Shown in pieces: positions 1 through 64,000 of a DNA stretch of 64,000 bases. The translations under genes and the position numbers were made by a program. Within the stretch, counting starts at the first letter, position 1. Every line of letters starts with the position of its first letter. Below the pieces are notes generated by a model. The model was not told the DNA's origin and did no database searches. It saw only the letters and a list, made by a program, of their open reading frames with translations. The stretch is from Oscillospiraceae bacterium (GTDB lineage Bacteria > Bacillota > Clostridia > Oscillospirales > CAG-272), in NCBI GenBank assembly GCA_015064735.1, contig SVRP01000002.1, positions 18,591-82,590 on the forward strand, given 5' to 3'.

Positions 1-1
1 A

Positions 2-1156
2 CACTGCGGAATAAGAAAAAATAAATCCAAAAGAGATATTGCACTTATTTACAGCGAGATACCTGCAAATGCAGCGGCGGTTTATACCCAAAATCTTGTA
101 AAGGGCGCTCCTTTGATTGTTACTAAAAATAACATTTCAGACGGAAGAGCTCAGGCAATGATATGTAATAGCGGTAACGCAAATACTTGTAACGCAAACG
201 GAATTGAGATTGCCGAGACCATGTGCGAGCTTCTTGCAAAGGAAATGAACATATCGGCAAAGGACGTTATAGTAGCGTCTACAGGTGTTATCGGACAGCC
301 TTTGGATATTACTCCTATTGCAAACGGAATTCCCGCGCTTGTAGCCGGCTTGGGCGATAACAGCGAATATGCATGCGAAGGAATAATGACAACCGATACA
401 AAGAAAAAGGAAATTTCCATTGAATTTGAAATCGGCGGTGTAAAGTGTAAAATGGGCGGAATTGCAAAGGGAAGCGGTATGATTCATCCCAACATGGCAA
501 CTATGCTCGTTTTTGTAACCACAGACTGTGCTATTTCCTCGGAAATGCTTGAAAAGGCATTGAAGGAAGATGTAAAATCGTCCTTTAATATGGTGAGCGT
601 TGACGGCGATACCTCAACTAACGACATGGTTTCTATTATGGCAAACGGAATGGCAGGAAATGCTGAAATAACCGAGGACGGAGAAGCATTTTATACATTC
701 TGTGAGGCGCTTCATGCGGTTACCGCTTATCTTTGCCGCATGATTGCGGGAGACGGTGAGGGTGCTACAAAGCTTCTTGAGTGTATTGTTACGGGAGCTT
801 GTGATAATGCCAATGCAAAGATAGTCGCAAAATCGGTTATTTGCTCGTCGCTCTTTAAGGCGGCAATGTTTGGTGCGGACGCAAACTGGGGACGCGTTCT
901 CTGTGCTATCGGATACAGCGGCGCAAACGTAGATATAAATGCAGTTGACGTTACCTTCAAGTCCTCAAAGGGAGAGATAACCGTGTGCGTAAACGGTGCA
1001 GGTGTTGATTTCTCGGAAGAAAAGGCAAAGGAAATACTTCTTGAGGATGAAATTCAGATACTCATCGAGCTTAATACGGCAAACGGAACGGCAACCGCAT
1101 GGGGCTGCGACCTTACTTACGATTACGTAAAAATAAACGGAGATTACAGAACATAA
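2..1156 (+). CDS. argJ: Glutamate N-acetyltransferase ArgJ (5' end cut by window)
   Basis: ArgJ moves the acetyl group from N-acetylornithine to glutamate, closing the cyclic arginine pathway; many members also use acetyl-CoA. The frame is open from base 2 and already reads family-like sequence (GIRKNKSKRDIALIYS) ahead of the TTG at 113 given by the ORF track, so the gene starts outside the window. The self-cleavage site is visible as HPNMATMLVF near base 490. In this family the chain is cut before the Thr of ATML, which becomes the nucleophile. The C-terminal part (GADANWGRVLCAIGYSG) is also typical. It is the first visible gene of an arg operon, 19 bases ahead of argB; argC probably lies upstream. 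Whether it is mono- or bifunctional cannot be told from the sequence. Confidence 0.96.
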   Translation, partial: HCGIRKNKSKRDIALIYSEIPANAAAVYTQNLVKGAPLIVTKNNISDGRAQAMICNSGNANTCNANGIEIAETMCELLAKEMNISAKDVIVASTGVIGQPLDITPIANGIPALVAGLGDNSEYACEGIMTTDTKKKEISIEFEIGGVKCKMGGIAKGSGMIHPNMATMLVFVTTDCAISSEMLEKALKEDVKSSFNMVSVDGDTSTNDMVSIMANGMAGNAEITEDGEAFYTFCEALHAVTAYLCRMIAGDGEGATKLLECIVTGACDNANAKIVAKSVICSSLFKAAMFGADANWGRVLCAIGYSGANVDINAVDVTFKSSKGEITVCVNGAGVDFSEEKAKEILLEDEIQILIELNTANGTATAWGCDLTYDYVKINGDYRT

Positions 1157-1175
1157 GCTCTTGCTTGGAGGAAAT

Positions 1176-2048
1176 ATGGATATAAATAACAATCAACGCG
1201 CGCAGATACTTGTGGAAGCGTTGCCTTACATAAAGAAATATTACAATAAAATTATCGTTGTAAAATACGGCGGTAACGCAATGATAAACGAGGATCTTAA
1301 GGAAGCGGTAATGGGAGATATCGTTTTGCTGTCTCTTATTGGAATTAAGGTGGTTCTCGTTCATGGCGGAGGCCCGGAAATAACCGAAATGCTTGGTAAG
1401 ATAGGGAAGAAGACCGAATTTGTTAACGGTTTGAGAGTAACCGATAAGGAGTCCGTTGATATAGTACAGATGGTTCTCGCAGGAAAGATAAATAAAAATC
1501 TTGTAAATCTTCTCCAAAGCAAAGGCGGCAAGGCAATCGGTCTTTGCGGAATTGACGGGCACATGATAAAAGCAGAAATGCTTGATGAGCGTCTTGGATA
1601 CGTCGGTGAAATAACTGATGTAAACGTACAGCCTATTCTTGACGTTCTTGAAAAGGGCTACATTCCCGTAATTGCTACCGTCGGATATGACAATGAGGGT
1701 AACAGCTATAACATAAACGCAGATACCGCGGCAGCAAGAATTGCCGGTCAGCTTAAGTGCGAAAGTCTTATTTCCATGACCGATATTGCAGGCATTTTGA
1801 GAGATAAGGACGATCCCTCGACTCTTATTTCGGAAATCAACGTAAGTGATGCGCCACAGCTCATAAGAGAAGGCGTAATAAGCGGCGGAATGATTCCGAA
1901 AATAAATTGTTGTATAGAAGCCATTCGTCGCGGTGTCGGTAAGGTGTTTGTTATCGACGGAAGAATTCCTCATGCAATTTTGATAGAAACCTTGACTGAT
2001 GAAGGTATCGGCACAATGTTTACTTCGGGGAGTGCATATGAACATTAA
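1176..2048 (+). CDS. argB: Acetylglutamate kinase ArgB
   Basis: ArgB phosphorylates N-acetylglutamate with ATP, the second step of arginine synthesis, in the cytosol. The amino-acid-kinase fold shows in KYGGNAM near the N-terminus and in LVHGGGPEI (acetylglutamate and phosphate loops), followed by GIDGHM and a C-terminal SGGMIPKI segment. I use the ATG at 1176 because GGAGG lies at 1167-1171; the TTG at 1161 in the ORF track sits before that site. This gives 290 residues, normal for the family. Its last 11 bases overlap argD, which suggests coupled translation. Whether it is feedback-inhibited by arginine was not judged. Confidence 0.97.
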   Translation: MDINNNQRAQILVEALPYIKKYYNKIIVVKYGGNAMINEDLKEAVMGDIVLLSLIGIKVVLVHGGGPEITEMLGKIGKKTEFVNGLRVTDKESVDIVQMVLAGKINKNLVNLLQSKGGKAIGLCGIDGHMIKAEMLDERLGYVGEITDVNVQPILDVLEKGYIPVIATVGYDNEGNSYNINADTAAARIAGQLKCESLISMTDIAGILRDKDDPSTLISEINVSDAPQLIREGVISGGMIPKINCCIEAIRRGVGKVFVIDGRIPHAILIETLTDEGIGTMFTSGSAYEH

Positions 2049-3201
2049 AGAGCTTGATAAGGAATATATTGCCCCCACGTATGCGAGATTTCCGCTCTGC
2101 CTTGTTTCGGGTAAGGGTTCTCGTGTTATAGATGATGAGGGAAAAGAGTATATTGATTTAGGTACAGGTATTGCTGTAAACGGGTTTGGATATTCGGATG
2201 AAGAATGGATAGGTGCCGTAACCGAACAGCTTAGAAAGGTTCAGCATACGTCGAATCTTTACTTTAGCGAGCCTTGCGCGCGACTTGCGGAACAGCTTTG
2301 CGTTCGCACGGGTATGAAAAAGGTTTTCTTCTCAAATTCGGGCGCTGAGGCAAACGAGTGTGCGATTAAGGCGGCGAGAAAGTACGGGGAAATAAACAAG
2401 GGCGCGGAATATACAACAATAATAACCTTAAAGGACAGTTTCCACGGAAGAACTCTTACAACTCTTGCGGCAACAGGTCAGGATGTATTTCATAAGGATT
2501 TTCTTCCACTAACCGACGGATTCGTATATGCCGAGGCTAATAATATTGAAAGCGTAAAAGAACTTGCAAAAGAAAACAAGTGCTGCGCCGTTATGTTTGA
2601 GGTCGTTCAGGGAGAAGGCGGTGTACGTCCTCTTACAATAGAGTTCCTTAAGGCTTTGGAAGCATTTGCTAAGGAGCAAGACCTGCTTTTGATAGCTGAT
2701 GAGGTACAGACAGGAAACGGAAGAACTGGTAAACTTTACGGTTATATGAATTTCGATATAACTCCTGATATCGTATCCACCGCAAAGGGATTGGGCGGAG
2801 GCTTGCCTATTGGCGCCACAATGCTCGGAGAAAAAGTGCAGGATGTGCTTGGAGCAGGTATGCACGGTTCGACCTTTGGCGGAAATCCCGTTTGCTGCGC
2901 AGGAGCGCTTAACGTAATTTCCAGACTTACAGATGAACTTCTCGAGGGAGTAGTCGAAAGAAGTAACTATATTTTCAGCGAGCTTAACGGCGCAAAAGGA
3001 ATAAAAAGTGTAAGCGGTCTTGGACTTATGATCGGAGTTGAAACCGAAAAGGATGCAAGTGAGGTTATTACTACTTGCAGAAACAAAGGCGTTATAGTTA
3101 TAAAGGCAAAGCATAAGGTTCGCCTTTTGCCTGCGCTTAATATAGATATGGACGACCTGAAAAAGGCAATTAAAATACTTAAGGAGGCATGCGCGGAATG
3201 A
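2038..3201 (+). CDS. argD: Acetylornithine aminotransferase ArgD
   Basis: ArgD is a PLP enzyme that transaminates N-acetylglutamate semialdehyde to N-acetylornithine. Family marks in order are NSGAEANECAIKAAR, DSFHGRTL, the aspartate of LLIADEVQTGNGRTG that contacts the PLP nitrogen, and the Schiff-base lysine in STAKGLGGG. The ORF track start at 1999 lies inside argB. The ATG at 2038, nine bases after GGGGAG, aligns with other ArgD N-termini and gives 387 residues, the usual size. The gene overlaps argB by 11 bases, and its stop overlaps the argF start in an ATGA, so translation is probably coupled. Some ArgD proteins also act on succinyldiaminopimelate; this cannot be excluded. Confidence 0.97.
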   Translation: MNIKELDKEYIAPTYARFPLCLVSGKGSRVIDDEGKEYIDLGTGIAVNGFGYSDEEWIGAVTEQLRKVQHTSNLYFSEPCARLAEQLCVRTGMKKVFFSNSGAEANECAIKAARKYGEINKGAEYTTIITLKDSFHGRTLTTLAATGQDVFHKDFLPLTDGFVYAEANNIESVKELAKENKCCAVMFEVVQGEGGVRPLTIEFLKALEAFAKEQDLLLIADEVQTGNGRTGKLYGYMNFDITPDIVSTAKGLGGGLPIGATMLGEKVQDVLGAGMHGSTFGGNPVCCAGALNVISRLTDELLEGVVERSNYIFSELNGAKGIKSVSGLGLMIGVETEKDASEVITTCRNKGVIVIKAKHKVRLLPALNIDMDDLKKAIKILKEACAE

Positions 3202-4100
3202 AGCATCTTTTGAAATTAATGGATCTGTCGGAGCAGGAGATAAATGAAATACTCAACCTTGCAGATCAGCTCAAATATGAGAAAAAGAACGGAATCAAGC
3301 ATCATATACTTGAAGGAAAGACCTTGGGACTTATATTTTCCAAGGCATCTACACGTACCCGAGTTTCCTTTGAGGTAGGTATGTATGACCTTGGCGGCTC
3401 TGCGCTTTTCCTCAGTGCGCGTGATCTCCAGATTGGTCGCGGAGAACCTGTGGAGGATACTGCAAGGGTTCTTTCGAGATATCTCGACGGTATCATGATT
3501 AGAACGTTTGCGCAATCCGAGGTTGAAGATCTTGCAAAATACGGTTCTATTCCGATAATAAACGGACTGACCGATTACTGTCATCCATGCCAGGTTCTTG
3601 CTGACCTTATGACGATTCGTGAGCATAAGGGAGTCATAAAAGGGAATAAGCTTTGCTATATCGGAGACGGCAATAATATGACCAACTCCTTAATAGTTGG
3701 CGGAATTAAAATGGGTATGACTGTATCTGTTGCTTGTCCTAAGGGATACGAACCTGATGCGGAGCTTATGAAGTGGGCGAGTGAGACCGGTAGATTCACC
3801 TGTACAGATAACGTTTTTGAGGCTGCTAAGAACGCAGATGTTCTTTATACTGACGTATGGGCGTCTATGGGACAGGAGGCAGAAGCTGAAGAAAGAAAGA
3901 GAATTTTCAAGGGCTACCAGATAAACTCTGATGTTATGGCGGTTGCTCATGACGATGCAATGGTTCTTCACTGCCTTCCTGCACATAGAGAAGAAGAAAT
4001 CACCGCTGAAGTCTTTGAATCTCATGCCAATGAAATTTTTGACGAAGCGGAAAATAGATTGCATGCACAAAAGGCTGTTCTTGTTAAGTGCCTTGCATAA
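3198..4100 (+). CDS. argF: Ornithine carbamoyltransferase ArgF
   Basis: ArgF joins carbamoyl phosphate to ornithine to give citrulline. The carbamoyl-phosphate site is seen as SKASTRTRVSF. The ornithine-side motif HCLPAHR near residue 255 marks an OTCase rather than an aspartate carbamoyltransferase. DYCHPCQVLADL is also characteristic. Two in-frame ATGs exist. The one at 3189 is only one base from the AAGGAGG at 3181-3187, so the ATG at 3198 (10 bases after it) is the better start. This gives 300 residues and an ATGA overlap with argD. It is the last gene of the arg operon, followed by a strong hairpin. Anabolic and catabolic OTCases look alike, but the operon argues for the anabolic role. 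Confidence 0.97.
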   Translation: MKHLLKLMDLSEQEINEILNLADQLKYEKKNGIKHHILEGKTLGLIFSKASTRTRVSFEVGMYDLGGSALFLSARDLQIGRGEPVEDTARVLSRYLDGIMIRTFAQSEVEDLAKYGSIPIINGLTDYCHPCQVLADLMTIREHKGVIKGNKLCYIGDGNNMTNSLIVGGIKMGMTVSVACPKGYEPDAELMKWASETGRFTCTDNVFEAAKNADVLYTDVWASMGQEAEAEERKRIFKGYQINSDVMAVAHDDAMVLHCLPAHREEEITAEVFESHANEIFDEAENRLHAQKAVLVKCLA

Positions 4101-4131
4101 TTGTTTTGCCGTAATTTTTTATAATAAAAAT

Positions 4132-4169
4132 AGGGGCGACTGCAGTTGCAGTTGCCTCTTTCTTTTTTT
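4132..4169 (+). terminator. Rho-independent terminator after argF
   Basis: A 13-base stem (AGGGGCGACTGCA with TGCAGTTGCCTCT, two G-U pairs, very short loop) is followed by a T-rich run TTTCTTTTTTT. It lies 31 bases after the argF stop and closes the arginine operon. Confidence 0.9.
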
Positions 4170-4200
4170 GAAATTCAATGGTCAAAAAAATAAATCCAAG

Positions 4201-4374
4201 CAATGACACAATTTTGTTATAACATAACATTTTTTGTTTATTATGCACATTTTGTCTTTTGCTTTTTTGTCAGACTGAACAATCAAAAGTAATTGACAAA
4301 ATGCTAAAAAAATGGTATAATGCAGTGGGAATAAGTAGTAGTTTTACTTATAACAATTTTTTAAGGAGGAATTT
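4201..4374 (+). promoter_or_regulatory. Promoter block A (sigma-A), twin of 6112-6285
   Basis: TTGACA at 4293-4298 and TATAAT at 4316-4321 are separated by exactly 17 bases, a consensus sigma-A promoter. AAGGAGG at 4363-4369 lies just before the ATG at 4375. The whole block, including about 90 bases upstream of the -35 box (tracts such as TTTGCTTTTTTGT and ATAACATAAC), aligns with the block before the gene at 6286. The upstream AT-rich tracts may bind a shared regulator; that part is inference. Confidence 0.88.
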
Positions 4375-5913
4375 ATGAAAAAAACAGTGAAAATTTTAGC
4401 AATGCTCCTGGTTCTCCTCATGATCGTTCCTGTAATCGTATCATGCGGCAAGGATAAGGGCGGCGCAACCGGGAATACAGATGCAAACTCTGATGTTCTC
4501 GGCGGTGATGACAGTTCATCAAGCGAGATTATTACCGACCAGTACGGTCAGCCTGTTGTTGATGACGGTATTAGAGACACCTTTGACGGTGAAACGGTAA
4601 CGGTTCTCATCAGATCGGCTGAGCAGTATATGAGAGAGTGGACATCTGACACTAAAGAACCCGATACTCTCCAGACAGCTATCTTCAAGCGTAACGCAGA
4701 CGTTCAGACTCAGCTTAACGTAAGACTCAATCTTTATAAGAATACCGAATCTGATGAAAAGATGAACGACCTTATTCTGAGAGATTTCAAGAGCGGAGCA
4801 GGTCAGTTCCATATCATAAGCAACTATGCGGCATACTCCGGAACCATGAACAACATCGGAGGATTTATGAACCTTCGTAACGCTCAGCTTTATAATATGA
4901 ATCTTGACCAGCCTTACTGGAATCAGAATTTCATAAGCGAAGCAGAGTGCTACGATAAGCTCTTCCTCGCGGTTGGTGACGTTAACCTTTCCGTTTTCGA
5001 CCGTTGCCACGTTGTATTCTTTAACAAGGCAAAGGCTACCGAGCGTCTCGGTGACTTCGACCAGCTCTACCAGATGGTTCTTGATAAGGAATGGACGTAC
5101 GACGTCCTTTACGAGATGGTTGCTGATATCCACGAGGATAACGGTACCACCGACGAAAGCGATGACTTCTACGGACTCGCATCGATTAGGGGCTCTGAGT
5201 TCTGCGACGGTTTCCTTTATGCGTTCAATGCAAAATTGACACAGAAGGACGGAGATACCGACAAGAGAGTCCTCGTAAGCGATACCAACTACACCAAGAC
5301 TTCGAATGCATTTAGTAAGGTTGCTGAGTTCTGGGCTACCGACGGAACCATAGTAATCGAGGGCTCCGGAGCAAACTATGATTTCTTTACTCAGGGTCAT
5401 GCGCTCTTTGACATCGACGTAGTTTACCACTATGAATCGGGTCTTGAGAAACTCAAGAACATGGAAGACGGATTCGGTGTTCTTCCTATGCCTATGTATG
5501 ATACCGACCAGGGCGAGTATTACACCGGTGTACAGGATGCTCACAACATAATGGGTGTAGCTTACAATACTACCTTTGATTACGGCTTGATAAGTGCTGT
5601 TATGGAGAAGTTTAACTCTCTCAGCTACTCAAGTGTTCGTCCTCTCTACATAGAGAAGATCGTTAAGGGACAGATCCTTGACAAGAACTCTTCCGAGGTA
5701 TTTACTCTTATTATTAACGGCGCTCGTTGGGACTATGCTGATATTTACCGCGGTGCTTGCGGCTCTATCCGTCAAAATCTTTGGAGAGGACCTCTTGGTA
5801 AGCTTCTCAGCACCCCCGGTTCTACCGACTTTTCTCAGGCATATACGGCAAACTCCACCAGCTTGACCGAAAGCCTTGACGAATTCGATAAATTCATAGA
5901 AAAGGCATTCTGA
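4375..5913 (+). CDS. Extracellular solute-binding lipoprotein, no permease nearby
   Basis: A 512-residue secreted lipoprotein. A lysine-rich start and hydrophobic stretch end in the lipobox VIVSC (Cys24), followed by a Gly/Ser/Asp-rich linker (residues 25-60). The rest resembles family 1 ABC solute-binding proteins, for example an NKAKATERLG segment, a WTYDVLYEMV segment and many aromatic residues that often line sugar sites. Such proteins usually hand sugars or oligosaccharides to a two-subunit permease, but no permease or ATPase gene lies in the window. It has its own consensus promoter and a terminator-like hairpin downstream, so it is probably monocistronic. The ligand is unknown. Sharing a promoter block with the hydrolase at 6286 suggests joint expression. 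The SBP assignment is from general appearance, not from a search. Confidence 0.8.
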   Translation: MKKTVKILAMLLVLLMIVPVIVSCGKDKGGATGNTDANSDVLGGDDSSSSEIITDQYGQPVVDDGIRDTFDGETVTVLIRSAEQYMREWTSDTKEPDTLQTAIFKRNADVQTQLNVRLNLYKNTESDEKMNDLILRDFKSGAGQFHIISNYAAYSGTMNNIGGFMNLRNAQLYNMNLDQPYWNQNFISEAECYDKLFLAVGDVNLSVFDRCHVVFFNKAKATERLGDFDQLYQMVLDKEWTYDVLYEMVADIHEDNGTTDESDDFYGLASIRGSEFCDGFLYAFNAKLTQKDGDTDKRVLVSDTNYTKTSNAFSKVAEFWATDGTIVIEGSGANYDFFTQGHALFDIDVVYHYESGLEKLKNMEDGFGVLPMPMYDTDQGEYYTGVQDAHNIMGVAYNTTFDYGLISAVMEKFNSLSYSSVRPLYIEKIVKGQILDKNSSEVFTLIINGARWDYADIYRGACGSIRQNLWRGPLGKLLSTPGSTDFSQAYTANSTSLTESLDEFDKFIEKAF

Positions 5914-6033
5914 TTTGCCGGAAAAACCAAATTAAAACAAAAACTACTTGTTCGTTTGCCGGAGTGAAATGCAGCTTTTCATAGATGCGTAGTGTACGCA
6001 GAGAAGGGGAAGGCTGTAAACTTTAGCATCAAT
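5914..6033 (+). other. Structured 3' region after the solute-binding protein
   Basis: No coding capacity is seen. The stretch holds two TTTGCCGG copies (near 5914 and 5956), a small hairpin GCGTA-GTG-TACGC, and possible longer-range pairing of GCAGCTTTTC with GAAGGCTG. It does not match any riboswitch class I can recall. It may be mRNA 3' structure or a small RNA; neither is shown. Confidence 0.3.
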
Positions 6034-6080
6034 CAGTGGGTCCAACTGCAATTGCGGTTGGACCCACTGTTCTTATATAT
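6034..6080 (+). terminator. Strong hairpin after the solute-binding protein gene
   Basis: A perfect 13-base stem, CAGTGGGTCCAAC with GTTGGACCCACTG (6034-6046 and 6057-6069), can extend by three pairs around an AATT loop. The downstream tract (TTCTTATATATT) is only moderately T-rich, so termination may be partial. Confidence 0.75.
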
Positions 6081-6111
6081 TCAATATAATTATGTAAGTA
6101 TTTTATCAAGC

Positions 6112-6285
6112 TAATGATACAAATTTGCTATAAAATAACCGTTTTTGGGTATTGTGTATATTTTGACGTTTGCTTTTTTGTTAGACTACACAAATAAAAA
6201 TAATTGACAATTTCCATAAAAAATGATATAATAGAGCGAGAGAAAAGTAGTATTTTTACTCATAATTACTTTTAAGGAGGAATTT
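6112..6285 (+). promoter_or_regulatory. Promoter block B (sigma-A), twin of 4201-4374
   Basis: TTGACA at 6204-6209 and TATAAT at 6227-6232 with a 17-base spacer form a consensus sigma-A promoter. The leader ends with the same AAGGAGGAATTTATG found before the gene at 4375. Upstream tracts such as TTTGCTTTTTTGTTAGACT match block A in order and spacing, so the two blocks look like a duplication. Confidence 0.88.
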
Positions 6286-8115
6286 ATGAAGAAGTCAATT
6301 TTTAAAAGGGTTCTCGTGGCAATGCTTGCAGCTATTATGCTTCTCAGCATAGTTTCCTGTAATAAAAATGCCGCAGAGGAAAACTTGAACACACCCTCGG
6401 GTGATGATACTACGACGACTGCCGATACGTCGGTATATTTTGACATAATAAAAGACGGCAAATGTATTCCCATCCGTTACGGTGCAGGAGCAACCGGCGC
6501 GGAAATTCAGATTGCCAAGGGCGTTGCCGATAAAATAGGCAGAGCAACCGGTGCTGCCGTTGAATTGGATATATCTGTGTCTTACGATGCAAATAAGCTT
6601 GAAATCATTGTCGGACATGGCGCTGCCGCAGATTATCCCGAGGTTGAGCAGGCAATTTCCGAGCTCGGATACGGCGAAGGCCTTGCAAAGATGATCGGCA
6701 ATAAGCTGGTCATAGTAGGTGCCGATACTGAGTCTATCGAGCTCGTAATAGATGAAATGGTCAAGGTATTCATGAATACCAAGGATGAAAACAACAACGT
6801 CAGGGTATCCGATAAATTCATCGTATCTCAGTGCGTTAACGAAATGATCGCCAAGATGCCTTTTTACGACGGATATACTCCTACGGTTGTTGACCGAAAC
6901 GACGGTTGCTATTCCTTTGAATTCAAGACCAACAAGAACGCTTTCGAAAAATACCTTAAGCTCTTGACAGACAGCGGATTTGAGCTTTACGCAAGCAATA
7001 CCATTGATGAAAACGTTTACAATACGTACGTAAACGAGGAAACGGGAATAGTTGCTACGTCGATTTACGCTGAATTTAACGGTCAGTGCAGACTTCTTAT
7101 GGAATGGCTCGACAATACCGAGCTTCCCACAAAGGCTGAGGACAACAAGTATACTCCCGTAGAGGGACTTGAATCCTCGATTACCCAGATAGGACTGTGG
7201 TATGCAAACGGAAATACCCCTCTTATATCTCCTCCTAACGCTGAGGGAAGAGAATACTACAACTACTTCAACGGTATGAGCTATGCTATCCGTCTTGCCG
7301 ACGGAAGCTTCATAGTTGTTGACGGTGGACACGACAATCCTGTTTCGGCGCAGAATCTTTATAATATTCTTAAGGAACAGGCTCCCGACCCCGACAATAT
7401 TGTAATCGCAGCATGGTTTATTTCTCATGACCACAGCGACCATACCGGAATTTTCGGCAATTTCATTGGAAAATACAAGGATGTAGAAATAGAAAGATTT
7501 ATCTACAATTTCCCCGGTGAAGAACTTGGCAACGAGGAAGGGATGGGCAAGAAGCTCAGAAGCCTTATCAAAGGGTTCTACCCCAATGCAAAAATAATTA
7601 AGGCGCATCCCGGACAGGAATTCAATATCCGAAACGCAAAGATAACCATGCTCTACACCATGGACGTATACTTTAAGGATACGCTCAGCGATACCAACAA
7701 CGCAAGCATCGTATGGAAGATGGAGCTTAACGGCAAGACCTTCATGTGTCTTGGCGATTACTCCGAGGGCGGTGATACACTGCTGAATCTTTATTCCGCC
7801 GAAACACTGAAGAGCGATATCGTTCAGGTCGCTCACCACGGTATAAGCGGCATGTCCAATGAAGTGTATGTGAAGATAGCTCCTGAATACGCGCTTTGGC
7901 CTGTTGCAAACTTTGAGCTTGACTGGCCCGAACTCGGAGGACCTATTAAAATAGACGATACGTGGGAGGGCGAGATGAACAAATACATTCTCGATATGCC
8001 CGATGAAAAGGTATTCGTTGCTCGAGATAATGTAAGCATTATCGGTATTAGTAATAGTGGCAATATTACAACAAGCGTATATGAAACTGTAAGCGAATAT
8101 CTTGGTGTAGAATGA
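6286..8115 (+). CDS. Lipoprotein with ComEC-like metallo-beta-lactamase domain
   Basis: A 609-residue lipoprotein with lipobox SIVSC (Cys25) and a short Thr/Asp-rich linker. Residues about 50-170 resemble the small alpha/beta N-terminal domain seen before catalytic domains of alpha-glucuronidases and hexosaminidases (RYGAGATGAEIQIA...LEIIVGHG). A second module follows at about 198-282. Residues about 335-588 form a metallo-beta-lactamase fold with the metal site HDHSDH (residues 381-386), preceded by VVDGGH and followed by MCLGDYSEGGD and VQVAHHG. This order matches the ComEC-type branch, whose known members act in DNA uptake. A lipoprotein acting on the cell surface is unusual. The substrate (phosphodiester, nucleotide or other) is not known. 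The next gene starts 32 bases after its stop and carries the same modules at its C-terminus. Confidence 0.85.
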   Translation: MKKSIFKRVLVAMLAAIMLLSIVSCNKNAAEENLNTPSGDDTTTTADTSVYFDIIKDGKCIPIRYGAGATGAEIQIAKGVADKIGRATGAAVELDISVSYDANKLEIIVGHGAAADYPEVEQAISELGYGEGLAKMIGNKLVIVGADTESIELVIDEMVKVFMNTKDENNNVRVSDKFIVSQCVNEMIAKMPFYDGYTPTVVDRNDGCYSFEFKTNKNAFEKYLKLLTDSGFELYASNTIDENVYNTYVNEETGIVATSIYAEFNGQCRLLMEWLDNTELPTKAEDNKYTPVEGLESSITQIGLWYANGNTPLISPPNAEGREYYNYFNGMSYAIRLADGSFIVVDGGHDNPVSAQNLYNILKEQAPDPDNIVIAAWFISHDHSDHTGIFGNFIGKYKDVEIERFIYNFPGEELGNEEGMGKKLRSLIKGFYPNAKIIKAHPGQEFNIRNAKITMLYTMDVYFKDTLSDTNNASIVWKMELNGKTFMCLGDYSEGGDTLLNLYSAETLKSDIVQVAHHGISGMSNEVYVKIAPEYALWPVANFELDWPELGGPIKIDDTWEGEMNKYILDMPDEKVFVARDNVSIIGISNSGNITTSVYETVSEYLGVE

Positions 8116-8147
8116 ATTGCCGTAAATTGATTTAAGGAGAGACTCTC

Positions 8148-11100
8148 ATGAAAAGAATTTTATCATTGTTTCTTGCAGTGTTAATGGTAATGGCAATCGC
8201 AGTAACGGCGATACCTACAGCCTTCGCAGCAGGAAACACCACAGAAGGTGCTGACGATGCTTATTTCAAAATAGGCGATCAGTACTACACCACACTTAAG
8301 GCTGCCCTTACGGACGCAAAGGACGGCGACACTATCGAGATGCTTAAGAACTTCGATGACAGCACTACGGCAAATCTCGGTACGTATTCCAAAAACCTTA
8401 CCATTAACGGTAACGGATTTACTTACACTGCGAAGAAGAATACAAACGCGTATTGGTTCTACATCAGCGGTGGAAAGACTCTTACTATCAATAATCTTAA
8501 TCTGATAGCACAGAGTGGTGTAGGAATAAACGGAGCAGGTGGAACTATCAACCTCAATGACTGTAACTTCCTTACCACCCACAGAATGGCGATAAGAACC
8601 AGCGGCGCTAAGTACGCTGAGTTCAATCTTAACAACACCGTTCTTGAGATCAACAGCGATACCAACGCAAACGGCGCTCAGGCTGAGCCTCTCGTTTACC
8701 TTGACGGAACCGATTACAACATCCTTAACCTTACCGGTACCTCTAAGCTCATTAGAAGCACCAAGACCACCGGCAACCGTGGTAACTGCTCGATAATCAA
8801 CGTTGTAGGCGGCGCCGGATACGTCGAGATCAATCTTGGCTCTGAGGCTGAAATCGTAATGAATCAGGCAACCGGAGCAACCAACGCACCTATAGGTATT
8901 CACCACAACGCAGCCAACGTAGTTGCGCTCAATCTTGAGAACGGCTCTACCTTCAGAGTTAATTCCAAGATACAGACCGCGCCTGTTTTCCTTAGCGTGG
9001 AAAACAACGGAAAGGGCTATGCTGTAAACGATAAGGGTTGTAACTGGCTCGTTTCGGACGAATCGGCAGCTCCCACTACTACGTACCTGTCCGACCTCAC
9101 CACTTTTGAGGAGCTTGCTACTTCTCCTGAGACAGGTTATACCGCTTACACTACCGTAATTCCCGAAGCAAACAATTCCGACGATATTATCCGCTACTTT
9201 AACGGTACTTCTGTACTGTATACTTATGACCTTAAGGTTGCTATGAGCGGAGCAGTGAACGGCTCCTCTATTATCTTCCTCGGCGACGTTACCCAGAAGT
9301 CTGAAAACGGTATGTGCAGTACTTCCTCAAAGGCTGTTTCTTTCATAGGAAACGGATACACCCTTACGCTTAACGACAACACCGCGGGCGGAACCTTCCC
9401 CTTCCAGACGACAAAGAATACCACTATCGCGAACTTTGAAAAGATAGCTACAACTACCGGTGGACTTCAGGTACATAATGGAACTACCGTAGTAACCAAC
9501 ACCGTGATTGAATCGGGTAACAGAGCGGGCGCTAAGATGTCCGGTGGCGCAGGAACAAACGCTCACCTGATCGTTAAGGATGCTGAAATATGCACCAACG
9601 CAAGCGCGCCTAACACCGAGGCTGTAGTTATATTTGAAAATGCCGGAACATATACGCTTACTCTCAGAGAAGGCGCAGAGCTTCGCAGAAACAACCCCAG
9701 CAAAGGCAACGTTGAAAGTCAGGCATCTGTTCTCTATGCTGCAAATGCGGCCGGAAACTATACCATAAATATGGAGAGCGGCTCCAAGATGGCTACCGCG
9801 CCTATGTCCGGTAATGCGGCATGCTCTGTTATAGCGTTTAACAACACTGCGGGTAAGATGACAATAAACATGGAGGAGGGAGCATATCTCGTTTCCGAAT
9901 CCTCTGTACTTACCACTCTTCATTTCGTATATGCCAATGTTGGAGCAAAGATAAAGCTCAATGCTCCCGCAGACGCGTTCCTCGCAACTTCTGCAACAAC
10001 AACCGTACCGAACTATAACGAGGGTGCTGAGTACGGTGGATACACCGGCACGTTTGCAAAGAAAGAAACCTCTGACGTACCCGGTTACGACCAGTACGTT
10101 CTTACAAGAGGTAAGGCAAGCGCGAATAAGTTTAAGGTTGTAAACGCGTTCGGTGATACCGTATACGTTGATACAATGGCAAAGGTATTTGCGTTCTCCA
10201 CTGCAACCGTAACTATGCTTGAGGACGTGAACGAGAGCGGAAGCGGATATACCGTTGCTGCAGGCAAAAATATAACTCTTGACCTTAACGGTAAGAAGTA
10301 TACCAATACCGCTTCGAGCTATGTTATTGGTTCTATGAAGGGTAACCTTACCATTAAGAACGGTACCTTCAGTGTTAAGAGAGGTATTGTAGTTCAGGCA
10401 GGCGGCGTTCTTAACTTCGACGGCGCAACTGCATCCTCCACAGAAAGACCTCTTATTAAGCTCAACGGAGCAGGAACCACCACTGCTAATATCAACAACT
10501 CTAACCTTAGCATAAATGCAAACGGCGAGAACCTTATTCTTATAGAGCAAGGAACCGACGGCTTCCTTAACGTAACCGGCAACTCTGTTCTATCTCATGT
10601 TGGCGCGGCTGCAGGTCGTCCTAATTGTTCGGTAATCACCGTTCAGCAGAATAATGTTACAGACGCGGACGTTGACGCGACCATCACAATCGGAGCGGGC
10701 GCAAAGCTTCACTCCGCATACGCTTTGGACAACAGTAACAAGACCAACGCGGGAGCTTGTATTCTTGATATGACCTACGGTAAGATTGATATAATTCTTG
10801 AAAAGGATTCTATCCTTGCAATCGACCGTAAGTTTGCGGCAGAGACGTACTTCATCTGGGAATCCAGAACTAGCGGTTCTTCTACTAACGCAGATACCGG
10901 TGTTACAACCACCAAGAACGGTAAGACGACTATTACCGACAAGGGAGCTATTTACTCCGCAAATGCAACCGCATTGGCTAACGGTGTACATTTCCCCGCA
11001 ATCGCAAAGAGCGGTGAAACCCAGATGGGCTTCCTTGGCAGCGACGGTAAGTTTTATCACACAGGTAAGAACGTTGCTACAGCAGAGGAAACCGTAACCT

Positions 11101-13289
11101 TCTCGCCCATATACTATGGCACAGACGACTTTGGATTGGTATACGGTGCATCACTCCGTACGATCAAGAACGAGATTGGAATACGTTTTTCCGGATATTT
11201 TTCGGATTTACTTAAGAATACTTTAGGAAACAACGTTACGTTTGGAATGGCAATAGCTCCCGGAAAAACTACAGCCGATGACCCTGTTGCAAATACCTCG
11301 AATCTCTTCGTAAAGAGTACTAAAAATCAAACAAAACGTACCATTGCAGGAAAAACATACGAAAATGTATATCATGTAGCAGTAATTTATCCCTATAATT
11401 TTGAGACCCTAAACGAGGCTACAAAGACTAATGCATATTTTCTTTCCCTTGCAACCCGTGCGTATTTTGAGATAACCTATGCTGACGGATCAACTGTAAA
11501 GTATTACACAACGCTTACATCGGATAATATTCGTTGTATGGCACAGATCGCTCAGAATCTCGATGACACAGGAGAAACTAACGACGTAATAACAGACATT
11601 GTAAATACAATCCAAACGACAAACGTTGAAAAGTATTATAACTATTTAATCAAAAACGGCACCGGTGTGGGGGTTGTATATCCTTCAGGTGCATCTGATG
11701 AAGTAATGGCTGCCGCAAACAAGATTGCTGCGAAGCTTGGTGTAACTGCAAAGGTTGCAGGTACATACAATGCAAACACAGTTGAGATAGTGGTGGGCAA
11801 TGTAAACTATACTGAGGTTACGTCTCTTACTTCGGCACTCGGATATTTTGAGGGTGCGGTTAAAGTATCGGGTAAGAAGGTAGTCGTTGCCGGATATGAT
11901 GATACATGTATTGCTCTTGCTGCAGATAAGCTCATTGCAAACATTTCTAAGAAGACTCTTTACAATGGAGACGTAATTATAAGCAAGACCTACGAAGAGC
12001 ATGTTTCTTCAAATACAACGGTATCCGAGCTTCCCAGAATTTCCGGATATACTCTTGATATGGTAGATACCGCAGACAACTGTTATATGCTTGAGCTTGG
12101 AACTTCATCTTCTGCTACAAGTGGAAAGTTCAGTACGTTCAAAATGGCTCTTGAAAATGACGGATATAGCCTTTACGCGTATAAGACTATAGAAAAGAAC
12201 AGTTACTACACCTACACTAACGGTAAGGTTATTGTAACCTTGTTGTCCTTTACTCCTTCATCAAGTACTCAGTATACACACAGGCTTCTTGTTGAACCTT
12301 ATGAAAAGGGAAAGCTTCCTACTAAGGTTGCGGACAATAAGTATACTCCCATAAGCGGACTTGAATCTACTATAACTCAGGTAGGTTTGTGGTATGCAAG
12401 TCCCAGCAAGCCCCTTATAGATCCTCCCAATAGTGAAGGAAGAGAATTCTACAACTACTTTAACGGAATGAGCTATGTGATTCGTCTTGCTGATGGAAGC
12501 TTTATTGTTGTGGACGGTGGACACAATAACCCCGTTTCTATACAGAATCTTTACGATATTCTTAAGAAACAGGCACCCAATCCTGACAATATTGTGGTAG
12601 CAGCATGGTTCTTATCTCATAATCATGATGACCATATCGGATTTTTCTCCGGATTTGCAAGTAAGTTTAATGATATTACCGTTGAAAGATTTGTCTATAA
12701 TTTCCCTGCGGGATCAGCAAGTAAAAATTTCACCGACAATGTAATCAAGTACTATCCCGAAGCATCTATAATCAAGGCGCACCCCGGACAGGAATTCAAT
12801 ATCCGAAACGCAAAGATAACTATGCTCTATACAGCAGATGTGTATACCAAAGAAACGATGACAGATACGAATAACGCGTCTATTGTATGGAAGATGGAGC
12901 TTAACGGTAAGACCTTTATGTGTCTTGGTGATTACTCTGAAAGCGGTGATACTTTGATGAAACTTTATACTGCAACTACATTGAAGAGCGATATCGTACA
13001 GGTTGCTCACCACGGTATAAGCGGTATGTCAAATGACGTGTATGTGAAGATAGCTCCCGAATACGCATTCTGGCCGGTAGCTAACTTCCAACTTGATTGG
13101 AACGGTATTGGCGGAAATAAACCCATCGACCTTACTCAGGGTTCAAAGTATACCATGAACAAATACATTCTTGATATGCCCGATGAAAAGGTATTTGTTG
13201 CACGTGATGATGTAGCCGTAATGACTATCAGCGGTGGAAAAGTAACCACTAATGTCTACGATACTGTTTCTGCGTACGTTAATAATTAA
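8148..13289 (+). CDS. Giant secreted beta-helix protein with C-terminal metallo-hydrolase
   Basis: 1713 residues with a cleavable signal peptide ending in AFA-AG. Three successive right-handed beta-helix-like modules (about 30-345, 346-655, 656-985) are rich in short Asn/Thr/Gly repeats such as LTINNLNL and start with motifs like DGDTIEMLKNF. A linker domain at about 990-1160 (GIRFSGYFSD) recurs at the end of the beta-helix protein at 13733. Residues about 1165-1285 and 1290-1390 repeat the two accessory modules of the gene at 6286. A ComEC-like metallo-beta-lactamase domain follows (about 1437-1687) with metal site HNHDDH at 1491-1496 and VQVAHHG. The metal-binding His and Asp residues are all kept. 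The beta-helix part probably binds or presents at a polysaccharide or surface; this is inference. The RBS AAGGAGA at 8134-8140 fixes the start. No LPXTG motif or S-layer domain is seen, so the attachment mode is unclear. Confidence 0.85.
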   Translation: MKRILSLFLAVLMVMAIAVTAIPTAFAAGNTTEGADDAYFKIGDQYYTTLKAALTDAKDGDTIEMLKNFDDSTTANLGTYSKNLTINGNGFTYTAKKNTNAYWFYISGGKTLTINNLNLIAQSGVGINGAGGTINLNDCNFLTTHRMAIRTSGAKYAEFNLNNTVLEINSDTNANGAQAEPLVYLDGTDYNILNLTGTSKLIRSTKTTGNRGNCSIINVVGGAGYVEINLGSEAEIVMNQATGATNAPIGIHHNAANVVALNLENGSTFRVNSKIQTAPVFLSVENNGKGYAVNDKGCNWLVSDESAAPTTTYLSDLTTFEELATSPETGYTAYTTVIPEANNSDDIIRYFNGTSVLYTYDLKVAMSGAVNGSSIIFLGDVTQKSENGMCSTSSKAVSFIGNGYTLTLNDNTAGGTFPFQTTKNTTIANFEKIATTTGGLQVHNGTTVVTNTVIESGNRAGAKMSGGAGTNAHLIVKDAEICTNASAPNTEAVVIFENAGTYTLTLREGAELRRNNPSKGNVESQASVLYAANAAGNYTINMESGSKMATAPMSGNAACSVIAFNNTAGKMTINMEEGAYLVSESSVLTTLHFVYANVGAKIKLNAPADAFLATSATTTVPNYNEGAEYGGYTGTFAKKETSDVPGYDQYVLTRGKASANKFKVVNAFGDTVYVDTMAKVFAFSTATVTMLEDVNESGSGYTVAAGKNITLDLNGKKYTNTASSYVIGSMKGNLTIKNGTFSVKRGIVVQAGGVLNFDGATASSTERPLIKLNGAGTTTANINNSNLSINANGENLILIEQGTDGFLNVTGNSVLSHVGAAAGRPNCSVITVQQNNVTDADVDATITIGAGAKLHSAYALDNSNKTNAGACILDMTYGKIDIILEKDSILAIDRKFAAETYFIWESRTSGSSTNADTGVTTTKNGKTTITDKGAIYSANATALANGVHFPAIAKSGETQMGFLGSDGKFYHTGKNVATAEETVTFSPIYYGTDDFGLVYGASLRTIKNEIGIRFSGYFSDLLKNTLGNNVTFGMAIAPGKTTADDPVANTSNLFVKSTKNQTKRTIAGKTYENVYHVAVIYPYNFETLNEATKTNAYFLSLATRAYFEITYADGSTVKYYTTLTSDNIRCMAQIAQNLDDTGETNDVITDIVNTIQTTNVEKYYNYLIKNGTGVGVVYPSGASDEVMAAANKIAAKLGVTAKVAGTYNANTVEIVVGNVNYTEVTSLTSALGYFEGAVKVSGKKVVVAGYDDTCIALAADKLIANISKKTLYNGDVIISKTYEEHVSSNTTVSELPRISGYTLDMVDTADNCYMLELGTSSSATSGKFSTFKMALENDGYSLYAYKTIEKNSYYTYTNGKVIVTLLSFTPSSSTQYTHRLLVEPYEKGKLPTKVADNKYTPISGLESTITQVGLWYASPSKPLIDPPNSEGREFYNYFNGMSYVIRLADGSFIVVDGGHNNPVSIQNLYDILKKQAPNPDNIVVAAWFLSHNHDDHIGFFSGFASKFNDITVERFVYNFPAGSASKNFTDNVIKYYPEASIIKAHPGQEFNIRNAKITMLYTADVYTKETMTDTNNASIVWKMELNGKTFMCLGDYSESGDTLMKLYTATTLKSDIVQVAHHGISGMSNDVYVKIAPEYAFWPVANFQLDWNGIGGNKPIDLTQGSKYTMNKYILDMPDEKVFVARDDVAVMTISGGKVTTNVYDTVSAYVNN

Positions 13290-13364
13290 AACTCGTAAGT
13301 AGTTCATAGAAATCATTAAAGTAGTAATTTTGACACATTTGCAACAAATTAAGGCGGTATCAAT

Positions 13365-13646
13365 ATGAAAAAGATATTGGTTTGTTTACTTATCCTTTGC
13401 TTGGTTTCGACAATCGTTTGCGCGTGCGAAAGCAGAGATAATACTGAAACTAATAATGACGGGTCAATCACAGTAGATGGCGATTCCAATTCTTCCGATG
13501 ACGGTGGAACAAATGATTCTGATACGTATGGAGAATCTAACAGCTCCTCTGACGACGGAAGCTCCGATTCCTCGGATACTGAAGCGGTTGATTATGATGA
13601 TACTGCAACCGCGCTTCCAAATTGGTTTGAAAAAACCGAAGCATAA
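13365..13646 (+). CDS. Small acidic lipoprotein, copy 1
   Basis: 93 residues: a lipoprotein signal peptide ending in IVCAC (Cys21), then almost only a Ser/Asp/Asn/Gly-rich flexible tail, and a short C-terminal end LPNWFEKTEA. No globular domain is visible. It is a paralogue of the gene at 16252; the coding bases for the signal peptide are nearly identical over about 27 nt, so the duplication is recent. It follows the giant beta-helix gene by 75 bases with RBS AAGGCGG. It could be a surface spacer or anchor or a peptide precursor; nothing in the sequence decides this. Confidence 0.75.
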   Translation: MKKILVCLLILCLVSTIVCACESRDNTETNNDGSITVDGDSNSSDDGGTNDSDTYGESNSSSDDGSSDSSDTEAVDYDDTATALPNWFEKTEA

Positions 13647-13659
13647 TAATTTTTAAAGA

Positions 13660-13698
13660 AAATTGCTTGTATTTGTGTAATACAAGTGCAAGCAATTT
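13660..13698 (+). terminator. Hairpin between small lipoprotein and beta-helix gene
   Basis: AAATTGCTTG pairs with CAAGCAATTT around an inner stem (TTGTATT with AATACAA). Only a weak T tract follows (CTAATAAAAAC), so this may be an attenuator or an RNA-processing or stability element rather than a full terminator. Confidence 0.5.
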
Positions 13699-13732
13699 CT
13701 AATAAAAACAAAAAGAAAGGAACTTATAGCTT

Positions 13733-16231
13733 ATGAAAAAGTATTTATCACTCTTTCTTGCTATCGTAATGGTTTTAACCATTGCAATCCCCGTATTTGC
13801 GGCTGACGAGAATAGCCCGTTCAAAATAGGAGATATCTATTATGACACTCTTCTCGAAGCTGTAGCTGCGGCAGAAGACGGCGACACCATCGAAATGCTC
13901 AAGGATTACACGATGGACGGTGTAACCCAGAACCAGATTAAAATCACAAAGAGCATTACCATTGATGGAGGTAACCACACGTTAACCTTCAATGCCAGCG
14001 CGGCTAACGTATTCCCAATATTGGTTGATGCTGCCGGAAAAGTAGTAACAATTCAGAACTTTGCGGAAATTACGTCTTCCGGTGGCGGTATTTCGGTTGG
14101 AAACGGTACTCTTAACCTTAACGGCGTTACCGTAACAGGTAAGGGACGTGCTGCTGTTAAAACTCAGAATGGTAGCGCTGCAAAGGCTATCAACGTTGAA
14201 AATTCTACTATCAGAATGGCGCTTGACGCAGGTAAGACCGAGGCTACCATGATCCTCTCCGGAGGTCAGGCATCTACTCTTACTCTCGGAAACGGCGCAG
14301 TTGTTGAAAAGGCAAGTAAGGCTAATAGCGCGACAATGTCTCAGTCCTCGGTTATCTACTTCCTGGATAACGGTGCTCACTCTATCGTGATGAACTCCGG
14401 CTCCAAGATAATCGCAAAGCAGGCAGTTGACCACAACGCAACTACCGTTATCGGACTTGCCGATGCTAAAGGCGCAAACGCTATTACGATAAATGAAGGC
14501 GCGCATTTTGTCGTAGAAACTTCGATTCCTACCGTATATTTCCTTAGCTCCAACGTTGGTGGTAATACGACTATTACCGCTCATGATAATGCCTTCCTTG
14601 TTAAAGAAGACCTGACCCCCACTCTTCCCGGTTATACCGCGGATATGACACACGGTGGAACGGCATACAACTGGGAGGAGAGCACTTCTTCCGTTGCCGG
14701 ATATAAGGCTTACAAGATGGTTGAAAATACCAACGTTGATTATAACTTTGAAATTATAAAAGGCGAGGATTCTGCTAATTTCGCGGGTTCATTGAAGGAC
14801 GCGCTTAATCTCTCTACCGACGGTTCAACAATCAAGTTCCTTAAGGACTACACAAACGCTGATGTAGGAATAACCCTTTCCGGTAAGAGCATTACGGTTG
14901 ACCTTAACAACTTTAAGCTCGGAAACTCCAACGGCAGCAACTATTTTATTACTTCCCTTAAGTCCGGTCTTACCTTTAAGAACGGTACTGTTGAGACCAT
15001 TCGCGGAATTGTTGTTCAGGATGGCGGACATCTTGCGTTTGAAAACGTAACCGCTACTGCTATTCAAAACGGTTCTAGTGAAAGACCTATGGTTAAGCTC
15101 AGTGGAAAGGGCGCAACCAGGCTTACTGTAAACAATGCTACTCTTGAATTGAAGGGCACCAACGGTGAATCCTTGATTCTTTGCGAGCATGGAACTACCG
15201 CTACTATTAATGTTACCGGAAACTCTGTAATTAAGTACAGCGGTAACGTTAAGGGTAATGACCAAAACCACGTTGCGATAGCTGTTCAGAAGGGTAACAC
15301 CGACGGTACTAGCCTTACACTCAATGTAGGTGCAGGCTCCAGCCTTGTTGCTGCTCATATTGGCAATGCAGACAGAGCGGGAAAGATAGCTGCTATTATT
15401 GCTGACCAGACTAACGGAACAATTACCGTTAACCTCGAAGCAGGCGCAACTCTTAAGGCTGACCGTACTCTCGGTGCAGACAACGTAACTAAGACCGCGT
15501 TCATTAATCAGGTTGGTTCTTTGGGCCTTGAGGGTGAAAACTTTGTTAATGACAACGGAGCAAACTGGGTAATCAGCGCTGACGTTGCAAAGCAGGGAAT
15601 TGCTCTTCCCGCAAACGTATTTGGTTACAAGATAGGCGACAATATCGTTAATCTTGCAGAAGGAAACGTATACAAGAATGAAGCAGCTACCGAGGCTGTA
15701 ACAATTTCTGCTATATTCTACTCCTTCAAGCCCGAAATGATCAAGGGTGCAGCTATGAGACTTGAGCTTCCTTTCGGTCTCAGATTCGGCGCAACTATCA
15801 GTGCTGATGAATTTGAAGCGATAAAAGTTCTTGATCCTAACGCTGAGGTTGGATTTGTAGTTGCTAAGAAGGGCGACGCAGGCTCTAAATTTGATACTGC
15901 CACTATGATGGAAAGTAAATATAAGTTCATGCCTGCTACTACCGTTGTAAACGCTGATGGTACCGTAACCTTTGAGACTAACGTATATATTGGCGAGGAT
16001 AGCGTAATTACTTCCGCTGATAAGTCCGGCTTCAAGACAAACGTTGCTGCAAAGGCGTACGTTAAGGCTACCATCGGAGGTCAGGAAGTATACTACTTTG
16101 CGGATTACAGCATGGCTGAAAACAGCCGTTCCTTGTACAACGTTGCTCAGTCCTACGTGGCAGACACTGTAGACGGTTCTACCGAAAACATTGTTGCTAA
16201 CTACATCATCGCTGTTAGCGAAGCAAAATAA
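13733..16231 (+). CDS. Secreted beta-helix protein, paralogue lacking the hydrolase
   Basis: 832 residues with a signal peptide ending VFA-AD. Two beta-helix-like modules (about 30-335 and 336-655) start with motifs close to those of the 8148 product (FKIGDIYYDTL, DGDTIEMLKDY) and carry short repeats such as LNLNGVTV. The C-terminal domain (about 656-832, LPFGLRFGATIS) is homologous to the linker domain of the 8148 product, but the gene stops before any metallo-beta-lactamase module. It therefore looks like the non-catalytic partner of the giant protein. RBS GAAAGGA lies 11 bases before the ATG. A second small acidic lipoprotein gene follows within 20 bases. The function is unknown; surface adhesion or glycan binding is plausible for such helices. 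Confidence 0.82.
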   Translation: MKKYLSLFLAIVMVLTIAIPVFAADENSPFKIGDIYYDTLLEAVAAAEDGDTIEMLKDYTMDGVTQNQIKITKSITIDGGNHTLTFNASAANVFPILVDAAGKVVTIQNFAEITSSGGGISVGNGTLNLNGVTVTGKGRAAVKTQNGSAAKAINVENSTIRMALDAGKTEATMILSGGQASTLTLGNGAVVEKASKANSATMSQSSVIYFLDNGAHSIVMNSGSKIIAKQAVDHNATTVIGLADAKGANAITINEGAHFVVETSIPTVYFLSSNVGGNTTITAHDNAFLVKEDLTPTLPGYTADMTHGGTAYNWEESTSSVAGYKAYKMVENTNVDYNFEIIKGEDSANFAGSLKDALNLSTDGSTIKFLKDYTNADVGITLSGKSITVDLNNFKLGNSNGSNYFITSLKSGLTFKNGTVETIRGIVVQDGGHLAFENVTATAIQNGSSERPMVKLSGKGATRLTVNNATLELKGTNGESLILCEHGTTATINVTGNSVIKYSGNVKGNDQNHVAIAVQKGNTDGTSLTLNVGAGSSLVAAHIGNADRAGKIAAIIADQTNGTITVNLEAGATLKADRTLGADNVTKTAFINQVGSLGLEGENFVNDNGANWVISADVAKQGIALPANVFGYKIGDNIVNLAEGNVYKNEAATEAVTISAIFYSFKPEMIKGAAMRLELPFGLRFGATISADEFEAIKVLDPNAEVGFVVAKKGDAGSKFDTATMMESKYKFMPATTVVNADGTVTFETNVYIGEDSVITSADKSGFKTNVAAKAYVKATIGGQEVYYFADYSMAENSRSLYNVAQSYVADTVDGSTENIVANYIIAVSEAK

Positions 16232-16251
16232 GAAAGGTTAGGTAATTGAAT

Positions 16252-16548
16252 ATGAAAAAATTATTAGCTTGTTTACTTATCCTTTGCTTGGTTTCTGCAA
16301 TCATATGCGCATGCGGCAAAAAGGATAATACCGAAACTAATAACGATGGTACAACTACATTGGCAGACGATTCTTCCAATATCGGTACTGATGACTCTGA
16401 TTCCGTTAGCGGAGATGATTCTTCTGACCTCGGCGGAGATGATTCTTCCAGCTCGGAAGAGTCCTCTGAGAAGCCTATTCCCGATATCTCCAAGGAGCCC
16501 GTTTCTCCTAACCCCGATGAGGACGGAAAGTGGTCTAACCCCTATTAA
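16252..16548 (+). CDS. Small acidic lipoprotein, copy 2
   Basis: 98 residues from the ATG at 16252: signal peptide with lipobox IICAC (Cys21), then a Ser/Asp/Gly-rich tail and a proline-rich end (VSPNPDEDGKWSNPY). The ORF track begins six bases earlier at a TTG. That TTG has better spacing to AAAGG, but the paralogue at 13365 begins at the MKK, so I prefer the ATG. It repeats the order beta-helix gene then small lipoprotein seen at 8148/13365, suggesting the two genes work as a pair. No domain is recognised. Confidence 0.72.
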   Translation: MKKLLACLLILCLVSAIICACGKKDNTETNNDGTTTLADDSSNIGTDDSDSVSGDDSSDLGGDDSSSSEESSEKPIPDISKEPVSPNPDEDGKWSNPY

Positions 16549-16591
16549 TAACGCTACGCTTTTAAGCGTACAAGCAACTGAATAACACTTT

Positions 16592-16636
16592 AGCCGCTCT
16601 TATTATCGTTCTTCGATGGTAAGAGCGGCTTTTGTC
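16592..16636 (+). terminator. Terminator closing the secreted-protein block
   Basis: AGCCGCTCTTA pairs with TAAGAGCGGCT around a short loop and is followed by TTTTGTCGTATTTTT. A smaller hairpin (TACGCTT-TT-AAGCGTA) lies just before it. The remainder of 16549-16701 holds only AT-rich sequence without further features. Confidence 0.88.
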
Positions 16637-16701
16637 GTATTTTTGGACAATTTAATGCGAAATAATTTTTAAATTTTTGGCACGATTATAATTATTTTCT
16701 G

Positions 16702-16730
16702 TTGACTTTATTGTCGCATTATGTTATAAT
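16702..16730 (+). promoter_or_regulatory. Sigma-A promoter of the purine operon
   Basis: TTGACT at 16702-16707 and TATAAT at 16725-16730 have a 17-base spacer. Transcription would begin near 16737, just before the riboswitch aptamer. Confidence 0.85.
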
Positions 16731-16746
16731 TATTTTGTAGTTTTAT

Positions 16747-16826
16747 GGGCGCTTTACAACCGGCGGATTTTGTGGAAATAACCACGGTGGGAGTTGAGCG
16801 CAATAACGCCGACCGCCTGGGCAAAC
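16747..16826 (+). ncRNA. ZTP (pfl) riboswitch aptamer
   Basis: The sequence carries the ZTP-class signature: the outer stem pairs GCGCT and CAAC with GTTG and AGCGC, an inner hairpin GTGG-AAATAA-CCAC, a GGGAG stretch, then GCCGACCGCCTGGGCA. GGCGG near 16762 can pair with CCGCC near 16814, the expected pseudoknot. This class binds ZMP/ZTP (AICAR phosphates), which rise when 10-formyl-tetrahydrofolate is short, and it turns on purine or folate genes. The call is from memory of the consensus; a covariance search would settle it. Confidence 0.87.
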
Positions 16827-16858
16827 CTGTTTGTGTAGGATAGGTTTGCCTATATTTT
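16819..16858 (+). terminator. Riboswitch expression-platform terminator
   Basis: GGCAAACCT (16819-16827) pairs with AGGTTTGCC (16842-16850), followed by TATATTTTGTTT. The 5' arm begins inside the conserved GGGCA of the aptamer, so ligand binding and terminator formation exclude each other. Ligand would therefore favour read-through into purE. Confidence 0.83.
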
Positions 16859-16874
16859 GTTTATGGAGGATTTT

Positions 16875-17369
16875 ATGAAAAAGATCGGTATTATCATGGG
16901 AAGCGACAGCGACCTTCCAATCGTTCAAAAGGCAATTGACGTTCTTAAGGAGTTTGAGGTACCCTTTGAGGTTCACGTTTTTTCCGCGCACAGAACGCCC
17001 GTTGAAGCGAAGGACTTTTCAGCTAACGCAAGAGCTAACGGCTTTGGCGCTATCATAGCTGCGGCAGGTATGGCAGCTCATCTTGCGGGGGCGGTTGCGG
17101 CAAATACCACTTTGCCTGTAATAGGTATTCCCGTAAGCTCTAAAAATCTCGGCGGCATGGAGGCTCTCCTTTCTACCGTTCAAATGCCCTCGGGTATTCC
17201 CGTTGCGACCGTTGCGATCGACGGCGCGGCAAATGCGGCTCTTCTCGCAATTGAGATGCTTGCAATAACCGATGGTACCCTTGCTGCTAAGCTCGATGCA
17301 AAGCGCGCCAAGGCAACCGAGACGGTTCTTGAAAAGAACAGAAATATCGAGCTTCAATTTAACAAGTAA
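16875..17369 (+). CDS. purE: N5-carboxyaminoimidazole ribonucleotide mutase PurE
   Basis: PurE moves the carboxyl group of N5-CAIR to give CAIR in purine synthesis. MGSDSDLPIVQKA at the N-terminus and the SAHRTP loop with the catalytic His are typical. 164 residues fit the short bacterial form. The ATG at 16875 follows GGAGGA; the ORF track start at 16857 would lie before that site. No purK is seen in the window. With SDLPIV and the usual class I layout I favour the mutase, but some Clostridia use a class II carboxylase that takes CO2 directly, and lack of a neighbouring purK leaves this open. First gene of the ZTP-riboswitch operon. Confidence 0.95.
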   Translation: MKKIGIIMGSDSDLPIVQKAIDVLKEFEVPFEVHVFSAHRTPVEAKDFSANARANGFGAIIAAAGMAAHLAGAVAANTTLPVIGIPVSSKNLGGMEALLSTVQMPSGIPVATVAIDGAANAALLAIEMLAITDGTLAAKLDAKRAKATETVLEKNRNIELQFNK

Positions 17370-17402
17370 TTAATAAATGACATATAAAGGGAGAAAGAGA
17401 AA

Positions 17403-18443
17403 ATGAAAAGCTTTAGCGAAAGTTACAAGGCGGCAGGTGTTGACATCACAGCCGGCTACAAATCGGTTGAGTTAATGAAAGCTCATATCGCAAGAACCCG
17501 AAATGAGGGGTGCCTTGATGATGTCGGAGGTTTTGGAGGTTGCTTTGGTCTTCCTCTCGGAATCGAAAATCCCGTACTTGTATCAGGAACTGACGGTTGC
17601 GGAACAAAGGTGAAGATGGCTATACTTATGGACAAGCACGATACAATAGGAATAGATGCCGTTGCTATGTGTGTCAACGACATTATTTGCTGTGGCGCGA
17701 GACCTCTGTTTTTCCTTGATTATATAGCTTGCGGAAAGAATATTCCCGAGAAAATAGCCGCTATCGTTGGCGGTGTTGCGGAAGGATGCGTTCAGTCCGG
17801 AGCGGCTCTCATCGGCGGTGAGACTGCCGAACATCCCGGTATGATGCCTGAGAATGAATATGACCTTGCCGGTTTTGCAGTTGGAATCGTTGATAAGAAT
17901 AAAATACTTGACAACACCAAGACCGAGGAGGGGGACGTTGTTATTGCTCTTGCTTCAAGCGGAATCCATTCAAACGGATTTTCTCTTGTAAGAAAGGTAT
18001 TCGATATAGACAACAATCCCGATACGCTTTACGTTCCTTGCGAAGCTCTTGGCGGCGCAAGCATAGCAGAAACTCTTCTCACTCCTACCAAGATATACGT
18101 TAAGAGTGTTCTTGCTCTTCTTGAAAAGGTAAACGTAAAGGGAATCAGCCATATCACGGGAGGCGGATTCTACGAAAACATACCGAGAGCTCTTCCCAAG
18201 GGATATACCGCAAAGATAGACAGAAGCGCGGTTAAAGTTCTTCCTATTTTCGAGCTTATTGCAAAGACAGGCAACATTCCCGAGAGAGACATGTTCAACA
18301 CTTATAATATGGGCGTTGGTATGAGCATAACCGTTCCTGCAAATGAGGTCGATACGGCACTTGAGATTCTTAAGGCTTGCGGCGAGGATGCGTACGTTAT
18401 CGGTGAGATTGTCAAGTCTGATGAGGGTGTTATCCTTTACTGA
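17403..18443 (+). CDS. purM: Phosphoribosylformylglycinamidine cyclo-ligase PurM (AIR synthetase)
   Basis: PurM closes the imidazole ring, converting FGAM to AIR with ATP. The family pattern is clear: VSGTDGCGTKVKMA, the GIDAVAMCVNDI segment, LIGGETAEHPGMM and HITGGGFYENIPRALP. 346 residues is the standard length. The ATG follows GGGAGAAAGAG. It is the second gene of the pur operon, 33 bases after purE and 15 before purN. Nothing unusual is seen in the active-site segments. Confidence 0.97.
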   Translation: MKSFSESYKAAGVDITAGYKSVELMKAHIARTRNEGCLDDVGGFGGCFGLPLGIENPVLVSGTDGCGTKVKMAILMDKHDTIGIDAVAMCVNDIICCGARPLFFLDYIACGKNIPEKIAAIVGGVAEGCVQSGAALIGGETAEHPGMMPENEYDLAGFAVGIVDKNKILDNTKTEEGDVVIALASSGIHSNGFSLVRKVFDIDNNPDTLYVPCEALGGASIAETLLTPTKIYVKSVLALLEKVNVKGISHITGGGFYENIPRALPKGYTAKIDRSAVKVLPIFELIAKTGNIPERDMFNTYNMGVGMSITVPANEVDTALEILKACGEDAYVIGEIVKSDEGVILY

Positions 18444-18458
18444 TAAAGGAGGCTCCAT

Positions 18459-19085
18459 ATGAAATCTAACGATAAAATAAAGGTTGCCGTTCTCGTATCG
18501 GGAGGGGGAACCAATCTACAAGCTATCATCGATGCTGAGGCGGCAGGAATAATCAAACACGGTACCGTTAGTCTTGTTATTTCTAACAATCCAAATGCGT
18601 ACGCTCTTGCAAGAGCGGCTAACGCGGGGATTTCAACGGTTGTTATTTCAAGCAAGGAATACAAGGAACAAGATGTGTTTGAGGAAAAGCTTATAAACAC
18701 ACTTAAAGAAAACGGAATAGAACTTATAGTCCTTGCCGGCTTTATGCGCATTTTGAGTGAGAAATTCACATCAAGATATTCCAGAAGAATTATAAACGTT
18801 CACCCGTCTCTTATTCCATCGTTTTGTGGAAAAGGATACTATGGGTTAAAGGTTCACGAGGCAGCGTTAGCATACGGAGTTAAGGTAACCGGTGCCACCG
18901 TTCACTTTGTAAATGAAATTCCCGACGGCGGTGAGATTATTCTTCAAAAGAGCGTTTACATTAAAAAAGGCGAGTCCGCAGAAAGTCTTCAGCAAAGAGT
19001 TATGAGACAGGCTGAATGGAAGATACTTCCCAAGGCACTTGAACTTGTCTCAAAGGAAATGTTGTCAGAAAAGAAAGGAAAATAA
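18459..19085 (+). CDS. purN: Phosphoribosylglycinamide formyltransferase PurN
   Basis: PurN transfers formyl from 10-formyl-tetrahydrofolate to GAR. The N-terminal phosphate loop VSGGGTNLQAI, the FMRILS segment and the catalytic INVHPSLIPSF with Asn and His are present, as is the later GATVHFVNEIPDGG with the active-site Asp. At 208 residues it is slightly longer than average but normal. RBS AAAGGAGG precedes the ATG. It sits in the purine operon under a riboswitch that reports low formyl-folate, which fits its co-substrate. Confidence 0.97.
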   Translation: MKSNDKIKVAVLVSGGGTNLQAIIDAEAAGIIKHGTVSLVISNNPNAYALARAANAGISTVVISSKEYKEQDVFEEKLINTLKENGIELIVLAGFMRILSEKFTSRYSRRIINVHPSLIPSFCGKGYYGLKVHEAALAYGVKVTGATVHFVNEIPDGGEIILQKSVYIKKGESAESLQQRVMRQAEWKILPKALELVSKEMLSEKKGK

Positions 19086-19086
19086 A

Positions 19087-19806
19087 ATGAGCATTTACGA
19101 TATTAATTGTATTGGAAAGCTATTGAATGAAAATACATATCCCGGAAGAGGAATTGTTATAGGTAAGACTCCCAACGGTAAAAAAGCAGTTTTTGCTTAC
19201 TTCATTATGGGAAGAAGTGAAAACAGCAGAAACAGAATATTTATTGAAAACGGTGATGACGTCGTTATACATCCCTTTGACGCTTCAAAGGTGGAGGATC
19301 CTTCCTTGATTATTTATTCTCCTATACGCAAGCTCGGCAACAAGCTTATTGTTACTAACGGAGATCAGACGGATACCGTATATGACGGACTTGTTGTAGG
19401 TAAGAGCTTTGAAGAAGCACTTCGCTCCCGTTGCTTTGAGCCTGATGCGCCCAACTTCACTCCCAGAATAAGCGGAATTCTTGATTTCGCTGATGCTGAT
19501 TTTACCTACAAAATGAGTATTCTTAAGAGCGGAGACGAAAAGGGAAGTGTGTGCAACCGTTATACATTTGAATATAATCCTATTAACGGTCTTGGACATT
19601 TCATTCACACCTACAACTGCGACGGAAATCCCATTCCCACTTTCACGGGAGAGCCCGAGCGCGTTGCAATGGTTGATGATATAGATGAATATACGAACAT
19701 TCTCTGGAAAAATCTTAATGAAAAGAACAAGATATCTCTTTATGTAAGATATATTGATCTTGAGACCGGTAAGACAGAAAACAGAATGATAAATAAGAAT
19801 GCTTGA
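19087..19806 (+). CDS. purO: IMP cyclohydrolase, PurO-type
   Basis: 239 residues from the ATG at 19087 (RBS AAAGGA; the ORF track start lies inside purN). The sequence begins SIYDINCIGKLLNENTYPGRG and has YFIMGRSENSRNR, the pattern I associate with the archaeal-type IMP cyclohydrolase family rather than with the PurH cyclohydrolase domain. It would close the second ring, FAICAR to IMP. Its place directly before a separate AICAR formyltransferase gene strongly supports this, since together the two replace bifunctional PurH. The family name rests on recall and context. Confidence 0.85.
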   Translation: MSIYDINCIGKLLNENTYPGRGIVIGKTPNGKKAVFAYFIMGRSENSRNRIFIENGDDVVIHPFDASKVEDPSLIIYSPIRKLGNKLIVTNGDQTDTVYDGLVVGKSFEEALRSRCFEPDAPNFTPRISGILDFADADFTYKMSILKSGDEKGSVCNRYTFEYNPINGLGHFIHTYNCDGNPIPTFTGEPERVAMVDDIDEYTNILWKNLNEKNKISLYVRYIDLETGKTENRMINKNA

Positions 19807-19815
19807 GGTGAAATA

Positions 19816-21000
19816 ATGAAAGAATTTGAATTGAAATACGGCTGTAATCCCAACCAAAAGCCTGCTAAAATTTTTATGAGCAATGACAAGGAGCTTCCCA
19901 TAGAGATCCTTTCCGGAAAGCCCGGTTATATCAATTTTCTTGATGCGTTTAACAGCTGGCAGCTCGTTAAGGAGCTTAAGGAAGCAACGGGAATGCCTTG
20001 CGCAACTTCTTTTAAGCACGTAAGCCCTACGTCCGCAGCGGTTGGTTTGCCTCTGTCTGATACTCTTAAAAAGGCTTGTTTTGTTGACGATATAGAGGGG
20101 CTTGATGAGTCTCCAATTGCTTGTGCATACGCAAGAGCAAGAGGAACCGACAGAATGTCCTCTTTCGGAGACTGGGTAGCTCTCAGCGACGTATGTGATA
20201 AAACCACAGCCCTTATTCTTAAGAGAGAGGTTTCCGATGGAATCATTGCTCCCGGTTATACCGATGAGGCTCTTGAAATTCTTAAGTCTAAGAGAAAGGG
20301 TAATTACAACATTGTAAAGATCGACGCTGACTATACCCCCGATCCCGTAGAGCATAAGCAGGTTTTCGGAATCACCTTTGAGCAGGGAAGAAACAACTTT
20401 GAAATAAACAAAGAGCTTCTTTCCAATATCGTTACCGATAATAAAGAACTTCCCGAAAGCGCGGCACTTGACCTTATTATATCTCTCATTACTCTTAAGT
20501 ACACACAGTCTAACTCCGTATGCTTTGCGTACAACGGACAGGCAATCGGTGTTGGCGCGGGACAGCAGTCGAGAATTCACTGTACTCGTCTTGCAGGAAA
20601 CAAAGCGGATATATGGCACTTAAGACAGCATCCAAAGGTTTTGGCACTTCCTTTCCTTGATACTCTCGGTCGTCCCGACAGAGATAATACAATAGACGTA
20701 TATATTTCCGATGAGTGTGATGACGTTCTTGCCGAAGGCAGATGGCAGAATTATTTCAAGGAAAAGCCTGAAGCACTTACAGCAGAAGAGAAGAAGGAGT
20801 ACCTTTCCAAGATAACCGGTGTTTCTGTAGGAAGTGATGCATTCTTCCCCTTCGGCGATAACATCGAAAGAGCAAGAAAGAGCGGTGTTACCTACATCGC
20901 GGAGCCCGGCGGTTCCATTCGTGACGATAACGTTATCGAGGTATGTAACAACTACGGTATGGTTATGTGCTTCACCGGTATGCGCTTGTTCCACCACTAA
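19816..21000 (+). CDS. Stand-alone AICAR formyltransferase
   Basis: 394 residues similar to the AICAR transformylase half of PurH: ELKYGCNPNQKPAK at the start, SFKHVSPTSAAVGLP with the catalytic Lys-His pair, and QQSRIHCTRLA later. It lacks the N-terminal MGS-like IMP cyclohydrolase domain of normal PurH (about 520 residues in full), so only formyl transfer from 10-formyl-tetrahydrofolate to AICAR is expected. The cyclohydrolase role falls to the neighbouring PurO. RBS GAGGTG, gap of 9 bases to purO. The separate form is known in some Clostridia and related groups. Confidence 0.9.
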   Translation: MKEFELKYGCNPNQKPAKIFMSNDKELPIEILSGKPGYINFLDAFNSWQLVKELKEATGMPCATSFKHVSPTSAAVGLPLSDTLKKACFVDDIEGLDESPIACAYARARGTDRMSSFGDWVALSDVCDKTTALILKREVSDGIIAPGYTDEALEILKSKRKGNYNIVKIDADYTPDPVEHKQVFGITFEQGRNNFEINKELLSNIVTDNKELPESAALDLIISLITLKYTQSNSVCFAYNGQAIGVGAGQQSRIHCTRLAGNKADIWHLRQHPKVLALPFLDTLGRPDRDNTIDVYISDECDDVLAEGRWQNYFKEKPEALTAEEKKEYLSKITGVSVGSDAFFPFGDNIERARKSGVTYIAEPGGSIRDDNVIEVCNNYGMVMCFTGMRLFHH

Positions 21001-21023
21001 TAAAACCTGCGAGGTCTGTATAT

Positions 21024-22289
21024 ATGAAAATAATGGTAGTAGGTGGCGGCGGAAGAGAGCATGCCATCATTAAAAAAATTAAGCAAAGTCCTGCAGTTGA
21101 AGAGATTTACGTTCTTCCCGGAAATGCCGGAATGAATAAAGATGCTGTGTGTGTTAATATCGGAGCAAAGGATCTCGACGGCATTGTAAATTTTGCAAAG
21201 GAAAACAAGATCGATTACGCTATCGTAGCTCCCGATGATCCTCTTGTACTCGGAGCTGTTGACAGATTAAACGAAATTGGTATCCCTTGTTTTGGACCTA
21301 AAGCTAATGCTGCAATAATAGAGGGAAGTAAGATCTTTTCCAAAAATCTTATGAAGAAGTACGGAATCCCTACTGCAGGATATGAAGTTTTTACCGAAAT
21401 GGAGCCTGCGCTCAAGTATCTCGATAGCTCATCGTATCCTACGGTAATAAAGGCTGACGGTCTTGCACTCGGTAAGGGTGTGGTTATTGCAATGAATAAG
21501 GAAGAAGCCATTGACGCGGTCAAATCAATGATGGAGGATCGCATGTTTGGAGATAGTGGAAGCCGCGTTGTTATAGAGGAATTTCTCACAGGTCCCGAGG
21601 TATCTGTCCTTGCATTTACCGACGGAAAGACTGTTGTTCCTATGATTTCGTCTATGGACCATAAGAGAGCCCTTGATAACGACGAAGGACTTAACACAGG
21701 AGGAATGGGAACTGTTGCTCCCAATCCTTACTATACCAGCGATGTGGCAGAGCAGTGCATGAAGGATATTTTCCTTCCAACTATAAATGCAATGAATTCC
21801 GAGGGACGTACTTTCAAGGGGTGCTTGTATTTCGGTTTGATGTTGACACCCAAGGGACCTAAGGTAATCGAATACAATTGCCGTTTCGGTGATCCTGAAA
21901 CTCAGGTCGTTCTTCCGTTGCTTGAAAGCGATCTTCTTGAGATTATGATGGCATGTACAAACGGAACACTTACCACCGACATGGTTAAGTTTTCAGATAA
22001 GCATGCGTGCTGTGTAATCATGGCATCGGGGGGATATCCTAAGTCCTATAAGAGCGGCTTCGAAATTACCGCCGAGGACGGTATGACCGCAGATATCTAT
22101 TTTGCCGGAGCAAAAGAGACTGACGGCAAGCTTGTAACCGCAGGCGGACGTGTTCTCGGTGTAACCGCGGTTGATAAGGATCTTGAATCCGCAATTGCAA
22201 AGGCTTATGAAAACGTTAAAAAAGTTAACTTTGAGGGTGCACATTACCGCAAAGATATCGGTAAAAGAGCAATGGCTGCATCTAAATAA
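21024..22289 (+). CDS. purD: Phosphoribosylamine-glycine ligase PurD
   Basis: PurD (GAR synthetase) is an ATP-grasp enzyme that joins glycine to phosphoribosylamine. It starts MKIMVVGGGGREHAI, with the ATP-grasp segments VIKADGLALGKGV, LNTGGMGTVAPNP and IEYNCRFGDPETQ. The ATG at 21024 (10 bases after CGAGG) is preferred to the ORF track start at 20967, which lies within the preceding gene. This gives 421 residues, the usual size. It lies between the AICAR formyltransferase and purL genes in the pur operon. Confidence 0.97.
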   Translation: MKIMVVGGGGREHAIIKKIKQSPAVEEIYVLPGNAGMNKDAVCVNIGAKDLDGIVNFAKENKIDYAIVAPDDPLVLGAVDRLNEIGIPCFGPKANAAIIEGSKIFSKNLMKKYGIPTAGYEVFTEMEPALKYLDSSSYPTVIKADGLALGKGVVIAMNKEEAIDAVKSMMEDRMFGDSGSRVVIEEFLTGPEVSVLAFTDGKTVVPMISSMDHKRALDNDEGLNTGGMGTVAPNPYYTSDVAEQCMKDIFLPTINAMNSEGRTFKGCLYFGLMLTPKGPKVIEYNCRFGDPETQVVLPLLESDLLEIMMACTNGTLTTDMVKFSDKHACCVIMASGGYPKSYKSGFEITAEDGMTADIYFAGAKETDGKLVTAGGRVLGVTAVDKDLESAIAKAYENVKKVNFEGAHYRKDIGKRAMAASK

Positions 22290-22304
22290 AATATAGGAGT
22301 AAAT

Positions 22305-25300
22305 ATGGTTTACAGAGTTTATGTTGAAAAGAAAAAGGAGCTTGCAAACGAAGCACGCAATCTTTTCAATGAAGTAAGAAATCTTCTTTTTATAAACAAT
22401 CTTGAGGATTTGCGTTTGCTTAACCGCTATGACGTTGAAAATATCGACAAGCCCTTGTTCGATTATGCGGTAAATACCGTATTTTCCGAGCCTCAGCTTG
22501 ATATAGTAACGTATGAGCTTCCCAAGGATAACGCAACAGTTTTTGCTGTTGAATATCTTCCCGGTCAGTTCGATCAGAGAGCCGATTCCGCAGCTCAGTG
22601 TATTCAGCTTTTTTCTCAGGGAGAACGTCCTACCGTAAGAACCGCGAGAATTTACATTCTTTACGGTGCTCTTTCCGACGCAGAAATAAATGCAATCAAG
22701 AAGTATGTTATCAACCCCGTAGAAAGCCGCGAGGCTTCACTCGATACTGTTGAAACTCTTGCTGTCTCTTATGATATTCCTACGACAGTAAAGACACTTG
22801 AGGGATTTATAGATCTTGATGAAAACGGTCTTGCTGATTTCGTTAAGTCCTACGGTCTTGCAATGGATATTGATGATATTCGTTTCTGCAGAGATTATTT
22901 CAGAAGTGAAAAGAGAGACCCTACCATTACCGAGATCAGAATGATCGATACATACTGGTCCGACCACTGCCGTCATACCACTTTCCTCACAACCATTGAT
23001 AACGTAAGGTTTGAGGATGAACAGCTTGCAAAGGCTTACGATGAATATGTGGCGACAAGAAAGGCACTCGGCAGAACGAAGCCTATCAATCTTATGGATA
23101 TCGCAACTCTTGCGGTAAGACATCTCAAGAAGGAAGGCTTGCTTCCTCGTCTTGATGAATCCGAAGAGATTAATGCATGTACGGTTAAGATTAAGGTTGA
23201 TGTTAACGGCGAGGAACAGGATTGGCTGTTGCTCTTCAAGAACGAGACACATAACCATCCTACCGAGATAGAGCCTTTTGGCGGTGCTGCTACCTGTATC
23301 GGTGGAGCGATAAGAGACCCCCTTTCGGGAAGATCATACGTTTATGCAGCAATGCGTGTAACCGGTGCGGCAGACCCGAGAAAGCCTGTTGACCAGACTA
23401 TTCCCGGCAAGCTTCCCCAGAGAAAGATCGTAACGACCGCAGCTGCAGGATATTCGTCTTACGGTAACCAGATAGGACTTGCTACCGGTCAGGTTGACGA
23501 AATATATCACGACGGATACGTTGCAAAGCGTATGGAAATTGGTGCGGTTATTGCGGCGGCTCCCGCTAAGAACGTAAGACGTGAGGTTCCCGAGGACGGC
23601 GATATCGTTATTCTTCTTGGCGGAAGAACAGGTAGAGACGGTTGTGGAGGAGCAACAGGCTCGTCCAAGTCCCATACTCTCGAATCTCTTGAATCCTGCG
23701 GTGCAGAGGTTCAGAAGGGAAATGCACCCGAAGAAAGAAAACTTCAGAGACTTTTCAGGAATCCAGAAGCCTCTGCTATGATCAAACGTTGTAACGACTT
23801 TGGCGCAGGCGGTGTTTCTGTTGCTATCGGCGAACTTGCAGACGGTCTTTATATCGACCTTAATGCTGTACCCAAGAAATATGACGGTCTTGACGGAACA
23901 GAGCTTGCTATAAGCGAATCTCAGGAGAGAATGGCTGTTGTTGTCGAGAAGCAGGACGTTGAAAGATTCATTGCTCTTGCAGGAAAGGAAAACCTTGAAG
24001 CTACTGTTGTTGCACACGTAACCGCGGAGCCAAGACTCGTAATGAACTGGAACGGTCAGACGATCGTAAATATATCCAGAGAATTCCTTAACTCTAACGG
24101 CGCTGAAAAGCATATCGACATAGTTGCGGCTAAGCCCGAGCCCTTTAAGAAGGAGGTTAACGGAAGCTTTACCGACATGGCAAAGGCTCTTGCAACAGAC
24201 CTTAACGTATGTTCCAAGAGAGGTCTTGTAGAGCGTTTTGACTCTACTATCGGTGCGGGTACTGTTACGATGCCTTATGGCGGTAAGAATCAGAGCACTC
24301 CTTCTCAGGTTATGGTTAATAAGGTTTCTGTTGAAGGCGCAGTTACCGATACTTGTTCCTTTATGGCGTGGGGATATAATCCTTTTATTGCTGAAAAGAG
24401 CCCCTACCACAGTGCATATCTCGCTGTTGTTGAGTCTGTTTCTAAGCTTATTGCCGGCGGCGCTGAATTTAAGGATGTTTATCTTACGTTCCAGGAATAC
24501 TTTGAAAAACCTCTTAAGGATCCTAAGCGTTGGGGAAAGCCTTTGTCCGCTCTCCTTGGCGCGTTTATGGCACAGAAGGATTTTGGAATCGGTGCTATCG
24601 GCGGCAAGGACTCCATGAGTGGAAGCTTTGAGAAAATTGATGTTCCTCCTACACTCGTTTCCTTTGCGGTTACCACAGGTAAGGTTGATCATGTTGTAAC
24701 TCAGGAATTCAAATCTGCGGGACACAATGTATATATCCTTAAGCCTGAATATACGAACGACGGACTTCCTTGCGCAAAGTCGCAGATAGCCCTCTATGAT
24801 AAGGTCTACGGACTCGTTAAGAGCGGAAAGGCAGTTGCTGTTTATACGCCTACATACGGCGGTATTGCCGAGGGCGTTATGAAGATGTGCTTCGGTAACG
24901 ATATTGGATTTAAGTATGACACAAATCTCTCACTTGACGACATCTTTGGATATAATTACGGCGCATTTATCGTTGAAGCTGCTGACGGATGTGAGCTTGA
25001 TGAGACAAAGCTTGGTGTAACTACAGCTGAATGTGAGATCGCATGCGGCGAGGAAAAGGTATGCCTTAAGAGTATCTATACCGATTACGAGAATACTCTC
25101 GAGGGCGTTTATCCCACCAATGCGGCTGAATCCGATAAGGAGATCCCTGCATTCTCTTACGATAAGAAGAGCCGAGTTGCACCTGCAATACTTTGCAAGA
25201 AGCCCAAGGTGCTTATCCCTGTATTCCCCGGAACAAACTGCGAATACGATACTCAGAAGGCATTTATTAAGGCAGGTGCTGACGCTGAGATATTCGTTAT

Positions 25301-26000
25301 AAACAATCTTTCTTCCGCAGGAATTACAGAGTCTGTAAACGCTTTCGCACAGAAAGCAAGCGACGCACAGATAATCTTCATTCCCGGTGGTTTCTCGGGC
25401 GGAGATGAGCCTGACGGTTCAGGTAAGTTTATTACCGCATTCTTCCGCAACGGAGCGATAAAGGAAGAGGTTAACAAGCTTCTTAAGGTTAGAAAGGGAC
25501 TTATGTGCGGTATCTGTAACGGATTCCAGGCAATAATCAAGCTTGGTCTGGTTCCTTACGGTGAGATCATTGATACCGACGAAAACTGTCCTACCTTGAC
25601 GTTTAACAGTATCGGTCGCCATCAGTCCAGAATCGTTCGTACGAGAATTGCATCGAATATGTCTCCTTGGCTTGCAAAGACCGAGGTTGGCGATATTCAC
25701 TGCGTACCGATCTCTCACGGAGAAGGAAGATTCCTTGCATCTGATGAGCTTATTATGCAGCTTGCAAAGAACGGACAGATCGCAACTCAGTACGTTGATC
25801 TTGATGGCAAGCCTACCTCTGACATTCTTTATAATCCCAATAACTCTTGCTTTGCAATCGAGGGTATTACGTCTCCTGACGGTCTCGTATTCGGTAAGAT
25901 GGGACACTCGGAGCGTTACGACAACGGTCTTTATAAGAATGTTCCCGGTAACTATGAGAACAAGATGTTTGAGGCTGCTGTTGAATATTTCAATAAGTAA
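22305..26000 (+). CDS. purL: Phosphoribosylformylglycinamidine synthase, single-chain PurL
   Basis: 1231 residues. The synthetase half has DTYWSDHCRHTTF, NETHNHPTEIEPFGGAAT and the FGIGAIGGKDSMSG segment. The C-terminal glutamine amidotransferase domain (about 965-1231) has VFPGTNCEYDT, the nucleophile in MCGICNGFQ and a late SHGEGRF histidine. This is the long one-chain form used by many Clostridia instead of separate PurS, PurQ and PurL. It makes FGAM from FGAR, glutamine and ATP. It is the last gene of the operon, 15 bases after purD, followed by a strong terminator. purF, purC and purB are not in the window. Confidence 0.97.
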   Translation: MVYRVYVEKKKELANEARNLFNEVRNLLFINNLEDLRLLNRYDVENIDKPLFDYAVNTVFSEPQLDIVTYELPKDNATVFAVEYLPGQFDQRADSAAQCIQLFSQGERPTVRTARIYILYGALSDAEINAIKKYVINPVESREASLDTVETLAVSYDIPTTVKTLEGFIDLDENGLADFVKSYGLAMDIDDIRFCRDYFRSEKRDPTITEIRMIDTYWSDHCRHTTFLTTIDNVRFEDEQLAKAYDEYVATRKALGRTKPINLMDIATLAVRHLKKEGLLPRLDESEEINACTVKIKVDVNGEEQDWLLLFKNETHNHPTEIEPFGGAATCIGGAIRDPLSGRSYVYAAMRVTGAADPRKPVDQTIPGKLPQRKIVTTAAAGYSSYGNQIGLATGQVDEIYHDGYVAKRMEIGAVIAAAPAKNVRREVPEDGDIVILLGGRTGRDGCGGATGSSKSHTLESLESCGAEVQKGNAPEERKLQRLFRNPEASAMIKRCNDFGAGGVSVAIGELADGLYIDLNAVPKKYDGLDGTELAISESQERMAVVVEKQDVERFIALAGKENLEATVVAHVTAEPRLVMNWNGQTIVNISREFLNSNGAEKHIDIVAAKPEPFKKEVNGSFTDMAKALATDLNVCSKRGLVERFDSTIGAGTVTMPYGGKNQSTPSQVMVNKVSVEGAVTDTCSFMAWGYNPFIAEKSPYHSAYLAVVESVSKLIAGGAEFKDVYLTFQEYFEKPLKDPKRWGKPLSALLGAFMAQKDFGIGAIGGKDSMSGSFEKIDVPPTLVSFAVTTGKVDHVVTQEFKSAGHNVYILKPEYTNDGLPCAKSQIALYDKVYGLVKSGKAVAVYTPTYGGIAEGVMKMCFGNDIGFKYDTNLSLDDIFGYNYGAFIVEAADGCELDETKLGVTTAECEIACGEEKVCLKSIYTDYENTLEGVYPTNAAESDKEIPAFSYDKKSRVAPAILCKKPKVLIPVFPGTNCEYDTQKAFIKAGADAEIFVINNLSSAGITESVNAFAQKASDAQIIFIPGGFSGGDEPDGSGKFITAFFRNGAIKEEVNKLLKVRKGLMCGICNGFQAIIKLGLVPYGEIIDTDENCPTLTFNSIGRHQSRIVRTRIASNMSPWLAKTEVGDIHCVPISHGEGRFLASDELIMQLAKNGQIATQYVDLDGKPTSDILYNPNNSCFAIEGITSPDGLVFGKMGHSERYDNGLYKNVPGNYENKMFEAAVEYFNK

Positions 26001-26011
26001 ATTTAATAAAA

Positions 26012-26050
26012 AAGAACCAAGGTTGACACTTCAACCTTGGTTCTTTTTCG
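26012..26050. terminator. Bidirectional terminator between purL and the YesL-like gene
   Basis: A perfect 15-base stem (AAGAACCAAGGTTGA with TCAACCTTGGTTCTT) with a 4-base loop. T-rich tails stand on both sides, so it can end transcripts from both strands. Confidence 0.92.
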
Positions 26051-26062
26051 CTTTTTTATATT

Positions 26063-27067
26063 TTATTCATTCTTGGCAGGTTCTTCATCTGAATCGATAT
26101 TGTCATCAAAGGAATTATCATCGGAGCTTTCATCAATGTAAGCTGCCTTGTAAGGAGCGATCATATACTTATCAATTATCGGGTATGCCGCATAAACCGA
26201 AATAAATCCGATAACGGCAACGATATAAAAGAAGGGAAGTATAAGAGGAATGGATATTCCAATAGGTAAAAGAAGAAAAACGAGGAAAATGTGGAAAACT
26301 ATAAGCAGAACAATTCCCAATATCGCTAACAAATTACGTAAAATGCCAAGCACTGAGAATATTAGCGCATTTTTGAGAAGCTTAAAGGTTTTTATATTAA
26401 ACGTAATGAGTATTTGATAAATATAAAAACGCATAAATATGTAGATTATCGATATTGCCAATATAAATCCAAAACGCAAGGATGCACCCGACATCCACAG
26501 AATATATAGGTCATATATCAACATAGCTGAACAAGCAAAGTCGATCATGCCAACAATCAAGCCCTGCTTCCAGTTTTTCTTTATACCGTGAAAATAATCG
26601 GAGAATATAAATACGGCATCACCTCTGTACATGCCTCTTAATACGTAGGCCGCTCCAACGTTTTGCCATCCAAAGGTTATGAATAAGAACAGTGCAAGTA
26701 AGCCTATTCCAATTATCATTCCCGGTGTAAATAATGGCGTTTCTACTTGCTTGCTTACCATATTAAGTTGATCGGTAATTACGGGAGAATCCACAACCTG
26801 CGATATACCGTATAAAGGTGCATATAAGCTATTGGTTGTGTTATATGTAGAAGAACCGAATATTACGATTGCCGCAACCCCTATTATCGGGAATATCTGA
26901 AATAACATTATGAAATTAAGGCGAACAAGCTTACCGAACTTTCTGAACAGTAATTTGAAGAAAAATCCAAGCGTTGGCTTGCGATTTTCGTCTTCATAAA
27001 CACCTTTTCCGTCTCGGTTCAAATCAAAAAGCTTGAACTTTTTTTTCTTCTTTTCATTCTTTTTCAA
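26063..27067 (-). CDS. YesL-like (DUF624-like) membrane protein
   Basis: 334 residues with about six membrane segments. The N-terminal layout (a glycine/aspartate-containing leader, then FFFKLLFRKFGKLVRLN and a first helix ending in IFPIIG) and the later SDYFHGIKKNWKQGL resemble YesL/DUF624 proteins, which often sit near carbohydrate uptake genes but have no proven activity. The C-terminal tail is strongly acidic (SSDDNSFDDNIDSDEE). The only in-frame start is the TTG at 27067, with a poor ribosome binding site; upstream the frame meets a stop within 24 bases. It follows proC by 38 bases, so it is probably the end of the trmH-like/proC operon. Confidence 0.6.
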   Translation of the reverse strand: MKKNEKKKKKFKLFDLNRDGKGVYEDENRKPTLGFFFKLLFRKFGKLVRLNFIMLFQIFPIIGVAAIVIFGSSTYNTTNSLYAPLYGISQVVDSPVITDQLNMVSKQVETPLFTPGMIIGIGLLALFLFITFGWQNVGAAYVLRGMYRGDAVFIFSDYFHGIKKNWKQGLIVGMIDFACSAMLIYDLYILWMSGASLRFGFILAISIIYIFMRFYIYQILITFNIKTFKLLKNALIFSVLGILRNLLAILGIVLLIVFHIFLVFLLLPIGISIPLILPFFYIVAVIGFISVYAAYPIIDKYMIAPYKAAYIDESSDDNSFDDNIDSDEEPAKNE

Positions 27068-27105
27068 TTTTCTGATCTCTTTTCTTTTTTAATTAATTTA
27101 TGTAA

Positions 27106-27930
27106 TTACTTAGATGTTTGTCCAAGTTCATCGGCTCTTTTTGTACATGCACGCATCGCGTTTTCGATTATCATGTCAAAATTACAGCCATTAAGGGACT
27201 TTAATGCCTGCTCGGTAGTTCCGCCCTTGGATGCGACCTTGGAAATTAATATTTCGGGCGAATCCGAGGACTGCTTTAGCAAAAGTGCAGAGCCTATGAC
27301 CATATCGCAGATTGCATCAAGCAGACCGTTATCGGTAATACCTTGTGCAAGCGCTCCCTTGTATATTGCATTAATAAATTTAAAAACGTACGCGGGGGAT
27401 GACGACGTTACTCCGATTATTCTGTTCATTTCAGATTCGTCAATTATCAGAATACTACCTGCTGATTTAAATATATCGCACACAAAATTAAAGCTTTCAC
27501 GCGGTATATTGTTGTTTTCGCAAATTACGGACGTTCCTTTGCCAATAAGCATGGGAAGATTCGGAAGTACTCGCACGACCGCTGCATTTTTTAGAGCTGC
27601 AGATACACTGTTCGAAGTTATTCCGGCACCTATCGAAATGTAGTTCTTAGATTTACAGTCAGGAACATCAGAAATTTCACTCAAGACCTCAGGATAGTTC
27701 TGAGGCTTAACAGAAAGTAATACATAATTGGATGAGGAAACAGCTTCGGTGATGCTATTTGCCACTGTTATTTCAACGTTGTTGGAATTGAAATCAGCAT
27801 ATTGCTCAGTGTTTTTATCATAAAGAATAATTTGTGAAACAGAGACATCTGATGAAATAATTCCGGAAATAATAGATTTAGCCATATTTCCAACTCCAAT
27901 AATGGCTAAAACATTTTTGTTTTCAATCAT
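27106..27930 (-). CDS. proC: Pyrroline-5-carboxylate reductase ProC
   Basis: ProC reduces pyrroline-5-carboxylate to proline with NAD(P)H. The Rossmann start LAIIGVGNMAKSIISGI, the VLSVKPQNYP segment, VRVLPNLPMLIGKG and the C-terminal signature region (VASKGGTTEQAL) are present. 274 residues is normal. It lies 37 bases downstream of the RNA methyltransferase gene on the same strand. No other proline genes are nearby. The N-terminal glycine pattern GVGNMA is normal for the family. Confidence 0.95.
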   Translation of the reverse strand: MIENKNVLAIIGVGNMAKSIISGIISSDVSVSQIILYDKNTEQYADFNSNNVEITVANSITEAVSSSNYVLLSVKPQNYPEVLSEISDVPDCKSKNYISIGAGITSNSVSAALKNAAVVRVLPNLPMLIGKGTSVICENNNIPRESFNFVCDIFKSAGSILIIDESEMNRIIGVTSSSPAYVFKFINAIYKGALAQGITDNGLLDAICDMVIGSALLLKQSSDSPEILISKVASKGGTTEQALKSLNGCNFDMIIENAMRACTKRADELGQTSK

Positions 27931-27967
27931 ATTTTGTAGACTCCGAATTGTATGAAATGGTATTTTA

Positions 27968-28741
27968 TTATTTGTTATATCTTAATATTTCAAAGGCAAA
28001 AACTGCAGAAGCGGCAGCTGTGGAAAGTGATCCGCCAAACGTATTTCCGTAATCGATTCTAACTATCTTATCAGAGGCGTCAAGAACATTTCTTGAAATT
28101 CCTCTCTTTTCGCCCCCCAAAATAACAAGCAAAGGCTTAGAAAGGGAAGTGTCAAATAATGAAACAGAGTCCCTAATACCCGCACTTATTACAGTGTACC
28201 CTTTTGACTTAAAAATGGAAATTGCTTCCAGTGGGTCGGCGACAAACATATTCATCAGCTCCGATGTTCCTGCTGATGAACGCGCAACTATACCGGCAGC
28301 ACCCATCCAATTTCGTTCTCCAACTATAATTCCATCGACACCGGCGGCATAAAGAGAGCGAATTGAATATCCGAAATTATAAGGATCTTCGACACCTTCT
28401 AATATAAAATATACTCCATATTGGTTTACACATTCACTTGACAGTTTGTATAAACTACGGTTGCCGCACAATGCGATAATTCCGCCGTGCGTATTTCCAA
28501 CTGTAAGTTTATCAATATTTTCAGATTCAGTTATTTCGATTTCAAATCCAAGCTGATATGATTTAGCCTTAAGAAATGACAACTCTCGGGATTTTGCCTT
28601 GATTTTGGATTTGTCAAATAATATTTTTTGAATAGATCTATCGGTAATATTGTTTTCAAATCCTTTAATAACTGCCGATATTGAGGTCATACCTTCAAAT
28701 ACATTAGAATCCTCAAATTTCGAATTTTCTTTTTTTGTCAT
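27968..28741 (-). CDS. TrmH/SpoU-family RNA 2'-O-methyltransferase
   Basis: 257 residues. The SPOUT knot motifs are clear: EDPYNFGYSIRSLYAAG (motif 1), LLVILGGEKRGIS (motif 2) and SLSTAAASAVFAFEIL (motif 3). Members methylate ribose 2'-OH groups of tRNA or rRNA. The N-terminal 90 residues look like the substrate-binding extension of RlmB-like proteins. Which nucleotide is modified cannot be read from sequence. It is divergent from spoIIID with a 74-base gap and probably cotranscribed with proC. Confidence 0.88.
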   Translation of the reverse strand: MTKKENSKFEDSNVFEGMTSISAVIKGFENNITDRSIQKILFDKSKIKAKSRELSFLKAKSYQLGFEIEITESENIDKLTVGNTHGGIIALCGNRSLYKLSSECVNQYGVYFILEGVEDPYNFGYSIRSLYAAGVDGIIVGERNWMGAAGIVARSSAGTSELMNMFVADPLEAISIFKSKGYTVISAGIRDSVSLFDTSLSKPLLVILGGEKRGISRNVLDASDKIVRIDYGNTFGGSLSTAAASAVFAFEILRYNK

Positions 28742-28775
28742 TGTTAATCCTTATTAATAATATTTGTCGGATAGA

Positions 28776-28783
28776 CATATATT
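28776..28783 (+). promoter_or_regulatory. Possible sigma-E -10 element before spoIIID
   Basis: CATATATT resembles the sporulation sigma-E -10 consensus (CATACAAT-like). The AT-rich stretch upstream offers no -35 at the ideal distance. In Bacillus subtilis spoIIID is transcribed by sigma-E, which makes the site plausible but unproven. Confidence 0.3.
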
Positions 28784-28815
28784 GTATTAAAAACAATTGT
28801 GAAAGCGAGTCTGTT

Positions 28816-29073
28816 ATGATATACACATCATCCGGCAAAGAAAGATGTATAATATTAGCTACGTATCTTGTTGAAAATAAAGCAACTGTAAGAAAGGTAG
28901 CAACGCATTTTGGGATAAGCAAGAGTACCGTACATAAAGACATAACGAATAATTTAAAAAGGATAAATACAGAGCTATATTTACAGGCAAAGGAAATACT
29001 TGAAATAAATAAGAAAGAACGTCATATACGTGGCGGTGAGGCTACAAGGCAAAAGTATCGCCAAAACAAGTAG
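28816..29073 (+). CDS. spoIIID: Sporulation transcriptional regulator SpoIIID
   Basis: 85 residues from the ATG at 28816; the longer ORF from 28735 has no family match in its extension. The helix-turn-helix TVRKVATHFGISKSTVHKDI and the C-terminal basic signature ERHIRGGEATRQKY are hallmark SpoIIID. In Bacillus this small DNA-binding protein tunes the sigma-E regulon in the mother cell and links to sigma-K. Its presence, with spoIVA in the same window, shows the host belongs to a spore-forming lineage. The ribosome binding site is weak (GAAAGCGAG). A terminator palindrome follows. Confidence 0.95.
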   Translation: MIYTSSGKERCIILATYLVENKATVRKVATHFGISKSTVHKDITNNLKRINTELYLQAKEILEINKKERHIRGGEATRQKYRQNK

Positions 29074-29116
29074 TCGCAGGTATGTCCGTAAATAAATCCT
29101 AAAAAGCCATTCCCTA

Positions 29117-29146
29117 AATTATACAAAATTTGCATTTTGTATAATT
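29117..29146 (+). terminator. Hairpin after spoIIID
   Basis: A perfect 13-base inverted repeat, AATTATACAAAAT with ATTTTGTATAATT, has a TTGC loop and is followed by ATGTTTGTG. The T tail is weak, so it may act in either direction or only stabilise the mRNA end. The rest of 29147-29262 is AT-rich with no further feature seen. Confidence 0.6.
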
Positions 29147-29262
29147 ATGTTTGTGCCTTTATCTTATTTCGGTTAACATATATTTTACCATAATTTATAT
29201 CCAATGTCAAGTTGCTCTCCTCTACTTATTGCAATAAAATTTTTATAAATCACAAAAAGGTA

Positions 29263-29291
29263 TTGATTATTTACTGAATATTTGATATAAT
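29263..29291 (+). promoter_or_regulatory. Sigma-A promoter of the 144-residue gene
   Basis: TTGATT and TATAAT are separated by 17 bases. A 40-base leader with a strong GGAGGAAAG site follows before the ATG at 29332. Confidence 0.8.
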
Positions 29292-29331
29292 ACTGTTGTT
29301 ATAACAAAATATCATTTGGAGGAAAGAAAAA

Positions 29332-29766
29332 ATGGCATTAAAAATGAGATTTCTTTACTATTCCGGCAAGGCTAAAATCAAAAATATGGCTGAGCTTGTA
29401 AAGGTTGAATTTGACCTTGCGCAGAATCACAACGCTATCGACATTATCCCCCCTGCATATTCCTGTGAAAACGAAAGACTTGTTATTCTTGCAGTGTCCG
29501 GCAAGGGCGAGCCTGATGACGTGCTTCGCAGATTCTGTTCCGAGCTTAACAAGAAAAAGGCTCAGAACGTAGCTCTTCTCGTAGACGGCGATGAAAAAAT
29601 AGCAAACCGTCTTCTTGAAGTACTTAAGGAGACCGGTACAAACGTTTCTGATAACGTATTCTATGTTAACTCTTCCTTTAAGCTCTTTGGTGGCGGTAAG
29701 GTTACCGACGATGAAAAGAAGCAGCTTCTTGACTGGGTTCACGAGACTGTTAACAATCTTCAGTGA
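29332..29766 (+). CDS. Conserved small protein, possibly flavodoxin-like
   Basis: 144 residues, monocistronic, with a strong promoter, strong ribosome binding site and strong terminator, so probably well expressed. The pattern of a hydrophobic strand ending in YYSGKAK, a helix, a second strand (RLVILAVSGKG) and VALLVDGDEK is reminiscent of a flavodoxin-type alpha/beta fold. The phosphate-binding T/S cluster of true flavodoxins is not clearly kept, so FMN binding is doubtful. No signal peptide or membrane segment. I do not recognise a named family. Confidence 0.6.
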   Translation: MALKMRFLYYSGKAKIKNMAELVKVEFDLAQNHNAIDIIPPAYSCENERLVILAVSGKGEPDDVLRRFCSELNKKKAQNVALLVDGDEKIANRLLEVLKETGTNVSDNVFYVNSSFKLFGGGKVTDDEKKQLLDWVHETVNNLQ

Positions 29767-29777
29767 CTAATATAATT

Positions 29778-29815
29778 AAAAGAATCGGGTGTTTGATCAC
29801 CCGATTCTTTTTTTG
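29778..29815 (+). terminator. Strong terminator after the 144-residue gene
   Basis: AAAGAATCGGGTG pairs with CACCCGATTCTTT around TTTGAT and is followed by an unbroken T run. Confidence 0.93.
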
Positions 29816-29891
29816 TTACAAGTTGTTTGATGTTTTGTATAATTATATGCTCATAATTTTTTAGTGATTTCAAAAAAAACATAAATATGTA

Positions 29892-29920
29892 TTGTATTAT
29901 TTGATAAAATGTGTTATAAT
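29892..29920 (+). promoter_or_regulatory. Sigma-A promoter of apgM
   Basis: TTGTAT and TATAAT are spaced by 17 bases, 35 bases upstream of the apgM ATG. Confidence 0.72.
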
Positions 29921-29954
29921 TATACGAATATATATTTACGGAGCGAGGTATATT

Positions 29955-31169
29955 ATGAAATACTTAGTTTTAATTCCCGACGGAATGGCTGATGAATCTA
30001 TAAATGCATTAGGTGATCTTACTCCTATGCAAAAAGCAAACAAACCTACAATGGACATGCTTGCTTCAAAATCAATTGTTGGAACCGTGTCTAATGTTCC
30101 TCAAGGAATGGTTCCCGAAAGCGATACTGCAAACATGGCAATTCTTTCTTTTGACCCTAAAATATATTCCAAGGGACGTTCACCTCTTGAGGCTGTAAGT
30201 ATGGGGATTGAAATGATGCCCGATGAAACAGCATACCGTTGCAACGTGGTAACCCTTACCGAAGAACAGGAAAATTACGAGGACAGAATTATACTCGACC
30301 ACAGCGCTGACGAGATAACAACCGCTGAGGCTGATAAGCTTATAAAGACACTTGAAGAAAAGCTTGGAAATGAATTACGTAAGTTCTATACCGGTGTTAG
30401 CTACAGACATTGTCTTATTTGGAAAAACGGTAATGATAAATACAATTTCATGCGTCCCCATGATATTCTCGGAAAAAGAATCGGAGACTATCTTCCCAAG
30501 GTTGAGGATGGCGGAGAAGAATTTCTCGAGCTTATGAAGAAGAGCTATGATATACTCAAGGATCACCCTGTGAATCTTGACCGTAAGGCTAGAGGCCTTA
30601 AGCCTGCAAACTCTGCATGGCTTTGGAGCCCCGGAAAGAAACCGCAACTTCCCTCTTTCAAGGCAAAATGGGGTCTTGATGCTGCTGTAATTTCCGCAGT
30701 TGACCTTATAAAGGGTATTGGACTTTGCGCTGAAATGAAATCTATTGATGTGGAAGGCGCAACCGGAAATGTACATACAAATTACGACGGCAAGGCTCAG
30801 GCGGCTATAGAAGCATTTAAGGAAGGCATCGAGCTTGTTTACGTTCACGTAGAGGGTCCCGATGAGTGCGGACACAGAGCAGAGATTGAAAATAAGGTTA
30901 GATCCATAGAGCTTATTGATCAGAAGATTCTCTTCCCTGTTTATGAATATTTAAAGAGTTGCGGAGAAGAATTCAAAATTATGATCCTCCCCGATCATCC
31001 CACGCCTATCCGTATCAGAACTCATTCTATTGATCCCGTTCCTTTTATGATATATTCTTCAAAGAAGGATATGAACGGTGTAACAACGTTTGATGAGTTC
31101 ACTGCACGAGCAACAAATTATTACATTCCTGACGGATATACACTTATGGGAGAGCTTGTAGAGAAATAA
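29955..31169 (+). CDS. apgM: Cofactor-independent phosphoglycerate mutase, ApgM type
   Basis: 404 residues of the alkaline-phosphatase-like superfamily, converting 3- to 2-phosphoglycerate with bound metal ions. It begins MKYLVLIPDGMADE (metal Asp) and has the phospho-acceptor serine in VPESDTANMAILSFDP, YVHVEGPDECGHR and ILPDHPTPI (metal-binding Asp and His). This is the archaeal-type ApgM family rather than GpmI, which is near 510 residues. The ATG at 29955 after GAGCGAGG is preferred to the TTG at 29892. The lepB gene follows after 34 bases. Some relatives are annotated as homoserine kinase-like (ThrH-type); the full conservation of the mutase motifs favours the glycolytic role. Confidence 0.88.
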   Translation: MKYLVLIPDGMADESINALGDLTPMQKANKPTMDMLASKSIVGTVSNVPQGMVPESDTANMAILSFDPKIYSKGRSPLEAVSMGIEMMPDETAYRCNVVTLTEEQENYEDRIILDHSADEITTAEADKLIKTLEEKLGNELRKFYTGVSYRHCLIWKNGNDKYNFMRPHDILGKRIGDYLPKVEDGGEEFLELMKKSYDILKDHPVNLDRKARGLKPANSAWLWSPGKKPQLPSFKAKWGLDAAVISAVDLIKGIGLCAEMKSIDVEGATGNVHTNYDGKAQAAIEAFKEGIELVYVHVEGPDECGHRAEIENKVRSIELIDQKILFPVYEYLKSCGEEFKIMILPDHPTPIRIRTHSIDPVPFMIYSSKKDMNGVTTFDEFTARATNYYIPDGYTLMGELVEK

Positions 31170-31203
31170 TTGAGATAATTTTCCTGTCTCGGAAAGGAGT
31201 ATC

Positions 31204-31851
31204 ATGTCAGACATGAACACAGATAAGGAATTTGATTCCGTGGAAAACGAAAAAGAAGAAAAAGAAGAATCGGCAGATTCCAAAGCACAACCCAATAAAA
31301 AAGGTGAAAAGAATTTTCTCAATGAATTTGTCGACTATGTTGAAATGTTTGCATTAGCCGTGTGTTTTGTTGTATTGACATTTACCTTCCTGTTCAGGGT
31401 ATGCACGGTAGACGGTGCATCTATGAACAATACCCTTTCTCACGGAGAAAGAATTATTATTTCTGATATGTTCTATACTCCTAAGAGAAACGATGTAGTT
31501 GTTTTTTACGAAAACGATACATTAAAGCGTCCCGTAGTCAAAAGAGTTATAGCCACCGAGGGAGAGTCGGTTGATATTGATTATTTCAGTGATACAATGC
31601 GTGTTACGGTAACGTCTGTTGACGGTAAAAAGACGGTTTTGGAAGAAGATTTTATTTTATACAATTATCAGAAATATTATGTAGATGAATCCTTTGTTGT
31701 TCCCGAAAACCATGTGTTTGTTATGGGTGATAACAGAAACGATTCAAGAGACAGCCGAGATCCTTCTATCGGATTTGTAGATGAGAGAACAATTCTCGGA
31801 AAGGTGATATTCAGAATAACTCCTATTTCAAATGCCGGAAGTATTAAGTAA
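31204..31851 (+). CDS. lepB: Signal peptidase I
   Basis: 215 residues. A long charged cytoplasmic N-terminus (about 45 residues, rich in Glu/Lys) precedes one membrane helix (FALAVCFVVLTFTFLF). The catalytic serine is in VDGASMNNTL and the general-base lysine in VVKRVIATEG; the C-terminal box reads MGDNRNDSRDSR. It cleaves signal peptides outside the membrane. The window holds several such secreted substrates (8148, 13733). RBS GGAAAGGAG precedes the ATG, and the rbgA gene starts 13 bases after its stop. Confidence 0.96.
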   Translation: MSDMNTDKEFDSVENEKEEKEESADSKAQPNKKGEKNFLNEFVDYVEMFALAVCFVVLTFTFLFRVCTVDGASMNNTLSHGERIIISDMFYTPKRNDVVVFYENDTLKRPVVKRVIATEGESVDIDYFSDTMRVTVTSVDGKKTVLEEDFILYNYQKYYVDESFVVPENHVFVMGDNRNDSRDSRDPSIGFVDERTILGKVIFRITPISNAGSIK

Positions 31852-31863
31852 AAGGAAAAAGAA

Positions 31864-32748
31864 ATGCCTTCACAAATGATACAGTGGTTTCCCGGACACA
31901 TGGCGAAAACAAGACGCCTTATTTCCGAGAATATTAAGAATGTTGATGCAGTAATTGAAATACTGGATGCAAGAATCCCGTATAGCTCAAGAAATCCGGA
32001 AATAGTTCGTCTTTGTAGTGATAAGCCGTCCATTATATTGCTTAATAAAGCATCGCTTGCAGATGACAGTGTTACAGATAGATGGGCAAGGTACTATACT
32101 AATGAGAACACGGTATGTATTAAAACCGATTGTATTACGGGAAAAGGATTGTCCCAGATTGCGCCCGAATTAAAAAAGCTATGCGAAAAGAAATTAGCAA
32201 AATATGAAGAAAAAGGAATGAACGGCAGAGCTATAAAGGCTATGGTTGTCGGAATTCCCAACGTGGGAAAATCCTCTCTTATCAACAAACTATCGGGAGA
32301 GAAAAAAACCAAGGTGGAAAACCGTCCCGGAGTTACTCTTGATAAGCAATGGGTAACTACTAATATCGGTATTCTTTTGCTCGATATGCCGGGAGTTCTT
32401 TGGCCAAAATTTGATGAAAGATCTGTTGGAGAGAATTTAGCAATAACGGGAGCAATAAAGGATGATATTCTTGATATAGAAGAAATTGCGATGGTTCTCT
32501 GCTCAAGATTGAGAACGCACTACCCCGCTCTGCTTTGCCAAAGATATAAATTAGATGCGGTTCCGTCCGCTTACGAAATGGATGATTATGACTTACTTGC
32601 ACTTATAGGAAAAAAGAGAGGCTTTCTTATTTCAGGCGGAGAGGTTAATATGGAAAGAACTGCTAATATGCTTATAGATGAGTATAGGGCAGCTAAAATT
32701 GGACAGATATCATTGGACATTATTAAGGACGTTGAAAGCAATGCTTGA
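31864..32748 (+). CDS. rbgA: Ribosome biogenesis GTPase YlqF/RbgA
   Basis: 294 residues with the circularly permuted GTPase order: WFPGHMAKT at the start, LLNKASLAD (G4), then GIPNVGKSSLIN (G1) and LDMPGVLWPKF (G3). RbgA helps late assembly of the 50S subunit in Firmicutes. It lies in the order lepB-rbgA-rnhB-yraN that is common in this phylum. Its end overlaps the rnhB start by 8 bases, which implies coupled translation. Confidence 0.95.
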   Translation: MPSQMIQWFPGHMAKTRRLISENIKNVDAVIEILDARIPYSSRNPEIVRLCSDKPSIILLNKASLADDSVTDRWARYYTNENTVCIKTDCITGKGLSQIAPELKKLCEKKLAKYEEKGMNGRAIKAMVVGIPNVGKSSLINKLSGEKKTKVENRPGVTLDKQWVTTNIGILLLDMPGVLWPKFDERSVGENLAITGAIKDDILDIEEIAMVLCSRLRTHYPALLCQRYKLDAVPSAYEMDDYDLLALIGKKRGFLISGGEVNMERTANMLIDEYRAAKIGQISLDIIKDVESNA

Positions 32749-33340
32749 TTATAAAATTGAAAATGAGATGAGGGCTCTCGGATATGAGCATGTATGCGGA
32801 GTCGATGAGGCAGGCAGAGGACCTCTTTGCGGCCCCGTTGTTGCTGCAGCGGTTATTCTTCCGGATGGATTGTACATTGAAGGATTGAACGATTCCAAAA
32901 AGCTTACCGAAAAGAAAAGAGAAAAGCTATTTGACGAAATATGTAATTCAGCCATCGCCTATGCTATTGCGGAAGGCACGGTTGAGGAAATAAATAACAC
33001 CAACATTCTTGAAGCAACCCTGCTTGCAATGCGCAGAGCAATTTCTTCCCTTTCTGTAAAGGCTGATTTTGCTCTGATCGACGGAAATGTTTCAAGAGAT
33101 TTTCAACTCCCTGTAAAAGCCGTTATCCATGGTGATGCCATTTCCCCGTCTATTGCAGCAGCATCTATTCTTGCTAAGGTTACGCGAGACAGACTTTGTT
33201 ATGAGCTTGACCGTCAGTATCCCGAATACGGAATAGCGAAGCATAAAGGGTATGGAACTAAGGCTCATATGGATGCTTTGCGGAAGCATGGCACAGCGCC
33301 TATTTACAGAACGAAATTTATCAGATTTTTGCAGAATTAA
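32741..33340 (+). CDS. rnhB: Ribonuclease HII
   Basis: 199 residues from the ATG at 32741; the ORF track start lies inside rbgA. RNase HII removes ribonucleotides embedded in DNA and RNA primers. Metal-binding residues are seen in CGVDEAGRGPLCG (Asp-Glu pair), ALIDGN (Asp) and AASILAKVTRDRL (final Asp). Length and motif order are standard. It is followed directly by yraN, 2 bases after its stop. Confidence 0.96.
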   Translation: MLDYKIENEMRALGYEHVCGVDEAGRGPLCGPVVAAAVILPDGLYIEGLNDSKKLTEKKREKLFDEICNSAIAYAIAEGTVEEINNTNILEATLLAMRRAISSLSVKADFALIDGNVSRDFQLPVKAVIHGDAISPSIAAASILAKVTRDRLCYELDRQYPEYGIAKHKGYGTKAHMDALRKHGTAPIYRTKFIRFLQN

Positions 33341-33342
33341 CC

Positions 33343-33738
33343 ATGAAAACTACTGATATAGGCAGACTTGGAGAAAATCTTGCGGCAAAATATTTGCGAA
33401 AGAATAATTATAAAATCATTGAAGCTAATAAGCATCAGTCTCATAATGAAATTGATTTGATTGTTGCTGACAAGAACTATATTGTTTTTGTAGAAGTAAA
33501 AACTCGTTCAGTAAAAATATATGATGAGTATCTTCCCTACGGTACTCCCGCATCCGCCGTTACACAAGGAAAACGAAATCGAACTGTAACAGCTGCAAAA
33601 GAGTATTTGTCTGCAAACCGTTTTTCGAAACATGCAAAAAAGCAACCCAGAATAGATGTTGTAGAGATTTATCTTGAAAAAGATACGGCAAAGCTTCTCA
33701 AATTAAATCATATTGTAGATGCATTTGGAGCAAATTAG
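33343..33738 (+). CDS. yraN: YraN (UPF0102) family nuclease-like protein
   Basis: 131 residues. The restriction-endonuclease-like core is visible as GRLGENLAAKYL, then the acidic site in NEIDLIVADKN and the strand FVEVKTRS with Glu and Lys, matching a D-ExK nuclease pattern. The family is widespread next to rnhB; its cellular role is not settled. It starts 2 bases after the rnhB stop, so translation is likely coupled. thrC follows after 36 bases. Confidence 0.92.
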   Translation: MKTTDIGRLGENLAAKYLRKNNYKIIEANKHQSHNEIDLIVADKNYIVFVEVKTRSVKIYDEYLPYGTPASAVTQGKRNRTVTAAKEYLSANRFSKHAKKQPRIDVVEIYLEKDTAKLLKLNHIVDAFGAN

Positions 33739-33774
33739 AATATTTAATATACATAAAAAGAAAGGCAAAGCAAA

Positions 33775-35253
33775 ATGAAATATTACAGTACAAGAGATGA
33801 AAATAAGATTGAATTTGACTCTGCACAGATAATTAAGCAGGGCTTGGCGGCTGACGGTGGACTTTTTGTTCCCGAGACTCTTCCTGCAATTACTGAAGAA
33901 GAAATAAACAGATTATGCGGAATGACATACCCTGAAAGAGCGGCATATGTGCTTTCGAAGTTTTTGACCGATTATACCTATGATGAGTTGGTTAATGATT
34001 GCAAGGAGGCATATAGCGAGACTTCTTTTGACGGAGGCGCGGCACCTCTCAAAAAGGTAACAGATAATATTTTTTCACTGGAGCTTTGGCACGGACCCAC
34101 AGCTGCGTTTAAGGATATGGCGCTTCAGATAATGCCCCGTTTGCTTTCAAGAGCGCTTGTTAAGACGGGCGAAATTAATACTGCGCTTATCCTTGTTGCA
34201 ACCTCCGGTGATACCGGTAAGGCAGCGCTTGAGGGATATAAGGATATCGACAGAATTAAGATAATCGTATTCTATCCCGTTGACGGTGTAAGTCAGGTAC
34301 AGAAGCTTCAGATGGCGACACAGACCGGAAATAACGTGAAGGTTTGTGCGATTAAGGGGAATTTTGACGATGCACAGACCGGCGTTAAGAAGATATTCTC
34401 AGATAATGATGCAAAAGCAAAGCTTCTTGAGAATAAATACGTTCTTTCCAGCGCTAACTCTATAAATTGGGGACGTCTTGCTCCTCAGATAGTATATTAC
34501 ATTTCTGCTTACTGTGATCTCATTAATCAAAAGGAAATCAAGTACGGCGAAACAGTAAATGTTTGTGTTCCTACCGGAAACTTTGGTAATATTTTTGCCG
34601 CATATATTGCGAAAAATATGGGACTTCCCCTTAATAAGCTTATATGCGCCTCTAATTCGAACAATGTTCTTACGGAGTTCCTTGAAACCGGAACCTATGA
34701 CCGTAACCGTAATTTCCACTTAACAATGTCTCCCTCAATGGACATCCTTATTTCAAGCAATCTTGAGCGCCTTATTTATTTTTCATCCGATGCAAAGACT
34801 ACGGCATCTTATATGGCTTCTCTTAATAAGGATGGTAAGTATACAGTTTCCAATGATATTAAGGACAAGATCAGCGAGACCTTTTCGGGTTATTACGCAA
34901 GTGAGGAAGAAACCGCAACCACTCTCAAAAAGTTCTATACCGATTATAACTATCTTGCTGATACCCATACTTCTGTAGCTCTTAATTGTGCTGAAAAGTA
35001 TATTGCAAAAAATAATGACGGTAAGAAGATGATAGTTGCTTCTACTGCAAGCCCCTATAAGTTTGCCGCTGATGTTTATAAGTCGATTACCGGATCGGTT
35101 GCTCCGGAAGGAACTAAGGCTCTGGATGCACTTTCCGAGCTTACGGGTACAGTAATAACAATTCCTTTGCGCGGTCTCTCCGAGAAGGAAGTTCGGTTTA
35201 CGGACATAATCGAAGCATCCGATATGCTTGAAGAGGTATATAAGTTTATGTAA
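33775..35253 (+). CDS. thrC: Threonine synthase
   Basis: 492 residues. This PLP enzyme turns O-phosphohomoserine into threonine. The PLP lysine is in TAAFKDMALQ, the phosphate-binding loop is VATSGDTGKAAL, and SSANSINWGRL and PTGNFGNIFAAY are typical of the long (yeast-like) ThrC class. No other threonine gene lies near. RBS AAAGAAAGG precedes the ATG. A hairpin 6 bases after the stop ends the transcript. Confidence 0.96.
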   Translation: MKYYSTRDENKIEFDSAQIIKQGLAADGGLFVPETLPAITEEEINRLCGMTYPERAAYVLSKFLTDYTYDELVNDCKEAYSETSFDGGAAPLKKVTDNIFSLELWHGPTAAFKDMALQIMPRLLSRALVKTGEINTALILVATSGDTGKAALEGYKDIDRIKIIVFYPVDGVSQVQKLQMATQTGNNVKVCAIKGNFDDAQTGVKKIFSDNDAKAKLLENKYVLSSANSINWGRLAPQIVYYISAYCDLINQKEIKYGETVNVCVPTGNFGNIFAAYIAKNMGLPLNKLICASNSNNVLTEFLETGTYDRNRNFHLTMSPSMDILISSNLERLIYFSSDAKTTASYMASLNKDGKYTVSNDIKDKISETFSGYYASEEETATTLKKFYTDYNYLADTHTSVALNCAEKYIAKNNDGKKMIVASTASPYKFAADVYKSITGSVAPEGTKALDALSELTGTVITIPLRGLSEKEVRFTDIIEASDMLEEVYKFM

Positions 35254-35258
35254 CAATT

Positions 35259-35291
35259 TTGGGTTGCCGTATATACTTTACGGCAACCCAA
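35259..35291. terminator. Hairpin between thrC and the DUF1540 gene
   Basis: TTGGGTTGCCGT pairs with ACGGCAACCCAA across an AT loop. It is placed to end both thrC and the convergent DUF1540 gene, though neither flank has a long T run. Confidence 0.8.
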
Positions 35292-35304
35292 TTCAACTGT
35301 TAAA

Positions 35305-35490
35305 TTACTTTCTTTCCTTGAAAGTAGCGCATACAGTTTCAGTACTGCTCGTTGCATTGCAGGGACCGACAGAAATCTGTCCTGCCATACAGTAGGTCTC
35401 GCAATCGTGGTACATACAATTTTTTACATCACATTTTATTCCCTTAATGTGCTCCTTGCAACAACTGCGCTTGTCTTTTTCGTTATTCAT
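35305..35490 (-). CDS. DUF1540-type cysteine-rich small protein
   Basis: 61 residues with nine cysteines. The core IKCDVKNCMYHDCETYCMAGQI with a later GPCNA and TVCATF matches the DUF1540 pattern, found in Clostridia and Bacilli, probably a small metal-binding fold. It has a strong AAGGAGG site and is convergent with thrC. The function is unknown. Nothing in the neighbourhood helps, although it lies between genes transcribed on the other strand. Confidence 0.82.
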   Translation of the reverse strand: MNNEKDKRSCCKEHIKGIKCDVKNCMYHDCETYCMAGQISVGPCNATSSTETVCATFKERK

Positions 35491-35592
35491 TTTATTATAT
35501 CCTCCTTCTTTGGGATACTTTTATTATTATCATAACCTGCTGTTTTATTCAAAACAGTAACTAATTATTATGTAATGAAAGGAGCTCTATGT

Positions 35593-36312
35593 ATGGCTCT
35601 GTTTGTCATGGCAGATCTTCATCTTGATGTCAAAAGCAACAAAAAATCAATGGAGATATTTGGAAACCGTTGGACTGACTATGTGCAAAAAATAAGAAAC
35701 AACTGGAAAAAGCTTGTAACAGAATTTGATACGGTTGTTATACCGGGAGATATTTCGTGGGCGCTTAACCTCGAAGAAGCAATATCTGATCTTAAGTGGA
35801 TAGATGAGCTTCCGGGTAGAAAGATTCTTTTAAAGGGAAATCATGACTTTTGGTGGGGTACTAATTTGAAGATGCAGAAATGCTTTTTTGACAATCAAAT
35901 AACAACTATTGATATTTTAAGCAATAATGCCATTGAATGTGAAAATTATATTATAAGTGGCTCACGAGGCTGGTTTACCGATAATTCTATGCAGACTGCC
36001 TACCAAAATGTTGATTACTCGAAAATAATAAACCGAGAAACAATACGGTTGCGAATGTCTCTTGAGTGCGCTAAAAAACTTCATGAAGAAACAGGTAAGG
36101 AAATTTTAACCTTTCTCCACTTCCCTCCTGTTTGGGGTGAGTTCAAATGTGAGGAGATAATATCGTTGCTAAACGAGTATAATATAAAACGGTGCTTTTT
36201 CGGACACATTCACAGCTGTTATACTGTTCCGTCAAGCTTTATAGACGGGAATATAAAATTCTCTATTATTTCTGCGGATTATCTTGATTTTATACCGCAA
36301 TTTATAGGATAA
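35593..36312 (+). CDS. Metallophosphoesterase
   Basis: 239 residues from the ATG at 35593, eight bases after AAAGGAG; the ATG at 35575 lies before that site. The calcineurin-like metal motifs are complete: MADLHLD (DxH), VIPGDISWA (GD), LLKGNHDFWW (GNHD), FLHFPPVW and FFGHIHSC (GHxH). Such enzymes cleave phosphomonoesters or diesters; the substrate cannot be inferred. It is a separate unit before the tig promoter. Cytosolic, with no signal peptide. Confidence 0.88.
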   Translation: MALFVMADLHLDVKSNKKSMEIFGNRWTDYVQKIRNNWKKLVTEFDTVVIPGDISWALNLEEAISDLKWIDELPGRKILLKGNHDFWWGTNLKMQKCFFDNQITTIDILSNNAIECENYIISGSRGWFTDNSMQTAYQNVDYSKIINRETIRLRMSLECAKKLHEETGKEILTFLHFPPVWGEFKCEEIISLLNEYNIKRCFFGHIHSCYTVPSSFIDGNIKFSIISADYLDFIPQFIG

Positions 36313-36326
36313 TTTTGTAAAAGCTA

Positions 36327-36355
36327 TTGACAAAATGAGTGAAAAAAAGTAAAAT
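36327..36355 (+). promoter_or_regulatory. Sigma-A promoter of tig
   Basis: TTGACA and TAAAAT are spaced by 17 bases, about 50 bases upstream of the tig ATG. Confidence 0.8.
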
Positions 36356-36404
36356 ATATACTGTATGTAAAAAATTATTTTTATCAAGCGGAGGTTTAAA
36401 CCAA

Positions 36405-37688
36405 ATGAGTTTAACAAAATCTGAAGTAATTGAAAAGAACAGGTACGAATTGCAGTTTTCTGTGGATAAGGCAACCTTTGATGCCGCTGTAACTGCAGTT
36501 TACCGTAAGCAGGCAAAGAACATCAGTGTTCCCGGTTTCAGAAAGGGTAAGGCTCCCCGTTCCGTAATCGAAAAGATGTATGGCACGGGTGTATTCTATG
36601 AGGATGCGATCAATGATCTTATTCCCGATGCATACACAGCGGCAGCTAAGGAATCCAATCTTGAAATCGTAGGTCAGCCCGAGTTCGATATCGTTTCTAT
36701 CGATGAGAACGGACTTTTACTTTCTGCAAAGGTATACGTAAAGCCCGATGTTGAGATCAAGGATTATTGCGGTATTGAAGTGGAAAAGAAGATTGAAGCT
36801 GTAACAGATGAGGATGTAGACAAGGAAATAGAGGTTATCCGTGAGAGAAATTCCAGAGAGATCGATGTAACCGATCGCGCAGCAGAAATGGGCGATACTA
36901 CCGTGATCGATTTTGAGGGCTTCTGCGACGGAGTAGCATTCGAAGGTGGCAAGGGTACTGATTATGCACTTAAGCTCGGCTCCGGTTCCTTTATCCCCGG
37001 ATTCGAGGAGCAGATCGTTGGAAAGAATATTGACGAAGAATTCGATGTAAACGTTACCTTCCCTGAAGAGTACCATGCTGCAGAGCTGGCCGGAAAGCCT
37101 GCTGTATTTAAGGTTAAGATTCATGCCATCACTCATGTTGAGCTTCCTGCTCTTGATGATGATTTTGCAAAGGATGTTTCCGAATTTGATACTCTTGATG
37201 AATACAAGGCAGATATTAAGGCAAAAATCGAAAAGAGACATGAGACCGCTGCTGATAATGCAGTTGAGGATAAGCTCGTTGAGGCTCTTATTGAAAAGCT
37301 TGAGGGTGATATTCCCGAGGCAATGTACGAAGCAGAGACTGAGAACTTTGTTCGCGACTATGATACAAGACTCCGTTCTCAGGGACTCGATCTTAAGACC
37401 TACTTCAAGTATACCGGAATGAATCTCGATTCTCTTCGCGAGCAGATGAGACCTCAGGCAGAGCGTCAGGTAAAGGCAAGACTTGCTCTTGAAAAGATTG
37501 CTGCTCTTGAGAATATCGAAGCAACTGAGGAAGATATCAACGAGGAATATAACAACATAGCAACTGCATACGGTATAGAGATCGAGCAGGTCAAGGAAAG
37601 CATAGAGGCTGATGCAATTGCGGCTGATATGAAGGTTAAGAAGGCTCTTGATTTCGTTAAGGAAAAAGCAGTTATCAAGGCGGAATAA
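36405..37688 (+). CDS. tig: Trigger factor, ribosome-bound chaperone
   Basis: 427 residues from the ATG at 36405 (RBS GCGGAGG at 36389-36395); the ORF track start at 36339 lies near the promoter. The N-terminal ribosome-binding signature VPGFRKGKAPRSVI is clear. A central FKBP-like prolyl isomerase domain follows (GDTTVIDFEGFCDG, FIPGFEEQIVG) and then a helical C-terminal arm domain. It binds nascent chains at the ribosome exit. The gene order tig-clpP-clpX is the classical bacterial arrangement. Confidence 0.97.
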   Translation: MSLTKSEVIEKNRYELQFSVDKATFDAAVTAVYRKQAKNISVPGFRKGKAPRSVIEKMYGTGVFYEDAINDLIPDAYTAAAKESNLEIVGQPEFDIVSIDENGLLLSAKVYVKPDVEIKDYCGIEVEKKIEAVTDEDVDKEIEVIRERNSREIDVTDRAAEMGDTTVIDFEGFCDGVAFEGGKGTDYALKLGSGSFIPGFEEQIVGKNIDEEFDVNVTFPEEYHAAELAGKPAVFKVKIHAITHVELPALDDDFAKDVSEFDTLDEYKADIKAKIEKRHETAADNAVEDKLVEALIEKLEGDIPEAMYEAETENFVRDYDTRLRSQGLDLKTYFKYTGMNLDSLREQMRPQAERQVKARLALEKIAALENIEATEEDINEEYNNIATAYGIEIEQVKESIEADAIAADMKVKKALDFVKEKAVIKAE

Positions 37689-37736
37689 AATTTAGTTAAT
37701 TATACGCGCAACAATTATTAGGAGGAAACTTTTATT

Positions 37737-38336
37737 ATGCATAATATTTACGACGCATTGGTTCCAATGGTAGTAGAACAGGATGGCAAGGGTGAACGCT
37801 CTTATGATATATTTTCAAGACTTCTTAATGACAGAATAATCTTCTTGTCCGACGAGGTTAATGATGCCACCGCATCTTTAGTTGTTGCGCAGCTTCTCTT
37901 TCTTGAAGCTAAGGATCCCGATAAGGATATAAGCTTTTACATTAATAGCCCCGGCGGTTCTGTTACCGCCGGTATGGCTATTTATGATACGATGAACTTT
38001 ATTAAGTGCGATGTATCAACAATATGTATCGGTATGGCCGCAAGTATGGGCGCATTTCTCCTTTCTGCAGGAACAAAGGGCAAGCGAATTGCACTTCCCA
38101 ACAGCGAAATAATGATCCACCAGCCTTTAGGCGGTGCAAAAGGTCAGGCTTCCGATATTAAGATTCAGGCGGAGCTTATTCTCCGCACCAGAGATAATCT
38201 TAACCGTATTCTTTCTGAGAATACAGGTAGATCTATTGAGGAAATTGCAAGAGATACCGAAAGAGACAACTTTATGACTGCTAAACAGGCACTTGAGTAC
38301 GGTCTTATTGATAAGATCCTTGACAGAAGAGCGTAA
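37737..38336 (+). CDS. clpP: ATP-dependent Clp protease proteolytic subunit
   Basis: 199 residues. The catalytic triad is visible: Ser in [11 protein letters not shown], His in [10 protein letters not shown] and Asp in [11 protein letters not shown]. ClpP forms a 14-subunit barrel fed by ClpX or other ATPases. It begins directly at an ATG after AGGAGGAAAC, 48 bases downstream of tig, and clpX follows 29 bases later, so the three genes probably share the tig promoter. No long propeptide. Confidence 0.98.
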
Positions 38337-38365
38337 TTTAGAATTATCCCTGAAAGGAAGATCAA

Positions 38366-39685
38366 ATGGCAAATTCAAACAACGGCACGACCAATCTGCG
38401 TTATTGTACATTTTGCGGTCGTAGAGAGACACAGGTAAATTTCCTTATTCCCTCTCCTACCGGCGCATATATCTGCGATCTGTGCGTGGATTCATGCCGT
38501 CAACTAATTTATGAAAATACCGTAGCAAACGAGAACGATATAGGCGGATTAACATTTGAGACCCTGCCGAAGCCAAGGAAAATCAAGGAAACCCTTGACG
38601 AATATGTTATCGGTCAGGAAGATGCAAAAATCGCCCTTTCGGTTGCTGTTTACAATCACTATAAAAGAATTCTTTATAACGAAGAAAAAGAACTCGAGGA
38701 CGAAGACTCGTTCGCTGTAGATATCCAAAAGAGTAACGTATTGCTTATAGGCCCTACAGGCGTAGGAAAAACCTATCTTGCTCAAACACTTGCGAAGTCG
38801 CTGAAGGTTCCTTTTGCGATTGCGGATGCTACAACGTTAACCGAGGCAGGATATGTTGGAGAAGACGTTGAAAATATTCTTCTTCGCCTTATTCAAGCGG
38901 CTGATTATGATATAGAACTTGCTGAAAAAGGTATAATCTATATTGACGAAATTGATAAGATTGCAAGGAAAAGCGAGAATCGCTCTATAACACGAGATGT
39001 TTCGGGAGAAGGCGTACAGCAAGCGCTTCTCAAAATTCTTGAAGGAACGGTTGCAAACGTTCCTCCTCAGGGTGGTAGAAAACATCCCAATCAGGAATTT
39101 ATACAGATAAATACCGAAAACATTCTTTTTATATGCGGCGGTGCTTTTGAGGGATTAGATAAGCTTATCGAAAAGCGTCAAGGAAATCAGGCAATAGGCT
39201 TCTCAAGCGAAATAAAAAAGAAAGAAGAAAAGAAAAAAGAAGGTATCTTTAAGGATGTTATTCCCCACGATATTGTTAAATTTGGATTGATTCCCGAGCT
39301 TGTAGGACGTATCCCTATGATAGTAACCCTTGATGACCTTGACAAAAAGGCATTGGTTCGCATATTGCGTGAGCCTAAGAATTCTCTTCTTAACCAGTAT
39401 ATGAAGCTTTTTGAGATGGATGGTGTTGACCTTTCCTTTGACGATGCGGCACTTGAAGCAATCGCGGCAAAGGCAATTGAACGCAATACCGGAGCTAGAG
39501 GACTTCGCTCTATTATGGAAGAAATGATGATGTCCATGATGTACGAGATTCCTTCAAGAGAAGATGTTGAGAAAGTTGTTATAACAGAGGCTGTCGTAAG
39601 AAGAGAAGCTCTTCCTGAGTATGTTATAAAGGAAAAAGTTCTTCTTGACGATGCAAAGCCTAAAATAAGCGGTGAGCTTGAATAA
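38366..39685 (+). CDS. clpX: Clp protease ATPase subunit ClpX
   Basis: 439 residues. The N-terminal zinc domain has CTFCGRR and CDLCVDSC. The AAA+ module has Walker [12 protein letters not shown] and Walker [12 protein letters not shown]; sensor-2 lies in [11 protein letters not shown], and the IGF-type ClpP docking loop reads IGFSSE. It unfolds tagged proteins and threads them into ClpP. RBS GAAAGGAAG precedes the ATG. A lysine-rich insert ([10 protein letters not shown]) follows the docking loop, common in clostridial ClpX. Confidence 0.98.
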
Positions 39686-39724
39686 CAAAAAAGATAGCCC
39701 CATGTTGGGACTATCTTTTTTGTT
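39684..39724. terminator. Bidirectional terminator after clpX
   Basis: AACAAAAAAGATAG pairs with CTATCTTTTTTGTT around a C/G-rich centre, with T runs in both directions. It separates clpX from the convergent COG0523 gene. Confidence 0.9.
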
Positions 39725-39725
39725 A

Positions 39726-40667
39726 TTAATAAAATGTTGCAACTTCCTGCTTAGGAGAAACAGCGAATTCGGTTGATTCTACGTAAAGAACAGGACCTTG
39801 GTTTTTATAAAGGACAGTTTTTTCTATTTTGATACTTCCCTTTACGGTTATCCAATCCTTTGTTTTTAGATTTTGAGGAGTGTTAAATATGCAAACCATT
39901 CCACCGTATTGTATGTCGTCGGCACAACAAGTCATTATATGTCTGCCTATTATTACAGAATTTTTTTGAAGTCTTGTATCTGTGCAAACGATGCCCTTAA
40001 ACTTTACGGTTTTGCCGTTGTATTTAGACATATCCTCGGAAAGATCGCGGTAAAACAGAGCATAATCTTCATCCGCTATCTCGACTACGGGAGCATTAAC
40101 GTCAAAAGGAAGTGGATCCTCTATCTCATCATATTCAACGTGTCCATCCGGGTAATCGTAAACAATAGCCGCTCTGCGGGTTATTCCTCTTATTACCTTG
40201 TGAATTTCTTCTTTATCAATGTCATTGGGGGTTCTGTTCAAAACTATCATTTCGGCATCGGCAAGCTTATCGTATACAAGCTGACGCATATTGTTATTAT
40301 AGCTAATAAAGCTATTTGCGTCCGCAAACATAATATTTTGATATATTCCCCAGTCTGATGGCATGTTTGCGTAGAGAGTCTGTAAGGACCACATTCCGTT
40401 ATATTCGATAATGATCCTGTCGGTCTTATGCTCCTTGACAATATTTCTCAGATTGTCCTTTGTAAGCTCGGATTCATCTTCAATATATTTAATTCTTACG
40501 TTTTGACCCCAAAATTTAGAAGGGTCAAGCTCCTCTATTCCTTCTTCGCACATCAGAACCAGTGTTTTTTCGCCGCTGTTAAAGTTTTGGTCGTTTAGCG
40601 ACTCTTGTATCATGGAGGTTTTCCCTCCCTCCAGAAAGCCTGTAAACAGGTATACGGGCAGTTTCAT
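39726..40667 (-). CDS. COG0523 GTPase fused to a YcgQ/TIGR03943-like domain
   Basis: 313 residues. The N-terminus is a G3E GTPase of the COG0523 metal-chaperone type: Walker A LFTGFLEGGKTSMI and a later VLNRTPND in the NKxD position. The usual CxCC metal motif is replaced by LMCEEGIEEL, so metal binding may differ. The C-terminal 110 residues have GKTVKFKGIVCTDTRLQ and RHIMTCCADDIQYGG, which recall the TIGR03943/YcgQ family, a partner of YcgR permeases in zinc starvation regulons of Bacillus. The two parts appear as one chain here. The COG0523 gene at 40679 lies 11 bases upstream on the same strand, so they form an operon. The exact metal is unknown. Confidence 0.75.
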   Translation of the reverse strand: MKLPVYLFTGFLEGGKTSMIQESLNDQNFNSGEKTLVLMCEEGIEELDPSKFWGQNVRIKYIEDESELTKDNLRNIVKEHKTDRIIIEYNGMWSLQTLYANMPSDWGIYQNIMFADANSFISYNNNMRQLVYDKLADAEMIVLNRTPNDIDKEEIHKVIRGITRRAAIVYDYPDGHVEYDEIEDPLPFDVNAPVVEIADEDYALFYRDLSEDMSKYNGKTVKFKGIVCTDTRLQKNSVIIGRHIMTCCADDIQYGGMVCIFNTPQNLKTKDWITVKGSIKIEKTVLYKNQGPVLYVESTEFAVSPKQEVATFY

Positions 40668-40678
40668 AATAACCCCTC

Positions 40679-41770
40679 TTATTTAAACAGCTCACAAAGA
40701 GCGTCCTCGTTGATTTTGGAACCGATAACGCAGATCTTACCGATTGCAGAAGGTGCGCCGTGTCTTACATCGGGTTCTTCGGGAACATAGTCAAAATATA
40801 TCCATTCCCCGTCAATCCCCTCGACAAATCCTTTTGCTCTCAATATCATGCCGTACTTGTGTTCATCGTTAAGTGCTTCAAGAATATTGTGTATTCGCTC
40901 GTCGGTGAATTTTTTTACCGTTTCCGTGCCCCAACTTGTGAATACATCGTCCGCGTGATGATGATGGTGGTGCTCATGATCGTGATGATCATGACCGCAA
41001 CAGCACCCCCCGTCATGTTCATGGTGATGCTCATGTTCATGGTGATGCTCATGCTCATGTTCATGCTCATGATGATGCTCATGCTCATGTTCATGCTCAT
41101 GATTATGATCGTGATGATGTCCGCATACAAGACAAGTATCAGCATCTACAAGAGCCTGCAACTCATCTGCCAATGATATCTTATTTTCCATTGCATCTAC
41201 AAGCGTTGAAATATTAAGCTTATCTGCGGGAGTTGTAACTATCATTGCCGAAGAATTCTTCTCGCGAACAAGTGTAAGTGCCTCGGAGAGCTTGTGCTCG
41301 GTTGTTTTATCAGTGTGGCTGAAAACGATACAACCCGCATTGGAAATCTGGTCATTAAAGAACTCACCGAAATTCTTCATATACATTTTGCACTTATTAA
41401 CGTCAACGACAACGACCGCACTGTTTAGAACTGCATTTTCAAGATCCGCGGAAACAACCGCTTTGGTTACGTCGCTAAGTTTACCGACACCCGAGGGCTC
41501 TATTAAAATTCTGTCGGGAGTATATTCGGCAACTACTTTCTTTAACGCTTCGCTAAAGTCTCCAACAAGAGAACAGCATATGCAGCCCGAATTCATTTCG
41601 GCAATCTCGATTCCCGCATCCTTGAGAAAGCCACCGTCAACTCCGATCTCTCCAAATTCATTTTCAATAAGAACGATTTTTTCGCCTTTATATCCCTCTT
41701 TGATAAGTTTGTTGATAAGAGTCGTTTTTCCCGCACCGAGAAATCCGGATATAATATCTATCTTAGTCAT
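40679..41770 (-). CDS. COG0523 metal-chaperone GTPase with His-rich loop
   Basis: 363 residues. Walker A GFLGAGKTTLINKL, the metal-binding CICCS motif (residues about 63-67) and a C-terminal CobW_C-like domain. Between the two domains lies a loop of about 60 residues made almost only of His, Glu and Asp with CCCGH, typical of zinc or nickel storage. Members help load zinc, cobalt or nickel into target enzymes. It is the first gene of a two-gene unit with the fused GTPase at 39726. The coding bases of the loop are low-complexity CATGAG-type repeats and may vary in length between strains. RBS ACGAGG. The metal is not certain; zinc is the most likely. Confidence 0.88.
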   Translation of the reverse strand: MTKIDIISGFLGAGKTTLINKLIKEGYKGEKIVLIENEFGEIGVDGGFLKDAGIEIAEMNSGCICCSLVGDFSEALKKVVAEYTPDRILIEPSGVGKLSDVTKAVVSADLENAVLNSAVVVVDVNKCKMYMKNFGEFFNDQISNAGCIVFSHTDKTTEHKLSEALTLVREKNSSAMIVTTPADKLNISTLVDAMENKISLADELQALVDADTCLVCGHHHDHNHEHEHEHEHHHEHEHEHEHHHEHEHHHEHDGGCCCGHDHHDHEHHHHHHADDVFTSWGTETVKKFTDERIHNILEALNDEHKYGMILRAKGFVEGIDGEWIYFDYVPEEPDVRHGAPSAIGKICVIGSKINEDALCELFK

Positions 41771-41791
41771 TTTATTACCTCGTAAAAACTT

Positions 41792-41827
41792 AAAGCAGAG
41801 GTTCTGAACAATAGTAACCTCTGCTTT
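41792..41827 (-). terminator. Terminator after fba (minus strand)
   Basis: AAAGCAGAGGTT pairs with AACCTCTGCTTT; on the minus strand AAGTTTTTA follows. It lies between fba and the COG0523 gene, so the latter needs read-through or a promoter I could not see. Confidence 0.82.
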
Positions 41828-41845
41828 ATTATAATAAATTGCTGA

Positions 41846-42709
41846 TTACGCCTTGTTAACAGAACCGAAGAGTTCCATCTTTTCCTTAACAGTTGCCTTT
41901 ATTGCCTCAAAGCCGGGAGCCAGAACCTTTCTGGGGTCAAATCCCTTACCCTGAAGATCCTTGCCTGCCTCGATGTACTCACGGGTTGCGGCAGCAAATG
42001 CGAGCTGGCACTCAGTGTTTACATTGATCTTAGCAACGCCAAGAGAAATAGCCTTTTTGATCATGTCAGAGGGAATACCTGTACCGCCGTGAAGAACGAG
42101 GGGCATATCTCCGGTTTCCTGCTGAACCGCATCAAGGGTTTCAAAGGAAAGTCCCTTCCAGTTTGCGGGGTATTTACCGTGTATGTTACCGATACCTGCA
42201 GCGAGCATAGTAACGCCGAGGTCGGCAATCATCTTGCACTCCTTAGGATCTGCACACTCACCGGTTCCAACAACACCGTCCTCTTCGCCGCCGATGGCTC
42301 CAACCTCTGCTTCGAGAGAAAGACCCTTCTCTGCGCAAACCTTAACGAGCTCGGTGGTCTTTGCGATATTCTCCTCAATAGGATAGTGAGAACCGTCAAA
42401 CATTACGGAAGAAAATCCTGCTTCGATACACTTGTAGCACGCGTCATAAGAACCGTGGTCAAGGTGAAGCGCTACGGGAACAGTGATGTTAAGCTCCTCA
42501 AGCATACCGTTTACCATGCCCACAACGGTTTTATAACCGCACATATACTTTCCTGCACCCTCGGAAACACCGAGAATAACGGGAGAGTTAAGCTCCTGTG
42601 CAGTAAGAAGAATTGCCTTAGTCCACTCAAGGTTGTTGATGTTGAACTGGCCTACTGCATATTTGCCTGCTTTTGCTTTAGTTAACATTTCTTTTGCTGA
42701 TACTAACAT
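41846..42709 (-). CDS. fba: Class II fructose-bisphosphate aldolase
   Basis: 287 residues. A zinc enzyme splitting fructose 1,6-bisphosphate in glycolysis. Motifs: YAVGQFNINN, the zinc ligands around ALHLDHGS, VMFDGSHYP, the second zinc site in HGKYPANWKG, and LHGGTGIPSDMI with the last His. Length and order match the Bacillus type. It has its own promoter and an AAAGGAGAT ribosome binding site. Tagatose-bisphosphate aldolases (GatY/KbaY) look similar, but the lack of sugar-specific neighbours favours Fba. Confidence 0.94.
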   Translation of the reverse strand: MLVSAKEMLTKAKAGKYAVGQFNINNLEWTKAILLTAQELNSPVILGVSEGAGKYMCGYKTVVGMVNGMLEELNITVPVALHLDHGSYDACYKCIEAGFSSVMFDGSHYPIEENIAKTTELVKVCAEKGLSLEAEVGAIGGEEDGVVGTGECADPKECKMIADLGVTMLAAGIGNIHGKYPANWKGLSFETLDAVQQETGDMPLVLHGGTGIPSDMIKKAISLGVAKINVNTECQLAFAAATREYIEAGKDLQGKGFDPRKVLAPGFEAIKATVKEKMELFGSVNKA

Positions 42710-42743
42710 TTTTAATATCTCCTTTAATTTTTATTACTAAAAC

Positions 42744-42772
42744 ATTATACACCATATAAATCCAAAAATCAA
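42744..42772 (-). promoter_or_regulatory. Sigma-A promoter of fba
   Basis: Read on the minus strand, TTGATT and TATAAT are spaced by 17 bases, about 35 bases before the fba ATG. Confidence 0.8.
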
Positions 42773-42845
42773 GTAGCACGCGAAAATATTTTGTCTTTTT
42801 TATCAAAAAATTAACAAATATTTTGTAGAAATTGTACGCAGGTAG

Positions 42846-42854
42846 TGGTATAAT
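42846..42854 (+). promoter_or_regulatory. Extended -10 promoter of the ireB gene
   Basis: TGGTATAAT is an extended -10 element (TGn then TATAAT). No good -35 box stands at 17 bases; TTGTAG is 20 bases away. The site is 35 bases before the ATG. Confidence 0.6.
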
Positions 42855-42888
42855 TATAATATACTCTATTATTCATAAAGGAGACCGT

Positions 42889-43110
42889 ATGGCTAATGAG
42901 CTAGACAGTATTCAGATGAAGAATACTTTAAAGGAAATTTACGATGCTCTTTGCGAAAAAGGATATGATCCGGCGCGTCAGATTGCGGGATACATACTCT
43001 CGGAAGACCCTGTTTATATAACAGATTGGAAAAATGCAAGAGGAAAAATTGTAAAAATAGACAGAGATAAGCTACTTATTGAACTTATAAATAATTATCT
43101 TAATGATTGA
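42889..43110 (+). CDS. ireB: IreB-family (UPF0297/YrzL) small regulatory protein
   Basis: 73 residues from the ATG at 42889, after AAAGGAGACC; the ORF track start lies upstream of the promoter. The core LKEIYDALCEKGYDPARQIAGYILSEDP and a C-terminal NNARG-like, RDKLLIELINNYL segment match IreB. In Enterococcus, IreB is phosphorylated by the IreK kinase on threonines near the N-terminus and controls cell-envelope stress and cephalosporin resistance. Here the protein starts right at the core and lacks that Thr-containing leader, so control by phosphorylation at those sites is unlikely. Usually the gene lies between alaS and ruvX; here it precedes a peptidase-like gene. Confidence 0.88.
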   Translation: MANELDSIQMKNTLKEIYDALCEKGYDPARQIAGYILSEDPVYITDWKNARGKIVKIDRDKLLIELINNYLND

Positions 43111-43127
43111 CGGGAAAGGCGGTTAGT

Positions 43128-44474
43128 ATGGGAAAATCACGGATTTTACGCAGAATAACCGCCGTCTTTCTGTTTGTAGCTCTTTTGATGTCGGTATTTT
43201 CGATTAATTCATTTGCTGATAATGAAAATAACATTTTGCCCTTTCCTTCTGTTTCAGGTGCCGACTGCATCTATCTTTATAACTATGAAAGCGACCGCGT
43301 AGTATATAGCAATGTATCCAATGACAGAGAAATAATTGCACCTTCGGCTACTGTTAAAATGATGACAGGACTACTGGCAATAGAAATGCTTGACGGACGC
43401 TTTGATGAACAAATAAAATTAACAGAAGAGCTTTTGTCGGGTGTAGAGGGATATACCGTAAGATTTGAAAAGGATTCGGTTGTAACAGTCAAAGATCTTC
43501 TTTACGGATTAATATGCGGCGGCGGAAATGATGCCGCTATAGTCCTTGCAAGACTTTGCTCCGGATCTGTTGAAAGCTTTGTAAGTAAAATGAATGATAA
43601 AGCCAAGGAATGGGGATGTGCGCATACCAACTACATAAATCCTACGGGAATTGACGAAGTGGGAATGACGACTTCCCTTCATGATACGGTAATAATTTCC
43701 AAAAAAGCGGTAGAAAATTCCGAATTTATGAAAATGTGCTCCGCTCAATTCTATAAATATAAGCCCATCAATTCTGATGGTGAGAAAACTATTGCAAACA
43801 GAAATGCAATGATAAGCTCCTATTCTGCCGTCGGATATAAAAATTCAAAGGTAAAAGGATTAAATTCCGGAATGACCGATATGGGCGGATATTGTGTTTG
43901 CGCGTACGCTACCGACGGAACCGACTCTTATTTATGTATTGTTATGGGTGCTGTGGAAATATCTGACGGTACGATTTTATCCTATAAAATTGCCAATACC
44001 CTTTTGAACTATGCTTTTGAAAATTACTCTTACGAACTGATAGCCAAAAAGGGAGAAAAAATTGGCGAACTCGGTGTTGATCTTGCGCTACCGACAAACG
44101 GACGTGATGAAATGAGGGTTGACTGTATTCTATCCAAGGATATATACGCATATGCACCTACAGGCATTGGCTACAGAAAAGAACTTACTTATAAACCATT
44201 TTATTATGAGGACAGATTAACCGCTCCCGTTTTATCCGGTACAGAGGTTGGCGGCGTGGATATTTACTATGAGAATATCCTTATAGCAACGGGAAAACTT
44301 GTATCCAAAAATGACGTACAAGCCAGCGAGCTTCTCATTTCGATTGACAATATGAGAAAGGTTTTGACATCAAGAACCGTTATTGTTTTTGTAATCCTTA
44401 TTTTATCTTTCTCATTAGGTTGTTTTACGGTAAAGAAAATAAAAAAGAATAATAAAAACAAGGGCAGACGCTAA
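43128..44474 (+). CDS. D-Ala-D-Ala carboxypeptidase-like protein with altered active site
   Basis: 448 residues from the ATG at 43128. A signal peptide or N-terminal anchor (residues 10-30), a peptidase S11-type domain, a beta-sandwich-like C-terminal part and a final membrane helix (VIVFVILILSFSLGCF) with a basic tail, like DacF/PBP5 proteins that trim peptidoglycan stems. The fold landmarks are clear, but the three catalytic motifs differ: SxxK aligns with ATVK (residues 74-77, the Ser sits one place earlier), SGN with GGN (132-134) and KTG with NSG (246-248). Unless the preceding Ser73 replaces the nucleophile, the protein is probably inactive and may sense or bind muropeptides. It starts 17 bases after ireB, so the two are cotranscribed. 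Confidence 0.85.
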   Translation: MGKSRILRRITAVFLFVALLMSVFSINSFADNENNILPFPSVSGADCIYLYNYESDRVVYSNVSNDREIIAPSATVKMMTGLLAIEMLDGRFDEQIKLTEELLSGVEGYTVRFEKDSVVTVKDLLYGLICGGGNDAAIVLARLCSGSVESFVSKMNDKAKEWGCAHTNYINPTGIDEVGMTTSLHDTVIISKKAVENSEFMKMCSAQFYKYKPINSDGEKTIANRNAMISSYSAVGYKNSKVKGLNSGMTDMGGYCVCAYATDGTDSYLCIVMGAVEISDGTILSYKIANTLLNYAFENYSYELIAKKGEKIGELGVDLALPTNGRDEMRVDCILSKDIYAYAPTGIGYRKELTYKPFYYEDRLTAPVLSGTEVGGVDIYYENILIATGKLVSKNDVQASELLISIDNMRKVLTSRTVIVFVILILSFSLGCFTVKKIKKNNKNKGRR

Positions 44475-44495
44475 AATGTCTGCCCTTATTCTTTG
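44458..44495. terminator. Bidirectional terminator at the end of the peptidase-like gene
   Basis: AAGGGCAGAC pairs with GTCTGCCCTT around the gene's stop codon, with T-rich sequence after it on both strands. It also ends the convergent CDF gene. Confidence 0.88.
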
Positions 44496-44497
44496 TT

Positions 44498-45388
44498 TTA
44501 ATGATTGTGGTGATGATGACTGCATGAGGGTGTGTATTCTATATGGCAGTGAATATCATTACATTTTTCGTCTTCACGTTCAAGCTCGACCGTTACATGC
44601 CCTATTCCGTGCTCTTTTAGCTCATTTTGAACATTCTTTTTAGCCTTTTGTGGATCTCCGTCAAAAACCACATGCAGCGTTGCGTAGTTTTGATATCCGT
44701 CTATGCTCCATATATGAATATGATGCACGTCAATTACTTCATCAATCTCAAGTAAATGCGCCCTGATTTCTTCAATGCTTATATTTTCAGGAACCTTTTC
44801 CAATAATAAATTAAGAATCTCTTTCAAATTTTTTATTGCACTTATAAAAATTATTGCAGCTACAATGATCGACAGGATTGGATCGAGTAACGCGAAATCC
44901 GTGAATTTCATTGCTATAGCGCCAATGAGAACAACAATCCAGCCAAGTACATCTTCCAGCATATGAAGATGTACTGCTTTTTGATTTAGTGAATCACCTT
45001 CATGTGTAAACCAAGCAGCGCATAGATTAATTACAACACCAATTACTCCCAAAACAATCATTCCGTTATAATTGATTTGTGTCGGATTGATAATTCTTTC
45101 AATTGCGTTATAAATTACCAAAGCTGAACCTATAAGAAGAATAATCGTTGTAAGAAGACCGCCTATTACAGAATAACGGGCATATCCGTAAGTATAGTTT
45201 TTATCGGGTTCTCTTTTGCTCTTCTTCTCAAACAAGTATGATATTCCTATACTTATAGCATCACCCATATCATGCAATGCATCAGAAATAATTGACACAC
45301 TTCCTGTAAAAATGCCTCCTATAAATTCAAAAACAGAAAATAGAAGATTCACAATAAAGGCGATAAAAATATTTTTCTCCGTTTTCAT
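44498..45388 (-). CDS. Cation diffusion facilitator (zinc-type exporter)
   Basis: 296 residues from the ATG at 45388 (RBS AAGGAGAG); the ORF track start is 39 bases upstream with no ribosome binding site. Six membrane segments. Metal-site residues lie in DALHDMGDAI (second helix, HxxxD) and HMLEDVLGW (fifth helix, HxxxD), the pattern of zinc-transporting ZitB/CzcD-like proteins. A cytoplasmic C-terminal domain with VHHIHIWSIDG follows and the chain ends in SCSHHHHNH. It exports zinc or cadmium by proton exchange. A TetR regulator is divergently encoded 160 bases away. Confidence 0.92.
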   Translation of the reverse strand: MKTEKNIFIAFIVNLLFSVFEFIGGIFTGSVSIISDALHDMGDAISIGISYLFEKKSKREPDKNYTYGYARYSVIGGLLTTIILLIGSALVIYNAIERIINPTQINYNGMIVLGVIGVVINLCAAWFTHEGDSLNQKAVHLHMLEDVLGWIVVLIGAIAMKFTDFALLDPILSIIVAAIIFISAIKNLKEILNLLLEKVPENISIEEIRAHLLEIDEVIDVHHIHIWSIDGYQNYATLHVVFDGDPQKAKKNVQNELKEHGIGHVTVELEREDEKCNDIHCHIEYTPSCSHHHHNH

Positions 45389-45440
45389 AGCTCTCCTTAT
45401 TGACAGGTCTTTTTTATTATGATACAATTAATTCGTTATA

Positions 45441-45453
45441 GAACAACATGTTC
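45441..45453. promoter_or_regulatory. Candidate operator 1 in the CDF-TetR intergenic region
   Basis: GAACAACATGTTC is a near-perfect palindrome (GAACA then TGTTC) located where the CDF promoter -35 box would lie on the minus strand (TTGTTC). It shares the GAAC/GTTC half-sites with the site at 45508. Confidence 0.5.
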
Positions 45454-45507
45454 ATTAATATCATATACTACCCTATTAAAAATATCAATATATACTTAAT
45501 TGAAATA

Positions 45508-45521
45508 GTTCGATACCGAAC
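45508..45521. promoter_or_regulatory. Candidate operator 2 in the CDF-TetR intergenic region
   Basis: GTTCGATACCGAAC is a palindrome with five-base arms and a four-base centre, 28 bases before the regulator start. TetR-family proteins often bind such sites between divergent genes. Confidence 0.5.
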
Positions 45522-45548
45522 ATTTTTGAAAAAATGTATGGAGAAAAA

Positions 45549-46100
45549 ATGGATAGACGGCAAAAGAAAACAAGAGAGGCTATAATTAATGCTTTCTGTG
45601 ATATATTATCGAAAAAACATTATAATCAAATTACAGTCGGAGAAATTATTCAACGCGCCGATGTAGGCAGAGCGACGTTTTATTCGCATTTTGAAACAAA
45701 GGATTTTTTACTTAAGGAGCTTTGTAAAGAGCTTTTTTGTCATATTTTTGATGCAACCCAAGCAAACGAGGAAAAACATAAGCATATATTTGAATGTAAT
45801 GCCCCTTCATCGGTATTTTTGCACTTATTGCAGCATCTGCAAAAAAACGATCATAATATATTAAATTTATTAGTTTGTGAAAATAATGATCTTTTTTTGA
45901 AATACTTTAAGGAAAATCTGAAGGAGCTTATAAAAAAACAACCTTCGGTATTTATTAAAGAAAAACCGAAGGAGTTACCGGATAGCTTTTGGCTCGATCA
46001 TGTATCGTCGGCATTTGTTGAAACAATTCATTGGTGGATAAAAAACGGAATGACCGAAACTCCCGAAACACTGGCGAAATATTTTATGATGATAATATAA
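45549..46100 (+). CDS. TetR-family transcriptional regulator
   Basis: 183 residues from the ATG at 45549, five bases after GGAG; an ATG at 45534 is the other option. The N-terminal helix-turn-helix ITVGEIIQRADVGRATFYSHFETKDFLLKEL is the standard TetR DNA-binding domain. The C-terminal ligand domain resembles the TetR_C_33-like group, common for efflux regulators in Firmicutes. It is divergent from the CDF exporter with two palindromes between them, so it probably represses that gene and itself. The inducer is unknown; these proteins seldom sense zinc directly. Confidence 0.88.
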   Translation: MDRRQKKTREAIINAFCDILSKKHYNQITVGEIIQRADVGRATFYSHFETKDFLLKELCKELFCHIFDATQANEEKHKHIFECNAPSSVFLHLLQHLQKNDHNILNLLVCENNDLFLKYFKENLKELIKKQPSVFIKEKPKELPDSFWLDHVSSAFVETIHWWIKNGMTETPETLAKYFMMII

Positions 46101-46107
46101 ATTAAAA

Positions 46108-46150
46108 TAAAGGGACCGTCTCAAATTTTCATTTGAGACAGCCCCTTTTA
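46108..46150. terminator. Terminator between TetR gene and membrane protein gene
   Basis: GTCTCAAAT-TTTC-ATTTGAGAC within an outer AAAGGG/CCCCTTT pairing. The same TTTGAGACAG motif recurs in the hairpin at 61922-61961. Confidence 0.8.
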
Positions 46151-46153
46151 AAA

Positions 46154-46732
46154 TTATTTTCTGGTTTGATTTTTTTTGTCGAACAAAGGTGCGATCATTC
46201 TGAAATTTTTGAATCCTGTATAATAAGCAATCCAAGATGTTACAAGTCCCGGTATTATAATGACGAAGAATGCCCACCACATATTTATTAGATAGAGTCC
46301 GCTTGAGAAACGAATACTCATAAGCAAACCTGTATACATTCCTTGGAAAATCATAGAGAATATTCCGGAAAGGAAGTTTATTGTACCTGCAACCTTTGAT
46401 GTATCCGGGAAAAGACTTGATACAAAATACAGTATTGCAATTAAGAAATTGGGAATATTGGATACAAGAGCAATTAAGAGACCTGTATGAGGTCTGTATT
46501 CCATTTTCCCAACATCAACAGATACTCTATCCTTTGCGCCTATTTCCCATGTGGTAATGTATACCAAGAAAAGATAAAATACAATTGCAAAAATGCTTAC
46601 CGATATAGCAAATCCTGTATTTCCCGAAGCAGTTGTTACCATAGAAAGCATTGCGCCAAAGAGAGATATGGCAAACTGATTTACGAGATTTTTTACTATG
46701 TTATATGAATACTTGTGAAAAAAAACTTTCAT
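46154..46732 (-). CDS. Integral membrane protein of unknown function
   Basis: 192 residues with four or five hydrophobic helices (SLFGAMLSMV, VSIFAIVFYLFLVYI, GLLIALVSNIPNFLIAILYFV, WWAFFVIIIPGLVTSWIAYY) and short, mostly positive loops inside. A basic C-terminus ends FDKKNQTRK. I do not recognise a family. It has its own sigma-A promoter and a GAGGAAG ribosome binding site, and it is convergent with the TetR gene, so it is a stand-alone unit. Confidence 0.7.
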   Translation of the reverse strand: MKVFFHKYSYNIVKNLVNQFAISLFGAMLSMVTTASGNTGFAISVSIFAIVFYLFLVYITTWEIGAKDRVSVDVGKMEYRPHTGLLIALVSNIPNFLIAILYFVSSLFPDTSKVAGTINFLSGIFSMIFQGMYTGLLMSIRFSSGLYLINMWWAFFVIIIPGLVTSWIAYYTGFKNFRMIAPLFDKKNQTRK

Positions 46733-46774
46733 TACTTCCTCGCTGATTTGTAAATAGTTTTTTGTACGAATAAT

Positions 46775-46803
46775 ATTATATTACAAAAAAGAAGATTTTT
46801 CAA
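46775..46803 (-). promoter_or_regulatory. Sigma-A promoter of the membrane protein gene
   Basis: On the minus strand TTGAAA and TATAAT are separated by 17 bases, about 40 bases before the ATG. Confidence 0.75.
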
Positions 46804-46821
46804 TATAAATCCATAAAAATT

Positions 46822-46844
46822 TACACTTTAGCAACCAAAAGTGT
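46822..46844 (-). terminator. Possible weak terminator after the recombinase gene
   Basis: ACACTTT and AAAGTGT form a short stem just after the recombinase stop; on the minus strand AAATTTTTA follows. Confidence 0.4.
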
Positions 46845-47861
46845 TTATTTATCGTTTCCTATGCTTTTATTTACTGAAAGAGGATTGTGTTCCATAGCCT
46901 CTTCCATATTTCGGTTACTTACGTGTGTATATATCTGAGTCGTGTTTAACTGCTCGTGTCCCAAAATATCCTTTAAAACTCTGACATCTACGTTACCCGA
47001 TTGGTACATAAGAGTGGCTGCCGTATGTCGAAGCTTATGAACCGAATAATGCTTTGACTCAAGACCGGCCATATCAAGATATTTATATACCATCCACTGT
47101 ATGGTTTTAACACTCATTCTTTGTTCCCTATTACTTAAAAACAGAGCATTGGAATTTGCCCTTATATGCTTTTCGCCAAGTCTTTCGTCCATATATTCAG
47201 CCAATGCTTCTCTGCATGCTTCGTTGAGATATACGATACGCTGCTTATTTCCTTTTCCTGTAACTGTTAGAGAACGGAGCTGCTTGTCCACATCGGAAAT
47301 ATTTATACCTGCAAGCTCAGATACACGCATTCCGCAGTTCAAGAAAAGCGTGATAATGGAAAAATCTCTTATTCTCGAAGCGGAATCAGTGTCTTGTTTT
47401 ACTGCTTCAAGAAGAGCCAGACTTTCTTCCAAAGAAAGAAATTTAGGTAATGCCTGCTTCTTTTTGGGAGATTCTATATTTATTGCGGGGTTTTCTTCAA
47501 GCATCATTCTTTTTGTAGTCAAATACTTAAAAAAACCTTTTATAGATGAAAGCTTACGGGATTTTGCTGCCGCCATATTTCCTCTGTTATGGTCTGCGTA
47601 CGTTAGAAATTCGTATATATCCTCAACAGTTATATTTTTTATATAATCAAGGTCGATTTTACTTATATCTATTTTATCAAATGCCTCAGCATCAGAAAGA
47701 CTTATCTTGAGTTCTCTGGCCTTGAGAAATCTAAAAAAAGTGCGCAGATCAAGCATATATTCTGCAACGGTTTTTTCGGATGCGTTTTGTATTACCGTTT
47801 TATACGTAGCAAATTCACGTACAAGCGACGGCATTGTTTCCAGCGGAAAAATATTTGACAT
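46845..47861 (-). CDS. Tyrosine recombinase of the XerC/XerD type
   Basis: 338 residues from the ATG at 47861, with RBS CGGAGG; the ORF track start is 57 bases upstream with no support. The N-terminal SAM-like core-binding domain is followed by the catalytic domain with all active-site residues: Arg in CGMRVSEL, Lys in GKGNKQR, HxxR in HKLRHTAAT, His in LGHEQLNTTQIYTH and the Tyr nucleophile. It may resolve chromosome dimers or act as a general integrase. No phage or attachment site lies nearby, and it follows spoIVA with a terminator between, so a housekeeping role is likely. At 338 residues it is a little longer than typical XerD. Confidence 0.88.
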   Translation of the reverse strand: MSNIFPLETMPSLVREFATYKTVIQNASEKTVAEYMLDLRTFFRFLKARELKISLSDAEAFDKIDISKIDLDYIKNITVEDIYEFLTYADHNRGNMAAAKSRKLSSIKGFFKYLTTKRMMLEENPAINIESPKKKQALPKFLSLEESLALLEAVKQDTDSASRIRDFSIITLFLNCGMRVSELAGINISDVDKQLRSLTVTGKGNKQRIVYLNEACREALAEYMDERLGEKHIRANSNALFLSNREQRMSVKTIQWMVYKYLDMAGLESKHYSVHKLRHTAATLMYQSGNVDVRVLKDILGHEQLNTTQIYTHVSNRNMEEAMEHNPLSVNKSIGNDK

Positions 47862-47936
47862 TTTGTTCCTCCGTATATTGATATAGCTAATTATATCATA
47901 AGTCAGAAGAAAAGTCAAGAATTATACAAAATATTG

Positions 47937-47965
47937 AAAAAAGCGGGAGAAAAACTCCCGCTTTA
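47937..47965 (-). terminator. Terminator after spoIVA
   Basis: AAGCGGGAG pairs with CTCCCGCTT; on the minus strand an uninterrupted T6 follows. Confidence 0.92.
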
Positions 47966-47971
47966 ATATCT

Positions 47972-49450
47972 TTAAAGAAGTATGCAGATAAGTCCTCCGC
48001 TACCTTCGTTTATTATACGTTCAAGTGTTTCTGAAAGCTTTGTACGAGATTCCTCCGGCATATGTTCAAGCTTTGTGTGGAGTCCTTCATTAACAAGCTC
48101 ATACAAGCTCTTTCCAAACACGTTGGATTCCCATATTTTTCCGGGTTCTTCTTCAAATTCGGTAAGCAAATACTTGATAAGGTCCTGTGACTGCTGCTCT
48201 GTTCCTACAATAGGATTGATTTCTGTCTCGATATTTGCCCTGATAAGATGAATTGATTGTGCAGATGCCGACAGTTTAACCCCGTATCCGCCGGACTGTT
48301 TCACTATTTCCGGTTCTTCTAGGTGTAATTCATCAATAGTGGGCATGACTATTCCGTAGCCCTTCTCTTCTGCCATTGCAAGAGCTTCTGCAACGCGCTC
48401 ATACTGACATTTAGATTCGGAAAATTCACGTAAAAGCTTTATAAGATCACTTTCATCGTTAATTTCAAATCCTGTTAATTCGCTCAGCGTTGAATAATAC
48501 AGCGAATTATCGAAATAAATAGATACGTTTGTCTTACCTGTTCCGAGATCTATTTCTTCAATGTTATAACCTTCAATATATTCATTATTGTTTAACTCGC
48601 AAAGAGCAGATTTTATGTCTCCCGCTTTTTTTATTTTATCTGCGACTGCACAGACCGATGCTTTGACAGAAGATCTTAGCTTGTGCTCTGCAGGAAGTAT
48701 ATCCATCCATACAGGAAGCTCTATACTAAGCTCTGTAACGGGAAATTCATGTAGAACAAGCTCAAGAATGTGGCTTATATCTTCTGCGTTGAGATCGATA
48801 CAGCTTACAAGCGCAACGGGAACACCGTATTTTTCTTCAAGTTCATATGCTAACGATATAGCAGTATCCGAAGAGGGATCCGCTGAATTGAGTATCATAG
48901 CGAATGGCTTACCAATGCTCTTTAACTCATTGACTATTCTCTCCTCTGCCGGTGCATAGCTTTCGCGGGAGATCTCACCAATTGTTCCGTCTGAGGAAAT
49001 AAGCATTCCAATAGTTGAATGCTCTTTGATAACCTTTTCTGTTCCCATTTCTGCCGCTTCAACAAAAGGCATAGGAGCTTCCTGCCAGGGGGTATGTACC
49101 ATTCTTGGCTGACCGTTTTCAATAGTTCCCAAAGCTTCTGAAACAATATATCCAACACAGTCTATCATTTTTACACGGAGAGACGCGCAATCATCTATTT
49201 TAATACTTACAGCCTCATCCGGCACGAATTTCGGTTCGGTCGTCATAACGGTTTTCCCTGCAGCTGATTGGGGCATTTCATCTCTTGCTCTGTCTCTTGA
49301 ATATCCGTCCTCAATATTAGGAAGAACCAAAGATTCCATAAAACGCTTTATAAACGTTGATTTTCCTGAGCGAACAGGACCCACGACCCCTATATATATA
49401 TCGCCTCCCGTTCTTTGCGCTATATCACGGTAAATTGAATGTTCTGCCAT
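47972..49450 (-). CDS. spoIVA: Stage IV sporulation protein A, spore-coat ATPase
   Basis: 492 residues. SpoIVA coats the forespore as ATP-driven polymers and is the base of the spore coat. The N-terminal signature RTGGDIYIGVVGPVRSGKSTFIKRFME contains the Walker A, followed by DCVGYIV (Walker-B-like) and a long C-terminal part ending in a Gly-rich tail (GSGGLICILL). It is full length compared with the Bacillus protein (492). The RBS is inside a hairpin that also covers the promoter region (see 49456). Expression is expected only in the mother cell under sigma-E. Confidence 0.97.
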   Translation of the reverse strand: MAEHSIYRDIAQRTGGDIYIGVVGPVRSGKSTFIKRFMESLVLPNIEDGYSRDRARDEMPQSAAGKTVMTTEPKFVPDEAVSIKIDDCASLRVKMIDCVGYIVSEALGTIENGQPRMVHTPWQEAPMPFVEAAEMGTEKVIKEHSTIGMLISSDGTIGEISRESYAPAEERIVNELKSIGKPFAMILNSADPSSDTAISLAYELEEKYGVPVALVSCIDLNAEDISHILELVLHEFPVTELSIELPVWMDILPAEHKLRSSVKASVCAVADKIKKAGDIKSALCELNNNEYIEGYNIEEIDLGTGKTNVSIYFDNSLYYSTLSELTGFEINDESDLIKLLREFSESKCQYERVAEALAMAEEKGYGIVMPTIDELHLEEPEIVKQSGGYGVKLSASAQSIHLIRANIETEINPIVGTEQQSQDLIKYLLTEFEEEPGKIWESNVFGKSLYELVNEGLHTKLEHMPEESRTKLSETLERIINEGSGGLICILL

Positions 49451-49455
49451 AATAA

Positions 49456-49497
49456 AATCCTCCCAAATATTTTTCAGTTAAAATATATGGGAGGATT
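49456..49497 (-). promoter_or_regulatory. Hairpin that covers the spoIVA ribosome binding site
   Basis: AATCCTCCCA (49456-49465) and TGGGAGGATT (49488-49497) are perfectly complementary. On the minus strand the arm next to the gene contains the spoIVA Shine-Dalgarno GGGAGG. In RNA read through from coaD the site would be closed. A CATATATT sequence (sigma-E -10-like) lies at the start of the loop, so RNA starting there would lack the 5' arm and leave the site open. The same stem could also terminate coaD transcripts in part. Confidence 0.55.
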
Positions 49498-49504
49498 ATT
49501 TTAT

Positions 49505-50002
49505 TTAGAACTTTTTTGATAATTTATTGATTACGGATATAGCCGCCTCGGGAAGATATCCGCTGAGATCCTTCCCTTGCGAAAGGTATTCTCTGACGAC
49601 GGTAGAGCTTATATACGACAGTTTTTCGTCGGCTTTAAGTAAAACCGTTTCAGCGTTGGGATAATGCTCTTTATTGTATTTTGCCATTTTGTTTTCATAT
49701 TCCAGGTCTATATTATTTCTGTAGCCCTTTACGATTGCATTTGCCGAAAGCTTTTGCGCCAATTCCCAAAGCATACCCTCTGAGGATATAACCTCTATGT
49801 TTTCAAATTCTGATAAAGCCGCTTTTGCGATCTCTACTCTTTCTTCAATTGAAAAAAGATATTTCTTTTCTCTGTTTATCATTACGGCAAAGTATACCTT
49901 GTCGTAGCATTGAGCCGCGCGTTTGGCAATATCTATATGGCCGTATGTTATAGGGTCAAAGCTTCCCGGTACAATTGCAATTTTTTTTTCGTTTTTTTTC
50001 AT
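49505..50002 (-). CDS. coaD: Phosphopantetheine adenylyltransferase
   Basis: 165 residues. CoaD adds AMP to 4'-phosphopantetheine in coenzyme A synthesis. The nucleotidyltransferase motifs GSFDPITYGHIDIA (TxGH) and YISSTVVREY (ISSTxxR) are clear. Its ATG overlaps the rsmD stop in an ATGA (49999-50002), a gene pair common in Firmicutes and implying coupled translation. It is the last gene of the uvrC-rsmD-coaD run. Confidence 0.96.
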   Translation of the reverse strand: MKKNEKKIAIVPGSFDPITYGHIDIAKRAAQCYDKVYFAVMINREKKYLFSIEERVEIAKAALSEFENIEVISSEGMLWELAQKLSANAIVKGYRNNIDLEYENKMAKYNKEHYPNAETVLLKADEKLSYISSTVVREYLSQGKDLSGYLPEAAISVINKLSKKF

Positions 50003-50559
50003 TGGTTCACCTCAAGAACGGTAATCACTGTTTTGCTGTATTTTGATGCTTTTTTAACCTTATATATTGTTTCAAGCTCTTGATTACCGCTTATTAATCC
50101 TTCGAAATCGTTTTCACATATAATCAAGGAGGTGGCTTTAAGCATTTCTGATTTGTATAATTCGAGTAAAACCGGCGCGTATAATCCGGAAGCATACGGC
50201 GGATCAATAAATATAATGTCAAATTTATTACCCTTATTTCTCTTTATGAAGTCTATTGCTTCAGAATTTATCACAGTACATTGAGCGGACAATTTTGTCT
50301 TTGATACATTGTTCTCAATTATTTTTATTGCATTTTTTGAACGGTCAACCATTATCGCGTGTTCTGCGCCTCTGCTTACTGCCTCAAGCCCCATCTGACC
50401 CGACCCCGAAAAAAGATCGAGAATACGTCTTCCTTCTATGTCAAATTGTATCATGGAAAATATAGCTTCTTTTACTCGTTCCGCAGTAGGACGTGTTTCG
50501 TCCCCTTCAAGCGTGCTTAATTTAATTCCCTTTGCTTTACCGGTGATTATTCTCATCAT
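49999..50559 (-). CDS. rsmD: 16S rRNA (guanine-966-N2)-methyltransferase RsmD
   Basis: 186 residues. RsmD methylates G966 of 16S rRNA. The SAM-binding ILDLFSGSGQMGLEA, the catalytic FIDPPYASG motif and the N-terminal RIITGKAKGIKL with TRPTAERVKEAIF match the family. It overlaps both neighbours by four bases (uvrC upstream, coaD downstream). Length is normal. Confidence 0.95.
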   Translation of the reverse strand: MMRIITGKAKGIKLSTLEGDETRPTAERVKEAIFSMIQFDIEGRRILDLFSGSGQMGLEAVSRGAEHAIMVDRSKNAIKIIENNVSKTKLSAQCTVINSEAIDFIKRNKGNKFDIIFIDPPYASGLYAPVLLELYKSEMLKATSLIICENDFEGLISGNQELETIYKVKKASKYSKTVITVLEVNQ

Positions 50560-52418
50560 TTTTTACGCTCCCCTTTTTGATTGGAATGGAAATATTTATA
50601 AATATTATGCGCATCTGTCTGGGTTATACCGTCTACCCTTTCAAGAACGTCTGTAGATGCATTTTTTATTTCTGCCAGTGTTCCCATAGCTTTAAGAAGC
50701 TTCTTGGCTTTAACAGGACCAATTCCGTCTATATTTTCAAGAGAAGAACGCTTGAAGGTTTTTCTCTTAGCACTTGATGCCTTTCCTACAGAAAATCTGT
50801 GTACCTCGTCCTGAATTTTATATATAAGCATATAAACGGACTGCTCCCTTGCAATATTTATCTCGTCCTTTTCTGTACACAAGGCTCTGGTTTTGTGAAA
50901 TTCGTCTTTTACCATTCCGTATATAGGTACGCATATGCCGTGCTTGTTAGCGACTTCTTTTGCAACGGCTACATGTCCGTGTCCGCCGTCCACAAGAATA
51001 ATATCGGGATATTCGGAAAAACAGCCGTTACTGTCATTCTTTAAGTGTGAAAAACGCCTGTCCAATGCCTCTCTCATTGATGAGTAGTCATCGGGCTTAC
51101 CAACTACGGTTTTGATATTAAACGAGCGGTAATCGGCTTTGCTGGGGGTACCGTTTTTAAAAACAACCATACCTGCAGTTATGTTCTCCGCGCCAATGTT
51201 TGATATATCGTACGCTTCTATTCTTTCAGGAAGGACCTCTAATGCCAACAGTTCAGCAAGGGAAAGCAATGCTTTGTCATCTTTTTGTGCCTTGTTTTTT
51301 TCCTGCCTTACATGTTCTTTTGCATTTTCAAGTGCTTGCTTACAAAGCTCGCTGATATGACCTCTCTCGGGACGTCTTATTTCTACCTTGCTGCCTAGCT
51401 TGTGGCTTAAATATGCTTCAAGGTCGGTTTTGTCATCATTATCAAGCTCAAATGAAATAGCTATTAGCTTTGGTATAAATGAATTCATTTCATAATGCTC
51501 GACCAAAAAGGCACAAAGTGCTTCACTGTCGGTGATTGCGTCGGAGCTTATTAAGAAGTCATTTTTGTTTGTGAGTGCACCGTCTCGTATATACATGGAC
51601 GAAATACACGCAAATGAATCTTCAGAAAACAACCCGAATACATCTATATTTGAATCGGGAGAAGCAACTACGTCTTGCCTGTCAGTGAGCTTTTGCAATG
51701 CCTTTATGGTATCTCTGCATCTTGCTGCGGATTCATATTGTTCGTTTTCTGCGTACGCAAACATATTGTTTTCAAGCAATTGAATTGCATTTTTACTGTG
51801 TCCTTTGAGAATGTCTGCAGCACATTCAATTATTTTACCGTACTCCTCTGATGATACTTTTCCTGTGCAAACACCGCAGCATTTACCCATCTGATAATAT
51901 ATACAAGGACGTTCTTTTCCTATATCTTTGGGAAAGCTCCGTTTACACGTTGGGAGCCCAAGTGCTTTGTTAACCGTATCCAATATTGAATATACGGTAG
52001 ATACACCCGTAAATGGACCGAAATATGTGGCCTTATCTGCCATACGGCTGCGTGTAAAAATTATTTTTGGATATGCTCCCGATGTGATTTTAATATACGG
52101 ATATGATTTTGCGTCCTTTAATTTGATGTTATACTTTGGCGAATGCTTTTTTATAAGGGTATTTTCAAGAGCCAGAGCTTCTATCTCTGTTTTGCAAAGA
52201 ATATAGTCAAAATCCTCTGCAGTTGAAACCATTTTTGCCGTTTTAAAGCTTTTTTTGCTGTTTTGAAAATACTGCGACACTCTATTTTTGAGTTTTCTTG
52301 ATTTACCAACGTAAATTATCTTGCCGTCCTTATCCTTCATAATATAGACACCCGGACATGAAGGTAATTTATTAGCCTTTTCGAGTAATTCTTCAAATCT
52401 ATTGGCTGTTTTAGGCAT
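50556..52418 (-). CDS. uvrC: Excinuclease ABC subunit C
   Basis: 620 residues. UvrC makes both cuts in nucleotide excision repair. The N-terminal GIY-YIG nuclease is seen as PGVYIMKDKDGKIIYVGKSR, the zinc-like Cys group as CCGVCTGK, the UVR domain in the middle (KGHSKNAIQLLENN), the RNase-H-like domain with YDISNIG and ILVDGGHGHV, and the HhH at the end (IDGIGPVKAKKLL). RBS GGAAAGGAA. It is the first gene of a three-gene overlapping unit. uvrA and uvrB are not in the window. Confidence 0.97.
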   Translation of the reverse strand: MPKTANRFEELLEKANKLPSCPGVYIMKDKDGKIIYVGKSRKLKNRVSQYFQNSKKSFKTAKMVSTAEDFDYILCKTEIEALALENTLIKKHSPKYNIKLKDAKSYPYIKITSGAYPKIIFTRSRMADKATYFGPFTGVSTVYSILDTVNKALGLPTCKRSFPKDIGKERPCIYYQMGKCCGVCTGKVSSEEYGKIIECAADILKGHSKNAIQLLENNMFAYAENEQYESAARCRDTIKALQKLTDRQDVVASPDSNIDVFGLFSEDSFACISSMYIRDGALTNKNDFLISSDAITDSEALCAFLVEHYEMNSFIPKLIAISFELDNDDKTDLEAYLSHKLGSKVEIRRPERGHISELCKQALENAKEHVRQEKNKAQKDDKALLSLAELLALEVLPERIEAYDISNIGAENITAGMVVFKNGTPSKADYRSFNIKTVVGKPDDYSSMREALDRRFSHLKNDSNGCFSEYPDIILVDGGHGHVAVAKEVANKHGICVPIYGMVKDEFHKTRALCTEKDEINIAREQSVYMLIYKIQDEVHRFSVGKASSAKRKTFKRSSLENIDGIGPVKAKKLLKAMGTLAEIKNASTDVLERVDGITQTDAHNIYKYFHSNQKGERKK

Positions 52419-52454
52419 CTATACTGTTCCTTTCCAATAAAAATCTAATAAAAA

Positions 52455-52484
52455 ACAAAAATGGGCTGTTTGGTAACAGCCCAA
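52455..52484 (-). terminator. Terminator after ptsH
   Basis: TGGGCTGTT pairs with AACAGCCCA with a TGGT loop; on the minus strand TTTTTGTTTTTTA follows. Confidence 0.92.
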
Positions 52485-52492
52485 AAATTGTA

Positions 52493-52756
52493 TTACTCAG
52501 CGAATCCTGTCTGAACAAGCTCTACCAATGAGTTAATTGCAGTTGCTTCGTCCTGACCGTCAGCTATTAAGGTAACTGTCATACCCTTTGCGATTCCCAT
52601 TGAAAGAACTCCCAAAAGACTTTTAGCATTTACCTTACGATCGTCCTTTTCTATCCAAATGGAAGATTTAAACGAATTAGCCTTCTGAATAAAGAAGGTA
52701 GCAGGTCTTGCATGCAAACCAATATTATTTGTAATAGTAACGTCTCTCTGCGTCAT
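52493..52756 (-). CDS. ptsH: HPr-like phosphocarrier protein
   Basis: 87 residues. The phospho-accepting His is in GLHARPATFF and the regulatory Ser in KSLLGVLSMG, so this is HPr and not Crh, which lacks the His. HPr passes phosphate to PTS sugar transporters and, when phosphorylated on Ser by HPr kinase, controls CcpA-dependent repression. It is alone here, with its own promoter and terminator; no Enzyme I gene is nearby. Confidence 0.94.
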   Translation of the reverse strand: MTQRDVTITNNIGLHARPATFFIQKANSFKSSIWIEKDDRKVNAKSLLGVLSMGIAKGMTVTLIADGQDEATAINSLVELVQTGFAE

Positions 52757-52819
52757 AATGTTGCTCCTGTTCTGAATTAAACTATCTGCATTAGGTGGAC
52801 AATAATTACTTATACTAAT

Positions 52820-52848
52820 AGTATATCAAAAAATGTTTACAAAATCAA
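52820..52848 (-). promoter_or_regulatory. Sigma-A promoter of ptsH
   Basis: On the minus strand TTGATT and TATACT are spaced by 17 bases, 64 bases before the ATG. It lies in the gap after the DUF4330-like gene. Confidence 0.75.
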
Positions 52849-52929
52849 TAGTTAAATATTGGTTATATTCAATAAACTTTTTTTAAAAAAATAGCAGAAA
52901 AGTCTTCATATTGTACACATTGTGTCGCT

Positions 52930-53490
52930 TTAGGAGATGTTGTTATCATCAATAGATGTAATTTCTGTAATTCTTATGGTAACGGTTACATACTCGGTTC
53001 TTATTTTTATCGTATCATTAGGAGAAATGGGTCTCTTTCCGTCGAGCAAGAAAACGTTTGCCTCTGAATATTTTCCAATGCATTTTAATCTTCCTGTAGC
53101 ATCGATACGTGTTTTGTCAGGATACGATATGGATTTTATATCAGATGAGTCATCCGGTACAACATATTTTGTTGCATTGGGAGTCGAAAGTGCGTTTTTT
53201 GATGTATCGGAAACGCCCAACAGTTCACCTAAAAATACTCCTTCTTCGTAAAAATAGAATTTATCTCCTATGCTGAAGAAGTCTGCCGTTGTATACTTTA
53301 TATCTTTTATTTCAAAATGTACGGCATATTCTTTCATGTTTTTACGTCCGTTTAACGTGTCAAGTAAGCTATATCTGAAATATACACCGACAAGAGACGT
53401 TATGATGAGCAATATGATAACTATGTCAAGCGCTTTTATTCTTGCTCTTTTAGGCTTTTTTGAGCCTTCAGCTACTATTTTTTCTTCCAT
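52930..53490 (-). CDS. DUF4330-like membrane-anchored protein, copy 1
   Basis: 186 residues. A basic N-terminus, one membrane helix (ALDIVIILLIITSLVGVYFRYSLL), then a predicted beta-rich outer domain with DFFSIGDKFYFYEEG. It is similar in layout to its neighbour at 53513, and both remind me of DUF4330, found in cyanobacteria and Clostridia, often near polysaccharide genes. It lies 22 bases downstream of the neighbour, so both belong to the trmD/ligase operon. The role is unknown; the envelope operon suggests a part in polysaccharide assembly or export. Confidence 0.65.
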   Translation of the reverse strand: MEEKIVAEGSKKPKRARIKALDIVIILLIITSLVGVYFRYSLLDTLNGRKNMKEYAVHFEIKDIKYTTADFFSIGDKFYFYEEGVFLGELLGVSDTSKNALSTPNATKYVVPDDSSDIKSISYPDKTRIDATGRLKCIGKYSEANVFLLDGKRPISPNDTIKIRTEYVTVTIRITEITSIDDNNIS

Positions 53491-53512
53491 TATTTCCGTC
53501 TCCTTTCTTAAA

Positions 53513-54052
53513 TTAATTCAATGTATCATCTATACCTATACAGTAACCCTCACCGATAAAATTCGGGAATCTTACGTACATTTTTTCTCCAACGGCTATT
53601 CTGGTTCCGTTTACGTTATATCCTTCATCAGTAACGTACTTTGCAGTAGCCTCAATTGTAATCTGAAGGTTAAATCTGTCTCCATATTCAATTGGAGTCA
53701 ATTTTTCTGTATCCTTTTGTTCTATATACTCATATTCGGTATACTTTTCGTTGTTGTTTATACTAAAAACATTACCGATATTTGCCTTGGTAACCGAATC
53801 AATAACAATTTCACCTGCAAGAATATTGTCAAAAAAATCTTTATCAACATCTAATATTTCTATTGTATATTGAATTTTTCTATCCTGCGTTCTGCCTTTA
53901 TCCTTAAGCCAGGATGTAGATGGCAAAAAGTAAATAACAGCAATAACAATTGAAATGATAACGCAAATCAAAGCTACATCGACAAAGTTAAATTTGAACT
54001 TCTTTGTTTTAACCGATGATGATGATGCTTTTCCCTTTTTTTGTCCGTTCAT
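53513..54052 (-). CDS. DUF4330-like membrane-anchored protein, copy 2
   Basis: 179 residues from the ATG at 54052 (RBS AAAGGAA); the ORF track start is 15 bases upstream. A Ser/Lys-rich cytoplasmic leader, one membrane helix (VDVALICVIISIVIAVIYFL) and an outer domain with IEILDVDKDFFDNILAGE and GIAVGEKMYVRFP-type segments. It follows the O-antigen-ligase-like gene by 29 bases. Weakly similar to copy 1, so the pair probably arose by an old duplication and may form a heteromeric complex. No catalytic motif is recognised. Confidence 0.65.
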   Translation of the reverse strand: MNGQKKGKASSSSVKTKKFKFNFVDVALICVIISIVIAVIYFLPSTSWLKDKGRTQDRKIQYTIEILDVDKDFFDNILAGEIVIDSVTKANIGNVFSINNNEKYTEYEYIEQKDTEKLTPIEYGDRFNLQITIEATAKYVTDEGYNVNGTRIAVGEKMYVRFPNFIGEGYCIGIDDTLN

Positions 54053-54081
54053 AACAGTTCCTTTCATATATAAGCCTCAGT

Positions 54082-56028
54082 TTATTCATTTGAGGTAAAA
54101 TCTGCATTGGTATCGTAGCTATGTCTTCGAGTTTCATCGTTTCCTATTCTTGCGCAAGCACACCCAAGCGCAAGTATGATCCAGAACAAGAAGAATATGC
54201 GGTAATTGTACCATATATAGTCAAATAAACCGAAAATAAGCATTGAAACAATTGCGCAAATGCTTGCTGCTGAAACCATTTTCATGTTCTTTGATGATTC
54301 GTTTTTAATGTACTCAAAATTCATCTGCAAGAACAATAATATTACAACCGCAAAAGCGAGGAGTCCAAATATTCCCATTCCAAAGAGGATTTGTAAATAG
54401 AGACTATGGCTATGCTCTGCGGCTTCCATTCCGGCATAAGCATATGGGGGGTACATCTCCTGAAAAGCCGTCGGACCGTATCCAACTCCACCCCAGAAGA
54501 AGTCTGAGCAACCGCGAGCAGTTCCTCTCCACGTGTAAAATCTGTATACAGTCGAAGAGTCCGTCATATTTCCTATACTTAAAAATCTACGCGTAACAGA
54601 CGTGGGTAAGAAATATGATATAACGGGTACGAAAAACAAAGAAACAAACAAAAATCTTATTGTTTTTTTGCTGTATATCATAAAGAAAAGAAAAATACAG
54701 ATTATTGCTGAAAGCCAAGCTGCACGAGACCATGTGAGAATGATACAAAGTAATATGCTTAATACAGATATAAGTCCTAAAAGATTTGCTCGCCACCCTT
54801 TTGCTTTGAACAATGCATACATTGCAAAAGGAAGAATAATTACAAGATACTCAGCAAGAACATTTGGATTTTCAAACAAAGATACCGTTCTGCCCTTTAT
54901 ATCGTAAAAGTACTCTCTGTCTATCCATGCACCGGTAGTAAATATTCCAAGGAAATACTGTGCAATTCCAATGAATGCTACGACTGTACCCGAGGTAACA
55001 ATTGCCCAAACACAACGTCTTATCCACTCTGCAGTTCTCATTAAGTTTATTATCAGAAAATATCCGAGTATAAATTCACAAGTAAGAAGCGCTTCTCTAA
55101 ATCCGGTGGATCCTCCTGATGAAATTGTACCCGATAAGAAAATAAGCACCCCGAATACTAACACGGATAAGTCTATTAATTCAAATTTTATTATTCTCTT
55201 TCCGCGTATTATCTTTACAATATAACTTATAACAACTGTCAAAATAAGAATTCCGAGAACAACTGCCGGATTATCAAACAGTGAGAAAAACGGAAGCGCA
55301 AACAAAGCAATAATAACTCCGATTTCGGGTGCTATCATTACGAGCGCAAGAAGTATGATCAAAGCGAGAACGGCAAGGATTGTTAAGGGGTGTACCCATA
55401 TAGTAAGTACTCCCAAAAGCATTCCAAAAACAATCATGATGCCGTTTTTTGATTTTGCTTTTTCTACCTCAAAGGTTTCGTCTCTGAATCCGAGTGTTTC
55501 CTTAAAAACGGTTCCTAAAATACTGCTTTCTCCGATAGCTCCTATCAAATTTTTCGTTGACAGCAGCATGGGGACGGATATAATACATATTGTGACACCG
55601 ATGATTGCAACGCTTGTATCTGCTGTTTCGATTACGGGAAGGAACAGCCTTATAAGATACATTAAAGTAACGTAAAGACCAAACGAGAAGAACATGCTTC
55701 CGAAAGCCTTTAATGAAAACGAGGTCAGTTTCTTTCCTAAAGTTCCCATTCCGTTAAGCAATGCACTGCTTTCAAAGACCTTGGATAAATATTTCTTGAC
55801 TGTTCGTATATACAGTCTTGTTTTTGAGCTTTCTGAAAAATGTTTTTTTACAAATCCCTTTTCAAAGGATGCCTGTTCCTGCGTATATGCAGTAAAAATA
55901 TATCCAAACAATCCGTTACCGAGGGCTTTATAAATCGCATCAGAAAGTCTGTCAAGCCAAAAAAATATCCAACTTCTATGATTAGAAGCTCGAGACACAG
56001 CTGTCGCAGTTCCTTTATTCTTTTTCAA
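54082..56028 (-). CDS. O-antigen-ligase-like (Wzy/WaaL) membrane protein
   Basis: 648 residues with about a dozen membrane helices and a large outer loop near residues 420-500 (FENPNVLAEYLVI, a motif-like part of O-antigen ligases, and a GVGYGPTAFQEMYPPY segment). Such proteins join or polymerise lipid-linked glycans on the outer face of the membrane. The preferred start is the TTG at 56028, seven bases after AAGGAGG; the ATG at 56046 of the ORF track lies before that site. The start overlaps the 3' end of trmD by 14 bases, placing the gene in the rimM-trmD transcript. The glycan is unknown, and no glycosyltransferase gene lies nearby. Confidence 0.8.
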   Translation of the reverse strand: MKKNKGTATAVSRASNHRSWIFFWLDRLSDAIYKALGNGLFGYIFTAYTQEQASFEKGFVKKHFSESSKTRLYIRTVKKYLSKVFESSALLNGMGTLGKKLTSFSLKAFGSMFFSFGLYVTLMYLIRLFLPVIETADTSVAIIGVTICIISVPMLLSTKNLIGAIGESSILGTVFKETLGFRDETFEVEKAKSKNGIMIVFGMLLGVLTIWVHPLTILAVLALIILLALVMIAPEIGVIIALFALPFFSLFDNPAVVLGILILTVVISYIVKIIRGKRIIKFELIDLSVLVFGVLIFLSGTISSGGSTGFREALLTCEFILGYFLIINLMRTAEWIRRCVWAIVTSGTVVAFIGIAQYFLGIFTTGAWIDREYFYDIKGRTVSLFENPNVLAEYLVIILPFAMYALFKAKGWRANLLGLISVLSILLCIILTWSRAAWLSAIICIFLFFMIYSKKTIRFLFVSLFFVPVISYFLPTSVTRRFLSIGNMTDSSTVYRFYTWRGTARGCSDFFWGGVGYGPTAFQEMYPPYAYAGMEAAEHSHSLYLQILFGMGIFGLLAFAVVILLFLQMNFEYIKNESSKNMKMVSAASICAIVSMLIFGLFDYIWYNYRIFFLFWIILALGCACARIGNDETRRHSYDTNADFTSNE

Positions 56029-56731
56029 GTCTGTTCCTCCTTTCAAATTCTTCGTATATATCGGGGCGATTTAGTTTTGTCCGCTCAATTGATTGCTCAT
56101 ATCTCCATTTATCTATGTTCCCGTGATGCCCGGATATCAAAACTTCCGGTACTGTTACACCGTGGAATTCGTAAGGCCTCGTATACTGCGGATATTCGAT
56201 AAGCCCACTTGAAATACTTTCTTTTTCATAGCATTCGGGATCGGACAGGACCCCTTCAACAAGACGTGCAACACTGTCCACCAAAATACAGGCGGGAATT
56301 TCACCGCCGGTGAGAACGAAATCTCCTATAGATACTTCTTCATCAACTATTTCGTCAATAATACGTTGATCGACGCCTTCGTAATGACCGCAAAGAATTA
56401 TAAGATGCTCGTATTTTGAAAGCTCCTCGGCTTTCTTTTGATTGAGAACCTTTCCCGACGGAGACATAAAGACAACCCGTCTTGAGCTTACCTCCGAATT
56501 ATTTTTACAAATATCCTCATAACATCTGTAAATTGGAGGAGCCATCATAAGCATGCCTTTGCCGCCGCCGTAAGGTGTATCATCTACTCTTCTATGCTTG
56601 TCCTCGGAATAATCGCGGATATTATGGGTTGATATTTCAATGAATCCGGCTTTTTGGGCTCTTCCTATAACACTTTCTCCAAGTACATATTCAACCAAGT
56701 CGGGAAAAAGAGTCATTATATCAAATTTCAT
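56015..56731 (-). CDS. trmD: tRNA (guanine-37-N1)-methyltransferase TrmD
   Basis: 238 residues from the ATG at 56731 (RBS TCGGAGGA). TrmD methylates G37 next to the anticodon to prevent frameshifting. The deep trefoil knot shows in GGGKGMLMMAPPIYRCYED, ILCGHYEGVDQRIID and the LTGGEIPACILVDSVARL loop. It lies directly downstream of rimM, as in most bacteria. It overlaps the downstream ligase gene, an unusual join to an envelope function. Confidence 0.97.
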   Translation of the reverse strand: MKFDIMTLFPDLVEYVLGESVIGRAQKAGFIEISTHNIRDYSEDKHRRVDDTPYGGGKGMLMMAPPIYRCYEDICKNNSEVSSRRVVFMSPSGKVLNQKKAEELSKYEHLIILCGHYEGVDQRIIDEIVDEEVSIGDFVLTGGEIPACILVDSVARLVEGVLSDPECYEKESISSGLIEYPQYTRPYEFHGVTVPEVLISGHHGNIDKWRYEQSIERTKLNRPDIYEEFERRNRLEKE

Positions 56732-56755
56732 AAGTCCTCCGATATACAATTACGG

Positions 56756-57265
56756 TTAGTCAAGCATGCCCGAAATAGGTGTAACGAATATTCCCTTTTT
56801 GATATCAATAGATTTAATAAATTCCGGAACGGCAGGAATCATTCGCTCTCCATCATCTGTTTTTACAACGTATATATCAGATGCGCCTCTGTTTATTACC
56901 TCAAGCAGTGTCCCATAGACCTTTCCGCTATTAGCATCTATTACATCCAAACCTGAAAGATCTGCGATGAAATATTCTCCCTCTTCAAGACGGAAATCCT
57001 TTCGGAGAGCATAAACAACGGTATTTTTTAGTGCCAATGCCTCATCCATAGACTTTACGTTGTTTAATGTAACTATGACAAACTGCTTAAATACAGAAGC
57101 TTTATCAACGGAACACTTTAAAAATTCTCCGTCCTTTTTGATATACAGTTTTTTGAGCATAGCCAATTCTTCGGGAGTATTGCACCAGGATTCTAGCTTT
57201 AATCCGCCATAACAACCATGTGTATTTATTATTTTTCCGCATTCAATATAAGAATTTGAAGACAT
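56756..57265 (-). CDS. rimM: Ribosome maturation factor RimM
   Basis: 169 residues. RimM helps 30S maturation and binds S19. The N-terminal domain reads CGKIINTHGCYGGLKLESW and the C-terminal PRC-barrel EGEYFIADLSGLDVIDA. It is the first gene of the rimM-trmD operon, with its own promoter and a TCGGAGAAAG ribosome binding site. rpsP and the KH-domain gene, which often precede rimM, are not here. Confidence 0.95.
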   Translation of the reverse strand: MSSNSYIECGKIINTHGCYGGLKLESWCNTPEELAMLKKLYIKKDGEFLKCSVDKASVFKQFVIVTLNNVKSMDEALALKNTVVYALRKDFRLEEGEYFIADLSGLDVIDANSGKVYGTLLEVINRGASDIYVVKTDDGERMIPAVPEFIKSIDIKKGIFVTPISGMLD

Positions 57266-57294
57266 ATCTTTCTCCGAATATAATTTATTACTTT

Positions 57295-57323
57295 ATTATA
57301 TCACATTTTATTATATATTTCAA
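57295..57323 (-). promoter_or_regulatory. Sigma-A promoter of rimM operon
   Basis: On the minus strand TTGAAA and TATAAT are spaced by 17 bases, about 30 bases before the rimM start. Confidence 0.8.
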
Positions 57324-57384
57324 CCTTTTTGGAAATTTATTCTAAACAACTTAATTTATCAACAAATAATTTACAATTAAGACA

Positions 57385-57412
57385 TTGTTTTTTTGGGAAA
57401 ATATGTTATAAT
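57385..57412 (+). promoter_or_regulatory. Promoter of yajC
   Basis: TTGTTT with a 16-base spacer to TGTTATAAT, an extended -10 element, 40 bases before the ATG. Confidence 0.75.
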
Positions 57413-57452
57413 ACCATGAGTATGAATGTAATTTTTGGAGGATTATTTTATT

Positions 57453-57731
57453 ATGAATTTGTTACCTATACTTCTAATTGTTATTTTATTTGTTGTAATG
57501 TACTTCTTTACCATAAGGCCCCAGAAGAAGCAGGAAAAAATGATAAACGATATGCGAAACAATCTTCAGGTTGGTGATGAAATCACTACTATCGGCGGTA
57601 TTATTGGAAAGATAGTAAGCATAAAAGACGAAACCGTTTTAATTGAAACCGGACATGACCGTACAAAAATAAGAATATTGAGAACTGCCGTCAAGAACGT
57701 TGACGTTAAGGCAGAAGATGCTCAGGACTAA
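57453..57731 (+). CDS. yajC: Preprotein translocase subunit YajC
   Basis: 92 residues from the ATG at 57453 (GGAGGA 10 bases before); the longer ORF start is not supported. A single N-terminal membrane helix LLPILLIVILFVVMYFFTIRPQKKQ followed by GDEITTIGGIIGKIV is the YajC signature. It works with the SecDF part of the secretion machinery. It is alone, without secD, secF or tgt beside it. A strong terminator follows. Confidence 0.94.
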   Translation: MNLLPILLIVILFVVMYFFTIRPQKKQEKMINDMRNNLQVGDEITTIGGIIGKIVSIKDETVLIETGHDRTKIRILRTAVKNVDVKAEDAQD

Positions 57732-57740
57732 TAAAAACAC

Positions 57741-57782
57741 AAAACCTGCAGAGAGTTATTTAATCTCTCTGCAGGTTTTTAT
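57741..57782 (+). terminator. Terminator after yajC
   Basis: AAAACCTGCAGAGAG pairs with CTCTCTGCAGGTTTT, followed by TTATTTATT. Its palindrome may also serve the convergent activase gene. Confidence 0.92.
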
Positions 57783-57822
57783 TTATTACTTATTTGCAAT
57801 AAGTTTTTAAAATATTTTTATA

Positions 57823-58722
57823 CTAAAGAGTCTTTATTCCCTTCGAATTAATGATCTGCTTTGCTAATTCAACCTGTGATGTATCCGGGATCCACTCCAT
57901 CTTTCCATTATCATTTTCACCTAAAAGGATTGATTTTGTTCCTCCGTAAGCATGATAAGGAATCAATTTAACACAGTCTAAATTTGATATAGTTCCTGCG
58001 ATATCGGCAATTTTCTCATAATGCTCTTTTTCAGTATTAATACCGTTTATAAGAATGCAGCGTAATTGAATCTTTGCTCCGCTTTTACTAACGTATGACA
58101 GATTTTCCAATATACGTTTATTTGATACTCCCGTATAGTACTTATGCCGCTTGATATCCGTATCCTTGATATCCCATAAAAACAGATCAACAAAAGGAAT
58201 GGCAGATTTTAAAATACCAATATCACAATATCCGCAGGTTTCAACTGCAGTTGATATCCCAAGTTCTTTGCAAATCTTTAAAAGATCTATTACGGCATCA
58301 CCTTGCATAAACGGTTCTCCTCCGGAAAGTGTAATCCCTCCATTATCGCCGTAAAACGCTAAATCCTTTTTTACTACTGACAATATGTCTTCGATTGACA
58401 TTTCCTTGCCGCATATTTCTATGGCTCCTGTTGGACAGTTATTTGCGCAATCATTACATATAACGCATCTACTTCGCTCTAACAAGTGTTCTTCATTAAC
58501 CGTATGTACCATATAAGCACAGGATAGTTCGCAGCTCTTACAGAAAATACATCTGTTTGAATAGAATAGAAGCTCTGATTGTGTTTTTTTCGTTTCCGGA
58601 TTATGGCACCACTTACATTTCAAAGGACATCCCTTTAAAAAAACGGTAGTTCGTATACCCGGTCCGTCGTGCATGCAAAAACGTTGTATTTCGGTTACTT
58701 TTAACATTAAATTAGTGCTCAT
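57823..58722 (-). CDS. Glycyl radical enzyme activating protein (radical SAM)
   Basis: 299 residues. The radical SAM cluster motif is GCPLKCKWC (CxxxCxxC). An inserted ferredoxin-like part with CIFCKSCELSC and CVICNDCANNCPTG can hold two more 4Fe-4S clusters, as in activases of non-PFL glycyl radical enzymes. The STLSGGEP-like motif appears as LSGGEPFMQGD. It takes a hydrogen from the partner enzyme's glycine using SAM. Its ATG overlaps the end of the enzyme gene by 11 bases, so the two are translated together. Oxygen-sensitive by nature, which fits an anaerobe. Confidence 0.93.
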   Translation of the reverse strand: MSTNLMLKVTEIQRFCMHDGPGIRTTVFLKGCPLKCKWCHNPETKKTQSELLFYSNRCIFCKSCELSCAYMVHTVNEEHLLERSRCVICNDCANNCPTGAIEICGKEMSIEDILSVVKKDLAFYGDNGGITLSGGEPFMQGDAVIDLLKICKELGISTAVETCGYCDIGILKSAIPFVDLFLWDIKDTDIKRHKYYTGVSNKRILENLSYVSKSGAKIQLRCILINGINTEKEHYEKIADIAGTISNLDCVKLIPYHAYGGTKSILLGENDNGKMEWIPDTSQVELAKQIINSKGIKTL

Positions 58723-60841
58723 TTTGCTCTATCACCATATTCTGCCATTCCTTGTTTAAAGTTACGAATCGAGCATTCCATCCCGACACACGCACAGAGA
58801 GCGTCTGATAATTCTCGGGATGTTTTTGCGCTTCCTTCAGGATCGAAGCGTCCACAACATCAGGTTGCATAAAAAAGCCGCCAAGTGCGACAAAGCCTCG
58901 AATTAATGATATGAGCCCTTGCAGACCGTCTTCACCTTCAACACTTGATGGCAATAGTTTTATATCAAGCGCCGCTCCGGTAGCAAGTTTTGAAAGATCT
59001 GCTTTACAGTAAGAATTAATAATTGCCGTAGCTCCCTCTTTGTCCGTGTTTGGTGTAGGTGAACAGTTAGCAGCCAAAACATCTCCCACTTTTCTACCGT
59101 GAGGAGAGGCTAATCTTTTATCTGCCCATTCAAGCTGTCTGCCAAATGTGCTTACCCCCGCGGGAAATTTATAACCGCATTTTCCGTTAAATGAAACGCA
59201 GATATCAGCAAAATCAGAAAGCAAACGCGCAGCTATCGCATCAACCTCGTCATTATCATTACCATAATATTCATAATGATTCAATACGTATTGTCGCAGG
59301 ACCTCATTTCCCTCCCAATTATCCTTCAGTATTTTCAAAAACTCCTGAAGGGTGAGTTTACCTTCATCGTATACCAACTTTTTTATAACGTAAAGACTGT
59401 TGACCACATCGGCAAATCCACCAATGTGAGGTGAGTTTATATTGTATACAGGTCCACCCTCAAGATAAGAAAGTCCTTTTTCCACACATCCCTGCTCAAA
59501 AAGTGAAACAACTGTGCATGGCGGCTGTGTAGCCCATTTAAAATTCTTTGCGGGATCAACCGGACGAACAAATTTTTTCTCCCTGGATTTAAAAATCTCC
59601 TCAACATACGTAAAAAGATCCGTCTTAAAATGTGTATAAAGATCTTCAAAATCCGAAAAAAGTACCGTCTCTTCGTACCCGCGCAAGGTTTTTCGTTGAA
59701 GTATCTGTAAGGAATCAAAAGGCGAATATATAAAAAATGTCTTTCCGGGAATCTGTACCTCCCAACATCCATCGTTAGCGAATTTACGTGCTTCGCGTTC
59801 TTCATAACCGTCCTTTATCAGAGCTTGGATTATTAGATCTTCGTTATATACCGCAAGTATCCCTCCACCATATCGCATGACCTCAGCCACTCTTCGCAAA
59901 AGTTTTTCGTTAGTATTTTGATTTACACGAACGGTCGTTGGAAAATCGCTGATACCAAGCTCTTCCAAAATATCAAGAACAAGATAGGTTACTTCATTTG
60001 TGATTTCGTCTCCGTTTTCGTCAATTCCCGCAAGCAAAATGTTTTGGTAGTGCTGAGCATCACCGCTACCTATAAATTGACCGTTTACCCATTCACACCC
60101 TTTGATGAAGAAATGCGCCAGTATTTCTCTTGCCATGTCTATTGAAAGTGTGCCGTTTTCAAGATCCCTTTTCAGATAATCACCAAGTAAATAGTCTATA
60201 CGTCCGATCCCGGGCCAATTTCCGCACAAACGAATGAATGCAAATGTAAACCAAAGGCTCTGAACCGCCTCATAAAAGTTTGTTGCCGGCTCAAATGGCA
60301 CGCGTTTAAGAGCTTGATAGTTTTCACGGTAATCAGGGAGCTCACTTAATTTTTCAATATAACGACTGTGCCAAAGCGAAAAAGCATCAAGACAGTGCAA
60401 ACAGCTCTTTGAAAATTGCTCTTTTTCCGTGCCGAGATACTTCTCGTATGCGGCTTCAGCATTGGAACGTATGTAATTTATCCCTTTCTTGAGCACAGTT
60501 TCAAAATCTGCCGTCAAATGACTGTTGCTTGACCACAGTGATTTGCCTTGATACGTAGCAGGTATCTTATGTTGTATCGCCATGCCAAGTGTTGCAGCTC
60601 CGCTTATTTTCTCGCCATCACAAATTCGGATAGGCGCTTTTGCAGCAATTTCCTGAATTGCAATATCGTGTAGTTCAAGATCGGAAAAAAACTTGCAATC
60701 CTTTATGTAATCAAGCTCTACTGCATTTGTCTTTAAAGTGTCAAGACCGTATTTTCGGTTGAGTGAATCATAAGCGAATTTTCGCGTTTTTTCGGACAGA
60801 CGAATGGGGCGCTTATTCCCGTTTTGTGTATAAAATTCCAT
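58712..60841 (-). CDS. Glycyl radical enzyme, PFL-like, substrate unknown
   Basis: 709 residues from the ATG at 60841 (RBS GAGGTGAT); the ORF track start is 48 bases upstream without support. The C-terminal radical loop VRVSGWNARFV carries the glycine (Gly687). The active-site cysteine is in NDGCWEVQ (Cys359 with Glu361), the GCxE form of dehydratases and lyases rather than the double-Cys of pyruvate formate-lyase. It is shorter than most characterised members (about 780-850). A partner activase gene overlaps its end and an AraC regulator is divergent. No microcompartment or downstream pathway gene gives a hint, so the substrate is open. Confidence 0.9.
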   Translation of the reverse strand: MEFYTQNGNKRPIRLSEKTRKFAYDSLNRKYGLDTLKTNAVELDYIKDCKFFSDLELHDIAIQEIAAKAPIRICDGEKISGAATLGMAIQHKIPATYQGKSLWSSNSHLTADFETVLKKGINYIRSNAEAAYEKYLGTEKEQFSKSCLHCLDAFSLWHSRYIEKLSELPDYRENYQALKRVPFEPATNFYEAVQSLWFTFAFIRLCGNWPGIGRIDYLLGDYLKRDLENGTLSIDMAREILAHFFIKGCEWVNGQFIGSGDAQHYQNILLAGIDENGDEITNEVTYLVLDILEELGISDFPTTVRVNQNTNEKLLRRVAEVMRYGGGILAVYNEDLIIQALIKDGYEEREARKFANDGCWEVQIPGKTFFIYSPFDSLQILQRKTLRGYEETVLFSDFEDLYTHFKTDLFTYVEEIFKSREKKFVRPVDPAKNFKWATQPPCTVVSLFEQGCVEKGLSYLEGGPVYNINSPHIGGFADVVNSLYVIKKLVYDEGKLTLQEFLKILKDNWEGNEVLRQYVLNHYEYYGNDNDEVDAIAARLLSDFADICVSFNGKCGYKFPAGVSTFGRQLEWADKRLASPHGRKVGDVLAANCSPTPNTDKEGATAIINSYCKADLSKLATGAALDIKLLPSSVEGEDGLQGLISLIRGFVALGGFFMQPDVVDASILKEAQKHPENYQTLSVRVSGWNARFVTLNKEWQNMVIEQNEH

Positions 60842-60860
60842 AATATCACCTCTATAATGT

Positions 60861-60889
60861 ATTATACAGAATAAAACTATATAAATCAA
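60861..60889 (-). promoter_or_regulatory. Sigma-A promoter of the glycyl radical enzyme genes
   Basis: On the minus strand TTGATT and TATAAT are spaced by 17 bases. Its -35 box touches the -35 box of the AraC promoter. Confidence 0.8.
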
Positions 60890-60918
60890 TTGACAATATT
60901 ACGAAAAACATGTATAAT
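60890..60918 (+). promoter_or_regulatory. Sigma-A promoter of the AraC regulator
   Basis: TTGACA and TATAAT are spaced by 17 bases, with a TG before the -10 box. It stands back to back with the promoter at 60861. Confidence 0.85.
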
Positions 60919-60937
60919 ACTACTGAGGTGATATAAA

Positions 60938-61729
60938 TTGACAATAACCAACGCACATATAAAAACCTTTAAAAAATCCGGTTTCAATTCTGTTTACAAC
61001 GAAAATATCAAGCATATAAAAGTCTTGCCGTACTTGTCAATTGTACAATCCGTAGAGGGTAGCTATGATATTGCGATTGGAAGCGGTGAAACAAAACAGA
61101 CAGGTGAAGGTGGTTTTTTTATCGCCCCATCAGAGGTTCAACAAACAATAGTCCATCATGTAAATGCAGATAGTGGAAAGATGAGCGCAAGATGGATTTT
61201 TCTTGATGTGGAAATAAATAATATATACAAAATAGACACCCTTTATAAGTTTCCCGCTGTAATTGATAATGATTTAAAAATTAAATTTAATAAAATTTTT
61301 GACAGTATATTTGCAACGAATAATATTTTTGATAATTACGGGGATTGCTATAAGCTATTGGGAATTCTTCTGCAAATATCTACACCCATAGAAAAAGAGC
61401 CGCATAGTGGAATTAAAAACGCGGTTATCTATATAAAAGAAAATTATAGTAAGAACATAACAATTGAAAAGCTTGCGAAGCTGTCTCATATGTCCGAATC
61501 AAACTTTTATGCTACGTTTAAAAAAGTCTTTGGCAATTCTCCAATTTCGTATCTCAATCATTACAGATTATCTATTGCTGCGGCAAAGCTAAACGAATCT
61601 GATCAATCAATAAATGAAATCAGCTCCTCAGTAGGAATAACTGACCCATTATATTTCAGCAAATTGTTTAAAAAAACATACGGTATGTCTCCCAAAGATT
61701 ATCGCAGAATGTATCAGACAAAAACATAA
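60938..61729 (+). CDS. AraC-family transcriptional regulator
   Basis: 263 residues starting at a TTG (60938) six bases after GAGGTGAT; no upstream ATG is in frame near. The N-terminal part looks like an AraC ligand-binding cupin (VEGSYDIAIGSGE, GGFFIAPSEVQQ). The C-terminal double helix-turn-helix has ITIEKLAKLSHMSESNFYATFKKVFG and INEISSSVGITDPLYFSKLFKKTYGMSPKDYRR, the standard AraC signature. Its divergent position to the glycyl radical enzyme suggests it switches that operon on when the substrate, possibly a sugar or related small molecule, is present. Confidence 0.92.
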   Translation: MTITNAHIKTFKKSGFNSVYNENIKHIKVLPYLSIVQSVEGSYDIAIGSGETKQTGEGGFFIAPSEVQQTIVHHVNADSGKMSARWIFLDVEINNIYKIDTLYKFPAVIDNDLKIKFNKIFDSIFATNNIFDNYGDCYKLLGILLQISTPIEKEPHSGIKNAVIYIKENYSKNITIEKLAKLSHMSESNFYATFKKVFGNSPISYLNHYRLSIAAAKLNESDQSINEISSSVGITDPLYFSKLFKKTYGMSPKDYRRMYQTKT

Positions 61730-61770
61730 CATATTATCAATACAATGGTTCCCCGATGACGGGATACAAG

Positions 61771-61876
61771 AATCCCGCCCGTGTCATCCTCGAACGAAGT
61801 CGCCACGCGAGATTCTTCGCTTCGCTCGAGAATGACAGAGCGTGGCGACGCAGTGAAGGATCTCGGGCGGGAATTT
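61771..61876. repeat. GC-rich nested palindromic repeat
   Basis: A 106-base GC-rich island in AT-rich DNA. The outer arms AATCCCGCCCG and CGGGCGGGAATT frame a unit starting TGTCATCCTCGAACGAAG and ending GTGAAGGATCTCG. Inside it a second, inverted copy (CGAGATTCTTCGCTTCGCTCGAGAATGACA, read on the other strand) is flanked by CGCCACG and CGTGGCG. Units of this kind (GTCATYCTCGAGCGAAGCGAAGRATCTCG) are, as I recall, scattered through many bacterial genomes as REP-like elements. No protein is encoded. Confidence 0.75.
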
Positions 61877-61921
61877 CTTTTATTCTATCAGCATCGCGTC
61901 CCCGGAACCGACAATACAGTA

Positions 61922-61961
61922 AAACGGTGCTGCCTCAACTATATTTGAGACAGCACCGTTT
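61922..61961. terminator. Terminator between AraC gene and copper ATPase
   Basis: AAACGGTGCTG pairs with CAGCACCGTTT, continuing with CCTCAA/TTGAGA around CTATA (one mismatch). It can end the convergent transcripts of the AraC gene and of copA. Confidence 0.85.
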
Positions 61962-61979
61962 ATCATAGTTATATGTCGC

Positions 61980-64000
61980 TTACTGAATCAATGTAACCTT
62001 ATATCCATTGTCCTCAATAACTTTCTTTATAGCCGAATCTTTTATGTCATTTTTAAAAGTAATAACAGCAGTTCCCTTTTCGTGGCTCACATCAGCCGAC
62101 TCAACACCTTTTATGCCTTCGAGTAACTGTTTTACACGAGCTTCGCAGTGCATACACATCATTCCGGTAATATAAATTGTTTTTTCATTTTTCATAGCCT
62201 TCATTTCCTTTTGCTTTTTATCTTTATTAAAATTCAAAAAATTAAGTCTAAGTGCGTTAGTTACCACCAAAAAGCTGGATACACTCATTGCCGCTGCGCC
62301 AAACATAGGGTTAAGCTCCCATCCCAGAAGCGTTATAAATGCGCCTGCCGCAAGCGGTATACCGATTATATTGTACGCAAACGCCCAAAATAGATTTTCC
62401 CGTATATTACGCCTTACAGCACGGCTTATTTTGATTGCCGAGACAACGTCAGACAGCCTGTTTTTTATAATAACCACATCAGCAGCCTCAATTGCAATAT
62501 CCGTACCGCTTCCGATAGCAATTCCAATGTCTGCTCTTGTAAGTGCGGGCGCATCGTTTATGCCATCGCCAACCATACAGACGAGTCCGGATTTCTGCAT
62601 ATCTCTTATAATCCGTTCTTTTTCTTGAGGTTTAATTTCCGCATAGTAAGAATTAACACCCGCCTGTTCACATACGGCAGCAGTAGTTCTTTCATTATCT
62701 CCGGAAATAATAATCGTGGTTATACCCATAGAGTTAAGCATGGAAATTGCATCTCTACTATCTTCTCTTATTGCATCCGAAACAAAAATTACACCTAAAA
62801 AATCTGACTCATTCGCAAAGAACAAAGGTGTTTGTCCTTTACTCGAATTGTTTATAGAATGATCAATGATATTCTGTGGTACTTTGGATTTTTTTCCTAC
62901 GTATGAAAGGTTTCCCGCATATATACGTGATTCATTAAGCAGTCCCGAAATTCCGCTGCCGGGAATATCCTCAAAATCAACAATCTTTTGTGGTGAAATT
63001 CCTTTTCCTTTACAATATTCCGACACAGCCTTGGCTAAGGGGTGCTCACTGTTTGCTTCAATTGATGCTGCAGCGAGCAACAGCTCATCAAGTGAAACGC
63101 AATCCGCTGTAATAACATCTATTACACTTGGATTTCCATTTGTAACAGTTCCCGTTTTATCAAGAGCAACCGTTTTTACTTTAGATAGATTTTCAAGAGC
63201 AGTTGCGTTTTTAAAAAGTACTCCGTTTTTAGCTCCAATACCGTTACCGACCATTATAGCGACAGGAGTTGCAAGTCCTAAAGCACAAGGACAGCTTATG
63301 ACCAGAACAGATATAGCTCTTGCCAATGAAAAACCAAAGGTCTTTCCAATTATTAACCATACGGTAAAGGTTACCAATGCTATAAGCATTACGGCGGGAA
63401 CAAACACCCCTGCAACCTTATCCGCAGTTTGGGCAATCGGAGCTTTAGTTGCAGATGCATCGTCTACTATTTTTATTATCTGTGCAAGAGTCGTATCCTC
63501 TCCTACCCGTGTTGCCTGACATTTTATAACACCCGATCTGTTTATTGTAGCGGAAGAAACACTGTCTCCCTCTCTTTTTTCCACAGGAATACTTTCGCCT
63601 GTAAGTAATGACTCATCAACGGTACTTATTCCCTCAATTATAACACCGTCAACGGGTATCTTATTCCCGGGACGGAGAACAAAAACATCTCCTACGGTTA
63701 CTACTTCCACAGGAACCGAAATTTCATGTCCGTCCCTTATAATAACTGCAGTATCGGGAGAAAGCTCCATTAAAGCCTTTATTGCATTTGTTGTTTTGCC
63801 CTTCGCCCTTGACTCAAGAAACTTACCAAGTGTTACAAGCGTAAGAACCATTGCCGCAGACTCAAAATAAAGCCCATGTAAATATTGGTGCATTATAGCT
63901 GAATTGCTTGTAAATGACATCAGAATAAGCAAAACAAAACTATACATAAATGCTGAAAGTGAGCCTATTGCCACAAGGGTATCCATATTTGGAGCAAGGT
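61980..64000 (-). CDS. copA: Copper-exporting P1B-type ATPase with C-terminal HMA domain (5' end cut)
   Basis: At least 672 residues; the frame is open to the window edge (reads [12 protein letters not shown]), so the N-terminal region lies outside and the ATG at 63986 is internal. Motifs: metal-transport CPC in SCPCALGLA, phosphorylation DKTGTVTNG, the actuator [11 protein letters not shown], hinge [12 protein letters not shown], and the Cu(I)-type helix signs YN in [10 protein letters not shown] and MSVSS. After the last helix comes a Lys-rich linker and a full HMA domain ([11 protein letters not shown]), about 70 residues like CopZ, at the C-terminus instead of the usual N-terminus. It exports Cu(I). 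The linker contains an AAGGA and ATG pair that could start a separate CopZ-like product. Confidence 0.93.

Follow-up and report, generated by a model that had tools for sequence, protein, structure and literature searches.

A putative cell-surface glycan-processing cassette built on secreted metallo-beta-lactamase and beta-helix proteins in a herbivore-gut Oscillospiraceae bacterium

Six secreted proteins are encoded in order on the forward strand between positions 4375 and 16548 of the window (the whole stretch of 64,000 nucleotides that was analysed), and the explanation that best fits them is a lineage-expanded system for the cleavage of glycan phosphodiesters and capture of the products at the cell surface, with a substrate that we infer. 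That the block is a cell-surface glycan-processing cassette in which P0002 and P0003 act as di-metal glycan phosphodiesterases has, in our judgement, an even chance of being right, and the stripping of phosphate-linked decorations, phosphocholine for example, from glycans, rather than the handling of DNA, is the most likely role of the cassette. P0002 and P0003 are placed in this way because a glycan-type scaffold carrying swapped, decoration-removing catalytic domains recurs beside a binding lipoprotein, and because both characterised reference enzymes, Pce and GlcNAc-PDase, cleave sugar-linked phosphocholine. The lipid-anchored P0002 and the beta-helix-borne P0003 would be di-metal metallo-beta-lactamase (MBL) phosphodiesterases of the Pce/ComEC branch, removing or cutting phosphodiester-linked groups on dietary, host or microbial glycans, the likeliest being phosphocholine, phosphoethanolamine or phosphoglycerol on amino sugars. 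The GH20/GH84-type N-terminal domain (NTD) and the beta-helices would grip the glycan, and the solute-binding protein (SBP) lipoprotein P0001 would capture the sugars or head groups thus released. Gene order, folds, metal ligands, recurrence and domain swapping are observed; phosphodiesterase chemistry, throughout the family, is what we infer, and the exact substrate and the SBP ligand are guesses.

All six open reading frames expected from the original prediction, five secreted proteins and a solute-binding lipoprotein, were found in place, each with a signal or lipoprotein leader (Table 1). The block is flanked by argJBDF and purE/purM, with argG, argH and argC (assigned by their appearance only) farther upstream. 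Promoter consensus matches and terminator-like hairpins divide it into two transcription units, one running from P1 through the SBP gene to the strong hairpin, the other from P2 through the genes of the MBL lipoprotein, the beta-helix-MBL protein, a small lipoprotein, the beta-helix protein and a further small lipoprotein to the closing hairpin. The promoters are predictions from consensus matches and sequence identity: the P1 and P2 regions share 79% identity across 178 nt, and the sole further copy of this leader in the genome lies 5' of a copy of P0002 on contig C24. An RNA leader for the block was considered and discarded, as the Rfam search rendered just the ZMP/ZTP riboswitch of the pur operon (RF01750, 56 bits; window 16746-16829, + strand), which is located just 3' of the block and 5' of purE and is an ordinary control element of that operon.

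Table 1. Features of the block, with positions in the window
Feature	Position	Strand	Remarks
Terminator-like hairpin	4132..4159	+	3' of argF; upstream limit of the block
Promoter P1 (predicted)	4293..4321	+	TTGACA-17-TATAAT, 12/12 sigma-70, TG-extended
P0001, SBP-like lipoprotein, 512 aa	4375..5913	+	family profile, weak match to maltose/maltodextrin-binding proteins
Terminator-like hairpin, strong	6034..6069	+	separates the two transcription units
Promoter P2 (predicted)	6204..6232	+	TTGACA-17-TATAAT, 12/12 sigma-70
P0002, MBL lipoprotein, 609 aa	6286..8115	+	lipobox Cys25
P0002 NTD	6421..6855	+	resembles the non-catalytic domain at the N-terminus of GH84/GH115/GH20 enzymes
P0002 MBL catalytic domain	7240..8112	+	profile and Foldseek matches
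P0002 motif II HDHSDH, residues 381-386	7426..7443	+	sequence
P0003, secreted beta-helix + C-terminal domain (CTD) + NTD + MBL fusion, 1713 aa	8148..13289	+	
P0003 beta-helix region, about three units	8235..11132	+	homologous to P0005; putative fold, after the P0005 model
P0003 CTD module common to P0005	11136..11633	+	residues 997-1162, E 1.2e-57 with a profile built with the P0003 sequence included
P0003 MBL domain	12423..13286	+	shares 76% identity with that of P0002
P0003 motif II HNHDDH, residues 1491-1496	12618..12635	+	
P0004, acidic lipoprotein, 93 aa	13365..13646	+	no recognised domain
P0005, secreted beta-helix protein, 832 aa	13733..16231	+	two solenoid units + CTD, no hydrolase domain
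P0006, acidic lipoprotein, 98 aa	16252..16548	+	P0004 paralogue
Terminator-like hairpin	16592..16630	+	closes the block

The MBL fold expected of the hydrolases was recovered with an AlphaFold2 model of P0002 (pLDDT 86.6, 40-sequence alignment), whose C-terminal half matched in Foldseek the nuclease domain of ComEC (9ic4; E 1.9e-13, TM 0.75 on target) and the pneumococcal teichoic acid phosphorylcholine esterase Pce/CbpE (2bib and 1wra; E 5.7e-12 to 8e-11), the MBL arylsulfatase 8gyg being a distant match. A comparison of the MBL profile with solved structures rendered the same two relatives (ComEC, E 1.5e-9; Pce, E 2e-8), with an alignment that in Pce begins at motif II and runs through to the core's end (motif V) and in ComEC covers the second half only; in both sequence and fold, the family stands no farther from ComEC than from Pce and is perhaps slightly nearer to it. 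The features of the superfamily are all present, namely the alpha-beta/beta-alpha fold, HxHxDH, the bridging Asp and the His of motif V. Residues ~46-190 of P0002 have the fold of GH84/GH115/GH20-type N-terminal domains (Foldseek matches to 6pv4, 7pxq, 8pxt and 4h04, 5e-5 to 1e-3), and Pfam Glyco_hydro_20b matches sister proteins weakly, below cut-off. Such a domain normally precedes a TIM-barrel glycosidase, whereas here it precedes an MBL, Exo_endo_phos (EEP) or GDSL domain. A solitary near-twin of P0002 (L031:7750-9579; G000:C24:43749-45578) is 97% identical and has the promoter region as well, and at the DNA level the identity is 96% across 1.9 kb; its C-terminal stretch FQLDWNGIGGNKPIDLT is closer to P0003 than to P0002, which, from the sequences, suggests gene conversion among paralogues.

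The C-terminal part of P0003 consists of a P0002-like NTD and MBL domain. The predicted beta-helix fold held up at moderate confidence, since the AlphaFold2 model of P0005, a parallel beta solenoid with a lower pLDDT than that of P0002 (69.7, six-sequence alignment), matched PL6 lyases and the pectate lyase 1ee6. These matches support a right-handed beta-helix for P0005 and, through homology, for the N-terminal region of P0003. The likeness of P0005 to these proteins is one of predicted fold, and its Pfam match to the Pectate_lyase_5 'adhesive domain' is near threshold but below cut-off. In the MBL tree, fusions of CTD and MBL domain occupy several distinct positions. Another secreted beta-helix/CTD protein of the source genome, of 1628 aa (L044:4301-9187, G000:C31), carries SASA and GDSL domains and a weak CBM26 match, and an MBL relative with a laminin-G lectin domain was found at L169. 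Small acidic lipoproteins rich in Asp, Ser and Thr (64-105 aa) and without a domain recur in such clusters, as P0004 and P0006 in the window and at L198:3744-3959, L128:9352-9582, L159:16288-16521, L088:5060-5377 and L194:7416-7676.

The arrangement of genes is found again in relatives, which runs counter to the refuting condition set in the original prediction, homologues that stand singly with no shared neighbourhood. At L107 (RGIG4259) the order SBP, MBL lipoprotein, beta-helix protein and small lipoprotein is repeated, with a 107-aa lipoprotein at the position equivalent to P0006; L110 has SBP, MBL and CTD protein, and L109 MBL and CTD protein. P0001 itself had no Pfam match, and its family profile matched maltose/maltodextrin-binding proteins weakly (best 6ffl, E 0.0035). 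A first SBP profile drifted onto common lipoprotein signal peptides, and counts were therefore restricted to full-length SBP matches. In eight genomes, 32 of 99 SBPs adjoin an MBL or NTD-hydrolase gene (within 700 bp, same strand), with ~0.7 expected from a simple density estimate, a count inflated on its MBL side because the presence of MBL loci was already known when the genomes were picked. Fourteen SBPs are next to NTD-hydrolases without an MBL domain, a class that was not selected for, and in 14/14 of these cases the SBP lies directly 5' of the sister hydrolase. A 969-aa lipoprotein of the source genome (L186:384-3293, G000:C9; contig end nearby) carries leucine-rich repeats of the BspA type ahead of a C-terminal SBP part that shares 88% identity with P0001. 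Many MBL genes are solitary, next to housekeeping genes, or in tandem arrays, with four to six NTD-MBL lipoproteins at L033:2561-10985 (G000:C3), L091 and L113.

The sister proteins with the same NTD carry an EEP domain in nine of the ten scanned (one of the nine below the curated cut-off), and the source genome also has a GDSL esterase with this NTD in front. GlcNAc-PDase, a secreted EEP enzyme of gut Clostridia, is a proven GlcNAc-6-phosphocholine/-phosphoethanolamine phosphodiesterase (PMC10704324); it shares its domain type with the sister proteins, its EEP fold differs from MBL, and most members of its family are single EEP domains. GH43, GH36, GH127, GH31, GH65 and CBM9 appear among the neighbours of MBL genes and are absent from the listed families of distant genes; Pfam counts of near versus distant neighbours showed no single dominant family, with carbohydrate genes scattered near the MBLs. 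At L192 (G009:C78), genes for an SBP, a CTD protein, EEP, NTD-EEP, heparinase-like, GDPD and GDSL-like proteins lie together, several phosphodiesterase folds in one glycan-type cluster. At L195 (G009:C22), an SBP, a CTD protein and two EEP genes are followed by a putative KDPG aldolase and KDG kinase (by eye), which hints at an acidic sugar substrate.

The source genome encodes about 18 MBL domains of this family. Within the genus, most of the species sampled have at least one copy and many have 5-20 (range 0 to about 22), and other genera of the order have few. Where relatives are named, they are uncultured Clostridia that came from the colon, caecum, rectum or faeces of roe deer, sheep, goat, water deer, yak and horse, or in some cases from rumen or omasum.

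The metal ligands of both hydrolase domains are intact, as had been claimed, with the motif II sequences of Table 1 followed by N...GD...HHG. Asn471, Asp491, His517 and His518 are invariant across the 143 MBL domains of the source genome and relatives, and His441 and Asn471 are candidates for the metal ligand of motif III. The N-x-x-S, GD and HHG motifs align with those of the C-terminal nuclease domain of ComEC/Rec2 (9ic4). In ComEC, however, motif II is HxDxDH, with Asp instead of the second His; this Asp ligand is required for Mn-dependent nuclease activity, for which the Ser of HHGS also matters (PMC8579336, PMC12455585), and the active site is strongly positive (PMC5031224). The family departs at both positions, since motif II is HxHxDH in 142/143 domains and position 520, that of the substrate-contacting Ser, is Tyr, Ile, Leu, Trp, Phe, Met or Ala in 115/143 and Ser in at most 6/143. 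HxHxDH is a generic MBL motif too, and so argues against ComEC more than for Pce. Moreover, 94% of the family domains are acidic, the medians being -11 for net charge and 5.2 for pI, the family is devoid of an OB fold, the Competence membrane domain (PF03772) is absent from P0002 and P0003, and an NCBIfam search gave sub-threshold ComEC matches only. A separate ComEC is encoded at C26:215858 (L219:736-2997, G000:C26), with a degenerate C-terminal domain that has no recognisable HxHxDH/HxDxDH or HHGS. Participation in a DNA-uptake system was rejected, given this separate ComEC and since no competence genes turned up next to the family members. The designation 'ComEC-like' of the original prediction thus holds for the fold, with 9ic4 as the best match, and does not extend to function, because motif II and the HHGS Ser differ, the domains are acidic and the genome has its own ComEC.

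Alternatively, the MBL domains might be extracellular nucleases that cut DNA or RNA for nutrition or uptake, much like the nuclease domain of ComEC. ComEC is the best profile and fold match, sister EEP domains can be nucleases too, and the degenerate ComEC of the genome might, in principle, leave a need for a nuclease outside the cell. We regard this as distinctly unlikely in view of the two altered active-site positions, the acidic domains and the occurrence of ~18 paralogues with carbohydrate-type accessory domains and no competence genes seen beside them. The leaning of the original prediction towards nucleic acids is accordingly not supported, Pce being an equally close secreted relative and the partner genes pointing to glycans. 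The original prediction was right in placing the proteins outside the cell and in seeing a role for them apart from DNA uptake.

Pce is likewise a secreted HxHxDH MBL, and the homology spans the catalytic core; it strips phosphocholine off teichoic acid and, partially, off nematode N-glycans (PMC7614267). The MBL proteins of the block differ from it (~13% identity in the fold alignment) in having no choline-binding repeats, and a GH20-type NTD, a middle domain and a lipid anchor or beta-helix instead. The native role of Pce, together with lipid anchoring and the near-threshold 'adhesive domain' match of P0005, would fit enzymes that trim teichoic or lipoteichoic acid of the cell that makes them, with the beta-helices as adhesins, but SBP pairing and CAZyme neighbours indicate foraging and a copy number so variable within one genus is unlike a housekeeping wall function, so that envelope remodelling seems very improbable. 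An MBL-fold esterase, lactonase or sulfatase stripping acyl, sulfate or lactone groups from plant or host glycans is suggested by the parallel fusion of the scaffold to SASA and GDSL esterases and by the distant match to 8gyg; since both nearest solved relatives are phosphodiesterases and the commonest swapped domain, EEP, has a phosphodiesterase fold, we hold it to be unlikely, if less so than a nuclease. Jointly, these three alternatives fall a little short of an even chance.

The glycan phosphodiesterase reading is favoured by the match of the MBL profile and model to Pce and ComEC, a motif II of the Pce type, the glycosidase-type NTD, the EEP swap, SBP adjacency, CAZyme neighbours, the acidity of the domains (acidity is common in secreted proteins, which weakens this argument) and the repeated fusion of the beta-helix/CTD scaffold to MBL and, elsewhere in the genome, to a GDSL domain, a sugar esterase of the SASA type and a weakly matching CBM26. 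Against it, ComEC is at least as close as Pce, many MBL genes are solitary, next to housekeeping genes or in tandem arrays, just one of the four SBPs of the source genome adjoins an MBL gene, the block has no permease gene, and we know of no activity for any family member. The phosphodiester-linked polymers named as an alternative substrate in the original prediction come close to the explanation preferred here.

MBL, beta-helix, GH20-type NTD and SBP are known kinds. In the open-access literature we found no description of NTD-MBL or beta-helix-MBL architectures, of the SBP pairing or of an MBL/EEP swap on one scaffold. It is conceivable, and we propose it tentatively as somewhat less than an even prospect, that hindgut Clostridia possess modular surface glycan-phosphodiesterase loci, with a glycosidase-type NTD scaffold and interchangeable MBL/EEP catalytic domains, each accompanied by an SBP and large beta-helix proteins. 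Such loci, numbering up to about 20 in a genome, would be the 'zwitterion-stripping' equivalent, in Gram-positive bacteria, of polysaccharide utilisation loci. To our knowledge, few enzymes take phosphocholine or phosphoethanolamine off glycans, and these secreted MBL proteins, a large family still uncharacterised, may carry out such removal, or a related reaction, in herbivore guts. Family members are probably often labelled competence proteins by homology; if the proposal is true, a misleading 'ComEC' label would be corrected and candidate enzymes for glycan analysis would be gained, and the family would offer a direct test of how gut Clostridia process phosphodiester-decorated glycans.
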